Of a stretch of DNA of 64,000 bases, positions 1-64,000 are shown in pieces. The position numbers were made by a program, and so were the translations under genes. This DNA comes from Chitinophaga pinensis (lineage in GTDB: Bacteria > Bacteroidota > Bacteroidia > B-17B0 > Aurantibacillaceae), in contig CAMAPT010000006.1 of assembly GCA_945860225.1 (NCBI GenBank), positions 1 to 64,000 on the forward strand. The letters are read 5' to 3'. Within the stretch, counting starts at the first letter, position 1; each line of letters begins with the position of its first letter. Below the pieces are notes generated by a model. It saw nothing but the letters and a program-made list of their open reading frames with translations. It was not told the origin of the DNA and did no database searches.

Positions 1-495
1 ATTGACCCTGCAAAAGGTACGGCACCATTAGTTGTTAATTTCAGTCCTAATGCAACCCAAGCATCCAATACTTTTGCTTGGAATTTTGGAGATTCGAATA
101 ATAATACATCTATTCTTACAACTCCAAATCATACTTATAACGACCTTGGTAGCTATGTGATTTCCTTGGTTGTTACAAATAATGCCTCACAATGTAAGGA
201 CTCTACTCAATTGACGGTATTAGTGTATGAAAATTCAAGTATTGTCATTCCAAATGTATTTACACCTAATGGTGATGGAGCGAATGATTCATTCAAAATT
301 CATACGGTTGGAATCAACGAATTGACTTGCGAAATTTACAATCGCTGGGGAACAAAATTGTATACGATTAGTGGCCCTAATGACTCATGGGATGGTGCTG
401 AAAATTCAGCTGGAACTTATTTCTTTATTTTAAACGCAAAAGGAATTGATGGGAAAGAATATAACGAAAAAGGATTCCTGACGATGTTTAAATGA
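1..495 (+). CDS. Secreted surface protein, C-terminal part: PKD domain plus T9SS type B sorting domain (5' cut by window)
   Basis: The reading frame is open from base 1, so this is the 3' end of a longer gene. The first ~75 codons read as a PKD domain: GTAPLVVNFSP, then WNFGDS, then HTYNDLGSYVISLVV. The last ~85 residues are a gliding-motility-associated C-terminal domain ([14 protein letters not shown]-like start, [31 protein letters not shown], ending FLTMFK). In Bacteroidota this type B tail directs export through the type IX secretion system to the cell surface. The ATG at 157 lies inside the PKD domain and is not the start. The tail closely resembles that of the next gene, so the two are tandem paralogues at least at their 3' ends. 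Function beyond surface or adhesin-like cannot be stated. Confidence 0.9.
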   Translation: MDPAKGTAPLVVNFSPNATQASNTFAWNFGDSNNNTSILTTPNHTYNDLGSYVISLVVTNNASQCKDSTQLTVLVYENSSIVIPNVFTPNGDGANDSFKIHTVGINELTCEIYNRWGTKLYTISGPNDSWDGAENSAGTYFFILNAKGIDGKEYNEKGFLTMFK

Positions 496-515
496 TAAAA
501 ATCATGTATTCTTGG

Positions 516-550
516 AAAGCGCCCTAAAATTAATTTTAGGGCGCTTTTTT
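516..550 (+). terminator. Rho-independent terminator after the first surface-protein gene
   Basis: A perfect 15-bp inverted repeat (aaagcgccctaaaat, two-base centre, attttagggcgcttt) is followed directly by a T run. It sits 20 bases past the stop codon. Confidence 0.9.
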
Positions 551-746
551 TGATATATACTATTTGTTAATTTGGCTTTTAAAGCATTTGAATTTCAATC
601 CAAATTTTTGTTTATTAAATTTTTATCTATACATTGTGTGCGCTATTTTTAAAAAACCATGATTTTTGACATCATTTATCATAAAATCGATGTAAAATAA
701 TATAAAGTATTTAGTCTCTTTTTCTGAAAAATAAATCAATTTAACA

Positions 747-3700
747 ATGAAATCTATCCTATTATTAAAAATGAACAAAAGCCTTTTATCAAAAAACACC
801 CTTTTGTTATTATTTTTTCTTTGTTTCAATTTTATAGCTTTTGCGCAAAGCCCATGCGATTGCTCTCAAGTAAGTAGTTCTGCAAATCCCTGTCCAACTC
901 CAACATTATATCCATCGTTAAATTCCGCAGTAAATGCTCCTGTTAACGGTACAGTATTTTCTCCGGCATTGTCATTTTCGACTACTAGTCAAACCTACAC
1001 ATTTTGCACTAGATTTACAGTCCCTACGGGCATAACATCTATTGGGGTAGTAAATTTTACAACAGCAGAAGATTTAATTTCATTTCCAAAACAAAACGTG
1101 AACTTTACACGAACAGCTTGGACAGCTTATGAAATAACCGGATGCACAAGTCCAATTATTGGAGCAGTTCAAACAACTACAGCTGGTGGTGCTGCTGTTT
1201 TTTCCGTAACACCAGGAAAAACTTATAAATTTTGTGTTACCGTAAAAGCAAGTACCAATAATCCCAATGGCATCGTTTCATCAACAGAATTTTATATGTA
1301 CAATGCAACGCCTGCTTCTACTGGTTGCAGTACTTGTAACAACGCCTCTTGCCCTGTTGGAAATGTGCCTACCTATGAGGATAGATGGCCATTTGGCGAT
1401 AACCCTCCTTGCTCAATACAATCTGCTTCACTAAATTTAAATTGCCCAGGTGTGGGTGCTAAAAACTGTAATACAGGTCTAAGTATTACCGGCACTTATA
1501 CAACTTTTCAAATAGTTAAGGCAGATGCTCAAGGTTTTTTAGGCACTTACGTGCAGGACGTAAGAACATCATCTGCCACAAATCCTTTCACTGTAACATC
1601 TAAACTTTATGCTAGCTGTGGAGGGTCGGTTATTCCAACTTCTAATTTCAACACACTAACCGGAACCACAGACAATGTTCACAACCGACCAGGATCAGTT
1701 GGCGCTTGGAATCCTGAATGGTCTAATTTAACACCAAATGGCACTTACACATTACAAACCATATTTAATATAGGAGCGCAAACACTTACAAATTATTGTA
1801 TGGATTACTATGGTAAAGTGGTGTCGGCGTCTGTTACTCCATGTGGTACAGTGGGATTTGATTGGAAATCGCCACAAACCAATACTCCTCCAGCAAATAA
1901 TAAATTTACTACTTGTCAAAATACCGACTATGAATTAAAAGCAAATATAAAGGCTACAGCCGTGGAATTCATTGCTCCTGGTATTGGTATTGATGATGGA
2001 GGCACCATTTCGTTTTCAAAAATTGAAATTGCGGAAGGTGCTGGTGCTGCTTATGTAAATGCAGCAACAACAGTAAACTTTACATATCTTGCTCCAAGTT
2101 ATGAATATAAATTTCGATTAACAGGAAGTGGTACAGGCACTGTATCATTAATTGATCATGCGACGGGTACTGTTTTATATTCAGGTGCCTTTACCTCAGG
2201 GATGGTTGTAACAATTGCCCCTGGAACTATAAAAGGGACAGCAACGTTTTCGGGTCCAGGAGTATCCAATTATAAATTAAATTCTGCTACCTATTTAGCA
2301 TCAGGCTATGCCATCTTTAACCCAAGTGTCGCCGGAAATGGTGTGCATACAATTACTTATAAATGGAATAATAGTAATGGCGATTGTGGCACAGCCATCA
2401 AAACCGTTACTGTTTCAGGATGCTCAACACCGCCAGCTACAATAACAGCTTGTGGCACATGTTCTACCCCAAGCTGTCCAATTGGGAATGTTCCAACTTA
2501 TAAAGATAGGGATCCTGCTAATCCATCAGATCCAACTTATGTGTGTGTACCAGACCCAAATAGAAACTGTCCAGGTTTAGGTGCCACAAATTGTAATACA
2601 GGTCTTATCGTGACAGGCACTTATACAACTTACCAAACAGTAAAAGCGGATGCAAACGGATTTCTAGGAGCTTATGTTCAAGGCTCAAAAACTCTCCCAT
2701 TTTCAGAAAGTTACACTATTACCTCAAACTTATATAGTCAAGGTAGTTGTGGTAATTCGCCGATTACACCATTAAAATTTGGAACAGGAACAGGTTCAAA
2801 TAACAACGTCTACTTGCGATCAGGACTTCAAGGTTCGTGGAATCCTGAATGGTCAAATTTGACGCCAAACGGAACATATATACTACAAACAATTTTTAAG
2901 TTGGGATCAGGCACTGAATTATTAGAGTATTGCATGGACTATTATGGAAAAATAGTATCAACTCCTACAGTTTCTTGTCAAACTTATAGTATTCAAATGT
3001 ATAGTGACATCGCATTAAATACTACAACTGTTCAAAATACATTCAATTGCTCAGATCCAAAAGTATATTTAGGCCCTAAAACGTTCCCTTCAACAAGTGA
3101 TTTTAATTCTGGGATGCCTTATCCGGCTATAAAAATTGTTATTACACCAATAACAGGTAATGGTAATGCTCTTGTTGTCAATCGTTATGACAAAAATAAT
3201 TTATCAGCAATTGTTGAAAAACTTAGTCCTTCGGCAAATGGCTCTGATTACATAGTACTGAATTTTTTCTTAAGACCTGGAGGTTGTTATTATGCTTTAG
3301 ATAAAACAAACACTAACTCTGGGACCTATTCTTATGTGATTACTGATGTTATAACAGGAGCAGTTTTAAGTACTGGTACGTGGACAATTACAAGCGGAGC
3401 CGAGTCTGCTAAATCAATTTTAATCATTCCTTCGGGTACATCTAGTTATACAGGACCAGGAGTATTTAATGGTTTAGTGCCAAATGTAGCTACAGGTGAA
3501 GATTTTACAGACGATAGGGGTCTTGGTTATTTTGATCCCTCAAAAGCAGGACCAGGAAACCACACAATTACCTATTCTTGGAATAATGGTGCTACTTGTT
3601 CATTAACTTCTACAATGGCAGTGACTGTTTTAGGTCCAACTGTGTCTGTAACAAGTGCCTCAGTATGCCCAGGTAATAGCGCCGTTTTGACCGCATCAGG

Positions 3701-5330
3701 AGCAACAAGTTATACTTGGAATACTGGAGCAACATCATCTACTGTAAGTGTTTCCCCGTCATCTACTACAAATTATACCGTTGTTGGAGGGGGAAGTGGT
3801 TGTACGTCTACCAAAATAGCAACCGTAACGCTTAATGCAACACCAACAACTACCGCCACAACAACCGGTTCATTAACTTGTTCTACAAATACCGTTCAGT
3901 TAAGTTCCACATTATCTGGTTTAACTTATACTTGGACAGCGCCATCAGGAGGCTCAGTATCATCAACAAACGCACAATCTACCACTGCATCATTAGCAGC
4001 AGGTATTTATACACTTTCTGTTAAAAATAGTGCAGGCTGTGTTTACACTACCACAACATCAGTTGCACAAAATACAACAACACCATCTTTATCGGCAGGC
4101 CCTAGTGGTACTTTAACCTGTGGTACTAAATCTATTACACTCTCAGGAAGCATTTCTTCACCTACCAATGCCTCATTGAGTTGGGCTGGGCAAAATGTAT
4201 GTGGTTCCGTTTCCTCAGCAACCTCTACAGCCTGTGCGGCCGGAATATACACACTTACGGCCACTAGCCCTATAAACGGCTGTAAATCAACCTCTACTGT
4301 CGAAGTTTTTTCTGATGCCAGCGTGCCAACAGTGACGATTTCGTCTGCAACTTTAGAATTAGATTGTAATAAACCTACTCAAACAGCAACCATTACTAGT
4401 ACCTCAACAGGGTTGACTTACAGTTGGAATCCATCACCAGCCTCAGGTGGTAGCGCAGCAATTGCTTCATTTTCTAACTCAACTACTTACACCTGTGTCG
4501 TTACAAACAGTATTAGTTGTAGCACTGATGTCAAAGTAACTGTAACCAGTAATACAACCGTACCTACTACTTCCATCACTGTATTAGGAGATTTAACTTG
4601 TGTACCAGGTTCAAGCGTTAATTTAAATGCAGTCAATAACTTTACGACTGCCTTAAATTATACTTGGACAGCGCCATCAATCGGTAGTATATTAACAAAT
4701 GTAAATACAACAACAGTGGCTGTTAACTCAGCCGGAAGCTATAGCTTATCGGTCGTCAATCCTGCAAATGGTTGCTCTTATACATCTACTGCTGTAGTCA
4801 ATTCGAATACGGCAACACCTACTATTTTATTCTCAGCTAACCCAATGTCTGGTACAGCACCATTAGAAGTAAATTTCACAAACCAAAGTTCAGGAGCAAC
4901 CGATTATTCATGGAATTTTGGTAACAATTCAACTTTGACAACGACGCAAACCATTAATCCTGCCTCCACATTCACTACAGTAGGAACCTACACGGTCGAA
5001 TTGAATGGAACAGATGCGGTTTCTGGATGCCAATCTTCATACCGATTAATCATTGAGGTTATAGAAGGATCTAGTTTAGAAGTACCAAACGTATTTACAC
5101 CAAATGAAGATGGAGCGAATGATGTATTTAAAATTATCTGCACAGGCATTACAGAACTTAGCTGTGAAATTTATAACCGATGGGGAACAAAAGTATATGA
5201 AATCACATCAGCCGGTGATTCATGGGACGGAGCTGAAAACTCGGCAGGAACCTATTTTTATATTTTAAATGCAAAAGGTAAAGATGCAAAAGAATACAGC
5301 TCGAAAGGCTTTATAACAATGTTTAAATAA
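747..5330 (+). CDS. Large repetitive secreted surface protein with PKD domain and T9SS type B sorting domain (1527 aa)
   Basis: Signal peptide at residues 1-34, ending FIAFAQ; the ATG at 771 (MNKSLLSKN...) is an equally good start giving a shorter signal. Residues ~192-560 and ~568-963 form a two-copy super-repeat. Each copy begins with a Cys-rich C-x2-C/SCP(V/I)GNVPTY segment, runs through [13 protein letters not shown] and CMDYYGK, and ends with a GPGV...HTITY.WNN segment. Residues ~965-1355 are about five Ig-like repeats rich in Thr/Ser with paired Cys. Residues ~1360-1437 are a PKD domain and ~1443-1527 the gliding-motility-associated C-terminal domain ending GFITMFK. The expected role is a cell-surface or adhesin-like protein exported by T9SS; ligand unknown. 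It is a tandem paralogue of the upstream partial gene in the PKD and tail. A strong terminator follows. Confidence 0.9.
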
Positions 5331-5351
5331 CTTTACTAAAAATCCTCTTTT

Positions 5352-5386
5352 AAACCCCTTGATATTCCAGCAAGGGGTTTTTTATT
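5352..5386 (+). terminator. Rho-independent terminator after the 1527-aa surface protein
   Basis: Stem aaacccctt / aaggggttt (9 bp, 11-base loop) followed by a T-rich tract. The T tract runs straight into the -7 box assigned to ruvC. Confidence 0.88.
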
Positions 5387-5389
5387 TTT

Positions 5390-5397
5390 TAACTTTA
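5390..5397 (+). promoter_or_regulatory. Putative -7 box of ruvC (TAACTTTA)
   Basis: Matches TAnnTTTG except for the last base and lies 13 bases before the proposed TTG start. No clear -33 TTTG is visible because the upstream bases are the preceding terminator. Confidence 0.4.
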
Positions 5398-5409
5398 CAC
5401 AAAAAAGTT

Positions 5410-5973
5410 TTGGTAACTAACGATAAAATTATTTTAGGCATCGACCCCGGAACCATTGTGATGGGATATGGACTTGTTCATATCAAAAATGGCAAACTAT
5501 CATTAGTAGCTTTAGGAGTTATTAAATTAGATAAATATGACGAACATGCTGATCGGTTAAAAAAAATTTTCGAAAGAGTTATAGGACTTATTGAAGAGTA
5601 CAAGCCGGATGAGTTATCGATAGAAGCTCCCTTTTTTGGAAAAAATGTTCAATCGATGCTCAAATTAGGAAGAGCTCAAGGAGTAGCTATTGCCGCCGCA
5701 TTATCAAAAAATATTCCGATGACAGAATACTCTCCGAAAAAAATTAAACAATCAATTACCGGAAATGGTAATGCTTCGAAAGAACAAGTAGCTGCGATGT
5801 TGGAAAATTTATTAAACTTTAAAAACGAAGATAAATACTTGGATGCTACTGATGCACTTGGAGCCGCTGTTTGCCATTTTTTTCAAAATAAAAGTACAAC
5901 ATCAGGCCTGAAAAAATCATACTCGGGTTGGGATGCTTTTTTGAAAGATAATCCACAACGAAAAATAAAATAA
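5410..5973 (+). CDS. ruvC: Crossover junction endodeoxyribonuclease RuvC
   Basis: RuvC resolves Holliday junctions during recombination, working with RuvAB. The N-terminus carries the catalytic GIDPGT, followed by the second acidic site in [11 protein letters not shown] and the C-terminal acidic pair in [14 protein letters not shown]. The frame extends upstream to a TTG at 5359, but that codon lies inside the preceding terminator stem. The TTG at 5410 gives [15 protein letters not shown], a family-normal start and a 187-residue protein of usual length. No ATG is available near the start. ruvAB are not in the window. The product call is firm; the exact start is inferred. Confidence 0.93.
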
Positions 5974-6047
5974 TCCATTCTTTCAAATAAGAACTTAGCA
6001 AACACGTTCGAAACGAAAATATTTATAAAGCTCATCCTTTATAAACT

Positions 6048-6076
6048 TTTGAATTTAATTAATTCTCTTATTTTTG
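6048..6076 (+). promoter_or_regulatory. Bacteroidota-type promoter of pdhA
   Basis: TTTG at 6048-6051, a 17-base spacer, then TATTTTTG at 6069-6076. This fits the TTTG / TAnnTTTG consensus and lies 23 bases before the ATG. Confidence 0.7.
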
Positions 6077-6099
6077 TACATTATTAAATATGAATTTTT

Positions 6100-7110
6100 A
6101 TGGCTAAAACAGCTGAAAAAAAGAATAAGTTTTCTAAAGAGCAATACCTAAAATGGTATGAATCTATGTTATTGATGCGCAAGTTTGAGGAAAAAACTGG
6201 GCAAGTATATGTGCAACAAAAAATAAAAGGATTTTGTCATCTATATATCGGACAAGAAGCGATTGTGGCCGGAACGGTCAGTGCTACAAAAAAAGAGGAT
6301 AAGCATATTACCGCTTATCGTTGTCACGCTCATGCCATCGGACTAGGACTACATCCTAAATACATCATGGCTGAAATGTATGCAAAAAATACAGGTTGCT
6401 GTAAAGGTAAAGGTGGTTCTATGCATATTTTCAGCAAAGAACATAATTTTGTGGGTGGTCACGGAATTGTGGGTGGACAAATTCCATTAGGCGCAGGTAT
6501 TGCATTTGCAGAAAAATATGCTGGTACAGATAGCGTATGTATCTGTTCAATGGGAGATGGTGCCGTTCGTCAAGGCGCATTACATGAAACATTTAATATG
6601 GCTCAAACCTGGAAACTACCGGTTATTTTCATTGTAGAAAATAATATGTATGCCATGGGTACATCTGTTGAACGTACAAGTAATGTTCATGATTTATGGA
6701 AATTAGGTTTAGCTTATGATATGCCATCTAAGGCAGTTGACGGATTAACCGTAGAAGCGGTTCATGAAGCAATGGAAGAAGCAGTAGCTCGTGCACGCCG
6801 TGGCGATGGACCTACATTTTTAGAAATGAAAACGTACCGTTATAAAGGCCACTCAATGAGTGACGCTCAAACATACAGAACAAAAGATGAAGTAAAAGAA
6901 TACCAACAATTAGATCCAATACAAAAGGTATTAAATACTTTAATAACTAATAAATGGATTGATGAAGCTGGTGTTGAAGCCATTGAAAAAAAGGTGAAAG
7001 ACTTGGTAGACGAATCCATAAAATTTGCTGAAGAAAGTCCATATCCTGAAGCAGAAGAATTATACGAAGACGTATACGCAGAACCAAATTACCCTTATAT
7101 ATTGGAATAA
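6100..7110 (+). CDS. pdhA: Pyruvate dehydrogenase E1 component, alpha subunit
   Basis: The alpha subunit of the thiamine-diphosphate-dependent E1 enzyme decarboxylates pyruvate and passes the acetyl group to E2. At 336 residues it has the usual length for heterotetrameric E1 alpha. Visible motifs include GGSMHIF near residue 106, the GDG...E-x-N thiamine-diphosphate motif (CSMGDGAVRQGALHE ... IVENNMYAMGT) and the phosphorylation-loop-like YRYKGHSMSDAQTYR. A consensus promoter precedes it and the E2 gene follows after 74 bases. The beta subunit (pdhB) is not adjacent and must be elsewhere. A branched-chain 2-oxoacid E1 alpha is possible in principle, but the motifs and the E2 neighbour favour pyruvate. 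Confidence 0.93.
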   Translation: MAKTAEKKNKFSKEQYLKWYESMLLMRKFEEKTGQVYVQQKIKGFCHLYIGQEAIVAGTVSATKKEDKHITAYRCHAHAIGLGLHPKYIMAEMYAKNTGCCKGKGGSMHIFSKEHNFVGGHGIVGGQIPLGAGIAFAEKYAGTDSVCICSMGDGAVRQGALHETFNMAQTWKLPVIFIVENNMYAMGTSVERTSNVHDLWKLGLAYDMPSKAVDGLTVEAVHEAMEEAVARARRGDGPTFLEMKTYRYKGHSMSDAQTYRTKDEVKEYQQLDPIQKVLNTLITNKWIDEAGVEAIEKKVKDLVDESIKFAEESPYPEAEELYEDVYAEPNYPYILE

Positions 7111-7125
7111 TAATTTTAGAAATAA

Positions 7126-7158
7126 GATTTTAGATGAAAAATAGCTTTATCTAAAATC
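7126..7158 (+). promoter_or_regulatory. Intercistronic hairpin between pdhA and pdhC
   Basis: Perfect 10-bp inverted repeat gattttagat / atctaaaatc with a 13-base loop. No T run follows, so it is not a normal terminator. It could be an mRNA stabiliser, a processing site or an attenuator. Confidence 0.5.
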
Positions 7159-7161
7159 AAT

Positions 7162-7173
7162 AAATCTTAAATC
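7162..7173 (+). repeat. Pre-start motif AAATCTTAAATC, copy 1 (before pdhC)
   Basis: A 12-base motif 11 bases upstream of the pdhC ATG. The identical 12-mer occurs 12 bases before sucB (46385-46396, minus strand), and a 10/12 variant lies 10 bases before exbD. Function unknown. Confidence 0.5.
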
Positions 7174-7184
7174 TTAATTAAAAA

Positions 7185-8804
7185 ATGGCTGAAATAGTAA
7201 GAATGCCCAAATTAAGTGATACCATGACAGAAGGTGTGGTAGCTAAATGGCACAAAAAAGTGGGAGATAAAGTGAAAAGCGGTGATTTATTAGCCGATAT
7301 TGAAACAGACAAAGCTACTATGGAATTTGAATCGTTTCAAGATGGCGTTTTATTACATATAGGTGTTCAAGAAACAAAAGCAGCTCCGGTTGATGCTGTT
7401 TTAGCTATTTTAGGGAAAGAAGGAGAAGATGTGAGTGGATTATTAACCCAAAGCAACTCTAGCCAACCCACAACAACTCAAAAACAAGATATTTCAGTTA
7501 CTGAATCGCCAAAACAATCAATAACCTCTGTACCATCAGCAATTCCTGCTGGTGTAGAAATTGTACGTATGCCAAAACTGAGTGATACAATGACCGATGG
7601 CGTGGTAGCAAAATGGCATAAAAAAGTAGGAGATAAAGTAAAAAGTGGTGAATTATTAGCTGATATCGAAACGGATAAGGCGACTATGGAATTTGAATCA
7701 TTTCAAGACGGAGTCCTTATTTATATTGGTGTAGAAGAAAAAGGTTCTGCGCCAGTTAACTCCATTTTAGCTATTTTGGGTAAAGGTGGCGAAGATGTGA
7801 ATGCCATTTTAAATTCAGTTGATAATACCCAAAAAACAACGCCTGCTGCAACAAAACCTGAACCCTCTGTTCAAAAAACAGACATTCCTTCTGTTTCTGT
7901 TCATGCAGAACCATCAACTATTGTTTCAAACGATTCAAGAATAAAAGCCTCTCCTTTAGCAAAAGCTTTAGCAAAAGAAAAAGGCATCGATATTGCAAAA
8001 ATTAAAGGGTCGGGTGATAATGGCCGAGTTACAAAAGCTGATATTGAAAACTATCAACCCACACAACAAGCATCTACAAATATTAGTGCAACTAAAGCGG
8101 TTGATTCATTTGTTCCCGGAACTGAAAGTTACAATGATGCACCTATTTCACAGATGCGCAAAACCATTGCTCGACGCTTATTAGAAAGCAAAAATGGAGC
8201 ACCTCATTTTTACTTAACCATTGAGGTAGATATGGATAATGCAATGGCGGCTAGAACTGCTATTAACGGTATTCCGGACACTAAAGTATCTTTTAATGAT
8301 TTAGTGATTAAAGCTTGCGCTGCAGCTTTAAGAAAACATCCAAAAGTAAACACAAGCTGGATGGGTGATAAGATTCGTCAATATGCACACATACACATTG
8401 GTGTTGCCGTAGCAGTTGAAGATGGATTACTAGTGCCTGTAGTTCGTTTTGCAGATCAAAAATCGTTGTCGCAAATTAGTGCTGAAGTCAAAGATTTGGG
8501 TAAACGCGCCAAAGATAAAAAATTGCAACCAGCTGATTGGGAAGGAAATACATTCACAGTATCTAACCTAGGAATGTTTGGCATTGATGAATTTACATCC
8601 ATTATCAATTCTCCTGAATCTTGTATTTTATCAGTAGGAGCCATTAAACAAGTTCCTGTTGTCAAAAACAATCAAGTTGTGCCTGGTAATGTTATGAAAG
8701 TAACTTTAGCTTGCGATCACAGAACCGTTGATGGAGCTACCGGAGCTGCATTCTTGCAAACTTTAAGAATTTACTTAGAAAATCCAGTTACCATTTTGGC
8801 TTGA
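7185..8804 (+). CDS. pdhC: Pyruvate dehydrogenase E2, dihydrolipoyllysine-residue acetyltransferase
   Basis: E2 carries the acetyl group on lipoyl-lysine and transfers it to CoA. The 539-residue protein has two tandem lipoyl domains (residues ~1-78 and ~125-202), each with the lipoylation motif ETDKATMEFE. Pro/Thr/Ala-rich linkers follow, then an E3-binding domain around 253-290 (ASPLAKALAKEKGIDI...GRVTKADI) and the catalytic domain from ~310, with the active site DHRTVDGATGAAFLQ near the C-terminus. The two lipoyl domains are near-copies of each other. It lies downstream of pdhA and is probably co-transcribed, with a hairpin in the gap. The E3 (lpd) gene is not in the window. Confidence 0.95.
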   Translation: MAEIVRMPKLSDTMTEGVVAKWHKKVGDKVKSGDLLADIETDKATMEFESFQDGVLLHIGVQETKAAPVDAVLAILGKEGEDVSGLLTQSNSSQPTTTQKQDISVTESPKQSITSVPSAIPAGVEIVRMPKLSDTMTDGVVAKWHKKVGDKVKSGELLADIETDKATMEFESFQDGVLIYIGVEEKGSAPVNSILAILGKGGEDVNAILNSVDNTQKTTPAATKPEPSVQKTDIPSVSVHAEPSTIVSNDSRIKASPLAKALAKEKGIDIAKIKGSGDNGRVTKADIENYQPTQQASTNISATKAVDSFVPGTESYNDAPISQMRKTIARRLLESKNGAPHFYLTIEVDMDNAMAARTAINGIPDTKVSFNDLVIKACAAALRKHPKVNTSWMGDKIRQYAHIHIGVAVAVEDGLLVPVVRFADQKSLSQISAEVKDLGKRAKDKKLQPADWEGNTFTVSNLGMFGIDEFTSIINSPESCILSVGAIKQVPVVKNNQVVPGNVMKVTLACDHRTVDGATGAAFLQTLRIYLENPVTILA

Positions 8805-8831
8805 TAGGATTGATAATATCAAAAAAAATAG

Positions 8832-8874
8832 AAAAGTTAGGTTTACATTTAATTTAGTAAACCTAACTTTTTTT
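8832..8874 (+). terminator. Rho-independent terminator of the pdhA-pdhC operon
   Basis: Perfect 15-bp stem (aaaagttaggtttac / gtaaacctaactttt, 10-base loop) flanked by A and T runs, 27 bases after the pdhC stop. Confidence 0.9.
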
Positions 8875-8936
8875 AATTAAAGCAATGTTTTCTTTTATTT
8901 ATTCTAACCAATTATCAGTATCAAATTTAATCTATA

Positions 8937-9164
8937 ATGAAAAGAACACCTACTGAGTGGATTAATTTGGCGTTCAGTGCCATTATGATATTAATTACCT
9001 TTATGGGAGCCATTATGTTTTTATTCACCGACCTAATGAGCGACAAAGCTTTTGGTAATAAACGAATTATACTAGGCGTTATTTTCTTATCATACGCTAT
9101 TTATCGTTCATACAGAGTTTACCTTAGCTTAAAGAACGTGGACATTGATACAAAAAACAATTAA
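8937..9164 (+). CDS. Small predicted membrane protein, function unknown
   Basis: A 75-residue protein with two hydrophobic segments (residues ~11-30 and ~44-60) and a charged C-terminal tail (NVDIDTKNN). It stands alone between the pdh terminator and the convergently transcribed aroA, with no clear TAnnTTTG box upstream. I do not recognise the family. Sensible composition, a basic N-terminus (MKRTPTEWINLAF) and the lack of an overlapping gene favour a real gene. Confidence 0.65.
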   Translation: MKRTPTEWINLAFSAIMILITFMGAIMFLFTDLMSDKAFGNKRIILGVIFLSYAIYRSYRVYLSLKNVDIDTKNN

Positions 9165-9199
9165 AAAACAAGTTTCATTCTCCTGGTAAACATAGATTC

Positions 9200-10447
9200 T
9201 TATTCACCTGGAGTTTGATGAATACCTATTATTTTTAAATGTTCCCAAAATTGTGGATATGATTTTGAAACCACATCTGCATGTTCAATGCTAATAAAAT
9301 CGAATAAAAGAGATAATGGAGCAAAACTCATCGCCATCCGATGATCGTTGTATGTTTTAATCTGTAAGGGGCCAACTACATGATTATTTATAGGTTCATA
9401 CTGTAAACAATTGTTTTTAACTTCAAGATTAATTCCAAATTTTTCAAATTCATTTTGCAAAGCTTCCAGCCTATTTGTTTCTTTAATTTTCAATGTTTGT
9501 AATCCGGAAAAGGAAAAAGGCACTTTTAAACCCATACAAGTACAAGCTAGTGTTTGAACTATATCAGGACATTGAATAAAGTTATATAATAATGGGTTGC
9601 GTTGATGAAGTTGTGATTTGGTAATCAAAATTTCATTATCTCCATAACTAGTTAAAACCCCTAGTTGCTTAAATATTAAGTCGCAGACAGAATCGGCTTG
9701 TAAGCTATTTTTAAACAATCCCACTAGCTTAAGATTATTATTTATTTCAGATAATGCTATCATACTGTAATAATAAGAAGCTGCGCTCCAATCTCCTTCA
9801 ACTAAATAAGTAGATTTTGAATAGGAATAAGGAACAGGATTTACTATAATTTGATTATTGATCCAGTTTACAGATGCTCCAAAAGCTCGCATGATGTCAA
9901 TTGTCATATTAACATATGGAGCAGATACTAACTCACCTTGAATCGTAAGTCTTAACCCATTAGTAAAATAAGGTGCAACAAGTAATAAAGATGTAATAAA
10001 CTGACTACTTACATTGCCACTAATAGACGCATTTCCTCCACTTAATTGTCTGCCTTCGAGTATAAGAGGTGGGAAACCTTCCTTATGCTTATATATAATA
10101 TTCGCTCCTAAATCCTTTAAAACCTCTACTAAATCTTTAATAGGCCTTTGTTGTAACCTATCAGAACCCGTCAGTTCAAACCGACCATTTTTTAATGATA
10201 AAAAAGCAGTCAAAAAACGCATGTCAGTACCCGCATGCCCTACATTTATAAGACTAGTAGATTCAATATTTTCTAACGCTTTTTGTAAAAAATATGTATC
10301 ATCTGAATCAGACAAATTTTCAATAAAAAAAGGCAAATTTGATAATGCTTTAATAATCAACACGCGATTACTAATACTTTTAGAACCTGGTAAATGTATT
10401 CTTTCAGAAATAATACCCTGTGCCGGTCGATGTAACCTTAAATTCAT
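9200..10447 (-). CDS. aroA: 3-phosphoshikimate 1-carboxyvinyltransferase (EPSP synthase)
   Basis: Transfers enolpyruvate from phosphoenolpyruvate to shikimate-3-phosphate in aromatic amino-acid biosynthesis. The 415-residue protein has LPGSKSISNRVLIIKAL near the N-terminus (phosphate and PEP binding), GHAGTDMRFL (usually GNAGTAMR), a KETNRLEAL motif and NDHRMAMSFAPL near the C-terminus. GHAGTD differs from the common consensus but is a pattern I associate with Bacteroidota homologues. It is the last gene of a minus-strand cluster; its start lies 3 bases after the stop of the upstream barrel gene, so the two are very probably co-transcribed. Other shikimate genes are absent here. Confidence 0.95.
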   Translation of the reverse strand: MNLRLHRPAQGIISERIHLPGSKSISNRVLIIKALSNLPFFIENLSDSDDTYFLQKALENIESTSLINVGHAGTDMRFLTAFLSLKNGRFELTGSDRLQQRPIKDLVEVLKDLGANIIYKHKEGFPPLILEGRQLSGGNASISGNVSSQFITSLLLVAPYFTNGLRLTIQGELVSAPYVNMTIDIMRAFGASVNWINNQIIVNPVPYSYSKSTYLVEGDWSAASYYYSMIALSEINNNLKLVGLFKNSLQADSVCDLIFKQLGVLTSYGDNEILITKSQLHQRNPLLYNFIQCPDIVQTLACTCMGLKVPFSFSGLQTLKIKETNRLEALQNEFEKFGINLEVKNNCLQYEPINNHVVGPLQIKTYNDHRMAMSFAPLSLLFDFISIEHADVVSKSYPQFWEHLKIIGIHQTPGE

Positions 10448-10450
10448 GAT

Positions 10451-11290
10451 TTATAATTTAAATCCAACGGTTATTAAGAGCATTTTGCTATTGATAAATA
10501 AACTGTTTGGTGCAAACGATTTTTCAAAATAAAAAGCCGATAAGTCATATCTGTATTGTGTTTCAAAAAAAATAGCCTTATTTGTTGAAAGGATATTTTT
10601 TTGACAACCAAATCCTAAAGTTAAAAAAGAGCTATTAACAGAACTTAATAAAGAGTTTTTAAATAATAATCTTACAGATTGGTTTTCCAACTCGCCTTCA
10701 TTATCAGTTACTTGCAATTTTCCTCTCATAAGCCACCTGTGGCAATATCCTCCAAATATATGGCTTGAAAACTTAGTATTACTTTCTTTTTGAAATGAAT
10801 ACTTAAGCTGAATTGGAAAATTCAGTTCATTTACAGTTAACGCGTATTGATATTTTAATCTACTGGGCACATATAACTTTAAACTGTCTTCATAAAAATA
10901 GTACGATTTAAAATTAATGCCATGAAACGAATACTCTATTCCTACTATCAAAAAATTTTGGCCGCTCTTATCTAAACAGAATTCTTTTTTTAGAGATAAG
11001 TTAAATGCTTTTTTAGAAGTAGGATTAGCCGTATGGTGTATATTGGTATTGTAAAAACCAATCATTGGAGAAAAACTAAAAATGGTTTTTGATTGTTTAT
11101 TTTTCAATCCATACTCGTTTCCCAATGAAGGTTGTTTTTCTACTTGAGCTGATATTGGTGTAAAAAGTGTGGAAATAAACAACAACAATAGCCAATGTAA
11201 ATAATTTGAAAAATTCTTATTTGACTTGCGATGATAATATATATATGGAGGCATATAGGGATGACCAGAATTTTTGCAATCCAAAAACAT
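10451..11290 (-). CDS. Predicted outer-membrane beta-barrel protein, function unknown
   Basis: A 279-residue protein with a hydrophobic signal segment ending FTPISAQ (residue ~49). Alternating-pattern strands follow (IVGIEYSFHGINF, FPIQLKYSFQ, IFGGYCHRWLMRGKL, FLTLGFGCQKN), ending in LLITVGFKL, typical of small Bacteroidota porin-like barrels. The ATG at 11254 would shorten the signal to 37 residues and is also possible. It sits between DUF2480 (24-base gap) and aroA (3-base gap) on the same strand. No specific substrate or partner can be named. Confidence 0.75.
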   Translation of the reverse strand: MFLDCKNSGHPYMPPYIYYHRKSNKNFSNYLHWLLLLFISTLFTPISAQVEKQPSLGNEYGLKNKQSKTIFSFSPMIGFYNTNIHHTANPTSKKAFNLSLKKEFCLDKSGQNFLIVGIEYSFHGINFKSYYFYEDSLKLYVPSRLKYQYALTVNELNFPIQLKYSFQKESNTKFSSHIFGGYCHRWLMRGKLQVTDNEGELENQSVRLLFKNSLLSSVNSSFLTLGFGCQKNILSTNKAIFFETQYRYDLSAFYFEKSFAPNSLFINSKMLLITVGFKL

Positions 11291-11314
11291 CAGGTATTTT
11301 AGATTCTGATAAAA

Positions 11315-11830
11315 TTACCTCACAATAGAATTTTTGTATAATGGAACCGTACTACAAGGCTCTCCGTACATAATAGATTTTGCAAAAGGTCTCAATCCTT
11401 TTACTAATTCAACATAAGCATTAGTAGAAACAGGCAAATTGCTACAGCCTTTTATAACAATTCTTTGATTTGTATACTTAGAATAATCTATGCCTTTTAA
11501 AACATCACTAAATAATAAGGCTTCTAAAGTTTCAAGATTTCCAAAAATTATTTTTTTCGCGTAAGGTTCAAGCGAAATACTAACCAACATAAAAGCCCAT
11601 GTTGGTATAATAGCGTCTGCCGTACAAGTTATGGCAACTAATTTATCCTGATAAAAGGTCCAATCATGTTGTTTGATAAATTCTCTAAAATCTTTTTCTT
11701 TCAAAATCAATTCATGAAATAAAAGAGACCTTAAATCAAATAAAACACGTTCACCATTTGGATAAAATTCCTCCAAATCAATTGTAATCAATCCACTATT
11801 TGCAACTTTATTTATAATTTCTTCTGACAT
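11315..11830 (-). CDS. DUF2480 family protein
   Basis: Recognised from the family pattern MSEEIINKVANSGLITIDLEEFYP...ERVLFDLRS...LILKEKDFREFIK and the C-terminal GLRPFAKSIMYGEPCSTVPLYK. The start was set at the ATG at 11830 (171 aa), because family members begin M-S/A-E-E; an ATG four codons upstream is possible. The function is not established. The family is largely confined to Bacteroidota and I recall it near Fe-S assembly genes. The gene directly upstream on the same strand here is a SufT-like protein, 26 bases away. One conserved Cys lies in the GEPCSTVP motif. Confidence 0.85.
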   Translation of the reverse strand: MSEEIINKVANSGLITIDLEEFYPNGERVLFDLRSLLFHELILKEKDFREFIKQHDWTFYQDKLVAITCTADAIIPTWAFMLVSISLEPYAKKIIFGNLETLEALLFSDVLKGIDYSKYTNQRIVIKGCSNLPVSTNAYVELVKGLRPFAKSIMYGEPCSTVPLYKNSIVR

Positions 11831-11856
11831 AGAAACGTACACTAAAAAATTAGTGA

Positions 11857-12186
11857 TTACATGAAGCCTAACTCTAACTGAGCTACTTCACTCATCATAT
11901 CCTTCGTCCAAGTCGGTTCAAAGGTTAGTTTTAACTCAGCTGACTTTATACCCGGCACTAATTTTAACTTATTCTCCACCTCAGCTGGCAACGATTCGGC
12001 CACAGGACAATTAGGCGAAGTTAATGTCATTGTAATCTTAAGCTCGCTGTCATCATTTAAATCCAATTCATAAATCAGTCCTAATTCCCATACATCAACA
12101 GGTATTTCAGGATCATAACAAGTTTTTATTTCATCGATTACTCGTTGAATCAATTCGGTATCTTTTGTAATTATGATTGCACCCAT
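11857..12186 (-). CDS. SufT-like MIP18/DUF59 iron-sulfur cluster assembly factor
   Basis: A 109-residue single-domain DUF59 protein: TCYDPEIPVDVWELGLIYEL in the N-terminal half, then MTLTSPNCPVAESLP with the characteristic Cys, then VPGIKSAELKLTFEPTWTKDMMS. This family assists Fe-S cluster maturation or transfer (SufT, PaaD-like, MIP18). The remainder of the SUF operon is not in the window. It lies between a DUF1571 protein (39 bases upstream) and DUF2480 (26 bases downstream), consistent with a five-gene transcript ending in aroA. PaaD of phenylacetate degradation is less likely because no paa genes are near. Confidence 0.85.
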   Translation of the reverse strand: MGAIIITKDTELIQRVIDEIKTCYDPEIPVDVWELGLIYELDLNDDSELKITMTLTSPNCPVAESLPAEVENKLKLVPGIKSAELKLTFEPTWTKDMMSEVAQLELGFM

Positions 12187-12225
12187 AGTCCTATTTAACC
12201 AATAGATTTAATTATTGTTTAATGT

Positions 12226-13089
12226 TTAAAATTTATAATCTTTATAATCTTTTGTAAATTCTGCGTCATCAATCTTAGGATTTACCTGTAAAAAGTGATA
12301 ATCGTATTGTTCAAATAATCCTTTATCATCTAAAATTTTGATGCTTATTGGCAAAAAATATAGTTGATCAATGTATAAGGTAACATGTTTGGCATAAGCT
12401 GTAGGAACTTTTAAAACTTGGCCTCTTTTAAGTATGTCAAAATAATCGTTCAATTTTGGATTTATTTCCAAAATCATATATTCACTCACATGCAACTTTC
12501 TTGCTATAGAGGTAATGCTTTCATTGTCTCCAACGGTGTAATTTTCATATCCAAAATCCTTATTATCAATAATGATTTTATAACAAGGTCGGTTATTTAT
12601 TCGTTCCTCGCCCTCTATTCTAAAATATTGGTCAAATTTATCTCCATATTTGGTTGCAATGTACCTAATGACACTTCCAAAGTAATCAACACCCATTTCG
12701 TTGAGTGTGTGATGTTGGTCTTGTCTCATTAAAAATCCCAATGGATCCAAACTTAAATTGACATAAGGAAATGAATTAGGTTTAACATAAGCTTTATTAC
12801 CATTCCAACCATCCACCCATAACAATTCTATGCCCTTTATGTACAAATAAATTTTTCGAGGCTTTCGATTCAATTTGACAGAAGATTCATAATAATTATA
12901 TCCTTTTTTACCTCGTTCAATAATTTTAAGACTATATTTCAATCGCTCCAAATCATTGATGGATTTAATCATTTTAAAAACGATATCCTTGGTATGATAC
13001 GGAGTTTTTTGAGCAAAAGATACTAAACACAAACTCGAAAATAGAAGAAAAAAGAATCCTTTAAGGGTTTTATTTTTAAATTTAAACAT
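12226..13089 (-). CDS. Secreted DUF1571-like protein with an inserted LysM domain
   Basis: Signal peptide of ~26 residues (GFFFLLFSSLCLVSFAQ). Residues ~30-182 and ~233-287 resemble one LolA/DUF1571-like beta-sheet fold (RKIYLYIKGIELLWVDGWNGNKAYV, then LYIDQLYFLPISIKILDDKGLFEQYDYHF). Residues ~183-230 form a LysM peptidoglycan-binding motif (NYTVGDNESITSIARKLHVS...LKRGQVLKVP) placed between these halves. The likely location is the periplasm, bound to peptidoglycan; the actual substrate is unknown. It is the first gene of the minus-strand cluster ending in aroA. A perfect TACCTTTG box lies just upstream, so the leader is only a few bases long. Confidence 0.78.
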   Translation of the reverse strand: MFKFKNKTLKGFFFLLFSSLCLVSFAQKTPYHTKDIVFKMIKSINDLERLKYSLKIIERGKKGYNYYESSVKLNRKPRKIYLYIKGIELLWVDGWNGNKAYVKPNSFPYVNLSLDPLGFLMRQDQHHTLNEMGVDYFGSVIRYIATKYGDKFDQYFRIEGEERINNRPCYKIIIDNKDFGYENYTVGDNESITSIARKLHVSEYMILEINPKLNDYFDILKRGQVLKVPTAYAKHVTLYIDQLYFLPISIKILDDKGLFEQYDYHFLQVNPKIDDAEFTKDYKDYKF

Positions 13090-13095
13090 GCCTTA

Positions 13096-13103
13096 CAAAG
13101 GTA
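13096..13103 (-). promoter_or_regulatory. Putative -7 box (TACCTTTG) of the DUF1571-to-aroA cluster
   Basis: Exact TAnnTTTG on the minus strand, ending 6 bases before the ATG at 13089. This implies an almost leaderless mRNA. No convincing -33 box is visible. Confidence 0.5.
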
Positions 13104-13227
13104 AAATAATCTTTAATAAATGTTAGGTAATTAATCGTTCTTTGTTTTCGAATGAATAACGATCTAAAAAATGTTCATAACGTGTTAATTTCTGTTGAAA
13201 ATTCATAATACACTGAAAAATAGAGGG

Positions 13228-13258
13228 TTGATGAAAAAATCTTTTTTTTCTATCTTTG
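13228..13258 (+). promoter_or_regulatory. Promoter of the HU-SPOR gene
   Basis: TTG at 13228-13230, 20-base spacer, TATCTTTG at 13251-13258, 44 bases before the ATG. Confidence 0.6.
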
Positions 13259-13302
13259 TTAAGCGTTTGATTTATTAAAATAACAGTACATTCGAACACT
13301 AA

Positions 13303-14373
13303 ATGATTCAATTTTATCAAATAACTACCATTATTGCCGAACTGTTGCACAAACATGATTGTGTAATTATACCTGATTTTGGGGGTTTTGTTGCACGAAA
13401 TTTCAGTTCAAATTTTAGTAAAGGCAATAATTTATTGTATCCACAAGCTAAACACGTTATTTTTAATAAAAATTTAATTCATAACGATGGTTTATTGATT
13501 TCTGCATTGATGGAAAAAAACCATAGTTCGTTATTAGAATCCACTAGAAAAATTGAAGACTACAAAGATTATGTTCTGTCTTTATTAACTATTAAAAAAC
13601 GTTTTGAATTAACAAACATTGGTCTGTTATACATCGATCATGAAAATAATTTACGTTTTGAAGCCAAGGTTGATGTTAACTTCTTACTTGATTCTTTTGG
13701 ATTAGGGCCAATTGTTGCAAATGAACTGTTCATTGAGCCTCAAAAGCAACTTGTAACGAGCCAATTTGAAGATAGAAGACCTGTAGTTGAATTATCTGTT
13801 CCAAGAAAAAAACAATATCGAAAACTGGTTGCTCTCGCTTTAGGATTACCCGTTACGATGTCGTTCTTACTTTTTGCAGCTTACTCGAAACCCATGAAGC
13901 CTCTATTGGAGTCCTCGATTAATCCTTTTTATTCCCCTGAAACAACGTATTCTCCCAAAAAACAAACTCACCATAAAGCCATTTTTATAAACCCAGTGCA
14001 ACAAACATCCTTATTAGTAGATGCAAATGGTTTTGCCAGCTTTAAATTATCTGAATACGGTAACGTGCTAGTTGCTTCGGAGCGAAATAATTTTGAAGTA
14101 TTAACAACACATAGTGTCAAACATACAATAAATCATACCGAATCATCGGCATATAATTTTCAAGTTGTGGTTGGATGTTTTAGTATAGAAGAAAATGCTC
14201 AAAAATTAGTTAAGGAATTAAAATCACAACAATTAGATGGGTATATTTCTGGTTTAAACAAGAAAGGATTACACGTGGTAAGTTGTGGGAAATTTAACAA
14301 CAAAGAAAAAGCAAACTCGATGCTATCTGCTATTCGAGCTAATTATCCAAATGCTTGGATAATGTCGAAATAA
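13303..14373 (+). CDS. HU-like domain / SPOR domain fusion, single-pass membrane protein
   Basis: Residues ~1-140 match the HU-like (CCDC81-type) domain of Bacteroidota: MIQFYQITTIIAELLHKHDC, VIIPDFGGFVARN, and ELTNIGLLYIDHENNLRFE. A single hydrophobic segment lies at ~174-194 (VALALGLPVTMSFLLFAAY). The C-terminal ~284-355 is a SPOR domain (NFQVVVGCFSIEENAQKLVKEL...HVVSCGKFNNKEKANSML). SPOR domains bind denuded septal peptidoglycan, and HU-like folds bind DNA. The inferred topology puts the HU-like part in the cytoplasm and SPOR in the periplasm. A consensus promoter precedes it and a terminator overlaps its 3' end, so it is monocistronic. DNA binding is not shown by sequence alone. Confidence 0.88.
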   Translation: MIQFYQITTIIAELLHKHDCVIIPDFGGFVARNFSSNFSKGNNLLYPQAKHVIFNKNLIHNDGLLISALMEKNHSSLLESTRKIEDYKDYVLSLLTIKKRFELTNIGLLYIDHENNLRFEAKVDVNFLLDSFGLGPIVANELFIEPQKQLVTSQFEDRRPVVELSVPRKKQYRKLVALALGLPVTMSFLLFAAYSKPMKPLLESSINPFYSPETTYSPKKQTHHKAIFINPVQQTSLLVDANGFASFKLSEYGNVLVASERNNFEVLTTHSVKHTINHTESSAYNFQVVVGCFSIEENAQKLVKELKSQQLDGYISGLNKKGLHVVSCGKFNNKEKANSMLSAIRANYPNAWIMSK

Positions 14374-14404
14374 CCTACAAAGTCAATTTCGACATTATTT
14401 TTTC
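14361..14404 (+). terminator. Rho-independent terminator overlapping the HU-SPOR stop codon
   Basis: Stem aatgtcgaaa / tttcgacatt (10 bp, 16-base loop containing the stop codon) followed by attttttt. Confidence 0.8.
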
Positions 14405-14421
14405 AAAATGTATTTATGGTC

Positions 14422-15282
14422 TTAATTCAAATTAATGGTGTATGTTTTTCCATTAATTGTAACTGTGGCAATATCATCACAAACTCCGTTTCCAAAATCA
14501 ATATATCTAATTGCTTTTCCGGATGGAGCATGTTCAATTTTTCCTGAAATAAAATGTTTTTTACCCTGACCACAAGTCATATCTTTAATAAGTGGGGATG
14601 TAATAATAGAGGAAAAAGTCTTTCCACTAGTATTAGTTCCATTTGCCGACCCTGTGACACTATATTTATCATCTAAATAGGTTAACGTATTTTCACCCGC
14701 TATCCATTCTCTTTGACGATTAGATTGCCAAACAATAGTTCCGCCATTATTAGCCTTGAATATGAGTAAGTTAGCAGTTACCTGATACACTAAATGACCC
14801 GCTGAATTATCACCTAAATTTTTAATCGTTTTTGTTCCTGAAATGAGGTTCTCGTTTACAAAATAATTTTTGGGAGTGATTGTAATCACTGTACTTGAAT
14901 CTCTATAACGGCCGGTAAAATTAATAATTAGTGAGCCCCTTCTAAACTTAAAATCATTACATAAACAATTTGAAGTGCCAAAATTAACCGTAATTGTTTT
15001 AGAAGATGCCGCAATAGAATCTATCGTTACAGTGGCGCAAGATGTAGCAATTAATTCCCCAATATCTGCCATTCTGTATCCTGATACGCTACCAGATCTT
15101 CCCGCCTCATCCGTAATGTTAGAAATATCATCCACAATTGTAGATGCTAAAGATTGATCTTGAACTGCAGTTGTGTCCGAATCTGCCTCATCCGGTTCTT
15201 TGTCATTTTTTCTGCAAGAGACGATTACTGTAGTTAATGCTAATATTAAAAAGCCAATTCGTAATACTGATTTTGTTTTCAT
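14422..15282 (-). CDS. Predicted lipoprotein, function unknown
   Basis: A 286-residue protein with a type II signal peptide: hydrophobic IGFLILALTTVIVSC gives a lipobox-like VSC with Cys23. An Asp/Glu-rich linker (KNDKEPDEADSD) follows. The mature part is beta-rich with repeated strands (SKTITVNFGTSNC, SLIINFTGRYRDSSTVITITP, YSVTGSANGTNTSGK) and ends YIDFGNGVCDDIATVTING. Four or more Cys could form disulfides. I recognise no named family. It is convergent with the HU-SPOR gene and appears monocistronic. The acidic stretch after the lipid Cys resembles lipoprotein export signals reported in Bacteroidota, which would suggest surface exposure (inference). Confidence 0.75.
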   Translation of the reverse strand: MKTKSVLRIGFLILALTTVIVSCRKNDKEPDEADSDTTAVQDQSLASTIVDDISNITDEAGRSGSVSGYRMADIGELIATSCATVTIDSIAASSKTITVNFGTSNCLCNDFKFRRGSLIINFTGRYRDSSTVITITPKNYFVNENLISGTKTIKNLGDNSAGHLVYQVTANLLIFKANNGGTIVWQSNRQREWIAGENTLTYLDDKYSVTGSANGTNTSGKTFSSIITSPLIKDMTCGQGKKHFISGKIEHAPSGKAIRYIDFGNGVCDDIATVTINGKTYTINLN

Positions 15283-15453
15283 ATGTAGATTTTTATTGCT
15301 TTTTAGTTGTCATATGGTATACGCCATGTATCTTCATTTGTGTTTGTGCGCGCAGCACATGGCTATTTCATAATAAGTAATTTTTGATATTTAAAGATTA
15401 GACTATTGAGCAAATACAAAGTTTAATTGTGTAATTTAATTATTTCGTTTTAA

Positions 15454-15487
15454 ACAAAAAAGCTCACCAGAACAAATTGATGAGCTT
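15454..15487 (-). terminator. Rho-independent terminator of lepA
   Basis: Read on the minus strand: stem aagctca / tgagctt (7 bp, 14-base loop) followed by six T residues, 23 bases after the lepA stop. Confidence 0.75.
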
Positions 15488-15509
15488 AATGACACTTATT
15501 TCATTAGAA

Positions 15510-17300
15510 TTAGTCGTTTAATTTTAAAACAGCCATAAAAGCACTCTGTGGAATTTCCACATTACCTACTGCCTTCATACGTTTTTTACCTTCTTTTTGT
15601 TTTTCTAATAATTTACGTTTACGGCTAATATCACCACCATAACATTTAGCCGTTACATCTTTTCTCATGGCACTAATGGTTTCACGAGAAATAATTTTAG
15701 CTCCAATAGCTGCCTGAATTGGAATTTCAAACTGTTGTTTTGGAATTAATTCTTTCAATTTTTCGCATATTTTTTTACCAAAATGATATGAATTACTTCT
15801 GTGTATCAAACAAGATAGTGCATCCACCGGCTCTCCCTTCAATAAAATATCTAACTTTACTAAGTCAGATTCTCTCATGCCAATTGGATGATAATCAAAC
15901 GAAGCGTAACCCTTAGAAATTGATTTTAATCTGTCAAAAAAATCAAACACTACTTCTCCCAAAGGCATCTCAAAAACCAATTCAACCCTATCTGCTGTCA
16001 AGTAGTTTTGATTAACAATAACACCTCGCTTCTCAATACACAAACTCATCACAGGTCCTATAAACTCAGATTTTGTAATAATATTTGACTTTATATAGGG
16101 TTCTTCAATGTAATTAATTTTTGCAGGATCTGGTAAATCACTTGGATTATTGACTTTTACAACTTCTCCATCTGTTTTAAATGCTGTATAGGAAACATTG
16201 GGTACTGTTGTAATAACGGTCATTTTAAATTCACGCTCCAAACGCTCTTGTACAATTTCCATGTGAAGCATTCCTAAAAAACCACATCTAAACCCAAATC
16301 CTAATGCCAACGATGATTCTGGTTCCCAAGTTAAAGAGGCATCATTTAATTGCAGCTTTTCCATACTGTATCGTAACTCCTCAAAATCTTCTGTATCTAC
16401 CGGATAAATACCTGCAAATACCATTGGTTTGACCTCCTCAAATCCATGAATACTCTCAATACAAGGATTGGCTACAGTGGTTAATGTATCTCCAACTTTT
16501 ACTTCTTTTGCTTCTTTTATACCCGAAATAATATACCCTACATCCCCGGTTTTTACAATATCACGTGGCTCAGGTTTTAACCTCAAAACACCAACTTCAT
16601 CAGCATTATATTCCATTCCCGTATTAACAAACTTCACTTTTTCTCCTTTTTTTATGCTACCATTGTAAATTCGGAAATAAGCAATAATACCTCTAAAAGA
16701 ATTAAACACCGAATCAAAAATCAAGGCTTGCAAAGGCGCTTGCTCTTCGCCATTTGGCGGTGGTATTCTGTTTACTATTTCTTCTAATATTTCATGTACA
16801 CCTAATCCTGTTTTACCAGAAGCCAACATAATTTCTTCTCTTTCACAACCCAACAAATCAACAATTTGATCCTTCACAATTTCAGGTTCTGCACTTGGTA
16901 AATCTATTTTATTTAGAATTGGTATAATCTTTAAATTGTGCTCTAAAGCCAAATATAAATTAGAAATGGTTTGAGCTTGAATGCCTTGCGCTGCATCTAC
17001 TATCAACAAAGCTCCTTCACAAGCTGCTATCGAACGGGATACTTCATAACTAAAATCTACGTGACCCGGAGTATCAATTAAGTTTAAGATATACTTTTCG
17101 CCTTTATAAACATAATCCATTTGGATAGCATGGCTTTTAATGGTAATGCCACGTTCTTTTTCCAAATCCATATCATCTAATACTTGATTCTGCATATCCC
17201 TTTTGGATACGGTATTAGTGTATTCCAACAACCTGTCGGCCAAAGTTGATTTACCATGATCTATATGGGCAATGATGCAAAAATTACGTATGTTTTTCAT
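15510..17300 (-). CDS. lepA: Elongation factor 4 (LepA)
   Basis: Ribosome-associated GTPase that acts on translating or stalled ribosomes. The 596-residue protein has family-normal length. GTPase motifs are G1 AHIDHGKST near the N-terminus, the effector region with [12 protein letters not shown]3 DTPGHVDF and G4 NKID. The LepA-specific C-terminal part ends with [30 protein letters not shown] box sits ~19 bases upstream of the ATG and a terminator follows. It appears monocistronic. Confidence 0.97.
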
Positions 17301-17318
17301 TTAAATTATATAAGTATG

Positions 17319-17326
17319 CAAAGATA
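17319..17326 (-). promoter_or_regulatory. Putative -7 box (TATCTTTG) of lepA
   Basis: Exact TAnnTTTG on the minus strand 18 bases before the ATG; no clear -33 TTTG. Confidence 0.5.
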
Positions 17327-17416
17327 CATCATTGAACTTAATTATCAGAATATGACGTGAAATATATCTGAATGTTACCCATTTAGCAAAAAAATACCGT
17401 TATGTTACTCCCTATT

Positions 17417-20400
17417 TTAAATACATTCTACCTCTTGCTCATGAATATATACTAGAATTTTTTTAACGGACGAATATCCAAGATTTAACAAGGCTTTTTC
17501 ATATTCATGCATTTGTAAATGATATTTTTGCGGATTTTTTTTTCCTGTCTTATAGTCTAATACAATCGCTTGATTGCTCGAAATAACCACTCGATCAGGT
17601 CTTAATATTTCACCTGTTTCAGTTAGTATTTCTAATTCATTTTTAACCTGCACACCAGGCTCAAAATACTCAGCAATAGATTCGATTGACAATAATTGAT
17701 TAATGTCCTTTAAAATGATTAAAGATTCTTCTTGGTTTATATCTCCAGACAAAACAAAATTAGATATAACCTCATTCACATCATTTTTTGTTTTGATTTT
17801 AGACAAAATATAATGAACCAATATACCATACTCTCTAGCCTTCATCAAGTCTTCGGTAACGTTATAGGCTAAAGAATTTTTAATTTTAACCACATCATTA
17901 TTTTGAGTGAATGTTAAATGCTTTATTTGCAATTGTTGTAATCCCACCTTATGGTGTTCTGATTTACCTCTTTGACAAAGCATACCGAATTCCAAAACTT
18001 GATTCGCCATATCAAAATGCGGCTGTGTTTGTGCAAAACTCAACAACCAATTATGACAATTCTTGATATTCTTTTTTTGAGGTTTTGGAGAAATAATATG
18101 TAAACGGTCAACCGCCCTCGTAAAATCAACATAGAGCATGTTCAAGCTATCTAAAATTTGTTGCTGGCGTTCCTTTTCGGCGAATGGTTTATATACTGTG
18201 CTATCTGCTACCTTTGTTGTTTGAATGAGTGCAACAGGTAAATCAATTTCTTGCTCGTCAATATCAACCCATATAGATTGCGTTTTTTCCGTTTCCCAAC
18301 CCATGTATGGAGTAATAACAATAGGAAATTCCAATCCCTTAGATGCATGAATCGTCATAATATTAACCGCATTGATACCCTCTGGTATAATAACGGACGC
18401 CTTTTCTGACCGACGTTCCCACCAATCTATAAAAAGAGTAATATTTGACGTATTACTTTGCAGAAAACCAAGCACCTCATCTAGGAAAAAGCGCACGTAT
18501 TGCGGGTTTTTTTCATTTAATTTTAAAACAGTAATAATTTCCAGGCAACACTCAAATAAATTTGAACTCGTTAATTTTAAAACATCAATACTTAAACCAC
18601 ACTCCTTTAAAATAGTATATAATTTTTTATGCTCTCTGGTATTTAATTCTCTCAAATATTTAACATTTTGGATCTCTCCAAAATATTGCTGACTATACAA
18701 ATAATGAATAATGACTGATGCTGACACTAAATCTTTTTGGTTAGAAATATATTTTAAAAAAGAAATAATAACTGTTATTTCAGTTGCATTATTCAATAAT
18801 AAGGAATCAGCAGAAACTACAGGAACTTCTTTTTCAATCAAATAATTGGCAATTAAATTACCGTGTTTGTTTTTTCGGACGATGATACATATATCGCTGT
18901 ATTGATAACCATCAGTTAGCGCTAATTCAATGTATTTAAGAACATAGCTTGTATTAACCGTATTCGCATCTTCGTTTTCCATTTCAGGAAAATTAATACT
19001 CACATATCCAGACTCTTCAATTTTGTGTTGTTGTTTTTGATGATGATATATTTCTTTTAGTGAGTCCGTCAAAACCGTATTTGACAAATACTCAAATAAC
19101 TCATTGTTAAATTTAACGATGATGCTTTCACTCCTGAAATTTTTACTTAATACTCTTTCTTCAAAATTTCTTATGAGCGATTTTTCTCTTTCCTCTAATA
19201 ATTCATTTTTATTAACGCTATTTATTTTTGGCAAATTTACAAACTGCTCTACATCGGCATTCCGCCATCTGTAAATTGATTGTTTACCATCACCTACTAT
19301 TAAATTTAAATAACCATTAGCTAAAGAATTATCAATCAAAGGCAACATATTTTGCCATTGCATAGCCGATGTATCCTGAAATTCATCTAATAAAAAATGT
19401 TTGTATTTATCTCCTAATCGTTCAAAAATAAAGGGAGTCGGTTCATTATTCACTACCTCCGAAATGAGTTCGTTGAATTCAGATATAAATAAAATATTTT
19501 CATCAGCTTTATATTCGTTAGTTAATTTTGCTAATTCATTCACCAACCCCATCGCATAAATGTTTTTATATATCAACTTAAAAACATTATAGCGCTGCTC
19601 ATTATCCTGTAAGTATTGTCTCACATTTTTGGCAATGATTTCGAGCTCTTGTTTTATACTGTCAACCGCAGTCCTTTCTGATATTGATACTTTACCTCCA
19701 TGCCATTTATCATTATCCAATGTTTTATTCACATTAGCTCCAAACAAATCTTCTGCAGAGGTTGATTTTAATCCATTTAACTTTACAAACAGATTATAAA
19801 TACCGGCATTTCCATTTGCGAAAGCATTATGGGTTAATTGTTTATCCTGGATCAATTTTAAAGCCTTGGCCCCATTAGATTTTAAAAAATCTTCATAATT
19901 TGAAATCTGCGATTTCAGTTGTTTTTTTGTTTTTTCAAAATCAGAAATACTGTACCGACTAAGTTGATTGATTAAATCACTAACCCCCTCCTTATTAATT
20001 TCTTTAATAAAATCGATTAGTGTCTGCTCCGGATCCCAATTTTTATTGTCTTCGATTTGCGACAATGAAAATTGAACTAAATAATCCGTCACTAATTTAT
20101 CTTTTCCTAAATGATTGATGAGTGAAGCGATGACTTTTTTGAAAACTGCATCAGAATCTGTTTCGATTTGAAAATTGATAGGTAATTTCAAATCCAATGC
20201 AAATGTTCGTATAATACGATGTGTAAAACTATCAATTGTGCCTATTGAAAAATCAGAATAATGATGTAAAATATCAGTTAGAACAATTTCTGCTCTTAAT
20301 TTTAACTCACTTTTAGTAATCCCAATTTCTTCGGCTATTAATTGACTCAAAAACTCATTTGATTCTGAACTAATTTCTCTTAAAGCTTTAATAATTCGCC

Positions 20401-20572
20401 ACTTCATTTCAGAAGCTGCTTTATTGGTAAACGTAATTGCTAAAATACTTTTGTAAGACTTTGTGAGACTAAAAGGTTGTTCTAACGCTAATTTTAAATA
20501 CTCTTTAACTAATGTGAAAGTTTTTCCACTTCCTGCAGAAGATTTGTATACTACGAAATTTTGTTTAGTCAT
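17417..20572 (-). CDS. UvrD/RecB-family helicase-nuclease, AddA-like
   Basis: ATP-dependent helicase with a C-terminal nuclease, expected to process double-strand breaks for recombination. Helicase motifs in order: Walker A YKSSAGSGKTFTLVKEYL, Walker B DEFQDTSAMQW, GDGKQSIYRWRNAD, MTIHASKGLEFPIVI and LNMLYVDFTRAVDRLHI. The C-terminus has a RecB-type nuclease signature, LRPDRVVI followed by AIVLDYKTGK with a downstream Q-x3-Y motif. The start was set at the ATG at 20572 (MTKQNFVVYKSSAG). The ATG at 20608 lies upstream of a TATCTTCG -7-like box at 20589-20596 and is disfavoured. An AddB partner is not adjacent: lepA lies downstream and the upstream gene is divergent. Confidence 0.88.
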   Translation of the reverse strand: MTKQNFVVYKSSAGSGKTFTLVKEYLKLALEQPFSLTKSYKSILAITFTNKAASEMKWRIIKALREISSESNEFLSQLIAEEIGITKSELKLRAEIVLTDILHHYSDFSIGTIDSFTHRIIRTFALDLKLPINFQIETDSDAVFKKVIASLINHLGKDKLVTDYLVQFSLSQIEDNKNWDPEQTLIDFIKEINKEGVSDLINQLSRYSISDFEKTKKQLKSQISNYEDFLKSNGAKALKLIQDKQLTHNAFANGNAGIYNLFVKLNGLKSTSAEDLFGANVNKTLDNDKWHGGKVSISERTAVDSIKQELEIIAKNVRQYLQDNEQRYNVFKLIYKNIYAMGLVNELAKLTNEYKADENILFISEFNELISEVVNNEPTPFIFERLGDKYKHFLLDEFQDTSAMQWQNMLPLIDNSLANGYLNLIVGDGKQSIYRWRNADVEQFVNLPKINSVNKNELLEEREKSLIRNFEERVLSKNFRSESIIVKFNNELFEYLSNTVLTDSLKEIYHHQKQQHKIEESGYVSINFPEMENEDANTVNTSYVLKYIELALTDGYQYSDICIIVRKNKHGNLIANYLIEKEVPVVSADSLLLNNATEITVIISFLKYISNQKDLVSASVIIHYLYSQQYFGEIQNVKYLRELNTREHKKLYTILKECGLSIDVLKLTSSNLFECCLEIITVLKLNEKNPQYVRFFLDEVLGFLQSNTSNITLFIDWWERRSEKASVIIPEGINAVNIMTIHASKGLEFPIVITPYMGWETEKTQSIWVDIDEQEIDLPVALIQTTKVADSTVYKPFAEKERQQQILDSLNMLYVDFTRAVDRLHIISPKPQKKNIKNCHNWLLSFAQTQPHFDMANQVLEFGMLCQRGKSEHHKVGLQQLQIKHLTFTQNNDVVKIKNSLAYNVTEDLMKAREYGILVHYILSKIKTKNDVNEVISNFVLSGDINQEESLIILKDINQLLSIESIAEYFEPGVQVKNELEILTETGEILRPDRVVISSNQAIVLDYKTGKKNPQKYHLQMHEYEKALLNLGYSSVKKILVYIHEQEVECI

Positions 20573-20636
20573 GGATTGCATCGTTCTTCGAAGATAAAAA
20601 TTATCCAAACAAGAAGCATAAAAAAGAAGTTAGGAT

Positions 20637-20667
20637 TTTGTATTTACAATTGCTATTCCTTTATTTG
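20637..20667 (+). promoter_or_regulatory. Putative promoter of the LEA-type lipoprotein
   Basis: TTTG at 20637-20640, then a TTTATTTG box ending at 20667 (one mismatch to TAnnTTTG), 23 bases before the ATG at 20691. Confidence 0.45.
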
Positions 20668-20690
20668 TCTTGCATTATTCACTCATAAAA

Positions 20691-21140
20691 ATGAAACCAA
20701 CTATAATTATTCTTTGCCTGTCTGTTTTATGTTTTTCTTGTAACAATTTCAAAGAAATTAGTGTCAGTAAAGTAGATGGTTTTTATTTAAAAAAAATAAA
20801 TCTAGAAAAAATTGAGGCAGAAATCAATTTACAAATCAATAATCCCAACAGTATAGGATTTTCTATTTATCCCTCCGAATTTGAAATAATTTATTGCGGT
20901 ATTAGATTAGGTAAAGCGACCTTAAACAAACGAGTACATATCAACAAACAATCTGATAAACTATACACTTTTCAGTTAAATTCTCGTGTCAAAGACCTTA
21001 ATCCGTTAGATGCCTTACAACTGTTGAACTTGAGTAAACTTGGAAAAATTGAAATAAAAGGTGATTTAAAAGCTGGTAAATTTTTTATAAAGAAAACTTA
21101 TCCAATTAATTATTCTACTTCAATAACTCCCTATTTTTAG
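20691..21140 (+). CDS. LEA14-like (LEA type 2 / WHy domain) lipoprotein
   Basis: Starts at ATG 20691 (MKPTIIILCLSVLCFSCNNF); a TTG at 20670 extends the frame but lies within the promoter leader. The lipobox-like CFSC indicates lipid attachment at Cys17. The rest matches a LEA type 2 domain: FYLKKINLEKIEAEINLQINNPNSIGFSIYPSEFEI and ...GKATLNKRVHINKQS...YTFQLNSRV, typical of small Bacteroidota envelope lipoproteins. The role is unknown; the related plant domain is stress-linked. It is divergent from the AddA-like gene and convergent with the DsbA-like gene. Confidence 0.78.
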   Translation: MKPTIIILCLSVLCFSCNNFKEISVSKVDGFYLKKINLEKIEAEINLQINNPNSIGFSIYPSEFEIIYCGIRLGKATLNKRVHINKQSDKLYTFQLNSRVKDLNPLDALQLLNLSKLGKIEIKGDLKAGKFFIKKTYPINYSTSITPYF

Positions 21141-21193
21141 AACATTGTCCCTGTTTAATTATTTTCCCTTTTACATGATTCATTAATTAGGGT

Positions 21194-21907
21194 CTATATA
21201 GTTTTGTCACAGCCATCACTACCACAAATTTTCTGATCGTCTACATTCATCATTTTGGTTTTATGACTGATTTGAAACTCACTATGACTTTTCATCAAAG
21301 CTTGCAAAAATATTTCTGATTCCTGAGCGCCTGAAATGACATATTTTCCATCCAATAGAAAAAAAGGAACTCCACGTACCCCAATTTTTTGACCTTCTAT
21401 AATATCCTGCTTTATTTCATCAGAATATGCTTGATTATTAAATACACCCATAATTTCTGCTTCATCAATATCCAACTCTTTACCAATTTGCAATAATGTA
21501 AAATGGTCGGCCGTATTTTTACCATCAGTAAAATAGGCTTCAAATAATTTCTCTTCTACCTCATTTTGCTTCCCATATTTTTTTGCTAAGTGCAACAATC
21601 GATGTGCATCTAAGGAATTAGCAACTACAGCTTTGTCAAAATTAAATTCTAAACCAACTTGCCTGGCCATATTTGTTACATAATCTGTCGTTTCTTGGGC
21701 TTGTTGTTTACTCCAGCCCTTTTTTTCTGCCAAATAATCGATGGTATTCAATTTTGGATTAGTAATAGTAGTTGGGTCTAACTGAAAACTTTTCCAAATA
21801 ACTTCTATTTTATCTTTATAAGGGAATTTAGATAGAGCATTTTCAAATTTACGTTTTCCGATATAACAAAACGGACACATCACATCACTCCAAATTTCTA
21901 CTTTCAT
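21194..21907 (-). CDS. DsbA family oxidoreductase, FrnE-like
   Basis: A thioredoxin-fold protein of 237 residues beginning MKVEIWSDVMCPFCYIGKRKFENAL, with an active-site CPFC and no signal peptide, so cytoplasmic. The central insert is helical (VGLEFNFDKAVVANSLDAHRLLHLAKKYG), and the cis-proline motif GVRGVPFFLLDGKYVISGAQ near residue 185 is typical of the FrnE/DsbA-like subgroup. A Cys-containing tail (CGSDGCDKTI) extends beyond the usual domain end and is unusual; it could bind metal or undergo redox exchange. A 2-hydroxychromene-2-carboxylate isomerase assignment is an alternative within the same fold but less likely with CPFC. Confidence 0.88.
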   Translation of the reverse strand: MKVEIWSDVMCPFCYIGKRKFENALSKFPYKDKIEVIWKSFQLDPTTITNPKLNTIDYLAEKKGWSKQQAQETTDYVTNMARQVGLEFNFDKAVVANSLDAHRLLHLAKKYGKQNEVEEKLFEAYFTDGKNTADHFTLLQIGKELDIDEAEIMGVFNNQAYSDEIKQDIIEGQKIGVRGVPFFLLDGKYVISGAQESEIFLQALMKSHSEFQISHKTKMMNVDDQKICGSDGCDKTI

Positions 21908-21964
21908 TATTATCTACTTTTATTTTTTAGTTAATATTTTACATTGACTCATTTAATAACTCAT

Positions 21965-21998
21965 AAAAAAAACAAGCCATCATAAATGATAGCTTGTT
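21965..21998 (-). terminator. Rho-independent terminator of the DUF349 gene
   Basis: Near-perfect 13-bp stem (aacaagccatcat / atgatagcttgtt, one mismatch, 2-base centre); read on the minus strand it ends in a T run. Confidence 0.8.
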
Positions 21999-22026
21999 AT
22001 TACTCATTAATAGATAGATACAAAAC

Positions 22027-23778
22027 CTATTGAACTGGCTTGAATTTATTTAATTCAGTTAATACTAACTTACGTTTTTCATTAAACTCAGCTATTTTTT
22101 GTTTTTCAGAATTGATTTTAGTTTCAATTTCCTTAATGAATGGATTTCCATTCTTACTGCTAGATTTAAAAAAGCCTAAATTATTCTCATAGGTTTTTAT
22201 TCTTCCATTAATTTCATCAATATGTTTCCTGAGGTAATCTGCTTCCTTTTTCAAAGCTAATTCAGGAGATTCGCCATTCACAAAACGTTCCAATTTAGAT
22301 TTAAACTGCATCATGAATTTTTCAGCATTGCTGATATTCATTTTCTCATATAATTCATCTAAACAATTGTAAAACTCATCATTAATTCGTTTTTTATCTT
22401 TCAACGGAACCAATCCTGCCTCATTCCAATCAGTTGATAATTGTTTTAATGTTGCATGATTAGACGATATATCATCGCTCAATTGGAAATCTTTAATTTT
22501 CTTAAGCAATTCCTCTTTCACTACCAAATTATGCTCATAACTAGCATCAATAGCTTCAAAATGAGCTTTTTTAGCATCAAAAAAATGATTGCAAGCCCCT
22601 CTAAATTGATTGAACAATTTGGTTTCATCGCCACCTGCGTGTGGTACCTTTTTCCATGATTCTTGCAATTTAATTAGAGCCATTCCTGTTTTTTGCCAAT
22701 CTGTGCTATCTTTCAATGCATTTGCCTTAGCAATTAATTCTTGCTTTTGTTTTTTAATCTCGCTCATTTTTTCATGAACTGAGTTAAAAAACACTTTTTT
22801 CTTATCGAAAAATGAATCACACGCTTCTCTAAATTTCAACCAAACTTTATCATTATCCTTAGCATTGGCTCTTCCTATAGTTTTCCACTCAGCCTGTAAG
22901 CTAATTAATTCATTAGTAAGGTTATTCCAGGTTTGACTATTGGCGCCTTCAGCTCTAACCATGATATCATCAATTTTTTCCAAAATTGATTTCTTTTTGG
23001 ATAGATTGATTTCCTTTTCTTCTTCTACTGAATGATAATGAGCTTTTAATTTAGAATAAGCTTCTTCCAAAGCTAATCTAAAAGCGCCTTTTAATTCGTC
23101 CCATTTATCGCTAGGAACCGGACCTATTTCTTCCCAATCATTTCTGTAAATTTTAATTAACCGCTCAGCTTCCTTTATATTTTCAAGGTTTTTTAAACCT
23201 TTTATTTTTTCAAGTAATTCTGTTTTTAATTCATAATTACGTTTTAAGTCATGCTCTTGTAGTTGTTTTGACAAACTTAACTTATAGTTAAATTCTTCGA
23301 TGGCCTTGCTATATTCTGCCTGAATTTCTTTGTATTTATGGGGAGATACAGCTCCAGTTTCTTTCCACTGTGCCTGCAATTCAACTAATTTCTTAATAGC
23401 CGCACCAATATTATCACTCACTTGACTCAAGTCATTTATCTTACGTATGATTTCCTGACGTGTTATTAAATGCTTATTTTGCTCAATTGCCAATTGAGCA
23501 TCTTCTTCCTTTTTTCTTTTTTCAAATTTTTCCATCAAGTTTGAAATTTTAATATCCTCTGAAGATTCAGCATATTCAAATTCTTTAGCCTTTCCTCCTT
23601 CTTCCACAAACTCTTGCTTAGCTTTTTCAAACTCAATTGTCCATAATTTTTTATACTCTTTTTGCAGAGTTCGCATTTGGTTAGCAACAGCACTCACTTC
23701 AGGTTGTTGAAGCATTTCTTCCATTTTAGTAATAATTACTTGTTTCATAGGGTTTATCATTGTTTGTTTTTCAGTCAC
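22027..23778 (-). CDS. DUF349 repeat protein
   Basis: A 583-residue, highly charged, almost wholly helical protein. About five DUF349 repeats are visible, each with the pattern L..LQ..WK..G.v....d..lw..Fr.a.d.ff..k (for example LVELQAQWKETGAVS, IYRNDWEEIGPVPSDKWDEL, LISLQAEWKTIGRA, LIKLQESWKKVP, LSTDWNEAGLVP). No signal peptide or membrane segment, so it is probably cytoplasmic. DUF349 proteins are of unknown molecular function; some have been linked to competence or nucleic-acid metabolism. It is monocistronic, with a TATGTTTG box 41 bases upstream and a terminator downstream. An in-frame ATG at codon 11 is a possible alternative start. Confidence 0.88.
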   Translation of the reverse strand: MTEKQTMINPMKQVIITKMEEMLQQPEVSAVANQMRTLQKEYKKLWTIEFEKAKQEFVEEGGKAKEFEYAESSEDIKISNLMEKFEKRKKEEDAQLAIEQNKHLITRQEIIRKINDLSQVSDNIGAAIKKLVELQAQWKETGAVSPHKYKEIQAEYSKAIEEFNYKLSLSKQLQEHDLKRNYELKTELLEKIKGLKNLENIKEAERLIKIYRNDWEEIGPVPSDKWDELKGAFRLALEEAYSKLKAHYHSVEEEKEINLSKKKSILEKIDDIMVRAEGANSQTWNNLTNELISLQAEWKTIGRANAKDNDKVWLKFREACDSFFDKKKVFFNSVHEKMSEIKKQKQELIAKANALKDSTDWQKTGMALIKLQESWKKVPHAGGDETKLFNQFRGACNHFFDAKKAHFEAIDASYEHNLVVKEELLKKIKDFQLSDDISSNHATLKQLSTDWNEAGLVPLKDKKRINDEFYNCLDELYEKMNISNAEKFMMQFKSKLERFVNGESPELALKKEADYLRKHIDEINGRIKTYENNLGFFKSSSKNGNPFIKEIETKINSEKQKIAEFNEKRKLVLTELNKFKPVQ

Positions 23779-23819
23779 CTTATTATAGCTAGTTTAATTA
23801 TCTGATCTTGTTTTTGGAG

Positions 23820-23827
23820 CAAACATA
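23820..23827 (-). promoter_or_regulatory. Putative -7 box (TATGTTTG) of the DUF349 gene
   Basis: Exact TAnnTTTG on the minus strand, 41 bases before the start codon. The 325-base gap 23779-24103 holds this box, the direct repeat at 23852/23881 and the mutS2 leader; no gene was seen in it. Confidence 0.5.
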
Positions 23828-23851
23828 GCTAATTTGTTATGTATTTTTTAT

Positions 23852-23891
23852 TATGGATTAGTTATTTATAAATGTTTGAATATGGATTAGT
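23852..23891. repeat. Direct repeat TATGGATTAGT, two copies 29 bases apart
   Basis: Copies at 23852-23862 and 23881-23891, with a partial third (tatggatt) at 23984-23991. All lie in the non-coding gap between the divergent DUF349 and mutS2-like genes. Possibly regulator sites; no regulator can be named. Confidence 0.4.
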
Positions 23892-24103
23892 GTTATGCAA
23901 AAATGTTATCTGTATCATGAAGTAGTTCAAATAGATTATACAGCATGTTTAAGCATTATACGTATTTTGAAATAAACCTTATTTATGGATTCTTGTTTAA
24001 ATATTTTTAACCTACCAAAAATAAAGTAAATTTTTAGTTTAGAAAACAATATGGCCTTTTTTTTAGATAACAATCAAAATAAATAGCTTAATTTTATTTT
24101 ACC

Positions 24104-26185
24104 ATGAATATTATAGACTCTGAAGCCCTAGAATTATTAGAGTTTCAAAAAATAAAAAAATACATTAATGATTTTTGTCACAGTCATTCTGCAAAACAAA
24201 AGGCAACCCAAATCGGCATTTTTGAAAATTATACCGATTTAACAACAGAATTAAACCGAGTTTCTGAACTAAAAAATACGTTATCAAGTAATTCTTTTTT
24301 TCCGGATATCTTGTTTGATGATTTCAGAAAAGAGATCTCTTTATTGTCATTGGCAGGAAGCATGTTAACGGAAGATCAATTTTTATTGATTAAACAAGCC
24401 ACAGAAATAAGCAATACAGCCATTCGGTTTCTAAAAAACAAAAAACAATTACTTCCTTATTTATCTCAACTAGCAGATAATTTAAATGATAACAAATTTA
24501 TTATAGAAGAAATAGATCGCATCATCGATTTTGACGCAACAGTGAAAAATTCTGCTTCCAAAGATTTACAAAAAATAAGGAAAGAATTATCAGAAAAACG
24601 AAGAGATAGTGATGCCAAATTTGACAGACAAGTAAACGAACTACGCAAACTAGGTTTTATTAGAGACAATGAAGAAAGTTTTTTTAATGGCAGGAGAACC
24701 TTGGCTGTATTGGTTGAATATAAATCAGAGGTTAACGGTTTTGTGCATAATAAAAGTGAAAGTGGGAAAACCATATTTATAGAACCTAGCGCTACCATAA
24801 GTATTAACAATGATATTGCCGAATTAGAAATTGATGAGCGCAGAGAAATTAACCGCATATTACGTGAATTATCAGACACGCTCCGTCCATTTGCTTCACA
24901 ATTAAAACAGTTTCACGATTTTTTAGTTGAATTGGATTTCCTGAAAGGCAAAGCGAAATTTGCTAATTTAATTCAAGGTACATTACCTGTCATCTCTAAT
25001 TATCCGGAATTAAAGGTTAATAAAGCTTTTCACCCCCTATTATTTTTACAGAATAAAGAATTAAAAAAACAAACCATCCCACTCAATATTCATTTGAAAA
25101 AAGAAAATCATTTGGTTGTGATTTCAGGGCCAAATGCTGGAGGTAAATCTATTACACTCAAAACAGTAGGGCTATTACAAGTCATGTTACAAAGTGGATT
25201 ATTAGTTAGTGTGGCCGAAAATTCAGTGATGGGCTTTTTTAAACATATATTGATTGATATAGGAGACACGCAAAGCATTGAACATGAATTAAGTACCTAC
25301 AGTGCTCGATTAAAAAATATGATTTCGATACTTGAAAAAGTTAACCATGAAACGCTTATCCTCATGGATGAATTTGGTAGTGGGACGGATCCTGAATTAG
25401 GTGGCGCTATGGCCGAAGTAGTATTGGAAGAACTAGTAAAATCTGGCACGTTTGGGGTTATTACAACCCATTATTCGAATGTAAAATTATTAGCCAATCA
25501 ATTAAAAGGTGTATTAAACGGTAGTATGCTCTTTGATTTAGAAACGTTGAACCCTAAATATATTTTAACTGTGGGCGAACCAGGAAGTAGCTATACTTTT
25601 GAAGTAGCTGAAAAAGTTGGTTTTCCGAAAAATTTGATTCAAAGAGCCAAGCAAAAAATAGATATTGACAAAATTGATTTAAACAAGATGCTCGCCGAAA
25701 TACAACAGCAAAAAACAAAATTGGCTGAAGCGATGGAGCGCTCTGAACATCAAGAATTTTTGCGAAAAATATCCAAAGAAAAATATGATACCCTATTCAA
25801 TAATTGGAAAGACAAAACGGAAAAGGATCGAGAACGAAAAATAGAATTAGCTAGACTTGCAGAATTTGGTGCTAAATACCTGCGATTAATGGATGATTGG
25901 AATAAAAATGAAGATCGAAAAGCAGTTATTAAACGATTTATTGATAGTATAACTGCAGAAACCAATAAACGAAAAGAATTAGCTAAACAAAACAAACGAG
26001 ATCAATTTGCAGAAAAAAAAGTAGCTCGATTAAAACCACTGCTAAAAATTGGAAGTAAAGTAAAAGTGTTAAATGGGTCCGAAATTGGACTAGTAGAAGA
26101 AATCAAAAACGAAAAAGTCAATATCAAATTTGGTCATCTTAAAATGACAGTTAATATCGAAAACTTAGAATTGGTAAAGGAGTAA
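24104..26185 (+). CDS. MutS2-family ATPase lacking an Smr domain
   Basis: A 693-residue MutS2-like protein: N-terminal helical core, Walker A SGPNAGGKSITLKTVGL at residues ~341-357, Walker B LILMDEFGSGTDPELGG at ~421-437, and ITTHYSNVKLLA. A coiled-coil region (~540-640) follows, then a C-terminal beta domain (IGSKVKVLNGSEIGLVEEI...LELVKE) where the protein ends. Canonical MutS2 continues into an Smr nuclease domain; Bacteroidota homologues commonly stop here, so this looks lineage-normal rather than broken. The usual role is ribosome rescue or suppression of recombination. A TAATTTTA box (24089-24096) ends 7 bases before the ATG. A separate Smr protein is encoded at 55893-56882. Confidence 0.9.
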   Translation: MNIIDSEALELLEFQKIKKYINDFCHSHSAKQKATQIGIFENYTDLTTELNRVSELKNTLSSNSFFPDILFDDFRKEISLLSLAGSMLTEDQFLLIKQATEISNTAIRFLKNKKQLLPYLSQLADNLNDNKFIIEEIDRIIDFDATVKNSASKDLQKIRKELSEKRRDSDAKFDRQVNELRKLGFIRDNEESFFNGRRTLAVLVEYKSEVNGFVHNKSESGKTIFIEPSATISINNDIAELEIDERREINRILRELSDTLRPFASQLKQFHDFLVELDFLKGKAKFANLIQGTLPVISNYPELKVNKAFHPLLFLQNKELKKQTIPLNIHLKKENHLVVISGPNAGGKSITLKTVGLLQVMLQSGLLVSVAENSVMGFFKHILIDIGDTQSIEHELSTYSARLKNMISILEKVNHETLILMDEFGSGTDPELGGAMAEVVLEELVKSGTFGVITTHYSNVKLLANQLKGVLNGSMLFDLETLNPKYILTVGEPGSSYTFEVAEKVGFPKNLIQRAKQKIDIDKIDLNKMLAEIQQQKTKLAEAMERSEHQEFLRKISKEKYDTLFNNWKDKTEKDRERKIELARLAEFGAKYLRLMDDWNKNEDRKAVIKRFIDSITAETNKRKELAKQNKRDQFAEKKVARLKPLLKIGSKVKVLNGSEIGLVEEIKNEKVNIKFGHLKMTVNIENLELVKE

Positions 26186-26313
26186 ACTAAATACCGTCAT
26201 TTAAGAGGTGTGATGGCTTGCAAAATAACAACCCGCAGCTTAACAAAAACACCCTAGATAATGATCAAAATGCCGCCTAGATTCTGGAAACGTTGTTTTG
26301 TGTTGTGGTTTTA

Positions 26314-27057
26314 TTACCTCATCCACCCTTCAATTTTATAATTCTTTGTAAATATTTTTCGCTCTTGTTCACCATTGTCAGGTTTAAACCAAACTTCAAA
26401 CCTTGCGGCATAGGGCTGTCCCCAATCTCCTTCATAAATTGTAAAATGAGAAGTAGTTGCAAACTTTATAACGCTGTCTTTTGGATTATATATTTTAACT
26501 AAACTTCTTTCGGGCAATCTGTCTGTAGATAAAGCATAATCTTGCGTAATTTCAAAGACTTTCAAATAGATTATCCCACGCTCTATTTTACCGATCCAAA
26601 AGTCATACTCATAAAGTCCTGGTTGAAATGAATTATATAATTGGAAGTCGGTTTTTGTTATTTTTTGGTTTGTAATACTATCCGGTCTATGCTCATCAAA
26701 ATCTAAATCAATAGGGCAATTGATTAGGATATTTGTTGATATTTTTAAATTTTTAGCCCACTCGTCTGGTGTTTCTTGTTCTATAAAAAATATGGCGATT
26801 GAGTAAAAAACAAATGCAACAATTGTTCCTCCAAAAACACCTAAACTTAATAAGCCCTTTAACCAATTTTTCTTTAAAAACAGATAAATTGCAGAAATCA
26901 AAATTATCAAAAGTCCAAGTCCAAAGAATAAGAATGCGATATTTCCAAATGTTCTATTCCCAAATATTTCGGAAAGCCCAAATGTTATACAAGCAAGAAA
27001 CCAAAATAAAATTGGTAGCCACCATTTGTCAAAAAAATATCTAAATAATTTTATCAT
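26314..27057 (-). CDS. Unrecognised membrane protein with soluble C-terminal domain
   Basis: A 247-residue protein with three hydrophobic segments in the first ~115 residues (LPILFWFLACITFGLSEIF, IAFLFFGLGLLIILISAIYLF, GVFGGTIVAFVFYSIAIFF). A ~130-residue beta-rich domain with several Trp follows (YEYDFWIGKIERGIIYLKVFEI, FTIYEGDWGQPYAARFEVWF). I do not recognise the family. It lies in the accessory stretch between mutS2 and the hybrid kinase, directly downstream of the attC-like element (27091-27209) when read on the minus strand. No similar element was found after its 3' end. Confidence 0.7.
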   Translation of the reverse strand: MIKLFRYFFDKWWLPILFWFLACITFGLSEIFGNRTFGNIAFLFFGLGLLIILISAIYLFLKKNWLKGLLSLGVFGGTIVAFVFYSIAIFFIEQETPDEWAKNLKISTNILINCPIDLDFDEHRPDSITNQKITKTDFQLYNSFQPGLYEYDFWIGKIERGIIYLKVFEITQDYALSTDRLPERSLVKIYNPKDSVIKFATTSHFTIYEGDWGQPYAARFEVWFKPDNGEQERKIFTKNYKIEGWMR

Positions 27058-27090
27058 TCAACTTGTCTCACAAAATTTTTTTTCTACCAT

Positions 27091-27209
27091 GGCGCATAAC
27101 ATCTGCCGGGTTCGGGACACAAACTGTCAAACAGCCCTGAACTTGACGCCAAGGAAAAAGCTCCACGTTTACCCGCCATCACATCCGAAGCAAACCCCGT
27201 GTTATAGCC
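27091..27209 (-). repeat. GC-rich imperfect palindrome resembling an integron attC site
   Basis: A GC-rich 119-base element in AT-rich surroundings. Its outer arms, ggcgcataaca and tgttatagcc, are near reverse complements and contain GCATAAC (27094-27100) and GTTATAG (27201-27207), resembling attC core boxes. Inside them ccgggtt...cggg pairs imperfectly with ccgaagcaaacccc. It lies 12 bases after the stop of a truncated gene and 33 bases before the next gene on the minus strand, the position expected of an attC between cassettes. No integrase gene is in the window. It could instead be another Bacteroidota intergenic repeat family. Confidence 0.45.
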
Positions 27210-27221
27210 AATGTCTTCTCA

Positions 27222-27368
27222 TTATTTCTTGTTTAATTTAATTGTTATCGCGTCAAGTGATTTTTTACCATTCCAAATCGATTTACCAGTGCACATACTT
27301 GTAATTTTATTTTTGTCAAAATATATTGAAGTGTTTCCATAAAGACCTATGTTGTCTTTGATAAATTG
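27222..27368 (-). pseudogene. 5'-truncated gene remnant (C-terminal 48 residues)
   Basis: The minus-strand frame reads QFIKDNIGLYGNTSIYFD, KNKITSMCTGKSIWNGKKS and LDAITIKLNKK, then a stop at 27222-27224. The composition is protein-like, with no start codon near its beginning (the only ATG is internal) and an in-frame stop directly upstream at 27369-27371. Its 5' end lies 16 bases after the stop of the next upstream gene, so the front of the gene appears to have been lost by deletion or displacement. I do not recognise the parent family. The remnant ends just before the attC-like element. Confidence 0.5.
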
Positions 27369-27384
27369 TCAAAAAGGAGATTTA

Positions 27385-28221
27385 CTATATTTTTTTATTG
27401 ATTTTTTCTATAATGGTTTTCATCTTTTGGAAACCCCTATTATCCAAATAATTGCGTATCTCTTTTTTCCAAATAAATTGAAATATATATAATCCAAATA
27501 ATATGATTAGTATAACAAAAAGAATGGCGTATTTAGATTCTTTTATATTTAATTGATTATGTTGGCTTAAGGTTAGATAAGAAGTAACGGCTGAACGAAT
27601 TGTCATTACTTGAATAACATTATGTGTATTATACTTTTGTGAAAATGAAAACTCCTTATCAGTTTTAATATAGGCTTGGTAATCCTCCTTTGAAACAGAA
27701 TAAAACACCGAATCGGCTGTGCTAAAATCATTTTCTAAAGAGGTTTGATAATGTAAATAATTTGGATAAGGTAAATCAAATTTAATATTTGGGAATTCCA
27801 ATATTTTAAAAACAACAGACCCACTGCCAGCTTTTGGTCCTGTTGTATATTTAGGAATCTCTTTAAGCGTTCCTCTTACTTCCACAAGGTCGTTTGCTTC
27901 TATTTTGGTTGGATGAAAAGCTTCGTCAATTCCCCAAAATAACAAGGGAAAAAATAGAATTGTAACAATAACAGTCCAAATATATTTTTTAGTTTGGCTG
28001 TTGTTTTTTTTCGAAAGGAATGGGGTTAATCCTTTCTGTGCAAAATATCGGAATTTAAGTAATACTATGAATGCTAATAATCCAAAAATAAAAAACAGTC
28101 CTACGAATATGGCATGACCAATTTGCAAATAACCCTCAGAAAATAAATTTTCAGATAAAAGCCAAGCGACACTCCAAAAAGAAATTACACCAATTAATAT
28201 AATAAGTTTAATTGTTCTCAT
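27385..28221 (-). CDS. Unrecognised membrane protein (278 aa)
   Basis: Three N-terminal hydrophobic segments (LIILIGVISFWSVAWLL, IFVGLFFIFGLLAFIVLLKF, YIWTVIVTILFFPLLFW). A ~130-residue soluble region follows, starting EVRGTLKEIPKYTTGPKAGSG, which recalls extracytoplasmic beta domains of DUF3592-like proteins. A fourth segment (YAILFVILIILFGLYIFQFIW) precedes a basic tail. No confident family. It lies in the accessory block immediately upstream of a truncated gene remnant. A perfect palindrome (28347-28364) and a possible overlapping 41-codon ORF lie in its leader. Confidence 0.7.
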   Translation of the reverse strand: MRTIKLIILIGVISFWSVAWLLSENLFSEGYLQIGHAIFVGLFFIFGLLAFIVLLKFRYFAQKGLTPFLSKKNNSQTKKYIWTVIVTILFFPLLFWGIDEAFHPTKIEANDLVEVRGTLKEIPKYTTGPKAGSGSVVFKILEFPNIKFDLPYPNYLHYQTSLENDFSTADSVFYSVSKEDYQAYIKTDKEFSFSQKYNTHNVIQVMTIRSAVTSYLTLSQHNQLNIKESKYAILFVILIILFGLYIFQFIWKKEIRNYLDNRGFQKMKTIIEKINKKI

Positions 28222-28333
28222 TTGTTTTAATTGTTTGTTGTATTAAATTTTGAAGGCTATTGAATGTGTAGTTTTTGAGAAAAAAAGGGCTTAACAGAAT
28301 TATAGTAAATAGTTTGAGTTGTTTTATATCCAT
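28208..28333 (-). CDS. Possible small ORF overlapping the start of the 278-aa gene
   Basis: ATG at 28333, 41 codons, beginning MDIKQLKLFTIILLSPFFL and ending with a stop at 28208-28210, 14 bases inside the downstream gene in another frame. It has a short hydrophobic stretch. It could be a leader peptide coupled to the next start, or chance in AT-rich DNA; no homologue is recognised. Confidence 0.2.
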   Translation of the reverse strand: MDIKQLKLFTIILLSPFFLKNYTFNSLQNLIQQTIKTNENN

Positions 28334-28346
28334 GTTAAATCATATT

Positions 28347-28364
28347 CTATCAATAAATTGATAG
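28347..28364. promoter_or_regulatory. Perfect palindrome, operator-like
   Basis: Arms ctatcaat / attgatag (8 bp) around a 2-base centre, 14 bases before the small ORF start on the minus strand. It lies in the 230-base gap 28222-28451, which holds nothing else recognisable. No regulator gene is adjacent. Confidence 0.35.
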
Positions 28365-28451
28365 TCTACCTTTTCCAAATTGAAAATCTTTTAAAGTGTA
28401 ATAATTGAATTACCTGTATCAGTTTAAGATGAGGGCAAAATTTTTATTAAT

Positions 28452-29174
28452 CTAAAATTCTGCTTTATAAAGACCCATAATTTCTTCTTGGGTTAAGGCA
28501 CGATTCCAGATAGCAATATCATCTAATTTACCTAACAAATAAGAATTTCTGATTGGAGTATTTGTACCAACCTCAAATGTAGCACCAAAGGTTAATGGTA
28601 ATATAGAGGGAAGAATTACTCTATTTAAGGCTGTCATTGAGGTTAAATTCCCGTTTATATATATTTTCGAAATGCCTTTATCCACCATACAAGTAATATG
28701 AGTCCAAGTATTATAAAAATTAAATGGAATACCTGATTTACGCTTCTTTCCTTCATCCGGAAAACTTAAAGTATTGTCTTTATGAGATATTATTGAAAAT
28801 TCGTTGGATGATTCATTTCCTTTTGATAGAATAAAGGTTTCATTATTCGGATTGTAATTTAAATACGTCCAAACCGAAATCGTAAAATCATTTTTTAACT
28901 GAAGACTATTATTTAAAATATCAATGGTAATATAATCGTAAATACCATCAAAACTATATGCTTTATTTGGGTTTTCGAATCGATCCATTGTACCCCTGGC
29001 TCCATGCACTGCGCCTTGATTGCCATTTATACTTTCATCATCTGCATTTCCGTTAAAAGGCCACCAACCTACCAAACCATCTGTTGGTAAATAATCAGGC
29101 AAAAGTTGTTCTTGTGCAAATGTTTCGGATAACGCACTTACACTAAATATGAAGATAAAAAATAAACGTTTCAT
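28452..29174 (-). CDS. Secreted LamG (concanavalin-like) domain protein
   Basis: Signal peptide of ~20 residues (MKRLFFIFIFSVSALSETFAQ). The remaining ~220 residues are one LamG/laminin-G-3-like domain: GLVGWWPFNGNADDESINGNQG, YSFDGIYDYITID, FTISVWTYLN, WTHITCMVDKGISKIYINGN and LDDIAIWNRALTQEEI. It ends in GLYKAEF with no T9SS tail, whereas related Bacteroidota LamG proteins often continue into a type A tail. The downstream bases show no recoverable tail in another frame. Secretion to the periplasm or by another route is inferred; the ligand is unknown. Confidence 0.8.
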   Translation of the reverse strand: MKRLFFIFIFSVSALSETFAQEQLLPDYLPTDGLVGWWPFNGNADDESINGNQGAVHGARGTMDRFENPNKAYSFDGIYDYITIDILNNSLQLKNDFTISVWTYLNYNPNNETFILSKGNESSNEFSIISHKDNTLSFPDEGKKRKSGIPFNFYNTWTHITCMVDKGISKIYINGNLTSMTALNRVILPSILPLTFGATFEVGTNTPIRNSYLLGKLDDIAIWNRALTQEEIMGLYKAEF

Positions 29175-29303
29175 GCCGTTTGATATTGGTTATTAGTTTA
29201 GGCCTATTCAAATGTAAAAGAATTTGTAAATTAAAAAAATAACTTAAGTCATTTTTATTACTCAAGAAAAGATAGAGACATAATACATCTTTTTAAAGTT
29301 AAT

Positions 29304-29954
29304 CTATGCTTTTGGTCGATAATATATTTTTATCCGAACTGTATTTTTCAAAAAATCAATATGCTGAATTGTATAGCGATGAACATCAAATCCGGTACGA
29401 AATTTCAAATCAGCCACTAATTCATCTTGTTTTCCATCTTTAATTAATTCTAAATTTTCGTAAGAAATAAGTTTCACGAACTCGCGCTCGCCAAATATAT
29501 TGCTCTCGAGTAAAAAAGTGATTAATAAAATTATCCCATTAATAGCTATCAAAAATAACCATTCAAAATGATCAGGTATTCCTTTAATTTTAGCAACCGC
29601 AGAAATAAGTCCTATTGCTATTGATAAAAACAGATAAGTCATGTCCTTAATTGCAATCTCTTCTGTTTTATACCTTAACATACTAAAAACAGCAAATAAA
29701 CCAAATGCTGCACCCATTGATAAATCAATTTGATTTAACAAAAAAGAGATAAAAAAAATGATGCAATTAAATGTAAAAAATGTAAAAAATAGTTCTCTAT
29801 GCTTGTAAATAGGGTAGTAAATATATTTTATCAAAACTCCAACTGAAAAGAAATTTATCAAAAACCTAAAAATTAAAGCAAACGATGCAACTTGAATTTC
29901 TTGTGAATTATGAATAACTGAAAAATTATCGTTGGGAATTTGAAGTAACAACAT
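29304..29954 (-). CDS. DUF4956 family membrane protein
   Basis: A 216-residue protein with about four hydrophobic segments (residues ~25-45, 54-73, 78-120, 130-148) and the DUF4956 signature MGAAFGLFAVFSMLRYKTEEIAIKDMTYLFLSIAIGLI. A soluble C-terminal part follows (LADLKFRTGFDVHRYTIQHIDFLKNTVRIKIYYRP). Family members are often found beside VTC-type polyphosphate polymerase or CotH-like genes; no such partner is here. Transport or membrane-signalling roles have been suggested but are not established. The 288-base gap upstream (29955-30242) shows no gene. Confidence 0.85.
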   Translation of the reverse strand: MLLLQIPNDNFSVIHNSQEIQVASFALIFRFLINFFSVGVLIKYIYYPIYKHRELFFTFFTFNCIIFFISFLLNQIDLSMGAAFGLFAVFSMLRYKTEEIAIKDMTYLFLSIAIGLISAVAKIKGIPDHFEWLFLIAINGIILLITFLLESNIFGEREFVKLISYENLELIKDGKQDELVADLKFRTGFDVHRYTIQHIDFLKNTVRIKIYYRPKA

Positions 29955-30242
29955 AAAAAATAATTAAAATGAATTTTAGAGCTAAGTTAATTAAACGCTT
30001 AGAATTTCCATTTTTTAATCCTATTAAATAAATTACCGTTAAAAATATGTCAAAATAGTTGTCTTTTACTGGAGTCAAACAAATAACTGTAAAGAATAAC
30101 TTTTATTTAACACAGATGTTATATAAGCCAAATTAGACCCATATTTTTAAAACAAATAGAACTTTTCATTTGTGTTTTTATTTTAAACCAATCTCTAAAA
30201 TATTAATGTAATTTCGCATGTCATTATAATCTTGGCCAATAT

Positions 30243-32288
30243 ATGGAAACCTCAAAAAAAGAAACATTAGCCATTTTAAGTAATATTGCCGAAGAACTTG
30301 CCACTGCTAAAGATGCACAAAGTATTTCTGACGCACTTTTTAAGGTAGTTGATGACTTTATAGATGTGCCATATAGTTCTATTTTTTTATGGGACTTTAA
30401 GTTGAATAAACTTCGATTATATGCCAATAAAGGCTTTACAGAAGAAGACAAAAAATACAGCGAAGATACAGCCATGGAAAGGCACCCGGGATGGGTTTTT
30501 AAAAATAGACAGCCTTTACATGTCAGTAATATGGATACACAGCCCGTACCTTATTACGTAAAATCAGGAAAACGAGCTTTTGAAGTAAAATCTCGACTTT
30601 GGATGCCTATTGCTACTGTAGACAGATCACTTGGAGCATTTGGATTTTCTAGTTCTGAAACCGATTATTTTAAAGAGGAACATAAAAATGTGTTAGAGTT
30701 AGTGTGCCGTATGGCAGGAAACTTATATTCCAACATCGTGTTTGCTGAATCTGAAAAAGAATACATCCATAACATGAAGTTATCGATGAAAAAAATACAA
30801 GATGCCAGTAATGCCCAACAGAATTTCATTGCTAAAATGAGCCATGAAATGAGAACACCTCTTAATGGGATTATCGGTATGTCTAAATTATTAGATGAAA
30901 CCAATTTGTTTGGGATTCAAAAAAAATACGTAGACATTATTAATGGTCAGGCAAATATTTTACTGCATCTCATCAACGATATTTTAGATATTTCGAAAGT
31001 AGAATCTGAAAACTTTGAATTAGTAAGATTTCCTTTTAATTTACAAGAAACCTTAAATTCAATTGCCGGATCTCATTCTTTGCAAGCCGAGCAAAAATCA
31101 TTACAATTTCGGTTTGTTTTTGATTCGGAGATACATCATACCGTCATCGGCGATTCACTCAGATTTTCGCAAATATTTAATAATTTACTGGGCAATGCCA
31201 TTAAATTCACGTCTTTAGGAAGTATTGAGTTGAGCGCTAAATTAATTCGTAAAGAAAATAAGCAGCAGTTAATTCGTTTTTGTGTTTCTGACACTGGAAT
31301 CGGTTTTGATAGTTCTAAAGAAGAGGATGTATTTAAAAAATTTGTTCAGGCCGACGATTCTATTGCGAGAAAACATGGCGGTTCAGGATTAGGCTTATTT
31401 ATTACTAAAGAATTGGTAGATAAAATGGGCGGAAAAATCTCTGTTCATAGTGAGCCTCATATAGGAAGTATGTTTACCGTTGAAATTCCTTTTCAAAATG
31501 CTCAGAGTTTTCAAAATCATCCTAATGAAAGCCATCACTATCATTTAAAAGGCAAAAAAGTTTTATTTGCCGAAGATAATCCCATCAATGCCTTGTACTT
31601 ACGCTCATTATTAGAAAAAAACAATTTTATCATCGAAAGTGTAGAAAATGGTGAAGAAGCTGTTAACCGATGTAAAGAACATAAATTTGACATTATATTG
31701 ATGGATATTCAAATGCCAATTTTAGATGGGATATCCGCATCAAAATTAATACGTGAAGACTTAAAAATTAACACCCCAATTATTGCTCAATCTGCAAACA
31801 CCGTTCAAAAAGACATAGACGCCTGCTATGCCATTGGCGTTAATGATTATTTAGCGAAACCATTTACGGAAGAACAACTGCTGCAAAAAATTTCCCTAGT
31901 CTTAAATTTAAATAATCTAAAGACGTTGCAAAACAATGAATACGCATCAATTAAATCACAAAAAGCAACCATCCATTGGAAACAAAAAGCCCTCGAATTG
32001 GCCGGGAATAATATCGAACAAGCCAACAAACTCATTAGTCTTTTTATTCAAGAAATTCCGAAAAATATAACGACTTTAAAATTGGCATTAAATAATAAGG
32101 ATATTACAGACCTACATAAAGTCGGTCATAAAATAAAATCTTCCTTTCGTTTATTCGAATTAAATAGTGAGGCTAATTTATGTTTTTATTTCGAAAAATT
32201 CGACACAAGTACTCAAGAATGGTTTGATGCAGAATTGAAGTTTATTCAGTTGGAAAAATTATGTCGCCAACTTATGATGGATGTATAA
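30243..32288 (+). CDS. Cytoplasmic hybrid sensor histidine kinase (GAF-HisKA-HATPase-REC-HPt)
   Basis: A 681-residue multi-step phosphorelay protein without membrane segments. GAF-like sensor at ~5-165; HisKA at ~190-255 with phosphoacceptor His201 (KMSHEMRTPLNGIIGMS). The HATPase at ~300-417 carries the N box (NNLLGNAIKF), G1 SDTGIGF and G2 GGSGLGL. The receiver at ~438-555 has phosphoacceptor Asp488 (IILMDIQMPILDG) and acidic pocket EDN. A C-terminal HPt at ~585-675 has His629 (GHKIKSSFRLFEL). All phosphotransfer residues are intact, so it should hand phosphate to an unlinked response regulator. A weak TAATTTCG box lies at 30209-30216. The signal is unknown; no cognate regulator is adjacent. 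Confidence 0.93.
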   Translation: METSKKETLAILSNIAEELATAKDAQSISDALFKVVDDFIDVPYSSIFLWDFKLNKLRLYANKGFTEEDKKYSEDTAMERHPGWVFKNRQPLHVSNMDTQPVPYYVKSGKRAFEVKSRLWMPIATVDRSLGAFGFSSSETDYFKEEHKNVLELVCRMAGNLYSNIVFAESEKEYIHNMKLSMKKIQDASNAQQNFIAKMSHEMRTPLNGIIGMSKLLDETNLFGIQKKYVDIINGQANILLHLINDILDISKVESENFELVRFPFNLQETLNSIAGSHSLQAEQKSLQFRFVFDSEIHHTVIGDSLRFSQIFNNLLGNAIKFTSLGSIELSAKLIRKENKQQLIRFCVSDTGIGFDSSKEEDVFKKFVQADDSIARKHGGSGLGLFITKELVDKMGGKISVHSEPHIGSMFTVEIPFQNAQSFQNHPNESHHYHLKGKKVLFAEDNPINALYLRSLLEKNNFIIESVENGEEAVNRCKEHKFDIILMDIQMPILDGISASKLIREDLKINTPIIAQSANTVQKDIDACYAIGVNDYLAKPFTEEQLLQKISLVLNLNNLKTLQNNEYASIKSQKATIHWKQKALELAGNNIEQANKLISLFIQEIPKNITTLKLALNNKDITDLHKVGHKIKSSFRLFELNSEANLCFYFEKFDTSTQEWFDAELKFIQLEKLCRQLMMDV

Positions 32289-32316
32289 TTGAACTTTAAA
32301 TTGATTTACAAGTATT

Positions 32317-32346
32317 TTTGGTTTGGCGTGTACTAACATAAATTTG
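32317..32346 (+). promoter_or_regulatory. Promoter of the exbB-exbD-tonB-like operon
   Basis: TTTG at 32317-32320, 18-base spacer, exact TAAATTTG at 32339-32346, 74 bases before the ATG. Confidence 0.65.
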
Positions 32347-32420
32347 TTTAAAACATCACTTATGAATTAAAATACCGGCGTTATTCTCATTTAACTTCGT
32401 AGTATTTTAATTATCATTCT

Positions 32421-33155
32421 ATGATGCCTTTTATTCTTCAAATATCAACTAAAGTAGCAACTGCTTTAACCGACAGCGCTTTACTTTCTGAACCCGCAGT
32501 AACTGGAATTCAAACTGCAACAGAACTTCCTCCAAATGAAATTTCAATGTTTAGTATGATAGCTAAAGGAGGGATAATTATGATTCCTTTAGCCATCATG
32601 TTATTTATGTCTATATATGTTATGGTAGAACGATTTTTAACCATTTCAAAGGCCTCTAAACAAAATGTAACCTTATTAGCCAGTATCAAAGAAATGATTA
32701 ATAATGGTAATTTATCAAACGCCCGTAATCTTTGCAAAAGCGTCAATACTCCAGAAGCAATTATGTTAGAACAAGGGATTTCAAGAATAGGACAAAACAT
32801 GCAAGAAATAAGAGAGGCGATGGATAAATCAGGTTCAGCGGAATTAGCTCGCTTAGAAAAAAACATGAGTGTTTTAAATATTACCGGACGTATTGCCCCA
32901 ATGTTTGGTTTTATAGGTACTATTATAGGTGTAATTAAAATTTTTTATGATATCTCTGTGGCTAAAACCGTTGAGATTGAAGTAATTTCAACCGGCTTGT
33001 ATCAAAAAATGATTACCTCTGGAGGCGGATTAGTAGTTGGGGTTATTGCCTTTATTGGGTATCATTTTTTGAATGGTCGAATTGATAAACTAGCGCATCG
33101 TATGGAAGAAGCACAGATTGCTTTTTTAGATATTTTAAACGAACCATCGAAATAA
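32421..33155 (+). CDS. exbB: MotA/TolQ/ExbB proton channel family protein
   Basis: The inner-membrane channel subunit couples proton flow to TonB-type energy transduction. The 244-residue protein has an N-terminal segment, a first membrane helix near residues 50-70 (GGIIMIPLAIMLFMSIYVMVERF), a cytoplasmic helical loop, and two C-terminal helices in the ExbB signature region (LNITGRIAPMFGFIGTIIGVIKIF and GGGLVVGVIAFIGYHFLNGRID). It is followed by exbD (63-base gap) and a TonB-like gene, so this is an energy-transduction operon. TolQ is the alternative, but no TolA/B/Pal genes are near. Confidence 0.92.
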   Translation: MMPFILQISTKVATALTDSALLSEPAVTGIQTATELPPNEISMFSMIAKGGIIMIPLAIMLFMSIYVMVERFLTISKASKQNVTLLASIKEMINNGNLSNARNLCKSVNTPEAIMLEQGISRIGQNMQEIREAMDKSGSAELARLEKNMSVLNITGRIAPMFGFIGTIIGVIKIFYDISVAKTVEIEVISTGLYQKMITSGGGLVVGVIAFIGYHFLNGRIDKLAHRMEEAQIAFLDILNEPSK

Positions 33156-33196
33156 ATTAAAAGTCAGATTTTAGAAGCTAACATTCTTAAATCACT

Positions 33197-33208
33197 ACAT
33201 CTTAACTC
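33197..33208 (+). repeat. Pre-start motif variant ACATCTTAACTC, copy before exbD
   Basis: Matches 10 of 12 bases of the motif before pdhC and sucB, and lies 10 bases upstream of the exbD ATG inside an operon. Confidence 0.35.
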
Positions 33209-33218
33209 TTAAATAATC

Positions 33219-33629
33219 ATGGGATTACGCAAAAAAGCTCATAGAGAAGCAGAAGTAAGTACTGAATCATTAAATGATATCATGTTCTTTCTATTACTAT
33301 TTTTCTTAATCCTTTCAACCATGGTAAGTCCTAATGCTATTAAGGTGAATTTACCAAGCTCAAAACCTACCAAACCAGTTGAAAATAACAAAAAACCAAT
33401 TCATTTAGATGTATCAAATACTAGGCATTATTTTGTTGAAGGAAAGGAAGTTGATTACTCAGTATTAGAATCGGTATTATTGTCTGAAATTAATGGTAAT
33501 CCTGAACCAACGGTTGTACTCCAAATGGATAAGGATTTAAGTATACAAGATGCCGTTGATGTGATGATTATTGTAGATAAATTAAAATGCAAAATGGTTT
33601 GGGCTACTAAGCCTTCAAATGGAAAATAA
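33219..33629 (+). CDS. exbD: ExbD/TolR family biopolymer transport protein
   Basis: A 136-residue protein with one N-terminal membrane helix containing the family's functional Asp (SLNDIMFFLLLFFLILSTM, Asp near residue 20), then a periplasmic domain (PVENNKKPIHLDVSNTRHYFVEGKEVDY...VVLQMDKDLSIQDAVDVMIIVDKLK). It partners ExbB in the proton-driven complex. It lies between exbB and the TonB-like gene, whose ATG is 2 bases after its stop, indicating translational coupling. Confidence 0.92.
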   Translation: MGLRKKAHREAEVSTESLNDIMFFLLLFFLILSTMVSPNAIKVNLPSSKPTKPVENNKKPIHLDVSNTRHYFVEGKEVDYSVLESVLLSEINGNPEPTVVLQMDKDLSIQDAVDVMIIVDKLKCKMVWATKPSNGK

Positions 33630-33631
33630 CC

Positions 33632-34486
33632 ATGATTTTATCCAAAGCCGAAGAAAATAAAAACAGATTGATTTCATTAGGGATTTCCCTTTTAGTCTTC
33701 ATTTTGCTATTATTATTTTTGGTTTATTATATCATTGTTACTCCTAATCCTCCTTTCCCGGAAACAGCAGGTGGCGGCGGGGGAATTGAATTTAATATTG
33801 GTAATTTAATAGAGGGTACGGGTAATGTGGAAAACAATGGTATTGGAGATGCCGTTAAAGTAGTTGAAAGTGCAGAGGTTACACCGCCCACTACTCAAGA
33901 AAACTCAGCTCAAAATTTAGTTACATCAGAACAGGGAGAGGATATTAATCTTAATTCAACAGAAACAGAGCAAACAACGACTAATCAAACTGTGGTGATT
34001 CCTGTAAAACCAAAAGTTAAATCGGCTGCTGAATTATTAGCTGAAAAATTTTCGAAAAATAAGGGTAATAATGGTGGCGGAGATGGAAATAGTGGTCATG
34101 AAGGAAATGATGGTAGACCAGACGGTAAGCCCAACACGAATGGAACCGGCGGTTCAGGTGGCGGAGAAGGAGGAGGTGATGGTATTGGAAAGGGTCCGGG
34201 TAAAAGCCCGGGTAAAGGAAGTTATGGTTTTAATTTAGCAGGCGCATCAATTGTTACTCCACCGCCATTGTCTAAGGATACTAAAGAAGAAGGTAAAGTA
34301 GTAGTAGAAATTACGGTTGACAGAAATGGTAAGGTTATAAAAGCTGATCCCAATGGACGTGGTACAACGACTAGTAGTCCCATTCTGAAAGCTAAAGCCA
34401 GACAAGCCGCATTAGCCACTATATTTAAGGTTTCGGGAGAATTTGAAGAACAAAAAGGTACTATCACAATTATTTTCAGTTTCTAA
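33632..34486 (+). CDS. TonB-like energy transducer
   Basis: A 284-residue protein with a single N-terminal membrane helix (residues ~13-36), an acidic Thr-rich spacer, and a long Gly/Lys/Pro-rich linker at ~140-200 (GGSGGGEGGGDGIGKGPGK). The C-terminal TonB-type domain reads EGKVVVEITVDRNGKVIKADP...AALATIFKVSGE...GTITIIFSF. Its position after exbB and exbD supports a TonB role: transmitting proton-motive energy to outer-membrane receptors. The linker is Gly-rich rather than the Pro-Lys repeats of classical TonB. No TonB-dependent receptor gene is in the window. Confidence 0.85.
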   Translation: MILSKAEENKNRLISLGISLLVFILLLLFLVYYIIVTPNPPFPETAGGGGGIEFNIGNLIEGTGNVENNGIGDAVKVVESAEVTPPTTQENSAQNLVTSEQGEDINLNSTETEQTTTNQTVVIPVKPKVKSAAELLAEKFSKNKGNNGGGDGNSGHEGNDGRPDGKPNTNGTGGSGGGEGGGDGIGKGPGKSPGKGSYGFNLAGASIVTPPPLSKDTKEEGKVVVEITVDRNGKVIKADPNGRGTTTSSPILKAKARQAALATIFKVSGEFEEQKGTITIIFSF

Positions 34487-34562
34487 TAGCTCTCTCTGTT
34501 CATTAAATCACTTCAATTCATTTAACCTTGATTTCCTTTTCCTGTTTTTATTATATTAATAT

Positions 34563-35867
34563 ATGACTTACAAACAGACGCTCGATTACCTATTTTCAAA
34601 ATTACCCATGTATCAGCGTGTTGGAAGCGCAGCCTATAAAGCAAATTTGGATAACACCATAGCCATTTGTCAGGCCCTAGGAAATCCTGAAAAAAAATTA
34701 AAATTTGTACACGTTGCGGGAACAAACGGAAAAGGTTCCTCCTCACACATGCTTGCCGCCATATTGCAACAAGCTGGTTATAAAACAGGGCTCTATACTT
34801 CACCTCACCTCATTGATTTCAGAGAGCGAATCAAAATTAATGGTAAAATGATTTCACAAGCAGAAGTTGTTCAGTTTGTTAAAACGCACCAAACAATTTT
34901 TGAAAAAATACAACCCTCTTTTTTCGAATGGACAGTAGGCTTGGCCTTTCATTATTTCGCTAAAAAAGATGTAGATGTTGTTGTGTTAGAAGTTGGATTG
35001 GGAGGGAGATTAGATTCGACCAACGTTATAAATCCAATTGCCTGCCTTATTACTAATATTGGTTTCGATCATATGAATTTATTGGGAGATAGTTTACCAA
35101 AAATTGCTTCCGAAAAAGCTGGAATCATTAAACATAAAACACCCGTCACAATCAGCCAATCACAACTAGATGTTATTTCTGTATTTAATAATAAGGCTAA
35201 AGAACTGAAAGCTCCTATAGAATTTGCTGATAAAAACTATAAAATAATTTCACATACATATAAGGACGAACTATTATCTCTCGAAATTCTATACAAAAAA
35301 ACAAACACAAATCATGAGCTTCAACTTGATTTAACCGGATCTTACCAATTAAAAAATATATTGGGAGTTTTGAATACTGTTGAATTTTTAAAACAACAAG
35401 GTTTTATAATTGAACAAGAACATATACAATCTGCATTGCGCCATGTTATCAAATTAACTGGTTTTAATGGCAGATGGCAACTATTAAGCACAAATCCGAT
35501 TACTGTAGCAGATACCGGACACAATGAAGACGGTATAAAAGAAGTTATTGAAAATTTAAAACGTTATACATACAAAACATTACATATTGTATTGGGCGTG
35601 GTAAATGATAAGGATTTATCAAAAATATTTAATTTACTGCCTAAAGAAGCTAAGTATTATTTCTGTAAAGCAAACATTCCCAGGGCTCTAGATGAAAAGG
35701 AATTACAAATTCAGGCTCAGTCTTTTGGTTTCAATGGAAAAGCTTTTAAAACAGTTTCTGAGGCTTATTTTAATGCAAAAACTAAAGCTAAATCAAACGA
35801 TTTAATTTTTATTGGTGGTAGCACGTTCACTGTAGCTGATATCATAAGTCATTTAAAATCACATTAG
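34563..35867 (+). CDS. folC: Bifunctional folylpolyglutamate/dihydrofolate synthase
   Basis: Adds glutamate to dihydropteroate and folates. The 434-residue Mur-ligase-family protein carries the P-loop HVAGTNGKGSSSHMLA, TGLYTSPHLIDFRERI, EVGLGGRLDSTNVI, the ITNIGFDH motif with DSLPKIASEKAGIIK, and the C-terminal DTGHNEDGI region. It follows the TonB-like gene by 76 bases on the same strand and precedes truA by 23 bases. The last two points suggest possible co-transcription, although truA has its own -7-like box. Confidence 0.95.
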   Translation: MTYKQTLDYLFSKLPMYQRVGSAAYKANLDNTIAICQALGNPEKKLKFVHVAGTNGKGSSSHMLAAILQQAGYKTGLYTSPHLIDFRERIKINGKMISQAEVVQFVKTHQTIFEKIQPSFFEWTVGLAFHYFAKKDVDVVVLEVGLGGRLDSTNVINPIACLITNIGFDHMNLLGDSLPKIASEKAGIIKHKTPVTISQSQLDVISVFNNKAKELKAPIEFADKNYKIISHTYKDELLSLEILYKKTNTNHELQLDLTGSYQLKNILGVLNTVEFLKQQGFIIEQEHIQSALRHVIKLTGFNGRWQLLSTNPITVADTGHNEDGIKEVIENLKRYTYKTLHIVLGVVNDKDLSKIFNLLPKEAKYYFCKANIPRALDEKELQIQAQSFGFNGKAFKTVSEAYFNAKTKAKSNDLIFIGGSTFTVADIISHLKSH

Positions 35868-35878
35868 CGTATTTTTTA

Positions 35879-35886
35879 TACCTTTA
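35879..35886 (+). promoter_or_regulatory. Putative -7 box (TACCTTTA) before truA
   Basis: One mismatch to TAnnTTTG, ending 4 bases before the truA ATG. If used, the mRNA would be nearly leaderless. Confidence 0.35.
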
Positions 35887-35890
35887 CCTT

Positions 35891-36661
35891 ATGCCTCGCT
35901 ATTTCATTCAATTAGCTTACAACGGAACCAATTATAATGGTTGGCAAATACAACATAATACACCAAATACCATTCAGCAAGTTTTACAAGAAAAAATGTC
36001 GATGATTTTTAATGAATCTATTGAGGTAGTTGGTTGTGGTAGAACTGACACTGGTGTTCATGCTAAAGATTATTATGCACATTTTAATTCAGAAAAAATA
36101 GATGTGTACGAAAAAAGTGCAAATTATATTTACAAACTAAATAAAGTCTTGCCGCTAGACATTTCTATTAAAAAATTATATGCAGTTAACGATCAAGCAA
36201 ATGCTCGATTTGATGCTGAATCAAGAACTTATGAATACTTAATTCATTCATATAAAAATCCTTTTTTAAATCAAACTTCATTATTTGTATTCGGAAATTT
36301 AAATTTTATTGAAATGAATGAAGCAGCTTCTTATTTACTAAATATAACAGATTTTACAAGTTTTAGTAAAGTACATACTCAAACCAAAACAAATAATTGC
36401 GCGGTAACCTTAGCAAGGTGGGATCAGATTAATGACACTGAATTCATATTTACAATTACAGCAAATCGCTTTTTAAGAAATATGGTAAGAGCAGTTGTAG
36501 GAACCCTTTTAGAAGTAGGTAAGGGTAAAATTTCTATAGAAGATTTTAAACAGATTATAGCTAATAAAAACCGATCGGACGCAGGCATGTCGGTACCAGG
36601 CCATGCGTTATATTTAACCAATATACAATACCCAAATTCTATCTTTAATGACAAAAACTAA
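35891..36661 (+). CDS. truA: tRNA pseudouridine(38-40) synthase TruA
   Basis: Isomerises uridines 38-40 in the tRNA anticodon arm. The 256-residue protein begins RYFIQLAYNGTNYNGWQIQHN and carries the catalytic Asp in VVGCGRTDTGVHA (residues ~48-60). Family motifs RTYEYLI, DFTSFSK and ITANRFLRNMVRAVVGTLLEVGKG are also present. Its 3' end overlaps the ABC transporter gene by 14 bases, so the two are translationally coupled. Confidence 0.96.
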   Translation: MPRYFIQLAYNGTNYNGWQIQHNTPNTIQQVLQEKMSMIFNESIEVVGCGRTDTGVHAKDYYAHFNSEKIDVYEKSANYIYKLNKVLPLDISIKKLYAVNDQANARFDAESRTYEYLIHSYKNPFLNQTSLFVFGNLNFIEMNEAASYLLNITDFTSFSKVHTQTKTNNCAVTLARWDQINDTEFIFTITANRFLRNMVRAVVGTLLEVGKGKISIEDFKQIIANKNRSDAGMSVPGHALYLTNIQYPNSIFNDKN

Positions 36662-38426
36662 TTCAAATAACACATTTAGTTTTAAATTATTGAAACGAAT
36701 TCTTTCGTATAGTAGTCCATATAAAAAATTGTTTTTTACGGCGGTTATATTAACTTTATTATTATCGTCGTTAGCAATCGTCAGACCTTTATTAATCAAT
36801 CACCTACTTAATGGTATCACTGCAATAAATATATCAGATGCTAATTATGTAAAGCCGACAGAAAAAATCAGTTTTATTAATCAGATGGGTTTACTGCTTC
36901 TAGGTGTTTTATTAATAGAAGCCTTACTACAATTTACGAATATCTACATCACTAATTTATTAGGTCAAAATATAGTTAAAGACTTGCGTTTACAAGTCTA
37001 TGCTCATATTTTAAAATTAAAAAATACTTATTTTGATAATACTCCAGTTGGCACATTAGTTACTAGAGCTGTTTCAGATATAGAAAGTTTAAGTGATGTG
37101 TTTTCTCAGGGCTTCATCGTTATTTGTGGAGATTTATTGATGCTTGTCATTTTCATAAGTGCGATGCTTTTTAAAAATTGGGCCATTGCTTTGGTTACAT
37201 TGAGTACAATACCTTTACTATTAATTGCTACTCATTTATTTAAAAACGGAGTTAAAAAAACCTTTACTGAAGTGCGAAATGCAGTAGCCGCTTTGAATGC
37301 TTTTACTAATGAACATATCTCAGGAATGAAAATTGTGCAGCTATTTAATCGTGAAGCTATAGAATATAAAAAATTTCAAGAGATTAACGAAAAACATAAA
37401 AACGCCAACATTCAATCTATATGGTATTATTCCGTATTTTTTCCGGTAGTTGAAATTTTATCAGCTGTATCTATTGCCCTTTTTATTTGGTTTGCCGGCC
37501 TAAAATCAAATGCTTACCATCTCCAATTAGGTGATATTACATTTTTTATTATGATGATAAATATGGTATTCCGACCCATTAGAATGTTGGCCGACAGACT
37601 GAATACTTTACAAATGGGCATTGTAGCATCAGAAAGAGTATTTAAAATTCTTGATACAAACGAAATCATTCCTGATCAAGGCACAGTATCAGGTATGCAA
37701 CTTAATGGAAAAATAGAATTTAAAAATGTGTGGTTTGCTTATAAAGAAACAAATTATGTTTTGAAAGGTATTTCTTTCACTATATTCCCCGGAGAAACAG
37801 TAGCTATAATAGGGTCTACAGGTGCGGGCAAATCTAGCATCATTAATTTAATAAGTCGATTTTATGAAATTCAAAAAGGTCAAATATTAATGGATGACAT
37901 TATTCTTTCGGAATATAAATTAAATGAATTACGAGCCTCTGTAGGAGTTGTACTACAAGATGTGTTTCTATTTAGCGACAGCATTTTAAATAACATTACT
38001 TTACATAATCCTAAAATTACTGAAGACCAAGTGATTACAGCAGCTAAACAAATTGGCATTCATGATTTCATTGAAAGTTTACCAAATGGCTATCATTATA
38101 ATGTAAAAGAACGTGGATCGATGTTATCTGCCGGCCAGAGACAGTTAATTGCTTTTGTGAGAGCTTACGTGTATAATCCACCTATTTTTGTGTTAGACGA
38201 AGCGACATCATCTATAGATTTAGAAACAGAAAAATTAATTCAAAAAGCATCTGTGGCATTAGCTAAAAACAGAACTTCTATTATTATAGCTCACCGATTA
38301 TCAACTATACATCATGCTGACAAAATAATTGTGATGGAAAAAGGTGAAATAATAGAACAAGGTAAAACGGCAGATTTGAAGCAAAAAGTTGATGGTATAT
38401 ATAGAAAGTTACTGGAGTTTAATTAA
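36648..38426 (+). CDS. ABC transporter, fused permease and ATP-binding protein (MsbA-like exporter)
   Basis: A 592-residue half-transporter. About six membrane helices fill the first ~330 residues (ABC type-1 exporter fold; LRLQVYAHILKLKNTYFDNTPVGTLVTRAVSD is the typical intracellular-loop region). The nucleotide-binding domain at ~350-585 has Walker A IGSTGAGKSSIINL, Q loop VLQDVFLFSDSI, signature LSAGQRQ, Walker B IFVLDEATSSID and the switch His in AHRLSTI. It should form a homodimer and export lipid or another hydrophobic substrate. MsbA-like lipid flipping is a guess from class. It overlaps truA by 14 bases. Confidence 0.92.
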   Translation: MTKTNSNNTFSFKLLKRILSYSSPYKKLFFTAVILTLLLSSLAIVRPLLINHLLNGITAINISDANYVKPTEKISFINQMGLLLLGVLLIEALLQFTNIYITNLLGQNIVKDLRLQVYAHILKLKNTYFDNTPVGTLVTRAVSDIESLSDVFSQGFIVICGDLLMLVIFISAMLFKNWAIALVTLSTIPLLLIATHLFKNGVKKTFTEVRNAVAALNAFTNEHISGMKIVQLFNREAIEYKKFQEINEKHKNANIQSIWYYSVFFPVVEILSAVSIALFIWFAGLKSNAYHLQLGDITFFIMMINMVFRPIRMLADRLNTLQMGIVASERVFKILDTNEIIPDQGTVSGMQLNGKIEFKNVWFAYKETNYVLKGISFTIFPGETVAIIGSTGAGKSSIINLISRFYEIQKGQILMDDIILSEYKLNELRASVGVVLQDVFLFSDSILNNITLHNPKITEDQVITAAKQIGIHDFIESLPNGYHYNVKERGSMLSAGQRQLIAFVRAYVYNPPIFVLDEATSSIDLETEKLIQKASVALAKNRTSIIIAHRLSTIHHADKIIVMEKGEIIEQGKTADLKQKVDGIYRKLLEFN

Positions 38427-38455
38427 TTGTGTTCTTAACTATTTGAATTGAAAAC

Positions 38456-38956
38456 ATGACAACTATTCTCCTTATTTCTGACACTCATAGTCATTTAGAT
38501 GAAGCTTTAATAAAACATATCCATGCTGTTGATGAGGTATGGCATGCCGGTGACATAGGAAACATAACCATATCGGAAACTATCAATCAAACAAAGCCTT
38601 TTAGGGCAGTATATGGAAATATTGACGATCAAGCAATACGAAATAAATACCCTAAAAACTTAATTTTTACATGCGAAAACGTTAAGGTATTTATCACTCA
38701 CATTTGCGGACAACCCACAAATTACTTGAAAGATGTGAAAGATACTTTGGAATTAGAAAAACCTCAACTTTTCATTTGTGGTCATTCTCATATTTTAAAA
38801 GTCATGTATCAACCAAAATATGAGGTGCTCCATATGAATCCGGGGGCATGCGGTAAACATGGTTTTCACCAAATCAAAACGGCTTTACGCTTTACTATTC
38901 ATCAGTCAGAAATAAAAGACCTAGCTATTATTGAACTCGGGCAACGTGTTTTTTAA
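38456..38956 (+). CDS. YfcE/MJ0936-family metallophosphoesterase
   Basis: A 166-residue calcineurin-like phosphoesterase with all metal-binding motifs: SDTHSH at residues ~8-13, HAGDIGN, YGNIDD, a conserved His in ITHICG, and ICGHSHILK plus NPGACGKHG near the C-terminus. YfcE-like enzymes hydrolyse phosphodiesters in vitro; the physiological substrate is unknown. It lies 29 bases downstream of the ABC exporter and is probably the last gene of the truA operon. Confidence 0.92.
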   Translation: MTTILLISDTHSHLDEALIKHIHAVDEVWHAGDIGNITISETINQTKPFRAVYGNIDDQAIRNKYPKNLIFTCENVKVFITHICGQPTNYLKDVKDTLELEKPQLFICGHSHILKVMYQPKYEVLHMNPGACGKHGFHQIKTALRFTIHQSEIKDLAIIELGQRVF

Positions 38957-39061
38957 ACTATAAAACTATTTATAGTTTAAAATCAACTATCAATCATGAT
39001 ATAAATTATGGAAGAAATCCATTTTAAGCCTTTTAATCCATTAAATGCTAAAATTATGTCA

Positions 39062-41212
39062 TCACTCTTTAATAAACTTAATGGCTTTACCCGATTTTGA
39101 ATCTTGAATAAAATAAACACCCGATTTTAGGTTGCTTATATCAATTTTACTTAGTCCATTAATTGCTTGTGATAAAACAATATCTCCTAAAACATTTGTA
39201 ATTGAAATTTGTGTTTGTTCTTTTACTTCAATGTTTAAGATAGATGTTGTAGGGTTAGGGTAAATTAACAACGTGCTTGATTTACTTATTTCATTAATAC
39301 CAGTTGTTAAACATAATGGATTGATTGTATTGTTAAATGGTGCTCCTAAAAGGTAATTGGAGATTGATCCAGTTCTTGTAAATCCAGCTAAAGAGCAATT
39401 GTAATTATTTCCAGAAGCATCATTTGTAGAGGTTATACTTGTGTTATTGGCTGAAGGAACTCCCTCATTGAATTTGTAATACGCTTTTAACCCTGTTTGG
39501 CTTCCCATTAATTCTGTATTCATGGTTTGATTAATTTCATCACAAGTTCTAGCAATAGTCCAAACTCTTGCTTCGTCTATTGTTCCGTTCCAAAATTGAC
39601 TCAAAGTAGGATGACGACCAAAAGATAAACCACCTGTAGCTGTAGACAATCCACCCGAAGTAGTTACAGATGACATTAATACGCCATTTTTATATGCTTT
39701 AAGAACAGTGCCATCATAAGTTGCAGCTAAGTGGTACCAAGTATTTTCTAATAAATTACCAAATGAAGCAGCATAAAAAGTATTTGAAGCATCTTGTACT
39801 GTTGCACTACTCACAAAATTTCTATTAACATGATCCCAAATAATACCCATGTTTGCGCCATACATAGGTCCATTATGTTCAGAAGTATTAGGAGCGCTTG
39901 GACTTTTTGCCCAACATTCAAAGGTCCATTTATTTGTAAAATCGCTATATAATATGCCGGTATTTAATGCGTCATCTGTTCCATTCATATTTAATGATTT
40001 TCCACTAGTACCACAAACTACTATAGTTCCTGTAGCACTGCTTCTGCATCCTACTGCATTTTCTGCATAAACAGTATAGTTCGTTGTGGCTGTAGGACTA
40101 ATAACACTTGAACCTGAACTAAAGGTGTATGAAGTTACAGGGCCACCACTAATAACAGTTGGAGAAATGGTGTAACTACTCCCTGAGCAAAAGTATCCTA
40201 AATCATTCGATAATGCTGGCGCAGCAGAGACACTAACGCCAACAACTGCAGCAGGACCATAACATCCGTTTACATCGCTACCAGTAGCATAAACAGACAT
40301 AGAACCAGTGTATGCAGTTTGAGAATATGCACTTGCTGTAGAGCCATTATTCCATACATAACTAAACGCTCCTGTAGCAGTAAATGTAACCAAAGAGCCA
40401 TTACAAGTTAAGGTGGTTGAAGGGCTTATACTAACAGTTGGTAATACAAAAGGTGTAACCGCAGCGCCAGAAGTAATTTTGCCAGGTGCAATCCAATTAG
40501 ACGCTGTTCCAGTTAATGCAAAATTAGTTAAAGTTCCATTACGACTAAAGCCTGAATCATCAATGGCAGAAACAAGAGATGGGTTGCTAGTACCGGCCCA
40601 ACCTTGATTAAAATGAATATTAGTAGCAAGACCAGGCGCGGTAGTTAGTATTTCACCGTCTTTATTATTTATAATTTCATCAATACATAATTGGCGATTC
40701 CACACACGAAATTCATCCATACTTCCATTAAAATAATTAAAATTACCTAATGTATTTTGCCCTAAGCGAAACGATGTTAAGCCTGTCCAAACCACACCAA
40801 CTGAAAATGTTGAAATGGTTTCGTTTCCATTTACTACTATTTTCATAACACCATTATTTTTAGCACTAATTGCAACATGATACCAAGTTCCAGTAGTTAT
40901 CGTCACGGGGCTTTGCAAAATTTTAACAGCACCATCATGGGTGTAGTGTTCGAATAAACCGGCAGAATTTACACGTAAACAATTAGATAAAAAAAGAGAA
41001 GTACCTGATGAGTTAGTTCCAGCAATAATATTTCTATTGGCTAGCGTATTTAATTTAACCCAAGCTTCAATAGTATATTCCGTTGAATATGTGGCTGGTA
41101 TAGAAACGTAATCATTACTACCATCAAAATTTATTGCTTCTCCTGTTTGTGCTTGCATTTTTATTTGCACTCCTATACTAACGGCAATAATTAAAAGTAT
41201 TTTTTTGATCAT
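39062..41212 (-). CDS. Secreted LamG-repeat surface protein with T9SS type A sorting domain
   Basis: Signal peptide of ~21 residues (IKKILLIIAVSIGVQIKMQAQ). Two LamG/concanavalin-like domains at ~23-185 (FDGSNDYVSIP...DEFRVWNRQLC) and ~405-600 (MNGTDDALNTG...DEARVWTIARTCDEI) flank two Ig-like units (~258-400). The C-terminal ~70 residues are a type A T9SS domain: LLIYPNPTTSILNIEV, ITNVLGDIVLSQ and LKSGVYFIQDSKSGKAIKFIKE. It should be exported through T9SS and anchored or released at the surface; the glycan or protein ligand is unknown. It lies downstream of, and on the same strand as, a LytTR two-component system, separated by 196 non-coding bases. Confidence 0.92.
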   Translation of the reverse strand: MIKKILLIIAVSIGVQIKMQAQTGEAINFDGSNDYVSIPATYSTEYTIEAWVKLNTLANRNIIAGTNSSGTSLFLSNCLRVNSAGLFEHYTHDGAVKILQSPVTITTGTWYHVAISAKNNGVMKIVVNGNETISTFSVGVVWTGLTSFRLGQNTLGNFNYFNGSMDEFRVWNRQLCIDEIINNKDGEILTTAPGLATNIHFNQGWAGTSNPSLVSAIDDSGFSRNGTLTNFALTGTASNWIAPGKITSGAAVTPFVLPTVSISPSTTLTCNGSLVTFTATGAFSYVWNNGSTASAYSQTAYTGSMSVYATGSDVNGCYGPAAVVGVSVSAAPALSNDLGYFCSGSSYTISPTVISGGPVTSYTFSSGSSVISPTATTNYTVYAENAVGCRSSATGTIVVCGTSGKSLNMNGTDDALNTGILYSDFTNKWTFECWAKSPSAPNTSEHNGPMYGANMGIIWDHVNRNFVSSATVQDASNTFYAASFGNLLENTWYHLAATYDGTVLKAYKNGVLMSSVTTSGGLSTATGGLSFGRHPTLSQFWNGTIDEARVWTIARTCDEINQTMNTELMGSQTGLKAYYKFNEGVPSANNTSITSTNDASGNNYNCSLAGFTRTGSISNYLLGAPFNNTINPLCLTTGINEISKSSTLLIYPNPTTSILNIEVKEQTQISITNVLGDIVLSQAINGLSKIDISNLKSGVYFIQDSKSGKAIKFIKE

Positions 41213-41408
41213 TATTTTAAATTTTATTATTACACGAATCTAAAAGATAACAGTAGGGTAAAAAAAAGTGTTTTGTGAATGACGCATTTGAGTTTGTTAA
41301 TCCTAAAAATGAAACCCACTTATAATAATGTAAATTTATCGAAAACGATAACTACCGAAACATCATAATCCCCTCAAAATAGTTTAGAAAAAAGATTTGC
41401 TAAAAAAT

Positions 41409-42170
41409 TTAAATCATACATCTATCTAAAGCCTCAAAAAATGCTTCTCGTCTATCCCTAGCTAGATTAATAACATTATCATCAATCATGACAATTGTTC
41501 CACGGTTTTGCTTGTCAAATTTTTTTACCTTTTGTAAGTTAATTAAGTAGCTGCGATGAACTCTTATAAACTGTTGACAGCCTTCTAATGTTGACTCAAA
41601 ATATTTTAAGTTTTTAGAGACCGTAATTGTTTTTTCGTTGGAAGTGAAAATATGAGTATAGGATCCGTCTGCTTTGATATATAAAACGTCATCTATTTTT
41701 GTAAAAATATAACCGTTTATTGAAGGAATACTTAAAATTTTTGGCGATACATTCTCATAATTACTTATAAAAGTTGCTAGTTTTTGTTCTTCCTTTTGAG
41801 GTATAATTTGTTTTACTTTTTGAATCGCTTCTTCCAGGTGATTTTCATTTATCGGTTTTAGGAGGTAGTCAATAGCACTTAATCTAAAAGCCTTTAAAGC
41901 ATATTCGTTATAGGCCGTTGTAAAAATGACAACTACATTTATTTTTTCTGATAAAAGTTGTTCTGCTAATTGTATTCCTGACTTGCCAGGCATTTCAATG
42001 TCTAAGAATACGATTTGGGCTTTTTCTTTTTTAATACATTCTAATCCTTGAATAGCGTTTTCTGCTTCAGCCACCACTTCAATATCATTTCGATAATCCG
42101 CAAGCATTAATGATAGTAATTTTCTGGCTTGTGGCGAATCATCAATTATTACAGCTTTAATTTTATTCAT
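41409..42170 (-). CDS. LytTR-family response regulator
   Basis: A 253-residue regulator. The receiver domain at ~5-120 has acidic pocket DD at residues 10-11 and phosphoacceptor Asp57 in IVFLDIEMPGKSG, and a LytTR DNA-binding domain follows at ~150-250 (ILSIPSINGYIFTKIDDVLYIKADGS...FIRVHRSYLINLQKVKKF). Its start overlaps the histidine-kinase gene by 8 bases, so the pair is co-translated and forms one system. Target genes are unknown; the adjacent T9SS surface protein is a candidate. LytTR regulators typically bind pairs of 9-bp direct repeats, which I did not identify. Confidence 0.93.
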   Translation of the reverse strand: MNKIKAVIIDDSPQARKLLSLMLADYRNDIEVVAEAENAIQGLECIKKEKAQIVFLDIEMPGKSGIQLAEQLLSEKINVVVIFTTAYNEYALKAFRLSAIDYLLKPINENHLEEAIQKVKQIIPQKEEQKLATFISNYENVSPKILSIPSINGYIFTKIDDVLYIKADGSYTHIFTSNEKTITVSKNLKYFESTLEGCQQFIRVHRSYLINLQKVKKFDKQNRGTIVMIDDNVINLARDRREAFFEALDRCMI

Positions 42171-45045
42171 GATATCTGATGTTGACGGTTACTTTTGTGC
42201 CTTGACTATTTTGTTTTTCATCTTTTATATCTGTGTAGATAATAGAAACAATTCCAGCTTGGCCTTTATTAATAGTTGCTATTCTGTCAATAGCATTTGT
42301 TGAAAATGACTGATATTTTTTATCGTTTTGAGAGTTTATTTTTTGTGAGGCATCTCTTCCTATACCATTATCTGTAATTGATATACTTAATAAATCATTT
42401 ACCTTACTAAAAGCTACATGCAATTTTTTATTACCTGTGGCATGTCTTAAGCCATGTTTAAATGCATTTTCGATAAAAGGTTGCATCATTAATGATGGAA
42501 TAGAAATATGATTTGTATCAATATTATCATCTATTTGAAGTTCATATTCTAATTTTTCTGAAAGCATCATCGCTTCCAATTCTATGTATAATTTTAATAG
42601 TTCAATTTCTTCATCTAATTTTACCCACGACACAGAACTCTGTTCTAAAATTTTTCTAATTAAATCAGAAAATCGTTGTAGGTAACTAGCAGCATTTTTT
42701 TTGTCATTTTCATATATAAAACTTTTAATAGAATTTAAAACATTAAATATAAAATGCGGATTCATTTGAGCCCTTAAAGCAGTTTCTTTAGATAGTTTTA
42801 ATTGATGTTCGAGGTTAATACGCTCTAATTCAATAATTTGTTTTTTATGAATAACTTTTACGCGTTGCTTAAAAATAAAAAGCGCAAGTAATAAACAGGT
42901 AATCCCAATCATAAGATAAAACCACCACCTCTGCCAAAACGGAGGGTTTACTGTTCCATTTATTAAAACAGAATTAATGGAATCTTTCCCTAAATGATCT
43001 ACTAATTTTATTTCTAAATTAAATGGGCCAGAACTGAGAACAGGCAATTCAATTTGATTTATTTCTGCTGGCAAAAATATCCAAGAATTTTTGTAATTCA
43101 ATCGATAAGCATATTGAAATTGATTTTCAGAACTCAAGGCCACAGCTTCTAATTCAATTTTTAATTCATCTTTATATTCTAAATTTAAAGCATTGTTATA
43201 TTTAATAATTGAATTATTTACAAAAATATTTTTAAGATATATTTTTGAATGTGTTGTTTTTCTTTTTGCTTGAAGTGGGATTTGCATAACTCCTTTAGAA
43301 GTAGCCAGCCAAATATATTTATCGTCTACCGCTAAGGCATCAATATTATTGGATGCTAAACCAGATAATCTATTTTTAAGTTGCCATTCTTTATTTTTTA
43401 AATTATATATCCAAAGCCCTTTATTAGTTGCCGCAAATAAACAGGAATCATTTTCTTTTAATTGATAACTAGTTGTATTTTGATTTAAAGTTGTAAGGAT
43501 ATGAGGAATTCTGTTGTTTTCTATTTCATAAACATTTCCGTTAAATGCTAAAGCATGTAATTTACTTTTATAAGATAGTGAAATAATTTGAATGCCATCA
43601 AGCAACGTTGTAATATATATCCAATGATTATTTTTAAATTGATAAACATCAATACCACTATTAGTAGCTACCCATAAACGATTTGTAATTTTATTGTAAG
43701 CAATAGATCTTGCCCATTTTTCATTTAAAACCTCCGTTTTTGAATTCTCGTCAGGACAATACCAAAAAGTGCCTTTTGAACTTGCAACAATATAATTGTT
43801 CCCTATTTGTAAAACATCTTTAGCAGGAGGAAGTTTTTCACTTATGATTTTTGTTTTATTTTGCTTGAAATTAAAAACACTCACTTGAATTCCAAACAAA
43901 ACTGATTGACTGTCTTCTGCTAAAGTAAATGATTGAATATCTGATTTAGTATCAAGCGAGATTGTATTTATGGTGTTATCATGTAATTTTAGTTCCCCAA
44001 TTTTACCATTAACCGAAGCAAAAAACACTGAAGATTTAGCGCGCACTATTTTATTAATCTTTGCAGTCCCATTTGCATCATCTTTTATAATCCATAATTT
44101 ATTTGATAATTCAGGAATTCTGAGTAAGCCATCATGAAGTGTGCTGAACCAATAAGAATTCTCGTTATCTTGTATTCCGCAAGAAAAAGATTTGTCTTCA
44201 TACAACAATTCACTAGTGTCATGTTTAATGTCATAAATTATAATTCCACTATAAGTGTATATCCAAATACGGTCTTGATTATCTTCTTCTACTCTAGTTA
44301 TTTTTTTATCTTTAAGAATAGGATTTAAATTATTTGAATAAAAAGGCTTTATATTTCCATCCATTAATCTAAATATTTCACCGTCAACTCTACTGAATAT
44401 AAATTTTTGTTTACTATAATAGGTAAGTTGATAGTCTCCAGATGCTTTGCCCTCAGACCAACTTAAATGGTAACACTTTTCAACACCTTGGTCTATTTGA
44501 ATTAAACCTTTTGGACCAATACACCAAAATACATTGTCTTTATCAATATAACATGAATGCGTGAAATTACCTGTTGGATATTTAGGGGTAGTTGCAAAAT
44601 ATGACCATTTATTAGTTTTAATTGATAGTGTTGTAATGCCTTTGCTATAGCTCACCCATAGATTACTGTTTTTGTCAATACAAATGTTTGAAACCGATCC
44701 TTTATCCCAAGCATTCAATAGTTTTAAAGAGTCGTTTTCAATATAAAAAATCTGACCATTAAAATTATACATGTATATTTTGCCATCTATCGCTTTTTCA
44801 AGACCAGTTAATGAACGTGATTTTTGCAAAGGATGTTTATATTCATAATAGCGAATTCCATCATACCTGTATAAACCGGCGTCTGTTCCTATCCAAATAA
44901 ATCCTTTTTTATCCTGAATTGTACTATAAATAGTTTGGCTTGGTAAGCCTTCTTCAGATGTTAATTCAAACGCAATAGGGCTTTGCGCATTTATACCCAA
45001 AATTTGAGAAAACAACAAGATGACATATAAACAGTACTTTTTCAA
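42163..45045 (-). CDS. Propeller/Y_Y_Y sensor histidine kinase (LytS-type kinase domain)
   Basis: A 960-residue membrane kinase. Signal sequence ~1-21; a large extracytoplasmic part with two-component-regulator propeller repeats (~30-590, for example KGFIWIGTDAGLYRYDG, DRIWIYTYSGIIIYD, KYIWLATSKGVMQI). A Y_Y_Y domain follows (~600-700), then a membrane helix (~707-726) and a coiled coil. The His_kinase/HATPase region starts at ~755, with phosphoacceptor His764 in AQMNPHFIFNVLNSIKSFI, N box MMQPFIENAFKHGLRH and DNGIGRDAS. The start codon is TTG (45043-45045). It is paired with the overlapping LytTR regulator. In Bacteroidota such kinases sense extracellular nutrients or signals; the ligand here is unknown. 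Confidence 0.92.
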   Translation of the reverse strand: MKKYCLYVILLFSQILGINAQSPIAFELTSEEGLPSQTIYSTIQDKKGFIWIGTDAGLYRYDGIRYYEYKHPLQKSRSLTGLEKAIDGKIYMYNFNGQIFYIENDSLKLLNAWDKGSVSNICIDKNSNLWVSYSKGITTLSIKTNKWSYFATTPKYPTGNFTHSCYIDKDNVFWCIGPKGLIQIDQGVEKCYHLSWSEGKASGDYQLTYYSKQKFIFSRVDGEIFRLMDGNIKPFYSNNLNPILKDKKITRVEEDNQDRIWIYTYSGIIIYDIKHDTSELLYEDKSFSCGIQDNENSYWFSTLHDGLLRIPELSNKLWIIKDDANGTAKINKIVRAKSSVFFASVNGKIGELKLHDNTINTISLDTKSDIQSFTLAEDSQSVLFGIQVSVFNFKQNKTKIISEKLPPAKDVLQIGNNYIVASSKGTFWYCPDENSKTEVLNEKWARSIAYNKITNRLWVATNSGIDVYQFKNNHWIYITTLLDGIQIISLSYKSKLHALAFNGNVYEIENNRIPHILTTLNQNTTSYQLKENDSCLFAATNKGLWIYNLKNKEWQLKNRLSGLASNNIDALAVDDKYIWLATSKGVMQIPLQAKRKTTHSKIYLKNIFVNNSIIKYNNALNLEYKDELKIELEAVALSSENQFQYAYRLNYKNSWIFLPAEINQIELPVLSSGPFNLEIKLVDHLGKDSINSVLINGTVNPPFWQRWWFYLMIGITCLLLALFIFKQRVKVIHKKQIIELERINLEHQLKLSKETALRAQMNPHFIFNVLNSIKSFIYENDKKNAASYLQRFSDLIRKILEQSSVSWVKLDEEIELLKLYIELEAMMLSEKLEYELQIDDNIDTNHISIPSLMMQPFIENAFKHGLRHATGNKKLHVAFSKVNDLLSISITDNGIGRDASQKINSQNDKKYQSFSTNAIDRIATINKGQAGIVSIIYTDIKDEKQNSQGTKVTVNIRYHE

Positions 45046-45068
45046 TACCTTTTAATTTTAAAACTAAA

Positions 45069-45111
45069 TAAAAAAACCCTCTAAAATTAAATTATTTAGA
45101 GGGTTTTTTGT
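45069..45111 (-). terminator. Rho-independent terminator of sucA-sucB
   Basis: Perfect 15-bp stem (aaaaaaccctctaaa / tttagagggtttttt, 9-base loop), 17 bases past the sucB stop. It insulates sucB from the kinase gene downstream. Confidence 0.9.
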
Positions 45112-45127
45112 TAAAATAAATCTAAGA

Positions 45128-46372
45128 TTATAATCCCAACAATATTTCTTCAGGAACTTTTCCTCCAAACAACATACGGCTAGGATTTTCTAACATTTCT
45201 TTCACTTTAACCAAGAATCCAACGCTTTCTCTACCATCAATAATCCTATGATCGTAACTTAAGGCAATATACATCATTGGACGAATTACTACTTGTCCAT
45301 TTACAGCCATCGGACGATCTACTACGTTATGCATACCTAAAATAGCACTTTGTGGAGGGTTAATAATTGGCGTACTCATCATACTACCAAATACACCTCC
45401 ATTAGTAATGGTAAAAGTACCACCCTCCATATCAGCAATCGTTAATTTACCATCACGAGCTTTAATGGCTAAATCTTTAATTCCTTTTTCGATATCTGCT
45501 AAACTCATTAATTCTGCATTACGCAATACAGGAACCATTAATCCTTTTGGAGCACTCACAGCAATACCGATATCACAGTATTTATTATACACTAACTCAT
45601 CTCCATCAATCATACCATTTACAGCCGGATAATGGTACAAAGCTTCAGTTACTGCTTTTGTAAAGAAACTCATAAAACCAATATTAGTTCCATAAACTTC
45701 TTTGAATTTATCTTTGTATTTAGCGCGTATCGCATAAATTTCACTCATGTCAACTTCATTAAAAGTCGTTAACATGGCGGTTTCATTTTTGACAGCTACT
45801 AAACGTTTGGCAACCGTTTTACGTAAAGATGTCATTTTTGCTCTGTCTTTGTTTCTACCACCTTGCCAACTATTACTTAAAACTTTTGACGCAGTTGGTA
45901 ATCCATTTGATAAAGCAGCTAATACATCTTGTTTCGTGATACGGCCATCTCGCCCTGTACCTGCTAATTGACCAGCTTGGATATTATTTTCTGCCATTAT
46001 TTTGGCAGCAGCAACACTTGGAGTTCCAGTTGCGTATGATGCAGCAGGAGTCGCAACTTTTACTTCTTCTTTTTTAACTTCAATTTTTACTTCAGCTTTT
46101 GGAGCTTCAGTAACAGCTTTTGCCTCTGGTTGAAAGGATGTGTCAATTTTCACAACAACTTGACCAACTTTTACCGTATCACCCTCTGCTGCTAGAACTT
46201 CAATTTTACCTGATTCTTCAGCATTCAATGTTAAAGTTGCTTTATCAGAATCGATTTCTGCCAACACTTCATCTTTTTCAACAACGTCTCCTGTATTTTT
46301 TACCCAACGAGCAATAACAACCTCTGTAATTGATTCGCCTGGACTTGGTACTTTTAATTCTACAATAGCCAT
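45128..46372 (-). CDS. sucB: 2-oxoglutarate dehydrogenase E2, dihydrolipoyllysine-residue succinyltransferase
   Basis: Transfers succinyl from lipoyl-lysine to CoA in the TCA cycle. The 414-residue protein has a single N-terminal lipoyl domain (motif [11 protein letters not shown], Lys near residue 44), an Ala/Lys/Glu-rich linker, and an E3-binding domain at ~117-155 ([14 protein letters not shown]...[12 protein letters not shown]). The catalytic domain from ~185 ends with the active site [15 protein letters not shown] and PSRMLFG. It lies 68 bases downstream of sucA on the same strand. The single lipoyl domain and the sucA neighbour separate it from the pyruvate E2 at 7185-8804. Confidence 0.96.
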
Positions 46373-46384
46373 ATTCTTATTTAT

Positions 46385-46396
46385 GATTTAAGATTT
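46385..46396 (-). repeat. Pre-start motif AAATCTTAAATC, copy 2 (before sucB)
   Basis: Identical to the 12-mer before pdhC and 12 bases upstream of the sucB ATG, in the sucA-sucB intercistronic gap. Confidence 0.5.
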
Positions 46397-46440
46397 ATGA
46401 AATCAGCTTTTATTGTTTAATTTCTGACTTCTTACTTTAT

Positions 46441-49161
46441 TTATTTTACCAATGTTTTAGAAAAAATACTAGACATAATTTCTTCATTTTCTGAGTTATG
46501 TCGTTTACTAAATCCTGTTGCAGGACTAGCCGCTTCATTTCTACCAAAATATTTTAAATTTAACGCACGTAAATTTTTATCTACAAAACGCCAAGGGCCC
46601 ATATTTTCCGGTTCTTCTTGTACAAATAAGTAATCTTTTGCCTTACTGTATTTTTTCAATATCGCATCTACTTGGTTTTGAGGAAATGGGTATAATTGCT
46701 CTAAGCGAATAAAAGCAATATCTTCTACTCCTTCTTTTTCTCGACGCTCTATTAAATCATAATATACTTTTCCAGAACAGAAAGCGATACGTGTTACATT
46801 ATTGGCATCAACTGTATCATCTAATACTTCCTGAAAATTAGCAGTCGTAAAATCAGAAAGTTTACTTACGCAAGTTGGGTAACGTAACAATTTTTTAGGA
46901 GTAAAACAGATTAAAGGCTTGCGGAAATTGCGTTTTAATTGGCGACGTATCACATGAAATTGCTGTGCCGGTGTTGTGGTATTTACTATCTGCATGTTGT
47001 TTTCAGCACAAGCTTGTAAGAAACGCTCCATACGAGCACTTGAATGCTCGGGTCCCTGTCCTTCGTAACCATGAGGCAATAATACTACCAATCCGTTCAT
47101 TCGCCTCCATTTATACTCAGCAGAAGTTAGGTATTGATCAATTATAATTTGAGCACCGTTAAAGAAATCACCAAACTGAGCTTCCCAAATTGTTAGGGAA
47201 TTTGGGGCTGCAAATGCATATCCATACTCAAAACCTAAGACGCCATATTCACTTAATAACGAATTATATATATGAAGATTTACAGGGGCATCAATATTAT
47301 TTAAAGGTGTATATTCCTCTTCACTATCTTCTACTTTGACAACAGCATGACGATGCGAAAATGTTCCACGCTCTACATCTTGTCCGCTAAAGCGAACCGG
47401 ATGCCCTTCTCTCATTAAGGTTGCATAAGCCATTAATTCACCCATTGCCCAATCGTAATTATCGTTGGCAATCATGGCTTTACGATCGTCAAATAATTTT
47501 TGTATTTTATTAAAAAACTTCTTTTCTTTTGGTAACTCAACTGATTTTTTAGCTATTTCTAAAAATAATTTTTCATCAACTGCTGTATCAGGAGATTTGT
47601 CGAAATCATTTTGACCAGCCATTTTTATTCCTTTCCAATTTCCTTCAAGGAAAGACGTTATTTTGGCTTTTTCTGTTTTTTTAGCTTCATCCAAATTAAT
47701 ATCCAACTCTGCTTTAAATGCTGTTTCAATTGATTTAGCTTCATTCACTAATTCTGAATTTTCAGCTTTTAACTTCTCAACATAAATGTCTTTTGGATTA
47801 GAATGCGCTGCAATTGCTTTATATAATAATGGCTGTGTGAATCGAGGCTCATCTCCTTCATTATGGCCATATTTTCTATAGCATAAAACGTCTATAAATA
47901 CATCTTTATGAAACGTTTGACGGAATTCCATCGCTAACTTAGATACAAAACATAATGCTTCTACGTCATCTCCATTGACGTGAAATACAGGACTTAATAC
48001 AACTTTTGCCACATCAGTACAATAGGTTGATGAACGAGCATCTAAAAAGTTAGTAGTAAATCCAACTTGGTTATTGATTACAAAATGAACAGTTCCACCT
48101 GTTTTGTAACCATCTAATTGACTCATTTGAACCAATTCATAAACTAAACCTTGACCTGCAATAGCACCATCACCATGCAAAATAACAGGACATGCTTTTG
48201 AATTATCTCCATTGTGGCGACTATCAATTTTTGATCGAACAATACCTTGCACAACAGCCGCTGATGTTTCTAAGTGTGAAGGATTAGGCGTTAAACTGAT
48301 ATGAACGTTCTTTCCATCATCACTTAATTGGTCAGATGAATAACCCATGTGGTATTTCACATCTCCATCAAATAATGAATCTTCGCTAGGCCTGCCTTCA
48401 AACTCAGTAAATACATCCTTATACGTTTTGTTCATTATATTAGTCAGAACATTCAATCGTCCACGATGAGCCATCCCAATCACGTAATCTTCAATACCCA
48501 AATTTGCTCCGTGTTCCATTAATGTATTCATAGCAGGAATAACAGCTTCGCCACCTTCTAAAGAAAAACGTTTTTGGCCAACAAATTTTGTATGAAGATA
48601 ATTTTCGAACACAACTGCTTGAGTTAATTTCTTAAGAATCACTCTTTTTTCGTTGGTAGAAAAAGCCGGAGTATTTTTATTTTTCTCCATACGTTCCTGC
48701 AACCACTTCAAAACTTTTGGCTCTCGCATATAAAGATACTCTGCGCCAATACTTTGACAATAAGTGCACTCTAAATGTGCAATAATATCTTTTAATTTAG
48801 CATTACCTATGCCTATTTCATTTCCAGCCTGAAACACAGTTTCTAAATCACTGACTGATAATCCAAAATTTTCGAGTGCCAAAGTAGGCTCATAAGTTCG
48901 GCGCTGACGAACCGGATTTGTTTTTGTAAACAAATGACCTCGCTGACGATACCCGTTAATTAAACTTAGAACTTTAAACTCCTTTGTAACATTTTCTGGT
49001 ATTACACTACCCTCTGTTTCATAAGATGTACGAGCAAACTCAAATCCTTTAAAAAAGTCTCTCCAAGAAGCATCTACGGATTCAGGATTTTGAGTGTATT
49101 GTAAAAATAAACTTTCAATAGCGTTTACATCGCTGGTACCTACATAGGAAAATTTGTCCAT
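46441..49161 (-). CDS. sucA: 2-oxoglutarate dehydrogenase E1 component
   Basis: Thiamine-diphosphate-dependent decarboxylase of the TCA cycle. The protein from ATG 49161 has 906 codons and starts MDKFSYVGTSDVNAIESLFLQYTQNP, the usual N-terminal E2-binding motif. Further motifs: GMAHRGRLNVLTN, LTPNPSHLE, HGDGAIAGQGLVYE, NNQVGFTTN, the homodimer region FRQTFHKDVFIDVLCYRKYGHNEGDEPRFTQP, and C-terminal LLPHGYEGQGPEHSSARMERFLQ. The frame extends to a TTG at 49188, but that codon is part of the -7 box TAAATTTG (49186-49193), so the ATG is chosen. It forms an operon with sucB. Confidence 0.96.
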   Translation of the reverse strand: MDKFSYVGTSDVNAIESLFLQYTQNPESVDASWRDFFKGFEFARTSYETEGSVIPENVTKEFKVLSLINGYRQRGHLFTKTNPVRQRRTYEPTLALENFGLSVSDLETVFQAGNEIGIGNAKLKDIIAHLECTYCQSIGAEYLYMREPKVLKWLQERMEKNKNTPAFSTNEKRVILKKLTQAVVFENYLHTKFVGQKRFSLEGGEAVIPAMNTLMEHGANLGIEDYVIGMAHRGRLNVLTNIMNKTYKDVFTEFEGRPSEDSLFDGDVKYHMGYSSDQLSDDGKNVHISLTPNPSHLETSAAVVQGIVRSKIDSRHNGDNSKACPVILHGDGAIAGQGLVYELVQMSQLDGYKTGGTVHFVINNQVGFTTNFLDARSSTYCTDVAKVVLSPVFHVNGDDVEALCFVSKLAMEFRQTFHKDVFIDVLCYRKYGHNEGDEPRFTQPLLYKAIAAHSNPKDIYVEKLKAENSELVNEAKSIETAFKAELDINLDEAKKTEKAKITSFLEGNWKGIKMAGQNDFDKSPDTAVDEKLFLEIAKKSVELPKEKKFFNKIQKLFDDRKAMIANDNYDWAMGELMAYATLMREGHPVRFSGQDVERGTFSHRHAVVKVEDSEEEYTPLNNIDAPVNLHIYNSLLSEYGVLGFEYGYAFAAPNSLTIWEAQFGDFFNGAQIIIDQYLTSAEYKWRRMNGLVVLLPHGYEGQGPEHSSARMERFLQACAENNMQIVNTTTPAQQFHVIRRQLKRNFRKPLICFTPKKLLRYPTCVSKLSDFTTANFQEVLDDTVDANNVTRIAFCSGKVYYDLIERREKEGVEDIAFIRLEQLYPFPQNQVDAILKKYSKAKDYLFVQEEPENMGPWRFVDKNLRALNLKYFGRNEAASPATGFSKRHNSENEEIMSSIFSKTLVK

Positions 49162-49185
49162 TTTAATTTTAGCTAAAATAAGGGC

Positions 49186-49220
49186 CAAATTTAAGGATTT
49201 TAATGGAAATTATATGTAAA
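49186..49220 (-). promoter_or_regulatory. Promoter of sucA-sucB
   Basis: Exact TAAATTTG at 49186-49193 on the minus strand, with a TTTAC candidate for the -33 region at 49216-49220. It decides the sucA start. Confidence 0.6.
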
Positions 49221-49258
49221 TAAATAGTGTTAAAGTCTATTTGATGGATTATTTCTTA

Positions 49259-50305
49259 TTACATCCATTTTTTACGCTTAAAATAAATCATCAAGCCCAC
49301 AATAATTCCTAGCATAACACCGCATGTTATAAAATAGCCATTTTGGGTTTTCAATTCGGGCATATTTTCAAAATTCATCCCGTAAACACCAGCTATAAAG
49401 GTTACCGGAATAAAAATAGAAGACATTATCGTTAACACTTTCATTACCTCATTCATTCTGTTGGCATTAGTGCTGAGGTAAATATCCATAATACCAGATA
49501 ACAAATCCCGATAAGTTTCTACTGTATCTATAATACGAGTAACATGATCGCTCAGATCTCTCAGATAAATATCGCTCGATGATTTAATTAAGTTGGTTTC
49601 TGAACGCACCATATTACTAATCATGTCGCGCATGGGCCAGACTTGTTTTCGTAAATAAATCATGTCGCGTTTCAAATGATATAGCTCAAGTAATGATTTT
49701 TTATCCGAATTGCCGATAATATCTTCCTCAATTTCCTCAATTTTATCGCCAATTTTTTCTATGGCCATAAAGTAACAATCGACTACTGCATCCATTAATG
49801 CATAAGCCAAATAATCAGCGCCTAATTTCCGTACTCTTCCCTTACCCTGTCTTAACCTGTTTCTAATAATATCAAATGCATCTCCGCTATGTGGTTCTTG
49901 AAAAGATAAAACAGTATTTTCACATAATACTATTGACAATTGTTCTGATTTTACGTCAGTTGTATAGGTAATCATTTTCATGATAGCAACTACATAATGA
50001 TCATAATCTTCGAACTTAGGTCGCTGATCCATATGCACAATATCTTCCATCGTCAATGGATGGATATTATAAATTTTTCCGATAGCCTCAATTAGCTCAG
50101 GTTTATGCAATCCCTCTACATTTATCCATTTAACCATATTTGGTTTAACATGGGATACACAATCAGATAAATCGTAATATTCGTCCTCAAAATACTCAGA
50201 TTCATTATACTCAATCAATGTAATTTTGATTCTACCTGTTCTTTCCTTACCAGAATAAGTTACTGTACCCGGAGGAGCGCCAATATGTGAATGTTTGACT
50301 TTCAA
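49259..50305 (-). CDS. corA: Magnesium/cobalt transporter CorA
   Basis: Pentameric divalent-cation channel of the inner membrane. The 348-residue protein has a large soluble N-terminal domain and long helix, then two C-terminal membrane helices. The signature YGMNF follows the first (IFIPVTFIAGVYGMNFENMPEL), and the basic tail is YFKRKKWM. It lies 22 bases downstream of the aspartate kinase gene on the same strand, so co-transcription is likely, although the functional link is unclear. The acidic loop between the helices (ENMPELKTQNG) matches the family's selectivity region. Confidence 0.95.
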   Translation of the reverse strand: MKVKHSHIGAPPGTVTYSGKERTGRIKITLIEYNESEYFEDEYYDLSDCVSHVKPNMVKWINVEGLHKPELIEAIGKIYNIHPLTMEDIVHMDQRPKFEDYDHYVVAIMKMITYTTDVKSEQLSIVLCENTVLSFQEPHSGDAFDIIRNRLRQGKGRVRKLGADYLAYALMDAVVDCYFMAIEKIGDKIEEIEEDIIGNSDKKSLLELYHLKRDMIYLRKQVWPMRDMISNMVRSETNLIKSSSDIYLRDLSDHVTRIIDTVETYRDLLSGIMDIYLSTNANRMNEVMKVLTIMSSIFIPVTFIAGVYGMNFENMPELKTQNGYFITCGVMLGIIVGLMIYFKRKKWM

Positions 50306-50327
50306 TTTAAACTAAAACAATACTATT

Positions 50328-51611
50328 TTATGTATGCATATAATCTGTTTCATTTTTCATAACCATCTGAACCGTAAATCTACTTCTTTGTTCTAATAAT
50401 ATTATTTTTTGTTCAGTTAATTCATCAATGGTTTCTTGAGTGTAATATCTAACAGTCATTAATTCCAATCCGGAATTATATAAAACATTAAACTGCGTTT
50501 TTAATTCTTTTACCAAATTTTGAATTTTAAACTCATGGTTATCACAACATACAGAAAAACTAATAGCCGATAACTGCATTAAATTGATTTTTACCCCAAA
50601 TCTTGAAAACAATTCGAAAATATCACTCAAATTATCTTCAGCAATAAATGAAAAATCTTTTGGTTGAATGGATATTAATACCTGATCTATTTTAAAAATA
50701 TAAGAAGGAATATTTAAACGTTTTTCGCCATCCCTCACTATGGTTCCTTGATCTTTTGGTTTTAGAAATGACTTTACATGTAAAGGAATATTTTTATTTT
50801 GAAGCGGCTTAATTGTTTTTGGATGAATGACAGTAGCACCGTAGTATGTCAATTCAATCGCATCATGATACGTTAATTCATCTATTTTTTTGGTGTGAGA
50901 AAACCATTTTGGGTCAGCATTTAAAACACCTGGAACATCTTTCCAAATGGTTACGTTTGTTGCATCAAGACAATAAGCTAAAATAGAAGCCGTATAATCA
51001 GATCCCTCTCGTCCCAAAGTTGTTGTAAAATTTTCAGAAGTACCACCTATGAAACCTTGAGTAATAATAAGATTAAAAGAATCAAAAATCGGCATCAACT
51101 CTGTCCTAACCAAATTTTCTGTTATTGTAAAATCAACTTTTCCCTCCCTATAACTATTATCTGTTTGAATAAGACCACGAGCATCAACCCATTTATTTTT
51201 AAGTCCTATTTCGTTTAAATAAGCTGAAATGATTTTAGTAGAAATCACTTCTCCTATGCTAACAATTTGATCATATTCACAGTCATAATCATGAGTAGGC
51301 TCATCCTCAATAGCCCAATATAGCTCCACAAACGTATTTTCTAACTCCATAAATACAGGATGAGAAGTATTTTTAAATAATTGCCTACAAACATCCAAAT
51401 GATACATTTTTATTTCTTCCAAAATAACATCTGCTTTCTCTGTTTTATAAAAAAAAGCGTTTGCCAATTGTTCTAATGCATTTGTTGTTTTTCCCATAGC
51501 CGAAACGACAATGCCTATTTTTTCATTAGGAAATTGCTTTAAAACCTCAACAACATTTTTTACTCCATCCGCATCTTTTACCGACGCGCCACCAAATTTA
51601 AATATCTGCAT
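50328..51611 (-). CDS. Aspartate kinase (monofunctional)
   Basis: Phosphorylates aspartate, the first step to lysine, threonine, methionine and diaminopimelate. The 427-residue protein begins MQIFKFGGASVKDADGVKNV (KFGGxS nucleotide and substrate motif). It has the GFIGGTSENFTTTLGREGSDYTAS motif, the ADPKWF region, and a C-terminal ACT region (DLSDIFELFSRFGVKINLMQLSAISFSVCC) for feedback control. There is no homoserine dehydrogenase fusion. A TATCTTTA box lies at 51627-51634. It is divergent from DUF177-rpmF and followed by corA. Confidence 0.93.
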   Translation of the reverse strand: MQIFKFGGASVKDADGVKNVVEVLKQFPNEKIGIVVSAMGKTTNALEQLANAFFYKTEKADVILEEIKMYHLDVCRQLFKNTSHPVFMELENTFVELYWAIEDEPTHDYDCEYDQIVSIGEVISTKIISAYLNEIGLKNKWVDARGLIQTDNSYREGKVDFTITENLVRTELMPIFDSFNLIITQGFIGGTSENFTTTLGREGSDYTASILAYCLDATNVTIWKDVPGVLNADPKWFSHTKKIDELTYHDAIELTYYGATVIHPKTIKPLQNKNIPLHVKSFLKPKDQGTIVRDGEKRLNIPSYIFKIDQVLISIQPKDFSFIAEDNLSDIFELFSRFGVKINLMQLSAISFSVCCDNHEFKIQNLVKELKTQFNVLYNSGLELMTVRYYTQETIDELTEQKIILLEQRSRFTVQMVMKNETDYMHT

Positions 51612-51626
51612 AATAAAAAATTTGGC

Positions 51627-51634
51627 TAAAGATA
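51627..51634 (-). promoter_or_regulatory. Putative -7 box (TATCTTTA) of the aspartate kinase gene
   Basis: One mismatch to TAnnTTTG on the minus strand, 15 bases before the ATG; no clear -33 box. Confidence 0.4.
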
Positions 51635-51682
51635 CGTCTAGAAGTGCTTTTCTTATCAGTTAATTGGAATTGTTTTTGTTAA

Positions 51683-51716
51683 TTTGTTGATAAGATTGAA
51701 AAAAAGTGTATATTTG
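51683..51716 (+). promoter_or_regulatory. Promoter of DUF177-rpmF
   Basis: TTTG at 51683-51686, 22-base spacer, exact TATATTTG at 51709-51716, 21 bases before the ATG. Confidence 0.65.
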
Positions 51717-51737
51717 TCGTCCATTTTGGAGTAAGCT

Positions 51738-52268
51738 ATGGGTAAAAGTCAGTACAAAATTCAGTTCGGCGGTTTATCAGTAGGCGAACATCAATTTGAA
51801 TTTAATATTAACAATAAGTTCTTTGAACAATTTAGCGAAAGTGAATTAACAAGCGCCAATATAAATGTTCGTGCAAAATTAGTAAAGCAAAATACGTTAA
51901 TGCATATTTTGTTTGATTTTGAAGGTACCGTAAAATTGGCTTGCGATCGTTGTTTAGTTGATTATGATTGTCCAGTATACGGACAAGAAAAATTAGTTAT
52001 TAAATACGGGGATTCGAATGAAAGTAACGATGAAATGTTAGTTCTCAAAGAAGGTGTTGAAGAGGTTAATTTTTCTCAATATTTGTACGAATACATCGAA
52101 TTAGCCGTGCCAAGTAGAAAAATACCTTGCGAAGATGAAGAGCAAACCATTCAGGTGGAATGTGATGAAGAAACCTTAGCTAAGTACAATGAGCTTAAAA
52201 TTGAACAGCAACCGAATGAAAATCCTGAATGGGATAAATTAAAAAATATAAAGTTTAACAATAATTAA
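51738..52268 (+). CDS. DUF177/YceD family protein
   Basis: A 176-residue DUF177 protein. The core motif [26 protein letters not shown] contains CxxC plus a further Cys that may bind metal. An acidic region follows ([14 protein letters not shown]), ending [12 protein letters not shown]. The E. coli homologue YceD is linked to 23S rRNA accumulation, and the gene is classically upstream of rpmF. Here rpmF follows after 11 bases, which supports the assignment. Confidence 0.92.
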
Positions 52269-52279
52269 AATTAAATACC

Positions 52280-52471
52280 ATGCCTAATCCAAAACGAAAA
52301 CTATCTAGATCGCGTAGAGACTCTCGTCGTTCTACATACAAAGCACCTACAATGACCATCGCAAAAGATACAACAACCGGAGAAGCACATTTATTTCACC
52401 GTGCACATTGGTTTGAAGGAAAACTTTACTACAAAGGAAAAGTAGTAATGGAAAAAGCAGTAAAAGCTTAA
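52280..52471 (+). CDS. rpmF: 50S ribosomal protein L32
   Basis: A 63-residue L32: [21 protein letters not shown], then [23 protein letters not shown]. There are no Cys residues, so this is the Zn-free form of the protein. It is co-transcribed with DUF177 and followed by a strong terminator. Confidence 0.95.
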
Positions 52472-52491
52472 TTTCTAGTTATTTACATTTT

Positions 52492-52526
52492 AAAAAACCT
52501 CTTCAACTTTGAAGAGGTTTTTTTAT
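52492..52526 (+). terminator. Rho-independent terminator of DUF177-rpmF
   Basis: Perfect 15-bp arms (aaaaaacctcttcaa / ttgaagaggtttttt, 2-base centre) with a T run, 20 bases after the rpmF stop. Confidence 0.9.
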
Positions 52527-52645
52527 ATTGCTTGTTTTAATTTTTCAGCATCCGAAATTTTTATTTCAATACCATCTTTCCTATCAATTGACAAATCATC
52601 GTTCGTAAAACATTCGAGATTCATCTGATTTTTAGTTTTTTACTT

Positions 52646-52653
52646 TATATTTG
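52646..52653 (+). promoter_or_regulatory. Putative -7 box (TATATTTG) of the peptide-binding lipoprotein gene
   Basis: Exact TAnnTTTG, 37 bases before the ATG. TCTG at 52624-52627 is the best -33 candidate. Confidence 0.5.
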
Positions 52654-52690
52654 CTATTACTTAATAGCTTCTTCAGAAATCATCAATAAA

Positions 52691-54442
52691 ATGAAAAAAA
52701 TATTTATTCCTCTCATAGCAAGTGTTTTATCCATTGTTGCCACATCTTGTTCAAACGATGAAAATAATCAACATAAGAGCCAAGAAGGTAATGGTGGGAT
52801 TTTCATGGGAGGTGTTATGCGCATGAATGAAGTAGAATCATTTAAGAGCCTTAACCCCATTTCTGTAACCGAAGTTGTTGGCTTTCATCTTGGAAGCCAA
52901 CTATTTGAAGGTTTAGTAAAATTTGACCAAAATAATCTATCCATTAAACCAGCATTAGCAAAAAACTGGGAAAATAATGAAACACAAACAGAATGGACCT
53001 TTCATCTGAGAGGAGACGTGATATTTCATAATGATCCTTGTTTCTCAGGAGGTAAAGGTAGAAAAGTAACCGCTAGTGATGTTAAATTCTGCTTTGATAA
53101 ATTATGTACAGCCGATCCAAATAATGCGCAATTTGATATAACTTTTAAAAATCGTGTAACTGGAGCTGATGAGTCTTTCGAATCTTCAAAAACTGGAAAA
53201 ATGATCCCGGTATCAGGTGTTAAAGTTATTAATGATACAACCTTAACTGTCTCCTTAAAACAACCATTTTCTGGTTTTTTAAATATTTTAGCAATGCCCG
53301 GATGTTGGATTTATCCTAAAGAAGCATTCGATAAATATGGTCAAGATCTTCGCATCCATCCAGTTGGATATGGTCCATTTCAGCTTGAAACAGCAAAAGA
53401 AGGGCAGGTTGTCATCATGAAAAAAAATCCAAATTATTATGGATTTGATAAAGAAGGAAACCGATTACCATACTTAGATGGTTTAAAATATACGTTTATT
53501 CGTGAAAAAAAGGCAGAAATTCTAGAATTTAAGTCTGGAAATTTAGATATGGTTTATCGTTTACCCGTTGAAATATTTCATGATATTATGGGTGACCTAG
53601 AGCATGCTAAAGATCACAAAAATGAATTCCAAATTTTAAGTTCGCCCGCACTTAATACAAATTATTTAGGATTTAATTGTCAAAACTCCATCTTTAAAAA
53701 TAAAGATATTCGATTAGCCTTTAATTATGCTATTGATAGGCATAAAATTGCCGATTTTACCATTCAAGGAGAAGGCATTGCTGCCGATTATGGTATGGTT
53801 CCACATTCTGAAACTTTTGAAAAAGAAGGATATAACTTCAAAACTTTAAAAGCATACTCGTTTGATGTTGCAAAAGCAAAAGAATATTTGAAAAAAGCAG
53901 GCTATCCTGATGGAAAAGGATTTCCTAAGGTAACGCTACAAATCAATAGTGGTGGTGCCGACAGAAATATTTTAGTAGCAGAAGTAATTCAAAAAATGCT
54001 TAAAGAAAACTTAAATGTAGATATCGAAGTGAATACGGCAGCATTTTCAGAACATATTGAACAAATGTCATCCGGTAAATTAGATTTTTTCCGTTATTCA
54101 TGGACTGCTGATTATCCGGATCCTGAAACTTTCCTAACCTTGTTTTATGGTAAACATGTGCCTGCAAATGCTTCTGAAAAATCATTTATTAATTACACAC
54201 GATTCAAAAATAATCGTTTCGATTCTTTATTTGAAGCATCATTTGCTGAAATGGAAAAAACAAAACGTTACGCTCTTTTATCAAAAGCAGAACAAATTGT
54301 ATTAGACGAAGCACCATTTATGCCAATATTTTACGATGAAAATTTCCGATTAGAACAATTAAATGTTAGAAATTTTCCAGAAAATGCAATGAACTTTATG
54401 GATTTAACCGAGGTATACTTAGTTCCAAAAGACAAACAATAA
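52691..54442 (+). CDS. ABC transporter substrate-binding lipoprotein, peptide/nickel family (SBP_bac_5)
   Basis: A 583-residue solute-binding protein with a lipoprotein signal (IPLIASVLSIVATSC, Cys20). Family features: FKSLNPISVTEVVGFHLGSQLFEGLVKFD near the N-terminus, ALAKNWENNETQTEWTFHLRGDVIFHND, KVTASDVKFCFDKL, then YLGFNCQNSIFKNKDIRLAFNYAIDR and the C-terminal YSWTADYPDPETFLTLFYG. These fit an oligopeptide-binding (OppA/DppA-like) protein. No permease or ATPase genes flank it, so it must use a system elsewhere or act alone. The strong rpmF terminator upstream makes it a separate unit. Confidence 0.92.
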   Translation: MKKIFIPLIASVLSIVATSCSNDENNQHKSQEGNGGIFMGGVMRMNEVESFKSLNPISVTEVVGFHLGSQLFEGLVKFDQNNLSIKPALAKNWENNETQTEWTFHLRGDVIFHNDPCFSGGKGRKVTASDVKFCFDKLCTADPNNAQFDITFKNRVTGADESFESSKTGKMIPVSGVKVINDTTLTVSLKQPFSGFLNILAMPGCWIYPKEAFDKYGQDLRIHPVGYGPFQLETAKEGQVVIMKKNPNYYGFDKEGNRLPYLDGLKYTFIREKKAEILEFKSGNLDMVYRLPVEIFHDIMGDLEHAKDHKNEFQILSSPALNTNYLGFNCQNSIFKNKDIRLAFNYAIDRHKIADFTIQGEGIAADYGMVPHSETFEKEGYNFKTLKAYSFDVAKAKEYLKKAGYPDGKGFPKVTLQINSGGADRNILVAEVIQKMLKENLNVDIEVNTAAFSEHIEQMSSGKLDFFRYSWTADYPDPETFLTLFYGKHVPANASEKSFINYTRFKNNRFDSLFEASFAEMEKTKRYALLSKAEQIVLDEAPFMPIFYDENFRLEQLNVRNFPENAMNFMDLTEVYLVPKDKQ

Positions 54443-54482
54443 AAAACGTAAAAAATGCAAAACAAATAATTTTGTTTAAAGG

Positions 54483-55487
54483 TTAATCTTCATGCCCTTT
54501 TACATGTTTATTTTTATGTAATAAATAAAGATCTTCTTCCTTTTGAATAACTGATTTTAAAGAGTCACTTATTTCTTGTGCACCTAAATGATTCAAATCA
54601 GGCTTACCTGAATTGATCCAAGCTGTATACCACATACAACCTATCATGTGAATACTTTCACGCATTCGCCTTTCTACCTGTCCTTTAATCATTAAGTTAT
54701 ACCTATTTACATACTCTTCTGAATAGGTTTTGATTAATGCGTTACCTCTATTTTCATACACATATTTTTGATCAGAGGGAAAATTCTTGTTCAAAATGGC
54801 TTCAAATGTTAAAACACTATCTACAGCTAAATGGCTGTCGTACACCATTTTCCAAGCAAATTTAATAGGTGAATCAATATAACTAGCTCTTCCTACAAAG
54901 TAATCATAGTCTTCTGCTTTTAATTCAGGAATTCTGCTTTCCCAAAAACCATGAATCCCTCTTTGATTGGTCAATTGTCCGTTATAATTTTCAGTCGTAT
55001 GTAGTGGTACATGAGCATCTGCAATATAGTGCCCCAATTCGGCACTGTATCTCAAAATTTTATCTAGACTTTCATCTTTAAAGGCATTTACCAAACTATT
55101 ATAATGTTTTTCTATATGCCAAGGAAGTATACCGTAAGTTTTTAAGGTATCCTCAGTATATTTTTCTACGGCTTTTGACCAAAAAATGGGAACCTCTCTG
55201 AATGCTTGAGGATCATAATGATCTATATCTATATAATGTCTGGCAGCTTCTTCTTCCAAACTATAACGTCTTTTATCAGGATCCACAGCATGATTCGTGA
55301 TAAATTCAATATGTTTTTTATAGAAAGTAATCATTTCTGGTGGTAATGTAAAAACAGCCATTCGATTAATACGTTGATGACCATAAAATCCCCAAGCATT
55401 CGCAGTTTTTTTTGGAATAACTACGATGAATCCTAAACATAAACTACAAAGAATAAAAAATCGCTTAACATATTTACGAATACTCAT
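54483..55487 (-). CDS. Secreted zinc-dependent phospholipase C / S1-P1 nuclease-like enzyme
   Basis: Start set at ATG 55487 (MSIRKYVKRFFILC...), giving a basic n-region, a hydrophobic core and a TANA cleavage site directly before Trp32. In S1/P1 nucleases and bacterial zinc phospholipase C the mature N-terminal Trp itself binds zinc, and this arrangement is kept. Candidate metal ligands follow: GHQRINRMAV, HYIDIDHYD and LGHYIADAHVPLHTTENYNG (H-x3-D-x-H pattern). The alternative ATG at 55508 adds seven residues. The substrate (phospholipid or nucleic acid 3'-phosphates) cannot be settled from sequence. It is convergent with the peptide-binding gene. Confidence 0.85.
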   Translation of the reverse strand: MSIRKYVKRFFILCSLCLGFIVVIPKKTANAWGFYGHQRINRMAVFTLPPEMITFYKKHIEFITNHAVDPDKRRYSLEEEAARHYIDIDHYDPQAFREVPIFWSKAVEKYTEDTLKTYGILPWHIEKHYNSLVNAFKDESLDKILRYSAELGHYIADAHVPLHTTENYNGQLTNQRGIHGFWESRIPELKAEDYDYFVGRASYIDSPIKFAWKMVYDSHLAVDSVLTFEAILNKNFPSDQKYVYENRGNALIKTYSEEYVNRYNLMIKGQVERRMRESIHMIGCMWYTAWINSGKPDLNHLGAQEISDSLKSVIQKEEDLYLLHKNKHVKGHED

Positions 55488-55508
55488 CATTAATTTCAGT
55501 GACGTCAT

Positions 55509-55892
55509 ATTTATTAACTAGACTATTAAAACCCACTATTTCTAAAGGTTTTATTCGCCAAATTTTTACATATGTCAAAGTTCAGTTCCTTTCTGAACTT
55601 TAATAAATCACCAAATGCTATTGATTTGTCTTATTAAGATTTATTGTAGGACTATGGAAAACATACACAATAGCGGAATACATTTCGACATAGCTACTTA
55701 ACAATTAATTCGTTTAGTAATTTTTAAAAAAGCGGACTCTTAAAAAATAAAGTAAAAAATTACTATAACAAACGATGTTTATACCATTACAGATCATTAC
55801 AAAATCATCGTAACAAACATAAATTAAGTTTATAATTCTTTAAAGTCAACTGTATGATGGTTGACGAACATTAAAATATAAATGTGTATAAA
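55509..55892. other. Long intergenic gap with small hairpins, no gene seen
   Basis: This AT-rich gap of ~380 bases contains a 9-bp hairpin (aaagttcag / ctgaacttt at 55577-55601) without a T run. A short stem (gtcaac / gttgac at 55845-55865) could weakly end the Smr gene's neighbourhood. There are also two TAACAAAC copies. No ORF or known RNA motif was identified. Confidence 0.4.
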
Positions 55893-56882
55893 TTAATGTA
55901 TTAAAATTTCGGTAGCACCATACCCATAATTTTTATAGGAAGCATCATGAAATGAAATATCATCAATTGTTTTTAATATAGAAATAATTTCTTGTTTTAG
56001 TTTTCCATTACCCACACCATGAATAACAATTAATTTTTTGATTCCATTACTCAAACAATATTGCATTTCCTTTTCAAATCTATCTAATTGAATCGATAAT
56101 ATTTCAGAGTTTGTTAAAGTACTGTATGATTCCATCAACTCTTCGATGTGTAAATCAACTTCCTTAGTTAAATCTTTAATTTTCTGTTTAGCTAAAGACG
56201 TTTTTAATGGTTGCTTAAACTCCTTAATAGCTTTTAAACGTGTCATATCTTCCATGCGCAACGTTTGTTCTACAACCTCTGTTTCTAAAAAATTATCCTT
56301 TAAAATATACGCATAAACTGGAAATTTAAACTCATTATGACTAATCAAAGTTGACTGAGAAATGATTCTATCGTTTATATATAATATTTCTGCCAGAGGA
56401 ATTTGTGATTTATAATGAATGTTTTTGTAAAACAAACATTCAATTTTATGATAAGCATATTCCTTGAAAAAGTTTTTCTTAACCTGTTTTAAAAATATCT
56501 TTTGATAAGCCCCTAACTCGCCATGTTTTAGCGTTTGAAAATACGCCTCATCTTTAACTGAATAAGTAAATGAAACATTATACGAAGATGAATTAAATAA
56601 ATAAAATTTATAGTCAGTCACTAAAGCAGGCATATCATGATCAGGCTCAATTATAAAGTAAATAGAATCAGTTAAAATTGTTTCTAACTCCATTTCAATA
56701 TTTTCAACTTCAGGATTTAAGATTAATTCCGTATGAATAGGAACTAAATGTTTATTTAAATAAGGAATTTCAAACCCATCTTCCATTTCAACAAAAACTG
56801 TTTCTTTGTCCTTGAATCTTGTTATAATTCCTTCTCCTACCTCATTCAAAAATCTTACTTTATCTCCTATTCTTAGTTTCAT
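55893..56882 (-). CDS. DUF2027 / Smr domain protein
   Basis: Start set at ATG 56882 (MKLRIGDKVRFLNEVGEGIITRF); an upstream ATG at 56912 adds ten residues not typical of the family. Residues ~1-55 form a small beta domain resembling the C-terminal domain of the MutS2-like protein (GDKVRFLNEVGEGIITRFKD). The central part is the DUF2027 beta region. The C-terminal ~85 residues are an Smr domain: EVDLHIEEL, KKLIVIHGVGNGKLKQEI, and HDASYKNYGYGATEILI. Smr domains act as endonucleases on DNA or stalled mRNA. It may supply the activity missing from the Smr-less MutS2 encoded at 24104-26185. Confidence 0.9.
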   Translation of the reverse strand: MKLRIGDKVRFLNEVGEGIITRFKDKETVFVEMEDGFEIPYLNKHLVPIHTELILNPEVENIEMELETILTDSIYFIIEPDHDMPALVTDYKFYLFNSSSYNVSFTYSVKDEAYFQTLKHGELGAYQKIFLKQVKKNFFKEYAYHKIECLFYKNIHYKSQIPLAEILYINDRIISQSTLISHNEFKFPVYAYILKDNFLETEVVEQTLRMEDMTRLKAIKEFKQPLKTSLAKQKIKDLTKEVDLHIEELMESYSTLTNSEILSIQLDRFEKEMQYCLSNGIKKLIVIHGVGNGKLKQEIISILKTIDDISFHDASYKNYGYGATEILIH

Positions 56883-56999
56883 ACGTTTTAGTAGTTTGTT
56901 TTTTAATGGCAAGTTGCCAAAACTTAATAAAGATATTGCATTTAAAGTGTCTTTATATTGGTTTTAAATTTAATACAATTAAAATGTGGTAAATATTTT

Positions 57000-59045
57000 T
57001 TATAAAATAATTCGCAATGCCCCTTTTTCTTTTACACTATAAAAAGGAACTTCCATTAAAGCACATTGCTGTTTTAATTTTTTTACAAATTTATAACTGT
57101 TAGAACAATCAGCAATAATTAATGGCTTAGTTTTACTATTGGTAGTCAGTCGCACAGGTGTATTATGAGATACAATAATATAATTAGAATTCTCTGGAGG
57201 AATGAACAATTCTTGACGATTAGCACAAATAGCGGTTAAGGATTTATATTTAAATGTATTAGCTATGGTGGATGTTACTTTTAAATTCGAAATAGTTAAT
57301 AAATATGGTTTTATAATACGCTGATACTCTGTTTGATTAATGCCATTTAAATGAAAATATACTTTGTTACCTAATCTCAATAAAACTATTGATTTTTGAT
57401 TGATATGAAATACCACCAATTCCTTTTTAGTGGAATCTTGATAGCTAAAGTAAATAGAACTAACAAACCAAACTATTACAACAACACAAAAGGTGACAAC
57501 GGATGAATAATTTTTGTAAGTTATAATAAACAAAAAGGCTATAATAGCCAAAAACATGCATACTAAATCAATCATTGAAAATGGGATGTTATCAATAAAA
57601 CCATAGGACGAACTATCGGTAAATTTTGTAAACCACAACATAAGTGATACTAATCCATTAATGCCGACAACTAATAATTGTTTAACAATTACCACCTTAT
57701 ATAATAAAACTAACACCCCACACATAAACATTAATAACACACTGATGGGGATAATCATTAAATTAGAAACAATAAACCAAAGAGGAAATTGATGGAAATA
57801 ATAAAGCGAAATAGGCAACGTGAAAAGTGTTGCTGAAATCGAAATCACAACACTTCTCCAAATCCATTGAATAATAATATTTTCAAAAAAACAATTGTTA
57901 TGAAGAATTGGATACAAATACATAATCCCAAATACCGCTAAATAACTCAATAAAAAACCAACATCTAAAATTAAATATGGATTAAATAGCAATAACAAAA
58001 ACGCAGAAACAAGTAACGTATTAAATGAATTTCCTTGATGATAAAAAGTTTTTCCGAATAAAACCAAACTTAACATCAAAGCAGCTCTTAAAACAGAGGG
58101 AGAAAATCCGGTTACAAAAACAAATAGCAATAAACAAAGTAACACAATAACAAATCGTGTTTTTTTGTATTGTTCTGTTTTGTCAAACACTGAAAACAAA
58201 AATAATACGAATGCATACAAAACCCCCGTATGCATTCCGGATACAGATAAAATATGTAAAGTGCCTGAATGAGAAAAAGACTGCATAATCTGATCATCCA
58301 CCTCATCATCATATCCTACTAATAATGCGGAACAAATAGAAAAAGCCTCTTGAGATAAGCCGCCATTTCTTAAAAATTCAACTAAACGTGATTTTATTTT
58401 TAAACCCAAACCCGACACACTAAAATAAGTATTTTGACTGGACGTCGGATAAACTGATTTTGATGTCGCATAAACTAGATGAAAAATATTTCGATTCTCT
58501 AAAAACTCTTTATAGTCAAATTCATACGGATTTTTAGGTCCATGAACATAACTGAATTTAGCCTTAACAAATACTGTTTGACCAGGCATTAGTTTCACGG
58601 CAGAATCATTTTTTAAATAAATAATCGTATTGCCCTCGGCATAGTGCCATTGATGGTTCGATTCAATACTTTGTATTTGAACGGGGAGTTTAATCGCCTT
58701 ATTGGAAACAACTGGAATATCCTGAATTGTAGCTTTAAAAAATTGTGCGTCAGATACTATATATCTTGAATAATGATTTACATTGTATTTATGTTGATAA
58801 AAAAAACAGGATTCAAAAGCGAGCAAAAACAATAAACAATATGTCAGTAGTAAAAAAATTATTTTCAGTAACCGTCCAGTTAATTTTGTACGTTTTTGAA
58901 TAACAAACGTTATACTCCAAGCTAATAATGTAATAAAAACAACTTGATGAAGATTTTGAAAAATACCTATCCAAATAACACTACAAATACCTATTATATA
59001 AGGTAAAAGTATTTTTAAAAAAGGTATTGATTTAAAATTGATCAC
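57000..59045 (-). CDS. comEC: ComEC/Rec2-family competence protein
   Basis: Inner-membrane DNA-uptake channel protein of 681 residues with a GTG start (59043-59045). An N-terminal DUF4131-like region with membrane helices precedes the competence domain, marked by LHILSVSGMHTGVLYAFVL and GFSPSVLRAALMLSLVLFGKTF, with about ten helices up to residue ~530. The C-terminal ~150 residues are soluble but show no HxHxDH metal motif, so the metallo-beta-lactamase domain of longer ComEC proteins is absent; short forms of this kind are common in Bacteroidota. No other competence gene is adjacent. Confidence 0.92.
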   Translation of the reverse strand: MINFKSIPFLKILLPYIIGICSVIWIGIFQNLHQVVFITLLAWSITFVIQKRTKLTGRLLKIIFLLLTYCLLFLLAFESCFFYQHKYNVNHYSRYIVSDAQFFKATIQDIPVVSNKAIKLPVQIQSIESNHQWHYAEGNTIIYLKNDSAVKLMPGQTVFVKAKFSYVHGPKNPYEFDYKEFLENRNIFHLVYATSKSVYPTSSQNTYFSVSGLGLKIKSRLVEFLRNGGLSQEAFSICSALLVGYDDEVDDQIMQSFSHSGTLHILSVSGMHTGVLYAFVLFLFSVFDKTEQYKKTRFVIVLLCLLLFVFVTGFSPSVLRAALMLSLVLFGKTFYHQGNSFNTLLVSAFLLLLFNPYLILDVGFLLSYLAVFGIMYLYPILHNNCFFENIIIQWIWRSVVISISATLFTLPISLYYFHQFPLWFIVSNLMIIPISVLLMFMCGVLVLLYKVVIVKQLLVVGINGLVSLMLWFTKFTDSSSYGFIDNIPFSMIDLVCMFLAIIAFLFIITYKNYSSVVTFCVVVIVWFVSSIYFSYQDSTKKELVVFHINQKSIVLLRLGNKVYFHLNGINQTEYQRIIKPYLLTISNLKVTSTIANTFKYKSLTAICANRQELFIPPENSNYIIVSHNTPVRLTTNSKTKPLIIADCSNSYKFVKKLKQQCALMEVPFYSVKEKGALRIIL

Positions 59046-59107
59046 GGACTAATGTAGTAAAATCAGAGGAGGTAATTTTATACAAAAAAATTATAATAAG
59101 GTTTATT

Positions 59108-60901
59108 TTAAAATAATGCCGTTAATCCTGCGTGAATTTTTCCTATCCGCAAATCAAAAAAATCACCTTGTTGTTTTCCTATGGCATAGCTTAAATTAAA
59201 AATACCAGCTTTTGTCTCAAAATTAATACCGGTGCCAAAACTTATTGGTGTATCATTATTATACATATTAACAGAATTTTCGTACCAAGCACCTTCAGCA
59301 AAAATAAATAGGTTAGAATTTTTTTCAAACAAAAATCGATACTCTAAGGTTGGGATAATATAGGCAGAGGCATATATACTTTCTTCGTCAAAACCTCGTA
59401 AAGTTTTCAGTCCGCCTATGCGAAATAATTCATTTTTAAAAAGGGTATTTCCAAAAACGCTTCCTAGTTGTCCTCCTAATTTAAAAACATGATTTTTATA
59501 TACGTTCATGTAGCTTACAAAACTTCCCTCAATTTGATACTGGTTACTCTTTAAAACAACATTGCTATAGGCCGTCTCATTTATTTTTGGATTTTTATGG
59601 ATTTGCCTTGTACCAGCAGAACCCTGAAACGTGATACCCAATCCGGTTCTTGGATTAAATCTATAGTCATACTTTTCAAATAAAAAACCTAAGCCGTACG
59701 AAGAAGTATTAACGTCAGCATACTCAGGTAATACTAAGTTGTTTGATAAACCTGTTGTGGAAATGAGATTCGCATGTCGTTGTTTATAAATAACCTTTAA
59801 ATGATTAAATCCATTGAAATAATAATTTAAACCCAACCCATTATTAACATCTAAAAACGTCGTATCTTTTTTATAAAGTTTTATTTGATAATCCACTCCC
59901 ACTGGCCAGCCCCCAATATAGGGATAAGAGACAGCTACTTTTAAGTCCTGAGTTTGTGTTTGCAATCGTCTCCAATTTACATCAAGCGTTTCGCCATTTT
60001 TCAAAATACTATTAACGAGTTTTATTTTTAAGTCTCCCGTAAAAACTGTTTTTGCATTATCGCCTGGTAAAATGCCGACAATACCATCAAATTGCGAAGC
60101 ATTTCTTTTTTCCAAAAACACAAACAACTTATTTTGCTTGTCTGTTAGTTTTAAAATAGGCGACTTCTTTTCTATTAAAAAAGGTAATTGATTTATTTTT
60201 TTTGACACAGAAGAAAATAGTTCTGCATTATAGGGCATCCCATTTTTGATTCCTAAATATCTAGACAAAAATTTTTGATTAATTGTTGTTCGACCCTCTA
60301 TTACCAGACTATCCAACTTAACATAAATATTTTTTTCTACTACTAAATTTGCCTGTATAGTGTTTTTATCGAATTGCAAACTGTCTAATTTGACGTGTAC
60401 AAAAGGGTAACCGATATTTTCATAATAAAAGATAATCTTTTCTAGAAAAACTGATAGTTCAGAATATTTAAATACTTTATTGTTGAAAAACCGCTCCCCA
60501 TAACCTAATTTACTGATAATAGGTCGATCTTTTTTATCACAAAATAAATTTATCCATTGATATTTTTTTCCGACATGAATATATGCCACATAGTTACAAG
60601 AATCACGCTTAACACTATCTATGCTGGCAGCAATAAATCCATCTCGAACAAACAATCGATAAACGCGATTAATTTCTTTATCAATTAGACTTTTATCATT
60701 AAACCGTTTATTATAGTCAACCTTATTAAAATCTGAACAACTATCTGTATTCATCATGTTTAAATGATAGGTTGTTTGAGCTATATATGGTAGCTTTAAT
60801 GCCACCATCAGAACAATAAAATATGTTAATTTTTTTTTCAATAAAATAACATCTAAGTTAATTATTTTACCTTTACTTATGGTGTAAAAGAGATATATCA
60901 C
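59108..60901 (-). CDS. Omp85-family outer-membrane protein (POTRA plus BamA/TamA-type barrel)
   Basis: A 597-residue protein. A hydrophobic leader (KKKLTYFIVLMVALKLPYIAQ) precedes about two POTRA-like units (~45-260, for example VKLDSLVIEGRTTINQKFLSRYLGIKNGMPYN). A barrel of ~330 residues follows, with the conserved loop motif GGLKTLRGFDEESI near residue 500 and a terminal aromatic strand ending GLTALF. The N-terminus is uncertain: a TTG ~20 codons in would give a tighter signal peptide. Omp85 proteins insert or translocate outer-membrane proteins. Its length and few POTRA units point to a TamA- or ShlB-like paralogue rather than the essential BamA. Confidence 0.85.
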   Translation of the reverse strand: MIYLFYTISKGKIINLDVILLKKKLTYFIVLMVALKLPYIAQTTYHLNMMNTDSCSDFNKVDYNKRFNDKSLIDKEINRVYRLFVRDGFIAASIDSVKRDSCNYVAYIHVGKKYQWINLFCDKKDRPIISKLGYGERFFNNKVFKYSELSVFLEKIIFYYENIGYPFVHVKLDSLQFDKNTIQANLVVEKNIYVKLDSLVIEGRTTINQKFLSRYLGIKNGMPYNAELFSSVSKKINQLPFLIEKKSPILKLTDKQNKLFVFLEKRNASQFDGIVGILPGDNAKTVFTGDLKIKLVNSILKNGETLDVNWRRLQTQTQDLKVAVSYPYIGGWPVGVDYQIKLYKKDTTFLDVNNGLGLNYYFNGFNHLKVIYKQRHANLISTTGLSNNLVLPEYADVNTSSYGLGFLFEKYDYRFNPRTGLGITFQGSAGTRQIHKNPKINETAYSNVVLKSNQYQIEGSFVSYMNVYKNHVFKLGGQLGSVFGNTLFKNELFRIGGLKTLRGFDEESIYASAYIIPTLEYRFLFEKNSNLFIFAEGAWYENSVNMYNNDTPISFGTGINFETKAGIFNLSYAIGKQQGDFFDLRIGKIHAGLTALF

Positions 60902-60936
60902 TTAACCAAAAAAGATAAAAAACAAACATTAGACAC

Positions 60937-61527
60937 ATGAAACGACTTATAATTTTAGCATCAATTGGAACAATAGCTTTATTTTTAATGGGTTATGGTT
61001 GCACTAAACGCAACACATTTATGACCTTAAATGAAGGAGTTAAAAAACAATGGAAACAAGTTGGAAGTCAGTATCAAAGACGTCTTGATTTAATTCCGAA
61101 TATTGTTAAAACGGTAGAAGCCGAAGCTAACTTCGAAAAATCAACCTTAATGGCCGTTGTAGAAGCTCGCGCCAAGGCTACTCAAATAACAATCGATCCT
61201 ACGAATTTAACATCTGAAAACATGAACCAATTTAAACAAGTTCAAGGCGAGTTATCTTCAGCTATTTCAAAATTATTAATGGTAAGCGAAAATTATCCAA
61301 ATCTAAAATCAAGTCAAGCGTTTAGTGAGTTGAGAGTTGAATTAGAAGGTTGTGAAAATAGAATTGCCGTAGAAAGAATGAAATTTAATGATATGGTAGG
61401 AGAATTTAATATTGAAATTAAAAAAATACCTGGTAGTTTTTTTGCATGGGGCTACTCAGATGCTGCTTATTTTGAAGCTGAAGCAGGTGCTGAAAAAGCT
61501 CCCAAAATAGATATGAATATCAAATAA
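60937..61527 (+). CDS. lemA: LemA family protein
   Basis: A 196-residue membrane-anchored helical protein: N-terminal hydrophobic segment (LIILASIGTIALFLMGYGC; the Cys could be a lipidation site), then VKKQWKQVGSQYQRRLDLIPNIVKTVEAEANFEKSTL, the LemA signature, and ENRIAVERMKFNDMVGEFN. LemA proteins have no settled function. The gene is first in a tight LemA-TPM-TPM operon (2-base gap to the next). Confidence 0.93.
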   Translation: MKRLIILASIGTIALFLMGYGCTKRNTFMTLNEGVKKQWKQVGSQYQRRLDLIPNIVKTVEAEANFEKSTLMAVVEARAKATQITIDPTNLTSENMNQFKQVQGELSSAISKLLMVSENYPNLKSSQAFSELRVELEGCENRIAVERMKFNDMVGEFNIEIKKIPGSFFAWGYSDAAYFEAEAGAEKAPKIDMNIK

Positions 61528-61529
61528 AT

Positions 61530-61964
61530 ATGTTTTTTCGTAAAAAACTACTATCTCCAATTGAGGAACAACGTTTAATGAAAGCCATAAAAGACGCTGA
61601 ATTAATGACTTCCGGAGAAATTCGTATTCACATCGAAGCCATTTGTAAGGAAGATCCTTTAGATGCTTGCAAAAAAAAGTTTGAACAATTACAAATGCAT
61701 CAAACCAAAGACCGAAATGGTATTTTGTTTTATTTGGCTTTAAAATCAAAATCTTTTGCCGTTTGGGGTGATGAAGGAATTCATCAAAAAGTAAATGACG
61801 AATTTTGGACGAGTATTACAGACTGTGCTTTAACCCATTTTAAAAATGGAGATTTTTTAGTAGGAATGGAAACCGTAGTAAAGTTGTGTGGAGAAAAATT
61901 AAAACATTATTTTCCCATACAATCTGATGATAAAAATGAACTCTCTAATGATATTTCTTATTAA
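61530..61964 (+). CDS. TPM (DUF477) domain protein, short cytoplasmic form
   Basis: A 144-residue protein with one TPM domain: LMKAIKDAELMTSGEIRIHIEAICKEDPLDACKKKFEQL, then NGILFYLALKSKSFAVWGDEGIHQKVNDEFW. No signal peptide or membrane helix. The family's proposed phosphatase activity is based on plant homologues and is not shown here. Its stop codon abuts the TTG start of the next gene, and it lies 2 bases after lemA. Confidence 0.9.
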   Translation: MFFRKKLLSPIEEQRLMKAIKDAELMTSGEIRIHIEAICKEDPLDACKKKFEQLQMHQTKDRNGILFYLALKSKSFAVWGDEGIHQKVNDEFWTSITDCALTHFKNGDFLVGMETVVKLCGEKLKHYFPIQSDDKNELSNDISY

Positions 61965-62738
61965 TTGAAGTCTATTCTAAACATATTAATTCTCTCTGTT
62001 TTATTAATTACTAATTCAGTAATTGCTCAAATACCTAGTCGACCTAATCCGGAACACTTATACAATAATTTATCTAAGACTTTTCCTGATTTTTTATCGC
62101 GAAAAGAAGCAAATCAGCTTGAAAAACAACTGCAGCGTTTCAGTAATGAAACTTCAAATCAAATCTGTATTGTTATAACCGATGATCTAAATGGGTTGGA
62201 TGCCTCTTCTTTTGCTGTCGGTATTTTAAATCAATGGGGTATTGGACAAAAAGATAAAAACAATGGTGTGGTTATCTTAGTTAAACCAACCGGAAAACCA
62301 AACGAACGAAAATTATTAATTTCTGTAGGCTATGGTTTAGAAGGGGCTATTACTGACATAGAAACCAAACACATTCGAGAAGAACAAATTGTACCCAATT
62401 TTAAAAAAGGATTATACTTTGATGGGCTAGAAGCAGGATGTGAGGCGCTTATGCTAGCTGCCAAAGGTGAGTATAACGAAAAAACTCATTCTAAACAAAA
62501 TGATAATGGCGTTTCATTTATCAGAAATCATCCAGTTTTGTTTCTCATCTTAGTTATCTTAATAGTCTTTATTTTATTTAAAACGCCTGGCGGAGGTGGC
62601 AGAGGTGGAACTACCTATTTTGGCGGTGGCTCTTCTTTTGGAGGTTTTGGGGGCGGTTACCATGGGGGCGGTGACTCTTCTTTTGGTGGATTTGGCGGCG
62701 GTTCAGGTGGTGGTGGTGGTTCAGGAGGAAATTGGTAA
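61965..62738 (+). CDS. TPM domain protein with Gly-rich C-terminus, membrane-anchored
   Basis: TTG start (61965) immediately after the previous stop. Signal peptide MKSILNILILSVLLITNSVIAQ, TPM domain at ~30-175 (ETSNQICIVITDDLNGLDASSFAVGILNQWGIG, GVVILVKPTG, LISVGYGLEGAITDI), a membrane helix at ~189-206 (PVLFLILVILIVFILF), and a long Gly/Phe/Ser tail ending GGGGGSGGNW. This matches the YgcG-like proteins usually paired with LemA. The Gly-rich tail should lie in the cytoplasm. A distinct ORF in another frame over this repeat is a shadow. Confidence 0.92.
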   Translation: MKSILNILILSVLLITNSVIAQIPSRPNPEHLYNNLSKTFPDFLSRKEANQLEKQLQRFSNETSNQICIVITDDLNGLDASSFAVGILNQWGIGQKDKNNGVVILVKPTGKPNERKLLISVGYGLEGAITDIETKHIREEQIVPNFKKGLYFDGLEAGCEALMLAAKGEYNEKTHSKQNDNGVSFIRNHPVLFLILVILIVFILFKTPGGGGRGGTTYFGGGSSFGGFGGGYHGGGDSSFGGFGGGSGGGGGSGGNW

Positions 62739-62785
62739 ATATTTTACAAAACAATATTTAAGTGTCATTTTTTTAGCTCAATAGT

Positions 62786-62815
62786 TTTGTTTCACCAATA
62801 AATAATTTATTTTTA
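62786..62815 (+). promoter_or_regulatory. Promoter of the His/Cys-rich small protein gene
   Basis: TTTG at 62786-62789, 18-base spacer, TATTTTTA at 62808-62815 (one mismatch), 23 bases before the ATG: the same geometry as the pdhA promoter. Confidence 0.5.
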
Positions 62816-62838
62816 CCCAAAAATAAACTATTACTATT

Positions 62839-63183
62839 ATGAGTTCTCATCACGATCACGACCAACATTCTCAAGAACCAAAAAAAGTTGCTTTTCGCAC
62901 ACCATTGATTTTAGGTTTAGTTACCATTTTTATTATTTTATTGGCAGTAAGTACATGCGATAATAAACATCATGATTCTTGCCAAGAAGATTGCTCTGAA
63001 GAATGTATGAAAAAATGTGAAGCAGGCGATAAGTCAGACTGCGGTTCTAAACACGAAGAAGCACATGAAGCTACTACCCACGGAGCCTCTCACTCTGAAG
63101 AACATGTTGTTGCTAAAGACACCTTATTAAAAGTTGATTCTACCGCTACAAAAAAGGCAGAAACTCACACAAATCACCACTAA
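62839..63183 (+). CDS. Small His/Cys-rich single-pass membrane protein, possible metal binder
   Basis: A 114-residue protein I do not recognise. The N-terminus carries four His within ten residues (SSHHDHDQHS). One hydrophobic helix spans ~22-39 (TPLILGLVTIFIILLAVS). Directly after it lie Cys40, 48, 52, 56, 60 and 68, four of them in the regular pattern CxxxCxxxCxxxC (residues 48-60). The tail has eight more His and ends NHH. Such spacing on a helix would line Cys along one face, as in Cu(I)-binding Cys-rich proteins. A role in metal handling is inferred only. It has its own promoter and terminator. Confidence 0.75.
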   Translation: MSSHHDHDQHSQEPKKVAFRTPLILGLVTIFIILLAVSTCDNKHHDSCQEDCSEECMKKCEAGDKSDCGSKHEEAHEATTHGASHSEEHVVAKDTLLKVDSTATKKAETHTNHH

Positions 63184-63204
63184 TTTTTAAATAATCAATT
63201 CTTT

Positions 63205-63239
63205 AAGCCTTACATAATAAACTTTGTAAGGCTTTTTTT
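63205..63239 (+). terminator. Rho-independent terminator after the His/Cys-rich gene
   Basis: Stem aagccttaca / tgtaaggctt (10 bp, 10-base loop) followed by a T run. Confidence 0.9.
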
Positions 63240-63325
63240 GTTTCATAATTGAAACCTATAATACACCTTTATTTTGTCGGTTAAATAGGTTTTTTGTAAT
63301 ATTACACACCTTAAAAAAACATAAA

Positions 63326-64000
63326 ATGGCTACAGATAACTTTCAAGCGCACGATTATTATTTAATGGACGAATTATTAAGTGATGAACATAAATTAATT
63401 CGTGATACTGCCCGTGCATGGGTAAAAAAAGAAGTAACTCCAATTGTAGAAGAGGCTTGTCAAACAACCACTTTCCCAAAACAATGGATTAAAGGATTAG
63501 CCGAAATTGGCGCATTTGGACCTTACATTCCGGCAGAATATGGCGGACCCGGACTAGATCAAATTTCATACGGTTTAATTATGCAAGAATTAGAACGCGG
63601 AGATAGCGGATTACGTTCTACCGCTTCTGTACAAAGTTCTTTGGTAATGTACCCCATTTATGCTTATGGTAGCGAAGAACAAAAGAAAAAATATTTACCA
63701 AAACTAGCTGCCGGAGAATTAATGGGTTGTTTTGGATTAACTGAACCTGACCATGGAAGTAATCCTAATGGAATGATTACAAACTTTAAAGATAAAGGAG
63801 ATCATTACTTATTAAACGGTGCTAAGATGTGGATTAGTAATTCCCCGTTTGCCGATATAGCCGTTGTATGGGCCAAAGATGAAGAAGGAGTCGTAAGAGG
63901 ATTAATCGTTGAAAGAGGTTATGAAGGATTTACAACTCCTGAAACGCATGGAAAATGGAGCTTACGTGCTAGTGCTACAGGCGAATTAGTATTTGATAAT
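63326..64000 (+). CDS. gcdH: Glutaryl-CoA dehydrogenase (3' end beyond window)
   Basis: The frame opens at ATG 63326 and stays open to the window end (225 codons), so it is partial. It belongs to the acyl-CoA dehydrogenase family and shows features of glutaryl-CoA dehydrogenase: GDSGLRSTASVQSSLVMYPIYAYGSEEQKKKYLPKL, then GCFGLTEPDHGSNPNGMIT (FAD and substrate region), WISNSPFADIAVVWAKDE and GKWSLRASATGELVFDN. The enzyme oxidatively decarboxylates glutaryl-CoA to crotonyl-CoA in lysine and tryptophan breakdown, using FAD. The catalytic Glu lies beyond the window. Other acyl-CoA dehydrogenases are the alternative, but SVQSSLVM and LRASATG favour GCDH. Confidence 0.92.
   Translation, partial: MATDNFQAHDYYLMDELLSDEHKLIRDTARAWVKKEVTPIVEEACQTTTFPKQWIKGLAEIGAFGPYIPAEYGGPGLDQISYGLIMQELERGDSGLRSTASVQSSLVMYPIYAYGSEEQKKKYLPKLAAGELMGCFGLTEPDHGSNPNGMITNFKDKGDHYLLNGAKMWISNSPFADIAVVWAKDEEGVVRGLIVERGYEGFTTPETHGKWSLRASATGELVFDN

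Follow-up and report, generated by a model that had tools for sequence, protein, structure and literature searches.

The window analysed here (bases 1–64000 of contig C6 of a 2.9-Mb genome) contains, between two co-oriented membrane-protein genes, a GC-rich element whose forward strand carries GGCGCATAAC at 27091–27100 and GTTATAGCC at 27201–27209. GC content was 0.525 over 27080–27199 versus 0.28–0.31 in the adjacent 120-base windows, and the element was read in attC orientation from 27209 to 27091, with the coding strand of its neighbours (minus). An earlier sequence-only reading had described a GC-rich element with GCATAAC and GTTATAG ends amid AT-rich flanks, placed behind the stop of a truncated gene and before the next gene; both points were borne out (GC 0.53 versus ~0.29 and ends located; a gene remnant stopping ~10 nt away and the next open reading frame starting at 27057). 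Other GC peaks in the window, at 34112 and 62623, were glycine-rich coding sequence, no tRNA was found in the 64-kb window, and an Rfam search with the element gave no match. The features of the locus, with the basis of each assignment in brackets, are as follows.

27385–28221, minus strand: gene for a 278-aa membrane protein, upstream of the site, without close homologues; a candidate cassette gene at most
About 27219–27368, minus strand: remnant of a 48-codon frame, ending TAA TGA ~10 nt before the site (six-frame reading)
27091–27209, minus strand: element assigned with high confidence as a degenerate attC site (homology to array sites; covariance model match at 27092–27209, 25.8–25.9 bits)
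27201–27209, minus strand: left (R''-type) box GGCTATAAC (sequence and boundary of homology)
27104–27105, minus strand: point at which the 3' arm is ~18 nt shorter than in relatives (CCCGAACGCAAAGCCCG-like; alignment A1)
27092–27100, minus strand: right (R'-type) box GTTATGCGC with the expected G/TT crossover point (sequence and boundary of homology)
26314–27057, minus strand: gene for a 247-aa membrane protein, downstream of the site; a candidate cassette gene at most

The 48-codon remnant probably derives from the 3' end of the gene once carried by this cassette. Homologue searches with the 278-aa protein gave weak partial matches to other membrane proteins, none of them inside a cassette, and the 247-aa protein gave one weak plasmid match. 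The suggestion that the co-oriented membrane-protein genes around the element are themselves cassettes was left unsupported, as no start box fitted the left box of the site and no cassette homologue of 27385–28221 was found. In 12 congeners checked for synteny, the window genes that adjoin mutS2 were never beside mutS2.

BLASTN searches of 395 genomes from the phylum, with the element as query, returned homologues ~75% identical over 100 bp in several families, with E values down to 2.7e-13, and in the alignment of these homologues similarity stopped exactly at the TAACA box and the CGTTA box, the sequence outside being unrelated. Sites of this family were ~136 bp long and stood in tandem arrays of a single orientation, separated by genes, also on contigs C43 and C38 of the source genome; a profile search gave eight sites at locus L092, six at L085 and five at L093, plus others, with one orientation within each locus. 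A covariance model with 22 pairs (R1) was built from 21 array sites, the window copy being left out. In the R1 alignment 91.3% of cells were paired, with many double changes, the covariation score was 0.333 versus 0.126 after shuffling, and pairing fell to 30–44% when partners were slid by 1–3 columns; RNAalifold independently recovered these stems, 10 of its 16 pairs showing compensatory changes. The folded arms of the family are thus backed by covariation. The window element was recovered by the model built without it (E 2.1e-5 in 6 kb) and, with the BLASTN homologues, this match establishes that its sequence is not a product of chance. Fifteen of the 21 array sites had flush 22-nt arms without bulges, most of these carrying two single mismatches at fixed places, and the remaining six had one or two bulged (extrahelical) bases. 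At L093/L124 (G084:C1:115564–137597) four sites carried AAACTTAAGG(C/T)GGTT in place of the TAAC left box, with a normal right box, and possibly form a second attC type. At a locus of a congener (L095, G012:C108) weak R1 matches of 100–194 nt all had one orientation, which suggests that attC sites of other length classes exist and score poorly with R1.

Once an integron cassette is circular, its start box forms the right half of the site at its other end, so the left box of a site is expected to complement the right box of the site before it, and not its own. This signature was present in the family: the left box of a site was the exact reverse complement of the right box of the preceding site in 32 of 36 neighbouring pairs, and the mean match over the variable bases was 5.75 of 6 with the preceding site versus 2.61 of 6 with the site's own right box. 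Chaining was exact in 8 of 9 cases in Flavobacterium enshiense and in all three pairs on contig C43 of the source genome, and it held in other named genomes too; such chained boxes are the mark of circular cassettes.

With eight candidates scored per genome, R1 sites (E ≤ 1e-4) were found in 175 of 395 genomes, belonging to 98 of the 171 genera of Bacteroidota sampled. Site numbers were at least 61 in F. enshiense and at least 55 in F. luminosum. Among 44 genomes with named loci, sites were present in 10 of 12 Bacteroidota and in none of 32 others, the latter being a small control in which each genome carries a relative of the integrase described below.

Tyrosine recombinases matching the TIGR02249 profile were present in all 15 genomes examined, in none of them above the cut-off of 265 bits. 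Seven integrases were scored with several profiles and gave 190–230 bits with TIGR02249, 196–226 with NF040815 (an archaeal XerA-type model, cut-off 220) and 156–196 with XerC/XerD. The arrays in two genomes (G402 and G084) lay directly behind such an integrase gene. When named genomes were scanned with the integrase alignment alone (80 loci), R1 sites were found at 19 of 44 Bacteroidota integrase loci versus 0 of 35 others. Of 45 sites at named Bacteroidota loci, 42 were downstream of the integrase gene and on its strand. Among the 24 Bacteroidota integrase loci whose downstream sequence was long enough, 10 had no R1 site there; some of these relatives may have another function or work with attC sites of other types. 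The start of the first cassette, predicted from the first attC of the array, was at most ~300 bp from the integrase stop codon in 15 of 23 loci, and 74–120 bp from it in 10. The sequence before this start was common to the loci (TATA, ~20 nt, TATANACNAG, then the G/TT point), so that an attI site stands beside the integrase gene at 15 of 23 loci and also in the source genome (contigs C33 and C14).

The IntI-specific insertion was missing from all Bacteroidota integrases listed, in which the spacing from KGxKxR to LRHS was 59–65 residues. The best PDB sequence match of the L132 integrase was VchIntIA (2a3v), in an alignment that skips chain residues 208–251. For the F. enshiense integrase, an AlphaFold model with pLDDT 82.7 superposed on 2a3v with Z 20.2 over 254 residues and on the archaeal Xer structure 4a8e with Z 23.9, and the C-terminal SP(L/F)D motif of the integrases aligned with SPL of VchIntIA. 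Many of the Bacteroidota integrases carried N-terminal repeats; those at L122, L128 and L133 had two to three, with an RW..W.IPY motif and a weak match to the Pfam family HARP. At L132:9139–9966 (G416:C2) a 275-aa integrase type without N-terminal repeats was found, oriented divergently from its nearest sites instead of preceding them in a shared direction.

A search of the source genome for further copies and for an integron integrase, as proposed with the sequence-only reading, was positive on both counts. BLASTN with the window element gave no second copy there, because the genome's own copies have diverged; the covariance model detected at least a dozen further sites. Searches with short box patterns gave matches no commoner than reversed-pattern controls, yet pointed to the C43 site. 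Contig C33 carried an intact 467-aa IntI-like integrase with attI. A second integrase copy, truncated and with an in-frame stop, was found at C14:60299–60586 (L246:5299–5586), 91% identical to the C33 copy over ~300 bp and followed by attI and then several sites on the same strand, the run extending over 24 kb. The last 38 bases of the two attI sequences were identical up to CGCGTTAG, after which one reads TGGCAAG and the other CTGCAAT, as expected of two different first cassettes. The closest named relative of the source genome's integrase was that of Aquiflexum (57% over 454 aa), whose locus (L185) has downstream sites too; the placement of the source genome in Bacteroidota is judged from such nearest named relatives. 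Genes between the sites on C43 (L094) and C38 (L245) encoded a methyltransferase, a sigma-70-like factor, a TPR protein and a short-chain dehydrogenase, and several others had no Pfam match. Lone sites were found on C9, on C15 and at C6:96122–96262, the last a weak one (24.7 bits) on the same contig as the window copy and outside the window.

The window copy itself has decayed. Its palindrome, as put forward in the sequence-only reading, was upheld as a GC-rich element with box ends and proved weak as a fold: the single-strand fold was no better than that of dinucleotide shuffles (z −0.45; repeat runs −0.76 and −0.94), versus z values of −1.8 to −5.6 for the intact family members tested. The palindrome is weak because ~18 nt of the 3' arm are gone. 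Its R1 score of 25.8 bits was low, with E 0.0105 over the whole source genome. A covariance-model scan of 6 kb gave no neighbouring family site, and the cassette-start box that would match its left box, expected as GTTATAGCC, was absent upstream, so that the chained-box signature of the family was not found here. A near-box GTTAAGCCC (minus strand, ~28290) was weighed as a possible cassette start but discarded as too weak. By its arm loss, shuffle-level fold and lack of a partner box, the window copy is a relic. With the arm loss and the truncated gene, the site is probably no longer recombined efficiently. It may be either a lone inserted cassette or the end of a lost array.

We conclude with high confidence that the window holds a relic attC, derived from a family of chromosomal integrons with a wide distribution in Bacteroidota. 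Judged from the anatomy, an IntI-like tyrosine recombinase would bind the ~136-nt attC as a folded single strand and, in double-stranded form, an attI ~100 bp downstream of its own gene; it would cut at G/TT and so insert or excise circular gene cassettes, and repeated insertion at attI would yield an array read in the direction of the integrase. The window copy would then stem from one cassette, or from the tail of a lost array, stranded away from the integron; its cassette gene would have been truncated and its site would have lost ~18 nt of one arm.

A different account of the window copy would make it an intact and usable lone cassette, inserted at a secondary site in the manner of attG-type insertion and carrying the 278-aa gene as cargo. 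The lone sites on C9, C15 and at C6:96122 and the cassette-like co-orientation of the 278-aa gene and the site fit this account, and insertion of classical integron cassettes at attG sites is known, as cited in PMC12901181 from Loot et al. 2024. It is nevertheless unlikely, since the expected start GTTATAGCC is absent upstream, a separate gene remnant and not the 278-aa gene abuts the site, and the loss of ~18 nt from the 3' arm has left a fold no better than shuffles. An ordinary transcription terminator or structured RNA would also place a GC-rich intergenic inverted repeat after a stop codon; this can hardly be the explanation, given the missing Rfam match and the shuffle-level fold of the window copy, and it would leave the cassette boxes of the relatives, their exact box boundaries and the array order unexplained.

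For the family as a whole, a dispersed palindromic repeat or transposon end (REP-like), moved by a transposase and lying between genes by chance, would account for palindromic, intergenic and scattered sequences with many copies in some genomes, and for a window copy that stands alone. Arrays of one orientation and chained boxes in 32 of 36 pairs are, however, unexpected of such repeats, and the sites follow one particular kind of integrase gene and share its strand, with an attI junction present; this origin is strongly disfavoured and regarded as highly improbable. The cassette arrays might instead be real but recombined by XerC/XerD or by an undetected canonical IntI, the linked integrase being incidental. 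The linked integrases do fit NF040815 (196–226 bits) about as well as TIGR02249 (190–230), and their part in recombination is read from anatomy. Against this stand the attI junctions directly behind the linked integrase gene in many genomes, the directional placement of sites relative to the integrase (42 of 45) and the finding of canonical IntI above cut-off in 0 of 15 genomes, and such a division of labour seems quite unlikely.

Compared with classical integrons (Vibrio VchIntIA, class 1), the family of the relic shares cassette arrays of one orientation, left and right boxes with a G/TT point, a cassette-start box complemented in the site that ends the same cassette, an attI beside the integrase, and structured, covarying sites. 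It differs in that the IntI-specific insertion is missing from the Bacteroidota integrases, bulged extrahelical bases are missing from 15 of 21 sites, and the integrase is mostly co-directional with the array, with attI at its 3' end. The integrases thus fall outside canonical IntI (TIGR02249 cut-off, insertion) and most of the sites outside canonical attC (extrahelical stem bases). The earlier interpretation as an integron attC was therefore right in kind, with arrays, integrase and attI found, in the source genome too, although the window copy is degenerate and alone; the standard integron model it drew on holds for the anatomy of the cassette system, but not for the integrase, which has no insertion, nor for most sites, which have no extrahelical bases. 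With Xer recombinases the Bacteroidota integrases share a catalytic part without the insertion (4a8e Z 23.9, 2a3v Z 20.2), and stems that lack extrahelical bases are reminiscent of the CTX phage site, an element that uses Xer (PMC4792948); unlike Xer, these integrases fit the integron profile (190–230 bits) better than XerC/XerD (156–196), carry an SP(L/F)D motif at the C terminus and occur in linkage with cassette arrays and attI.

Integrons are considered rare in Bacteroidota, and with IntegronFinder 2.0 Salinibacter ruber was the sole Bacteroidetes genome named with a complete integron (PMC9024848); a taxon-wide study of attC sites had no Bacteroidota model among its models (PMC8352920). 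The integron of S. ruber M1 belongs to the same phylum and was an exception found with standard models (PMC9024848), whereas the present site family occurs in 98 of 171 genera. Among the open PMC texts searched, reports of Bacteroidota integrons were almost absent; an earlier description is possible outside open PMC texts. The IntI-specific insertion has been called essential for integron function, yet it is conserved in only part of the subgroup (PMC8138268); it is linked to the recognition of extrahelical bases and has not been identified in other tyrosine recombinases (PMC4792948). The absence of both insertion and, in most sites, extrahelical bases therefore makes a coherent variant, and HattCI and IntegronFinder might well fail on such sites.

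It is on balance probable that Bacteroidota hold a separate, phylum-wide integron lineage in which the insertion was never acquired (or was lost) and attC can do without extrahelical bases. Such a lineage would be a living intermediate that links Xer recombination with classical integrons and selects strands by a rule of its own. Strand choice might rest on the conserved mismatches, on the uneven spacer or on the repeats at the N terminus of the integrase. If phylum-wide insertion-free integrons are confirmed, estimates of how common cassette exchange is would be revised, a reason would be suggested why searches that depend on the insertion miss Bacteroidota integrons, and the evolution of single-strand attC recombination from Xer-like enzymes could be tested directly. 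With R1 as a search model, a large pool of cassette genes that await characterisation becomes accessible, and the Bacteroidota system may reveal both the origin of integrons and the cause of their oversight in this phylum.
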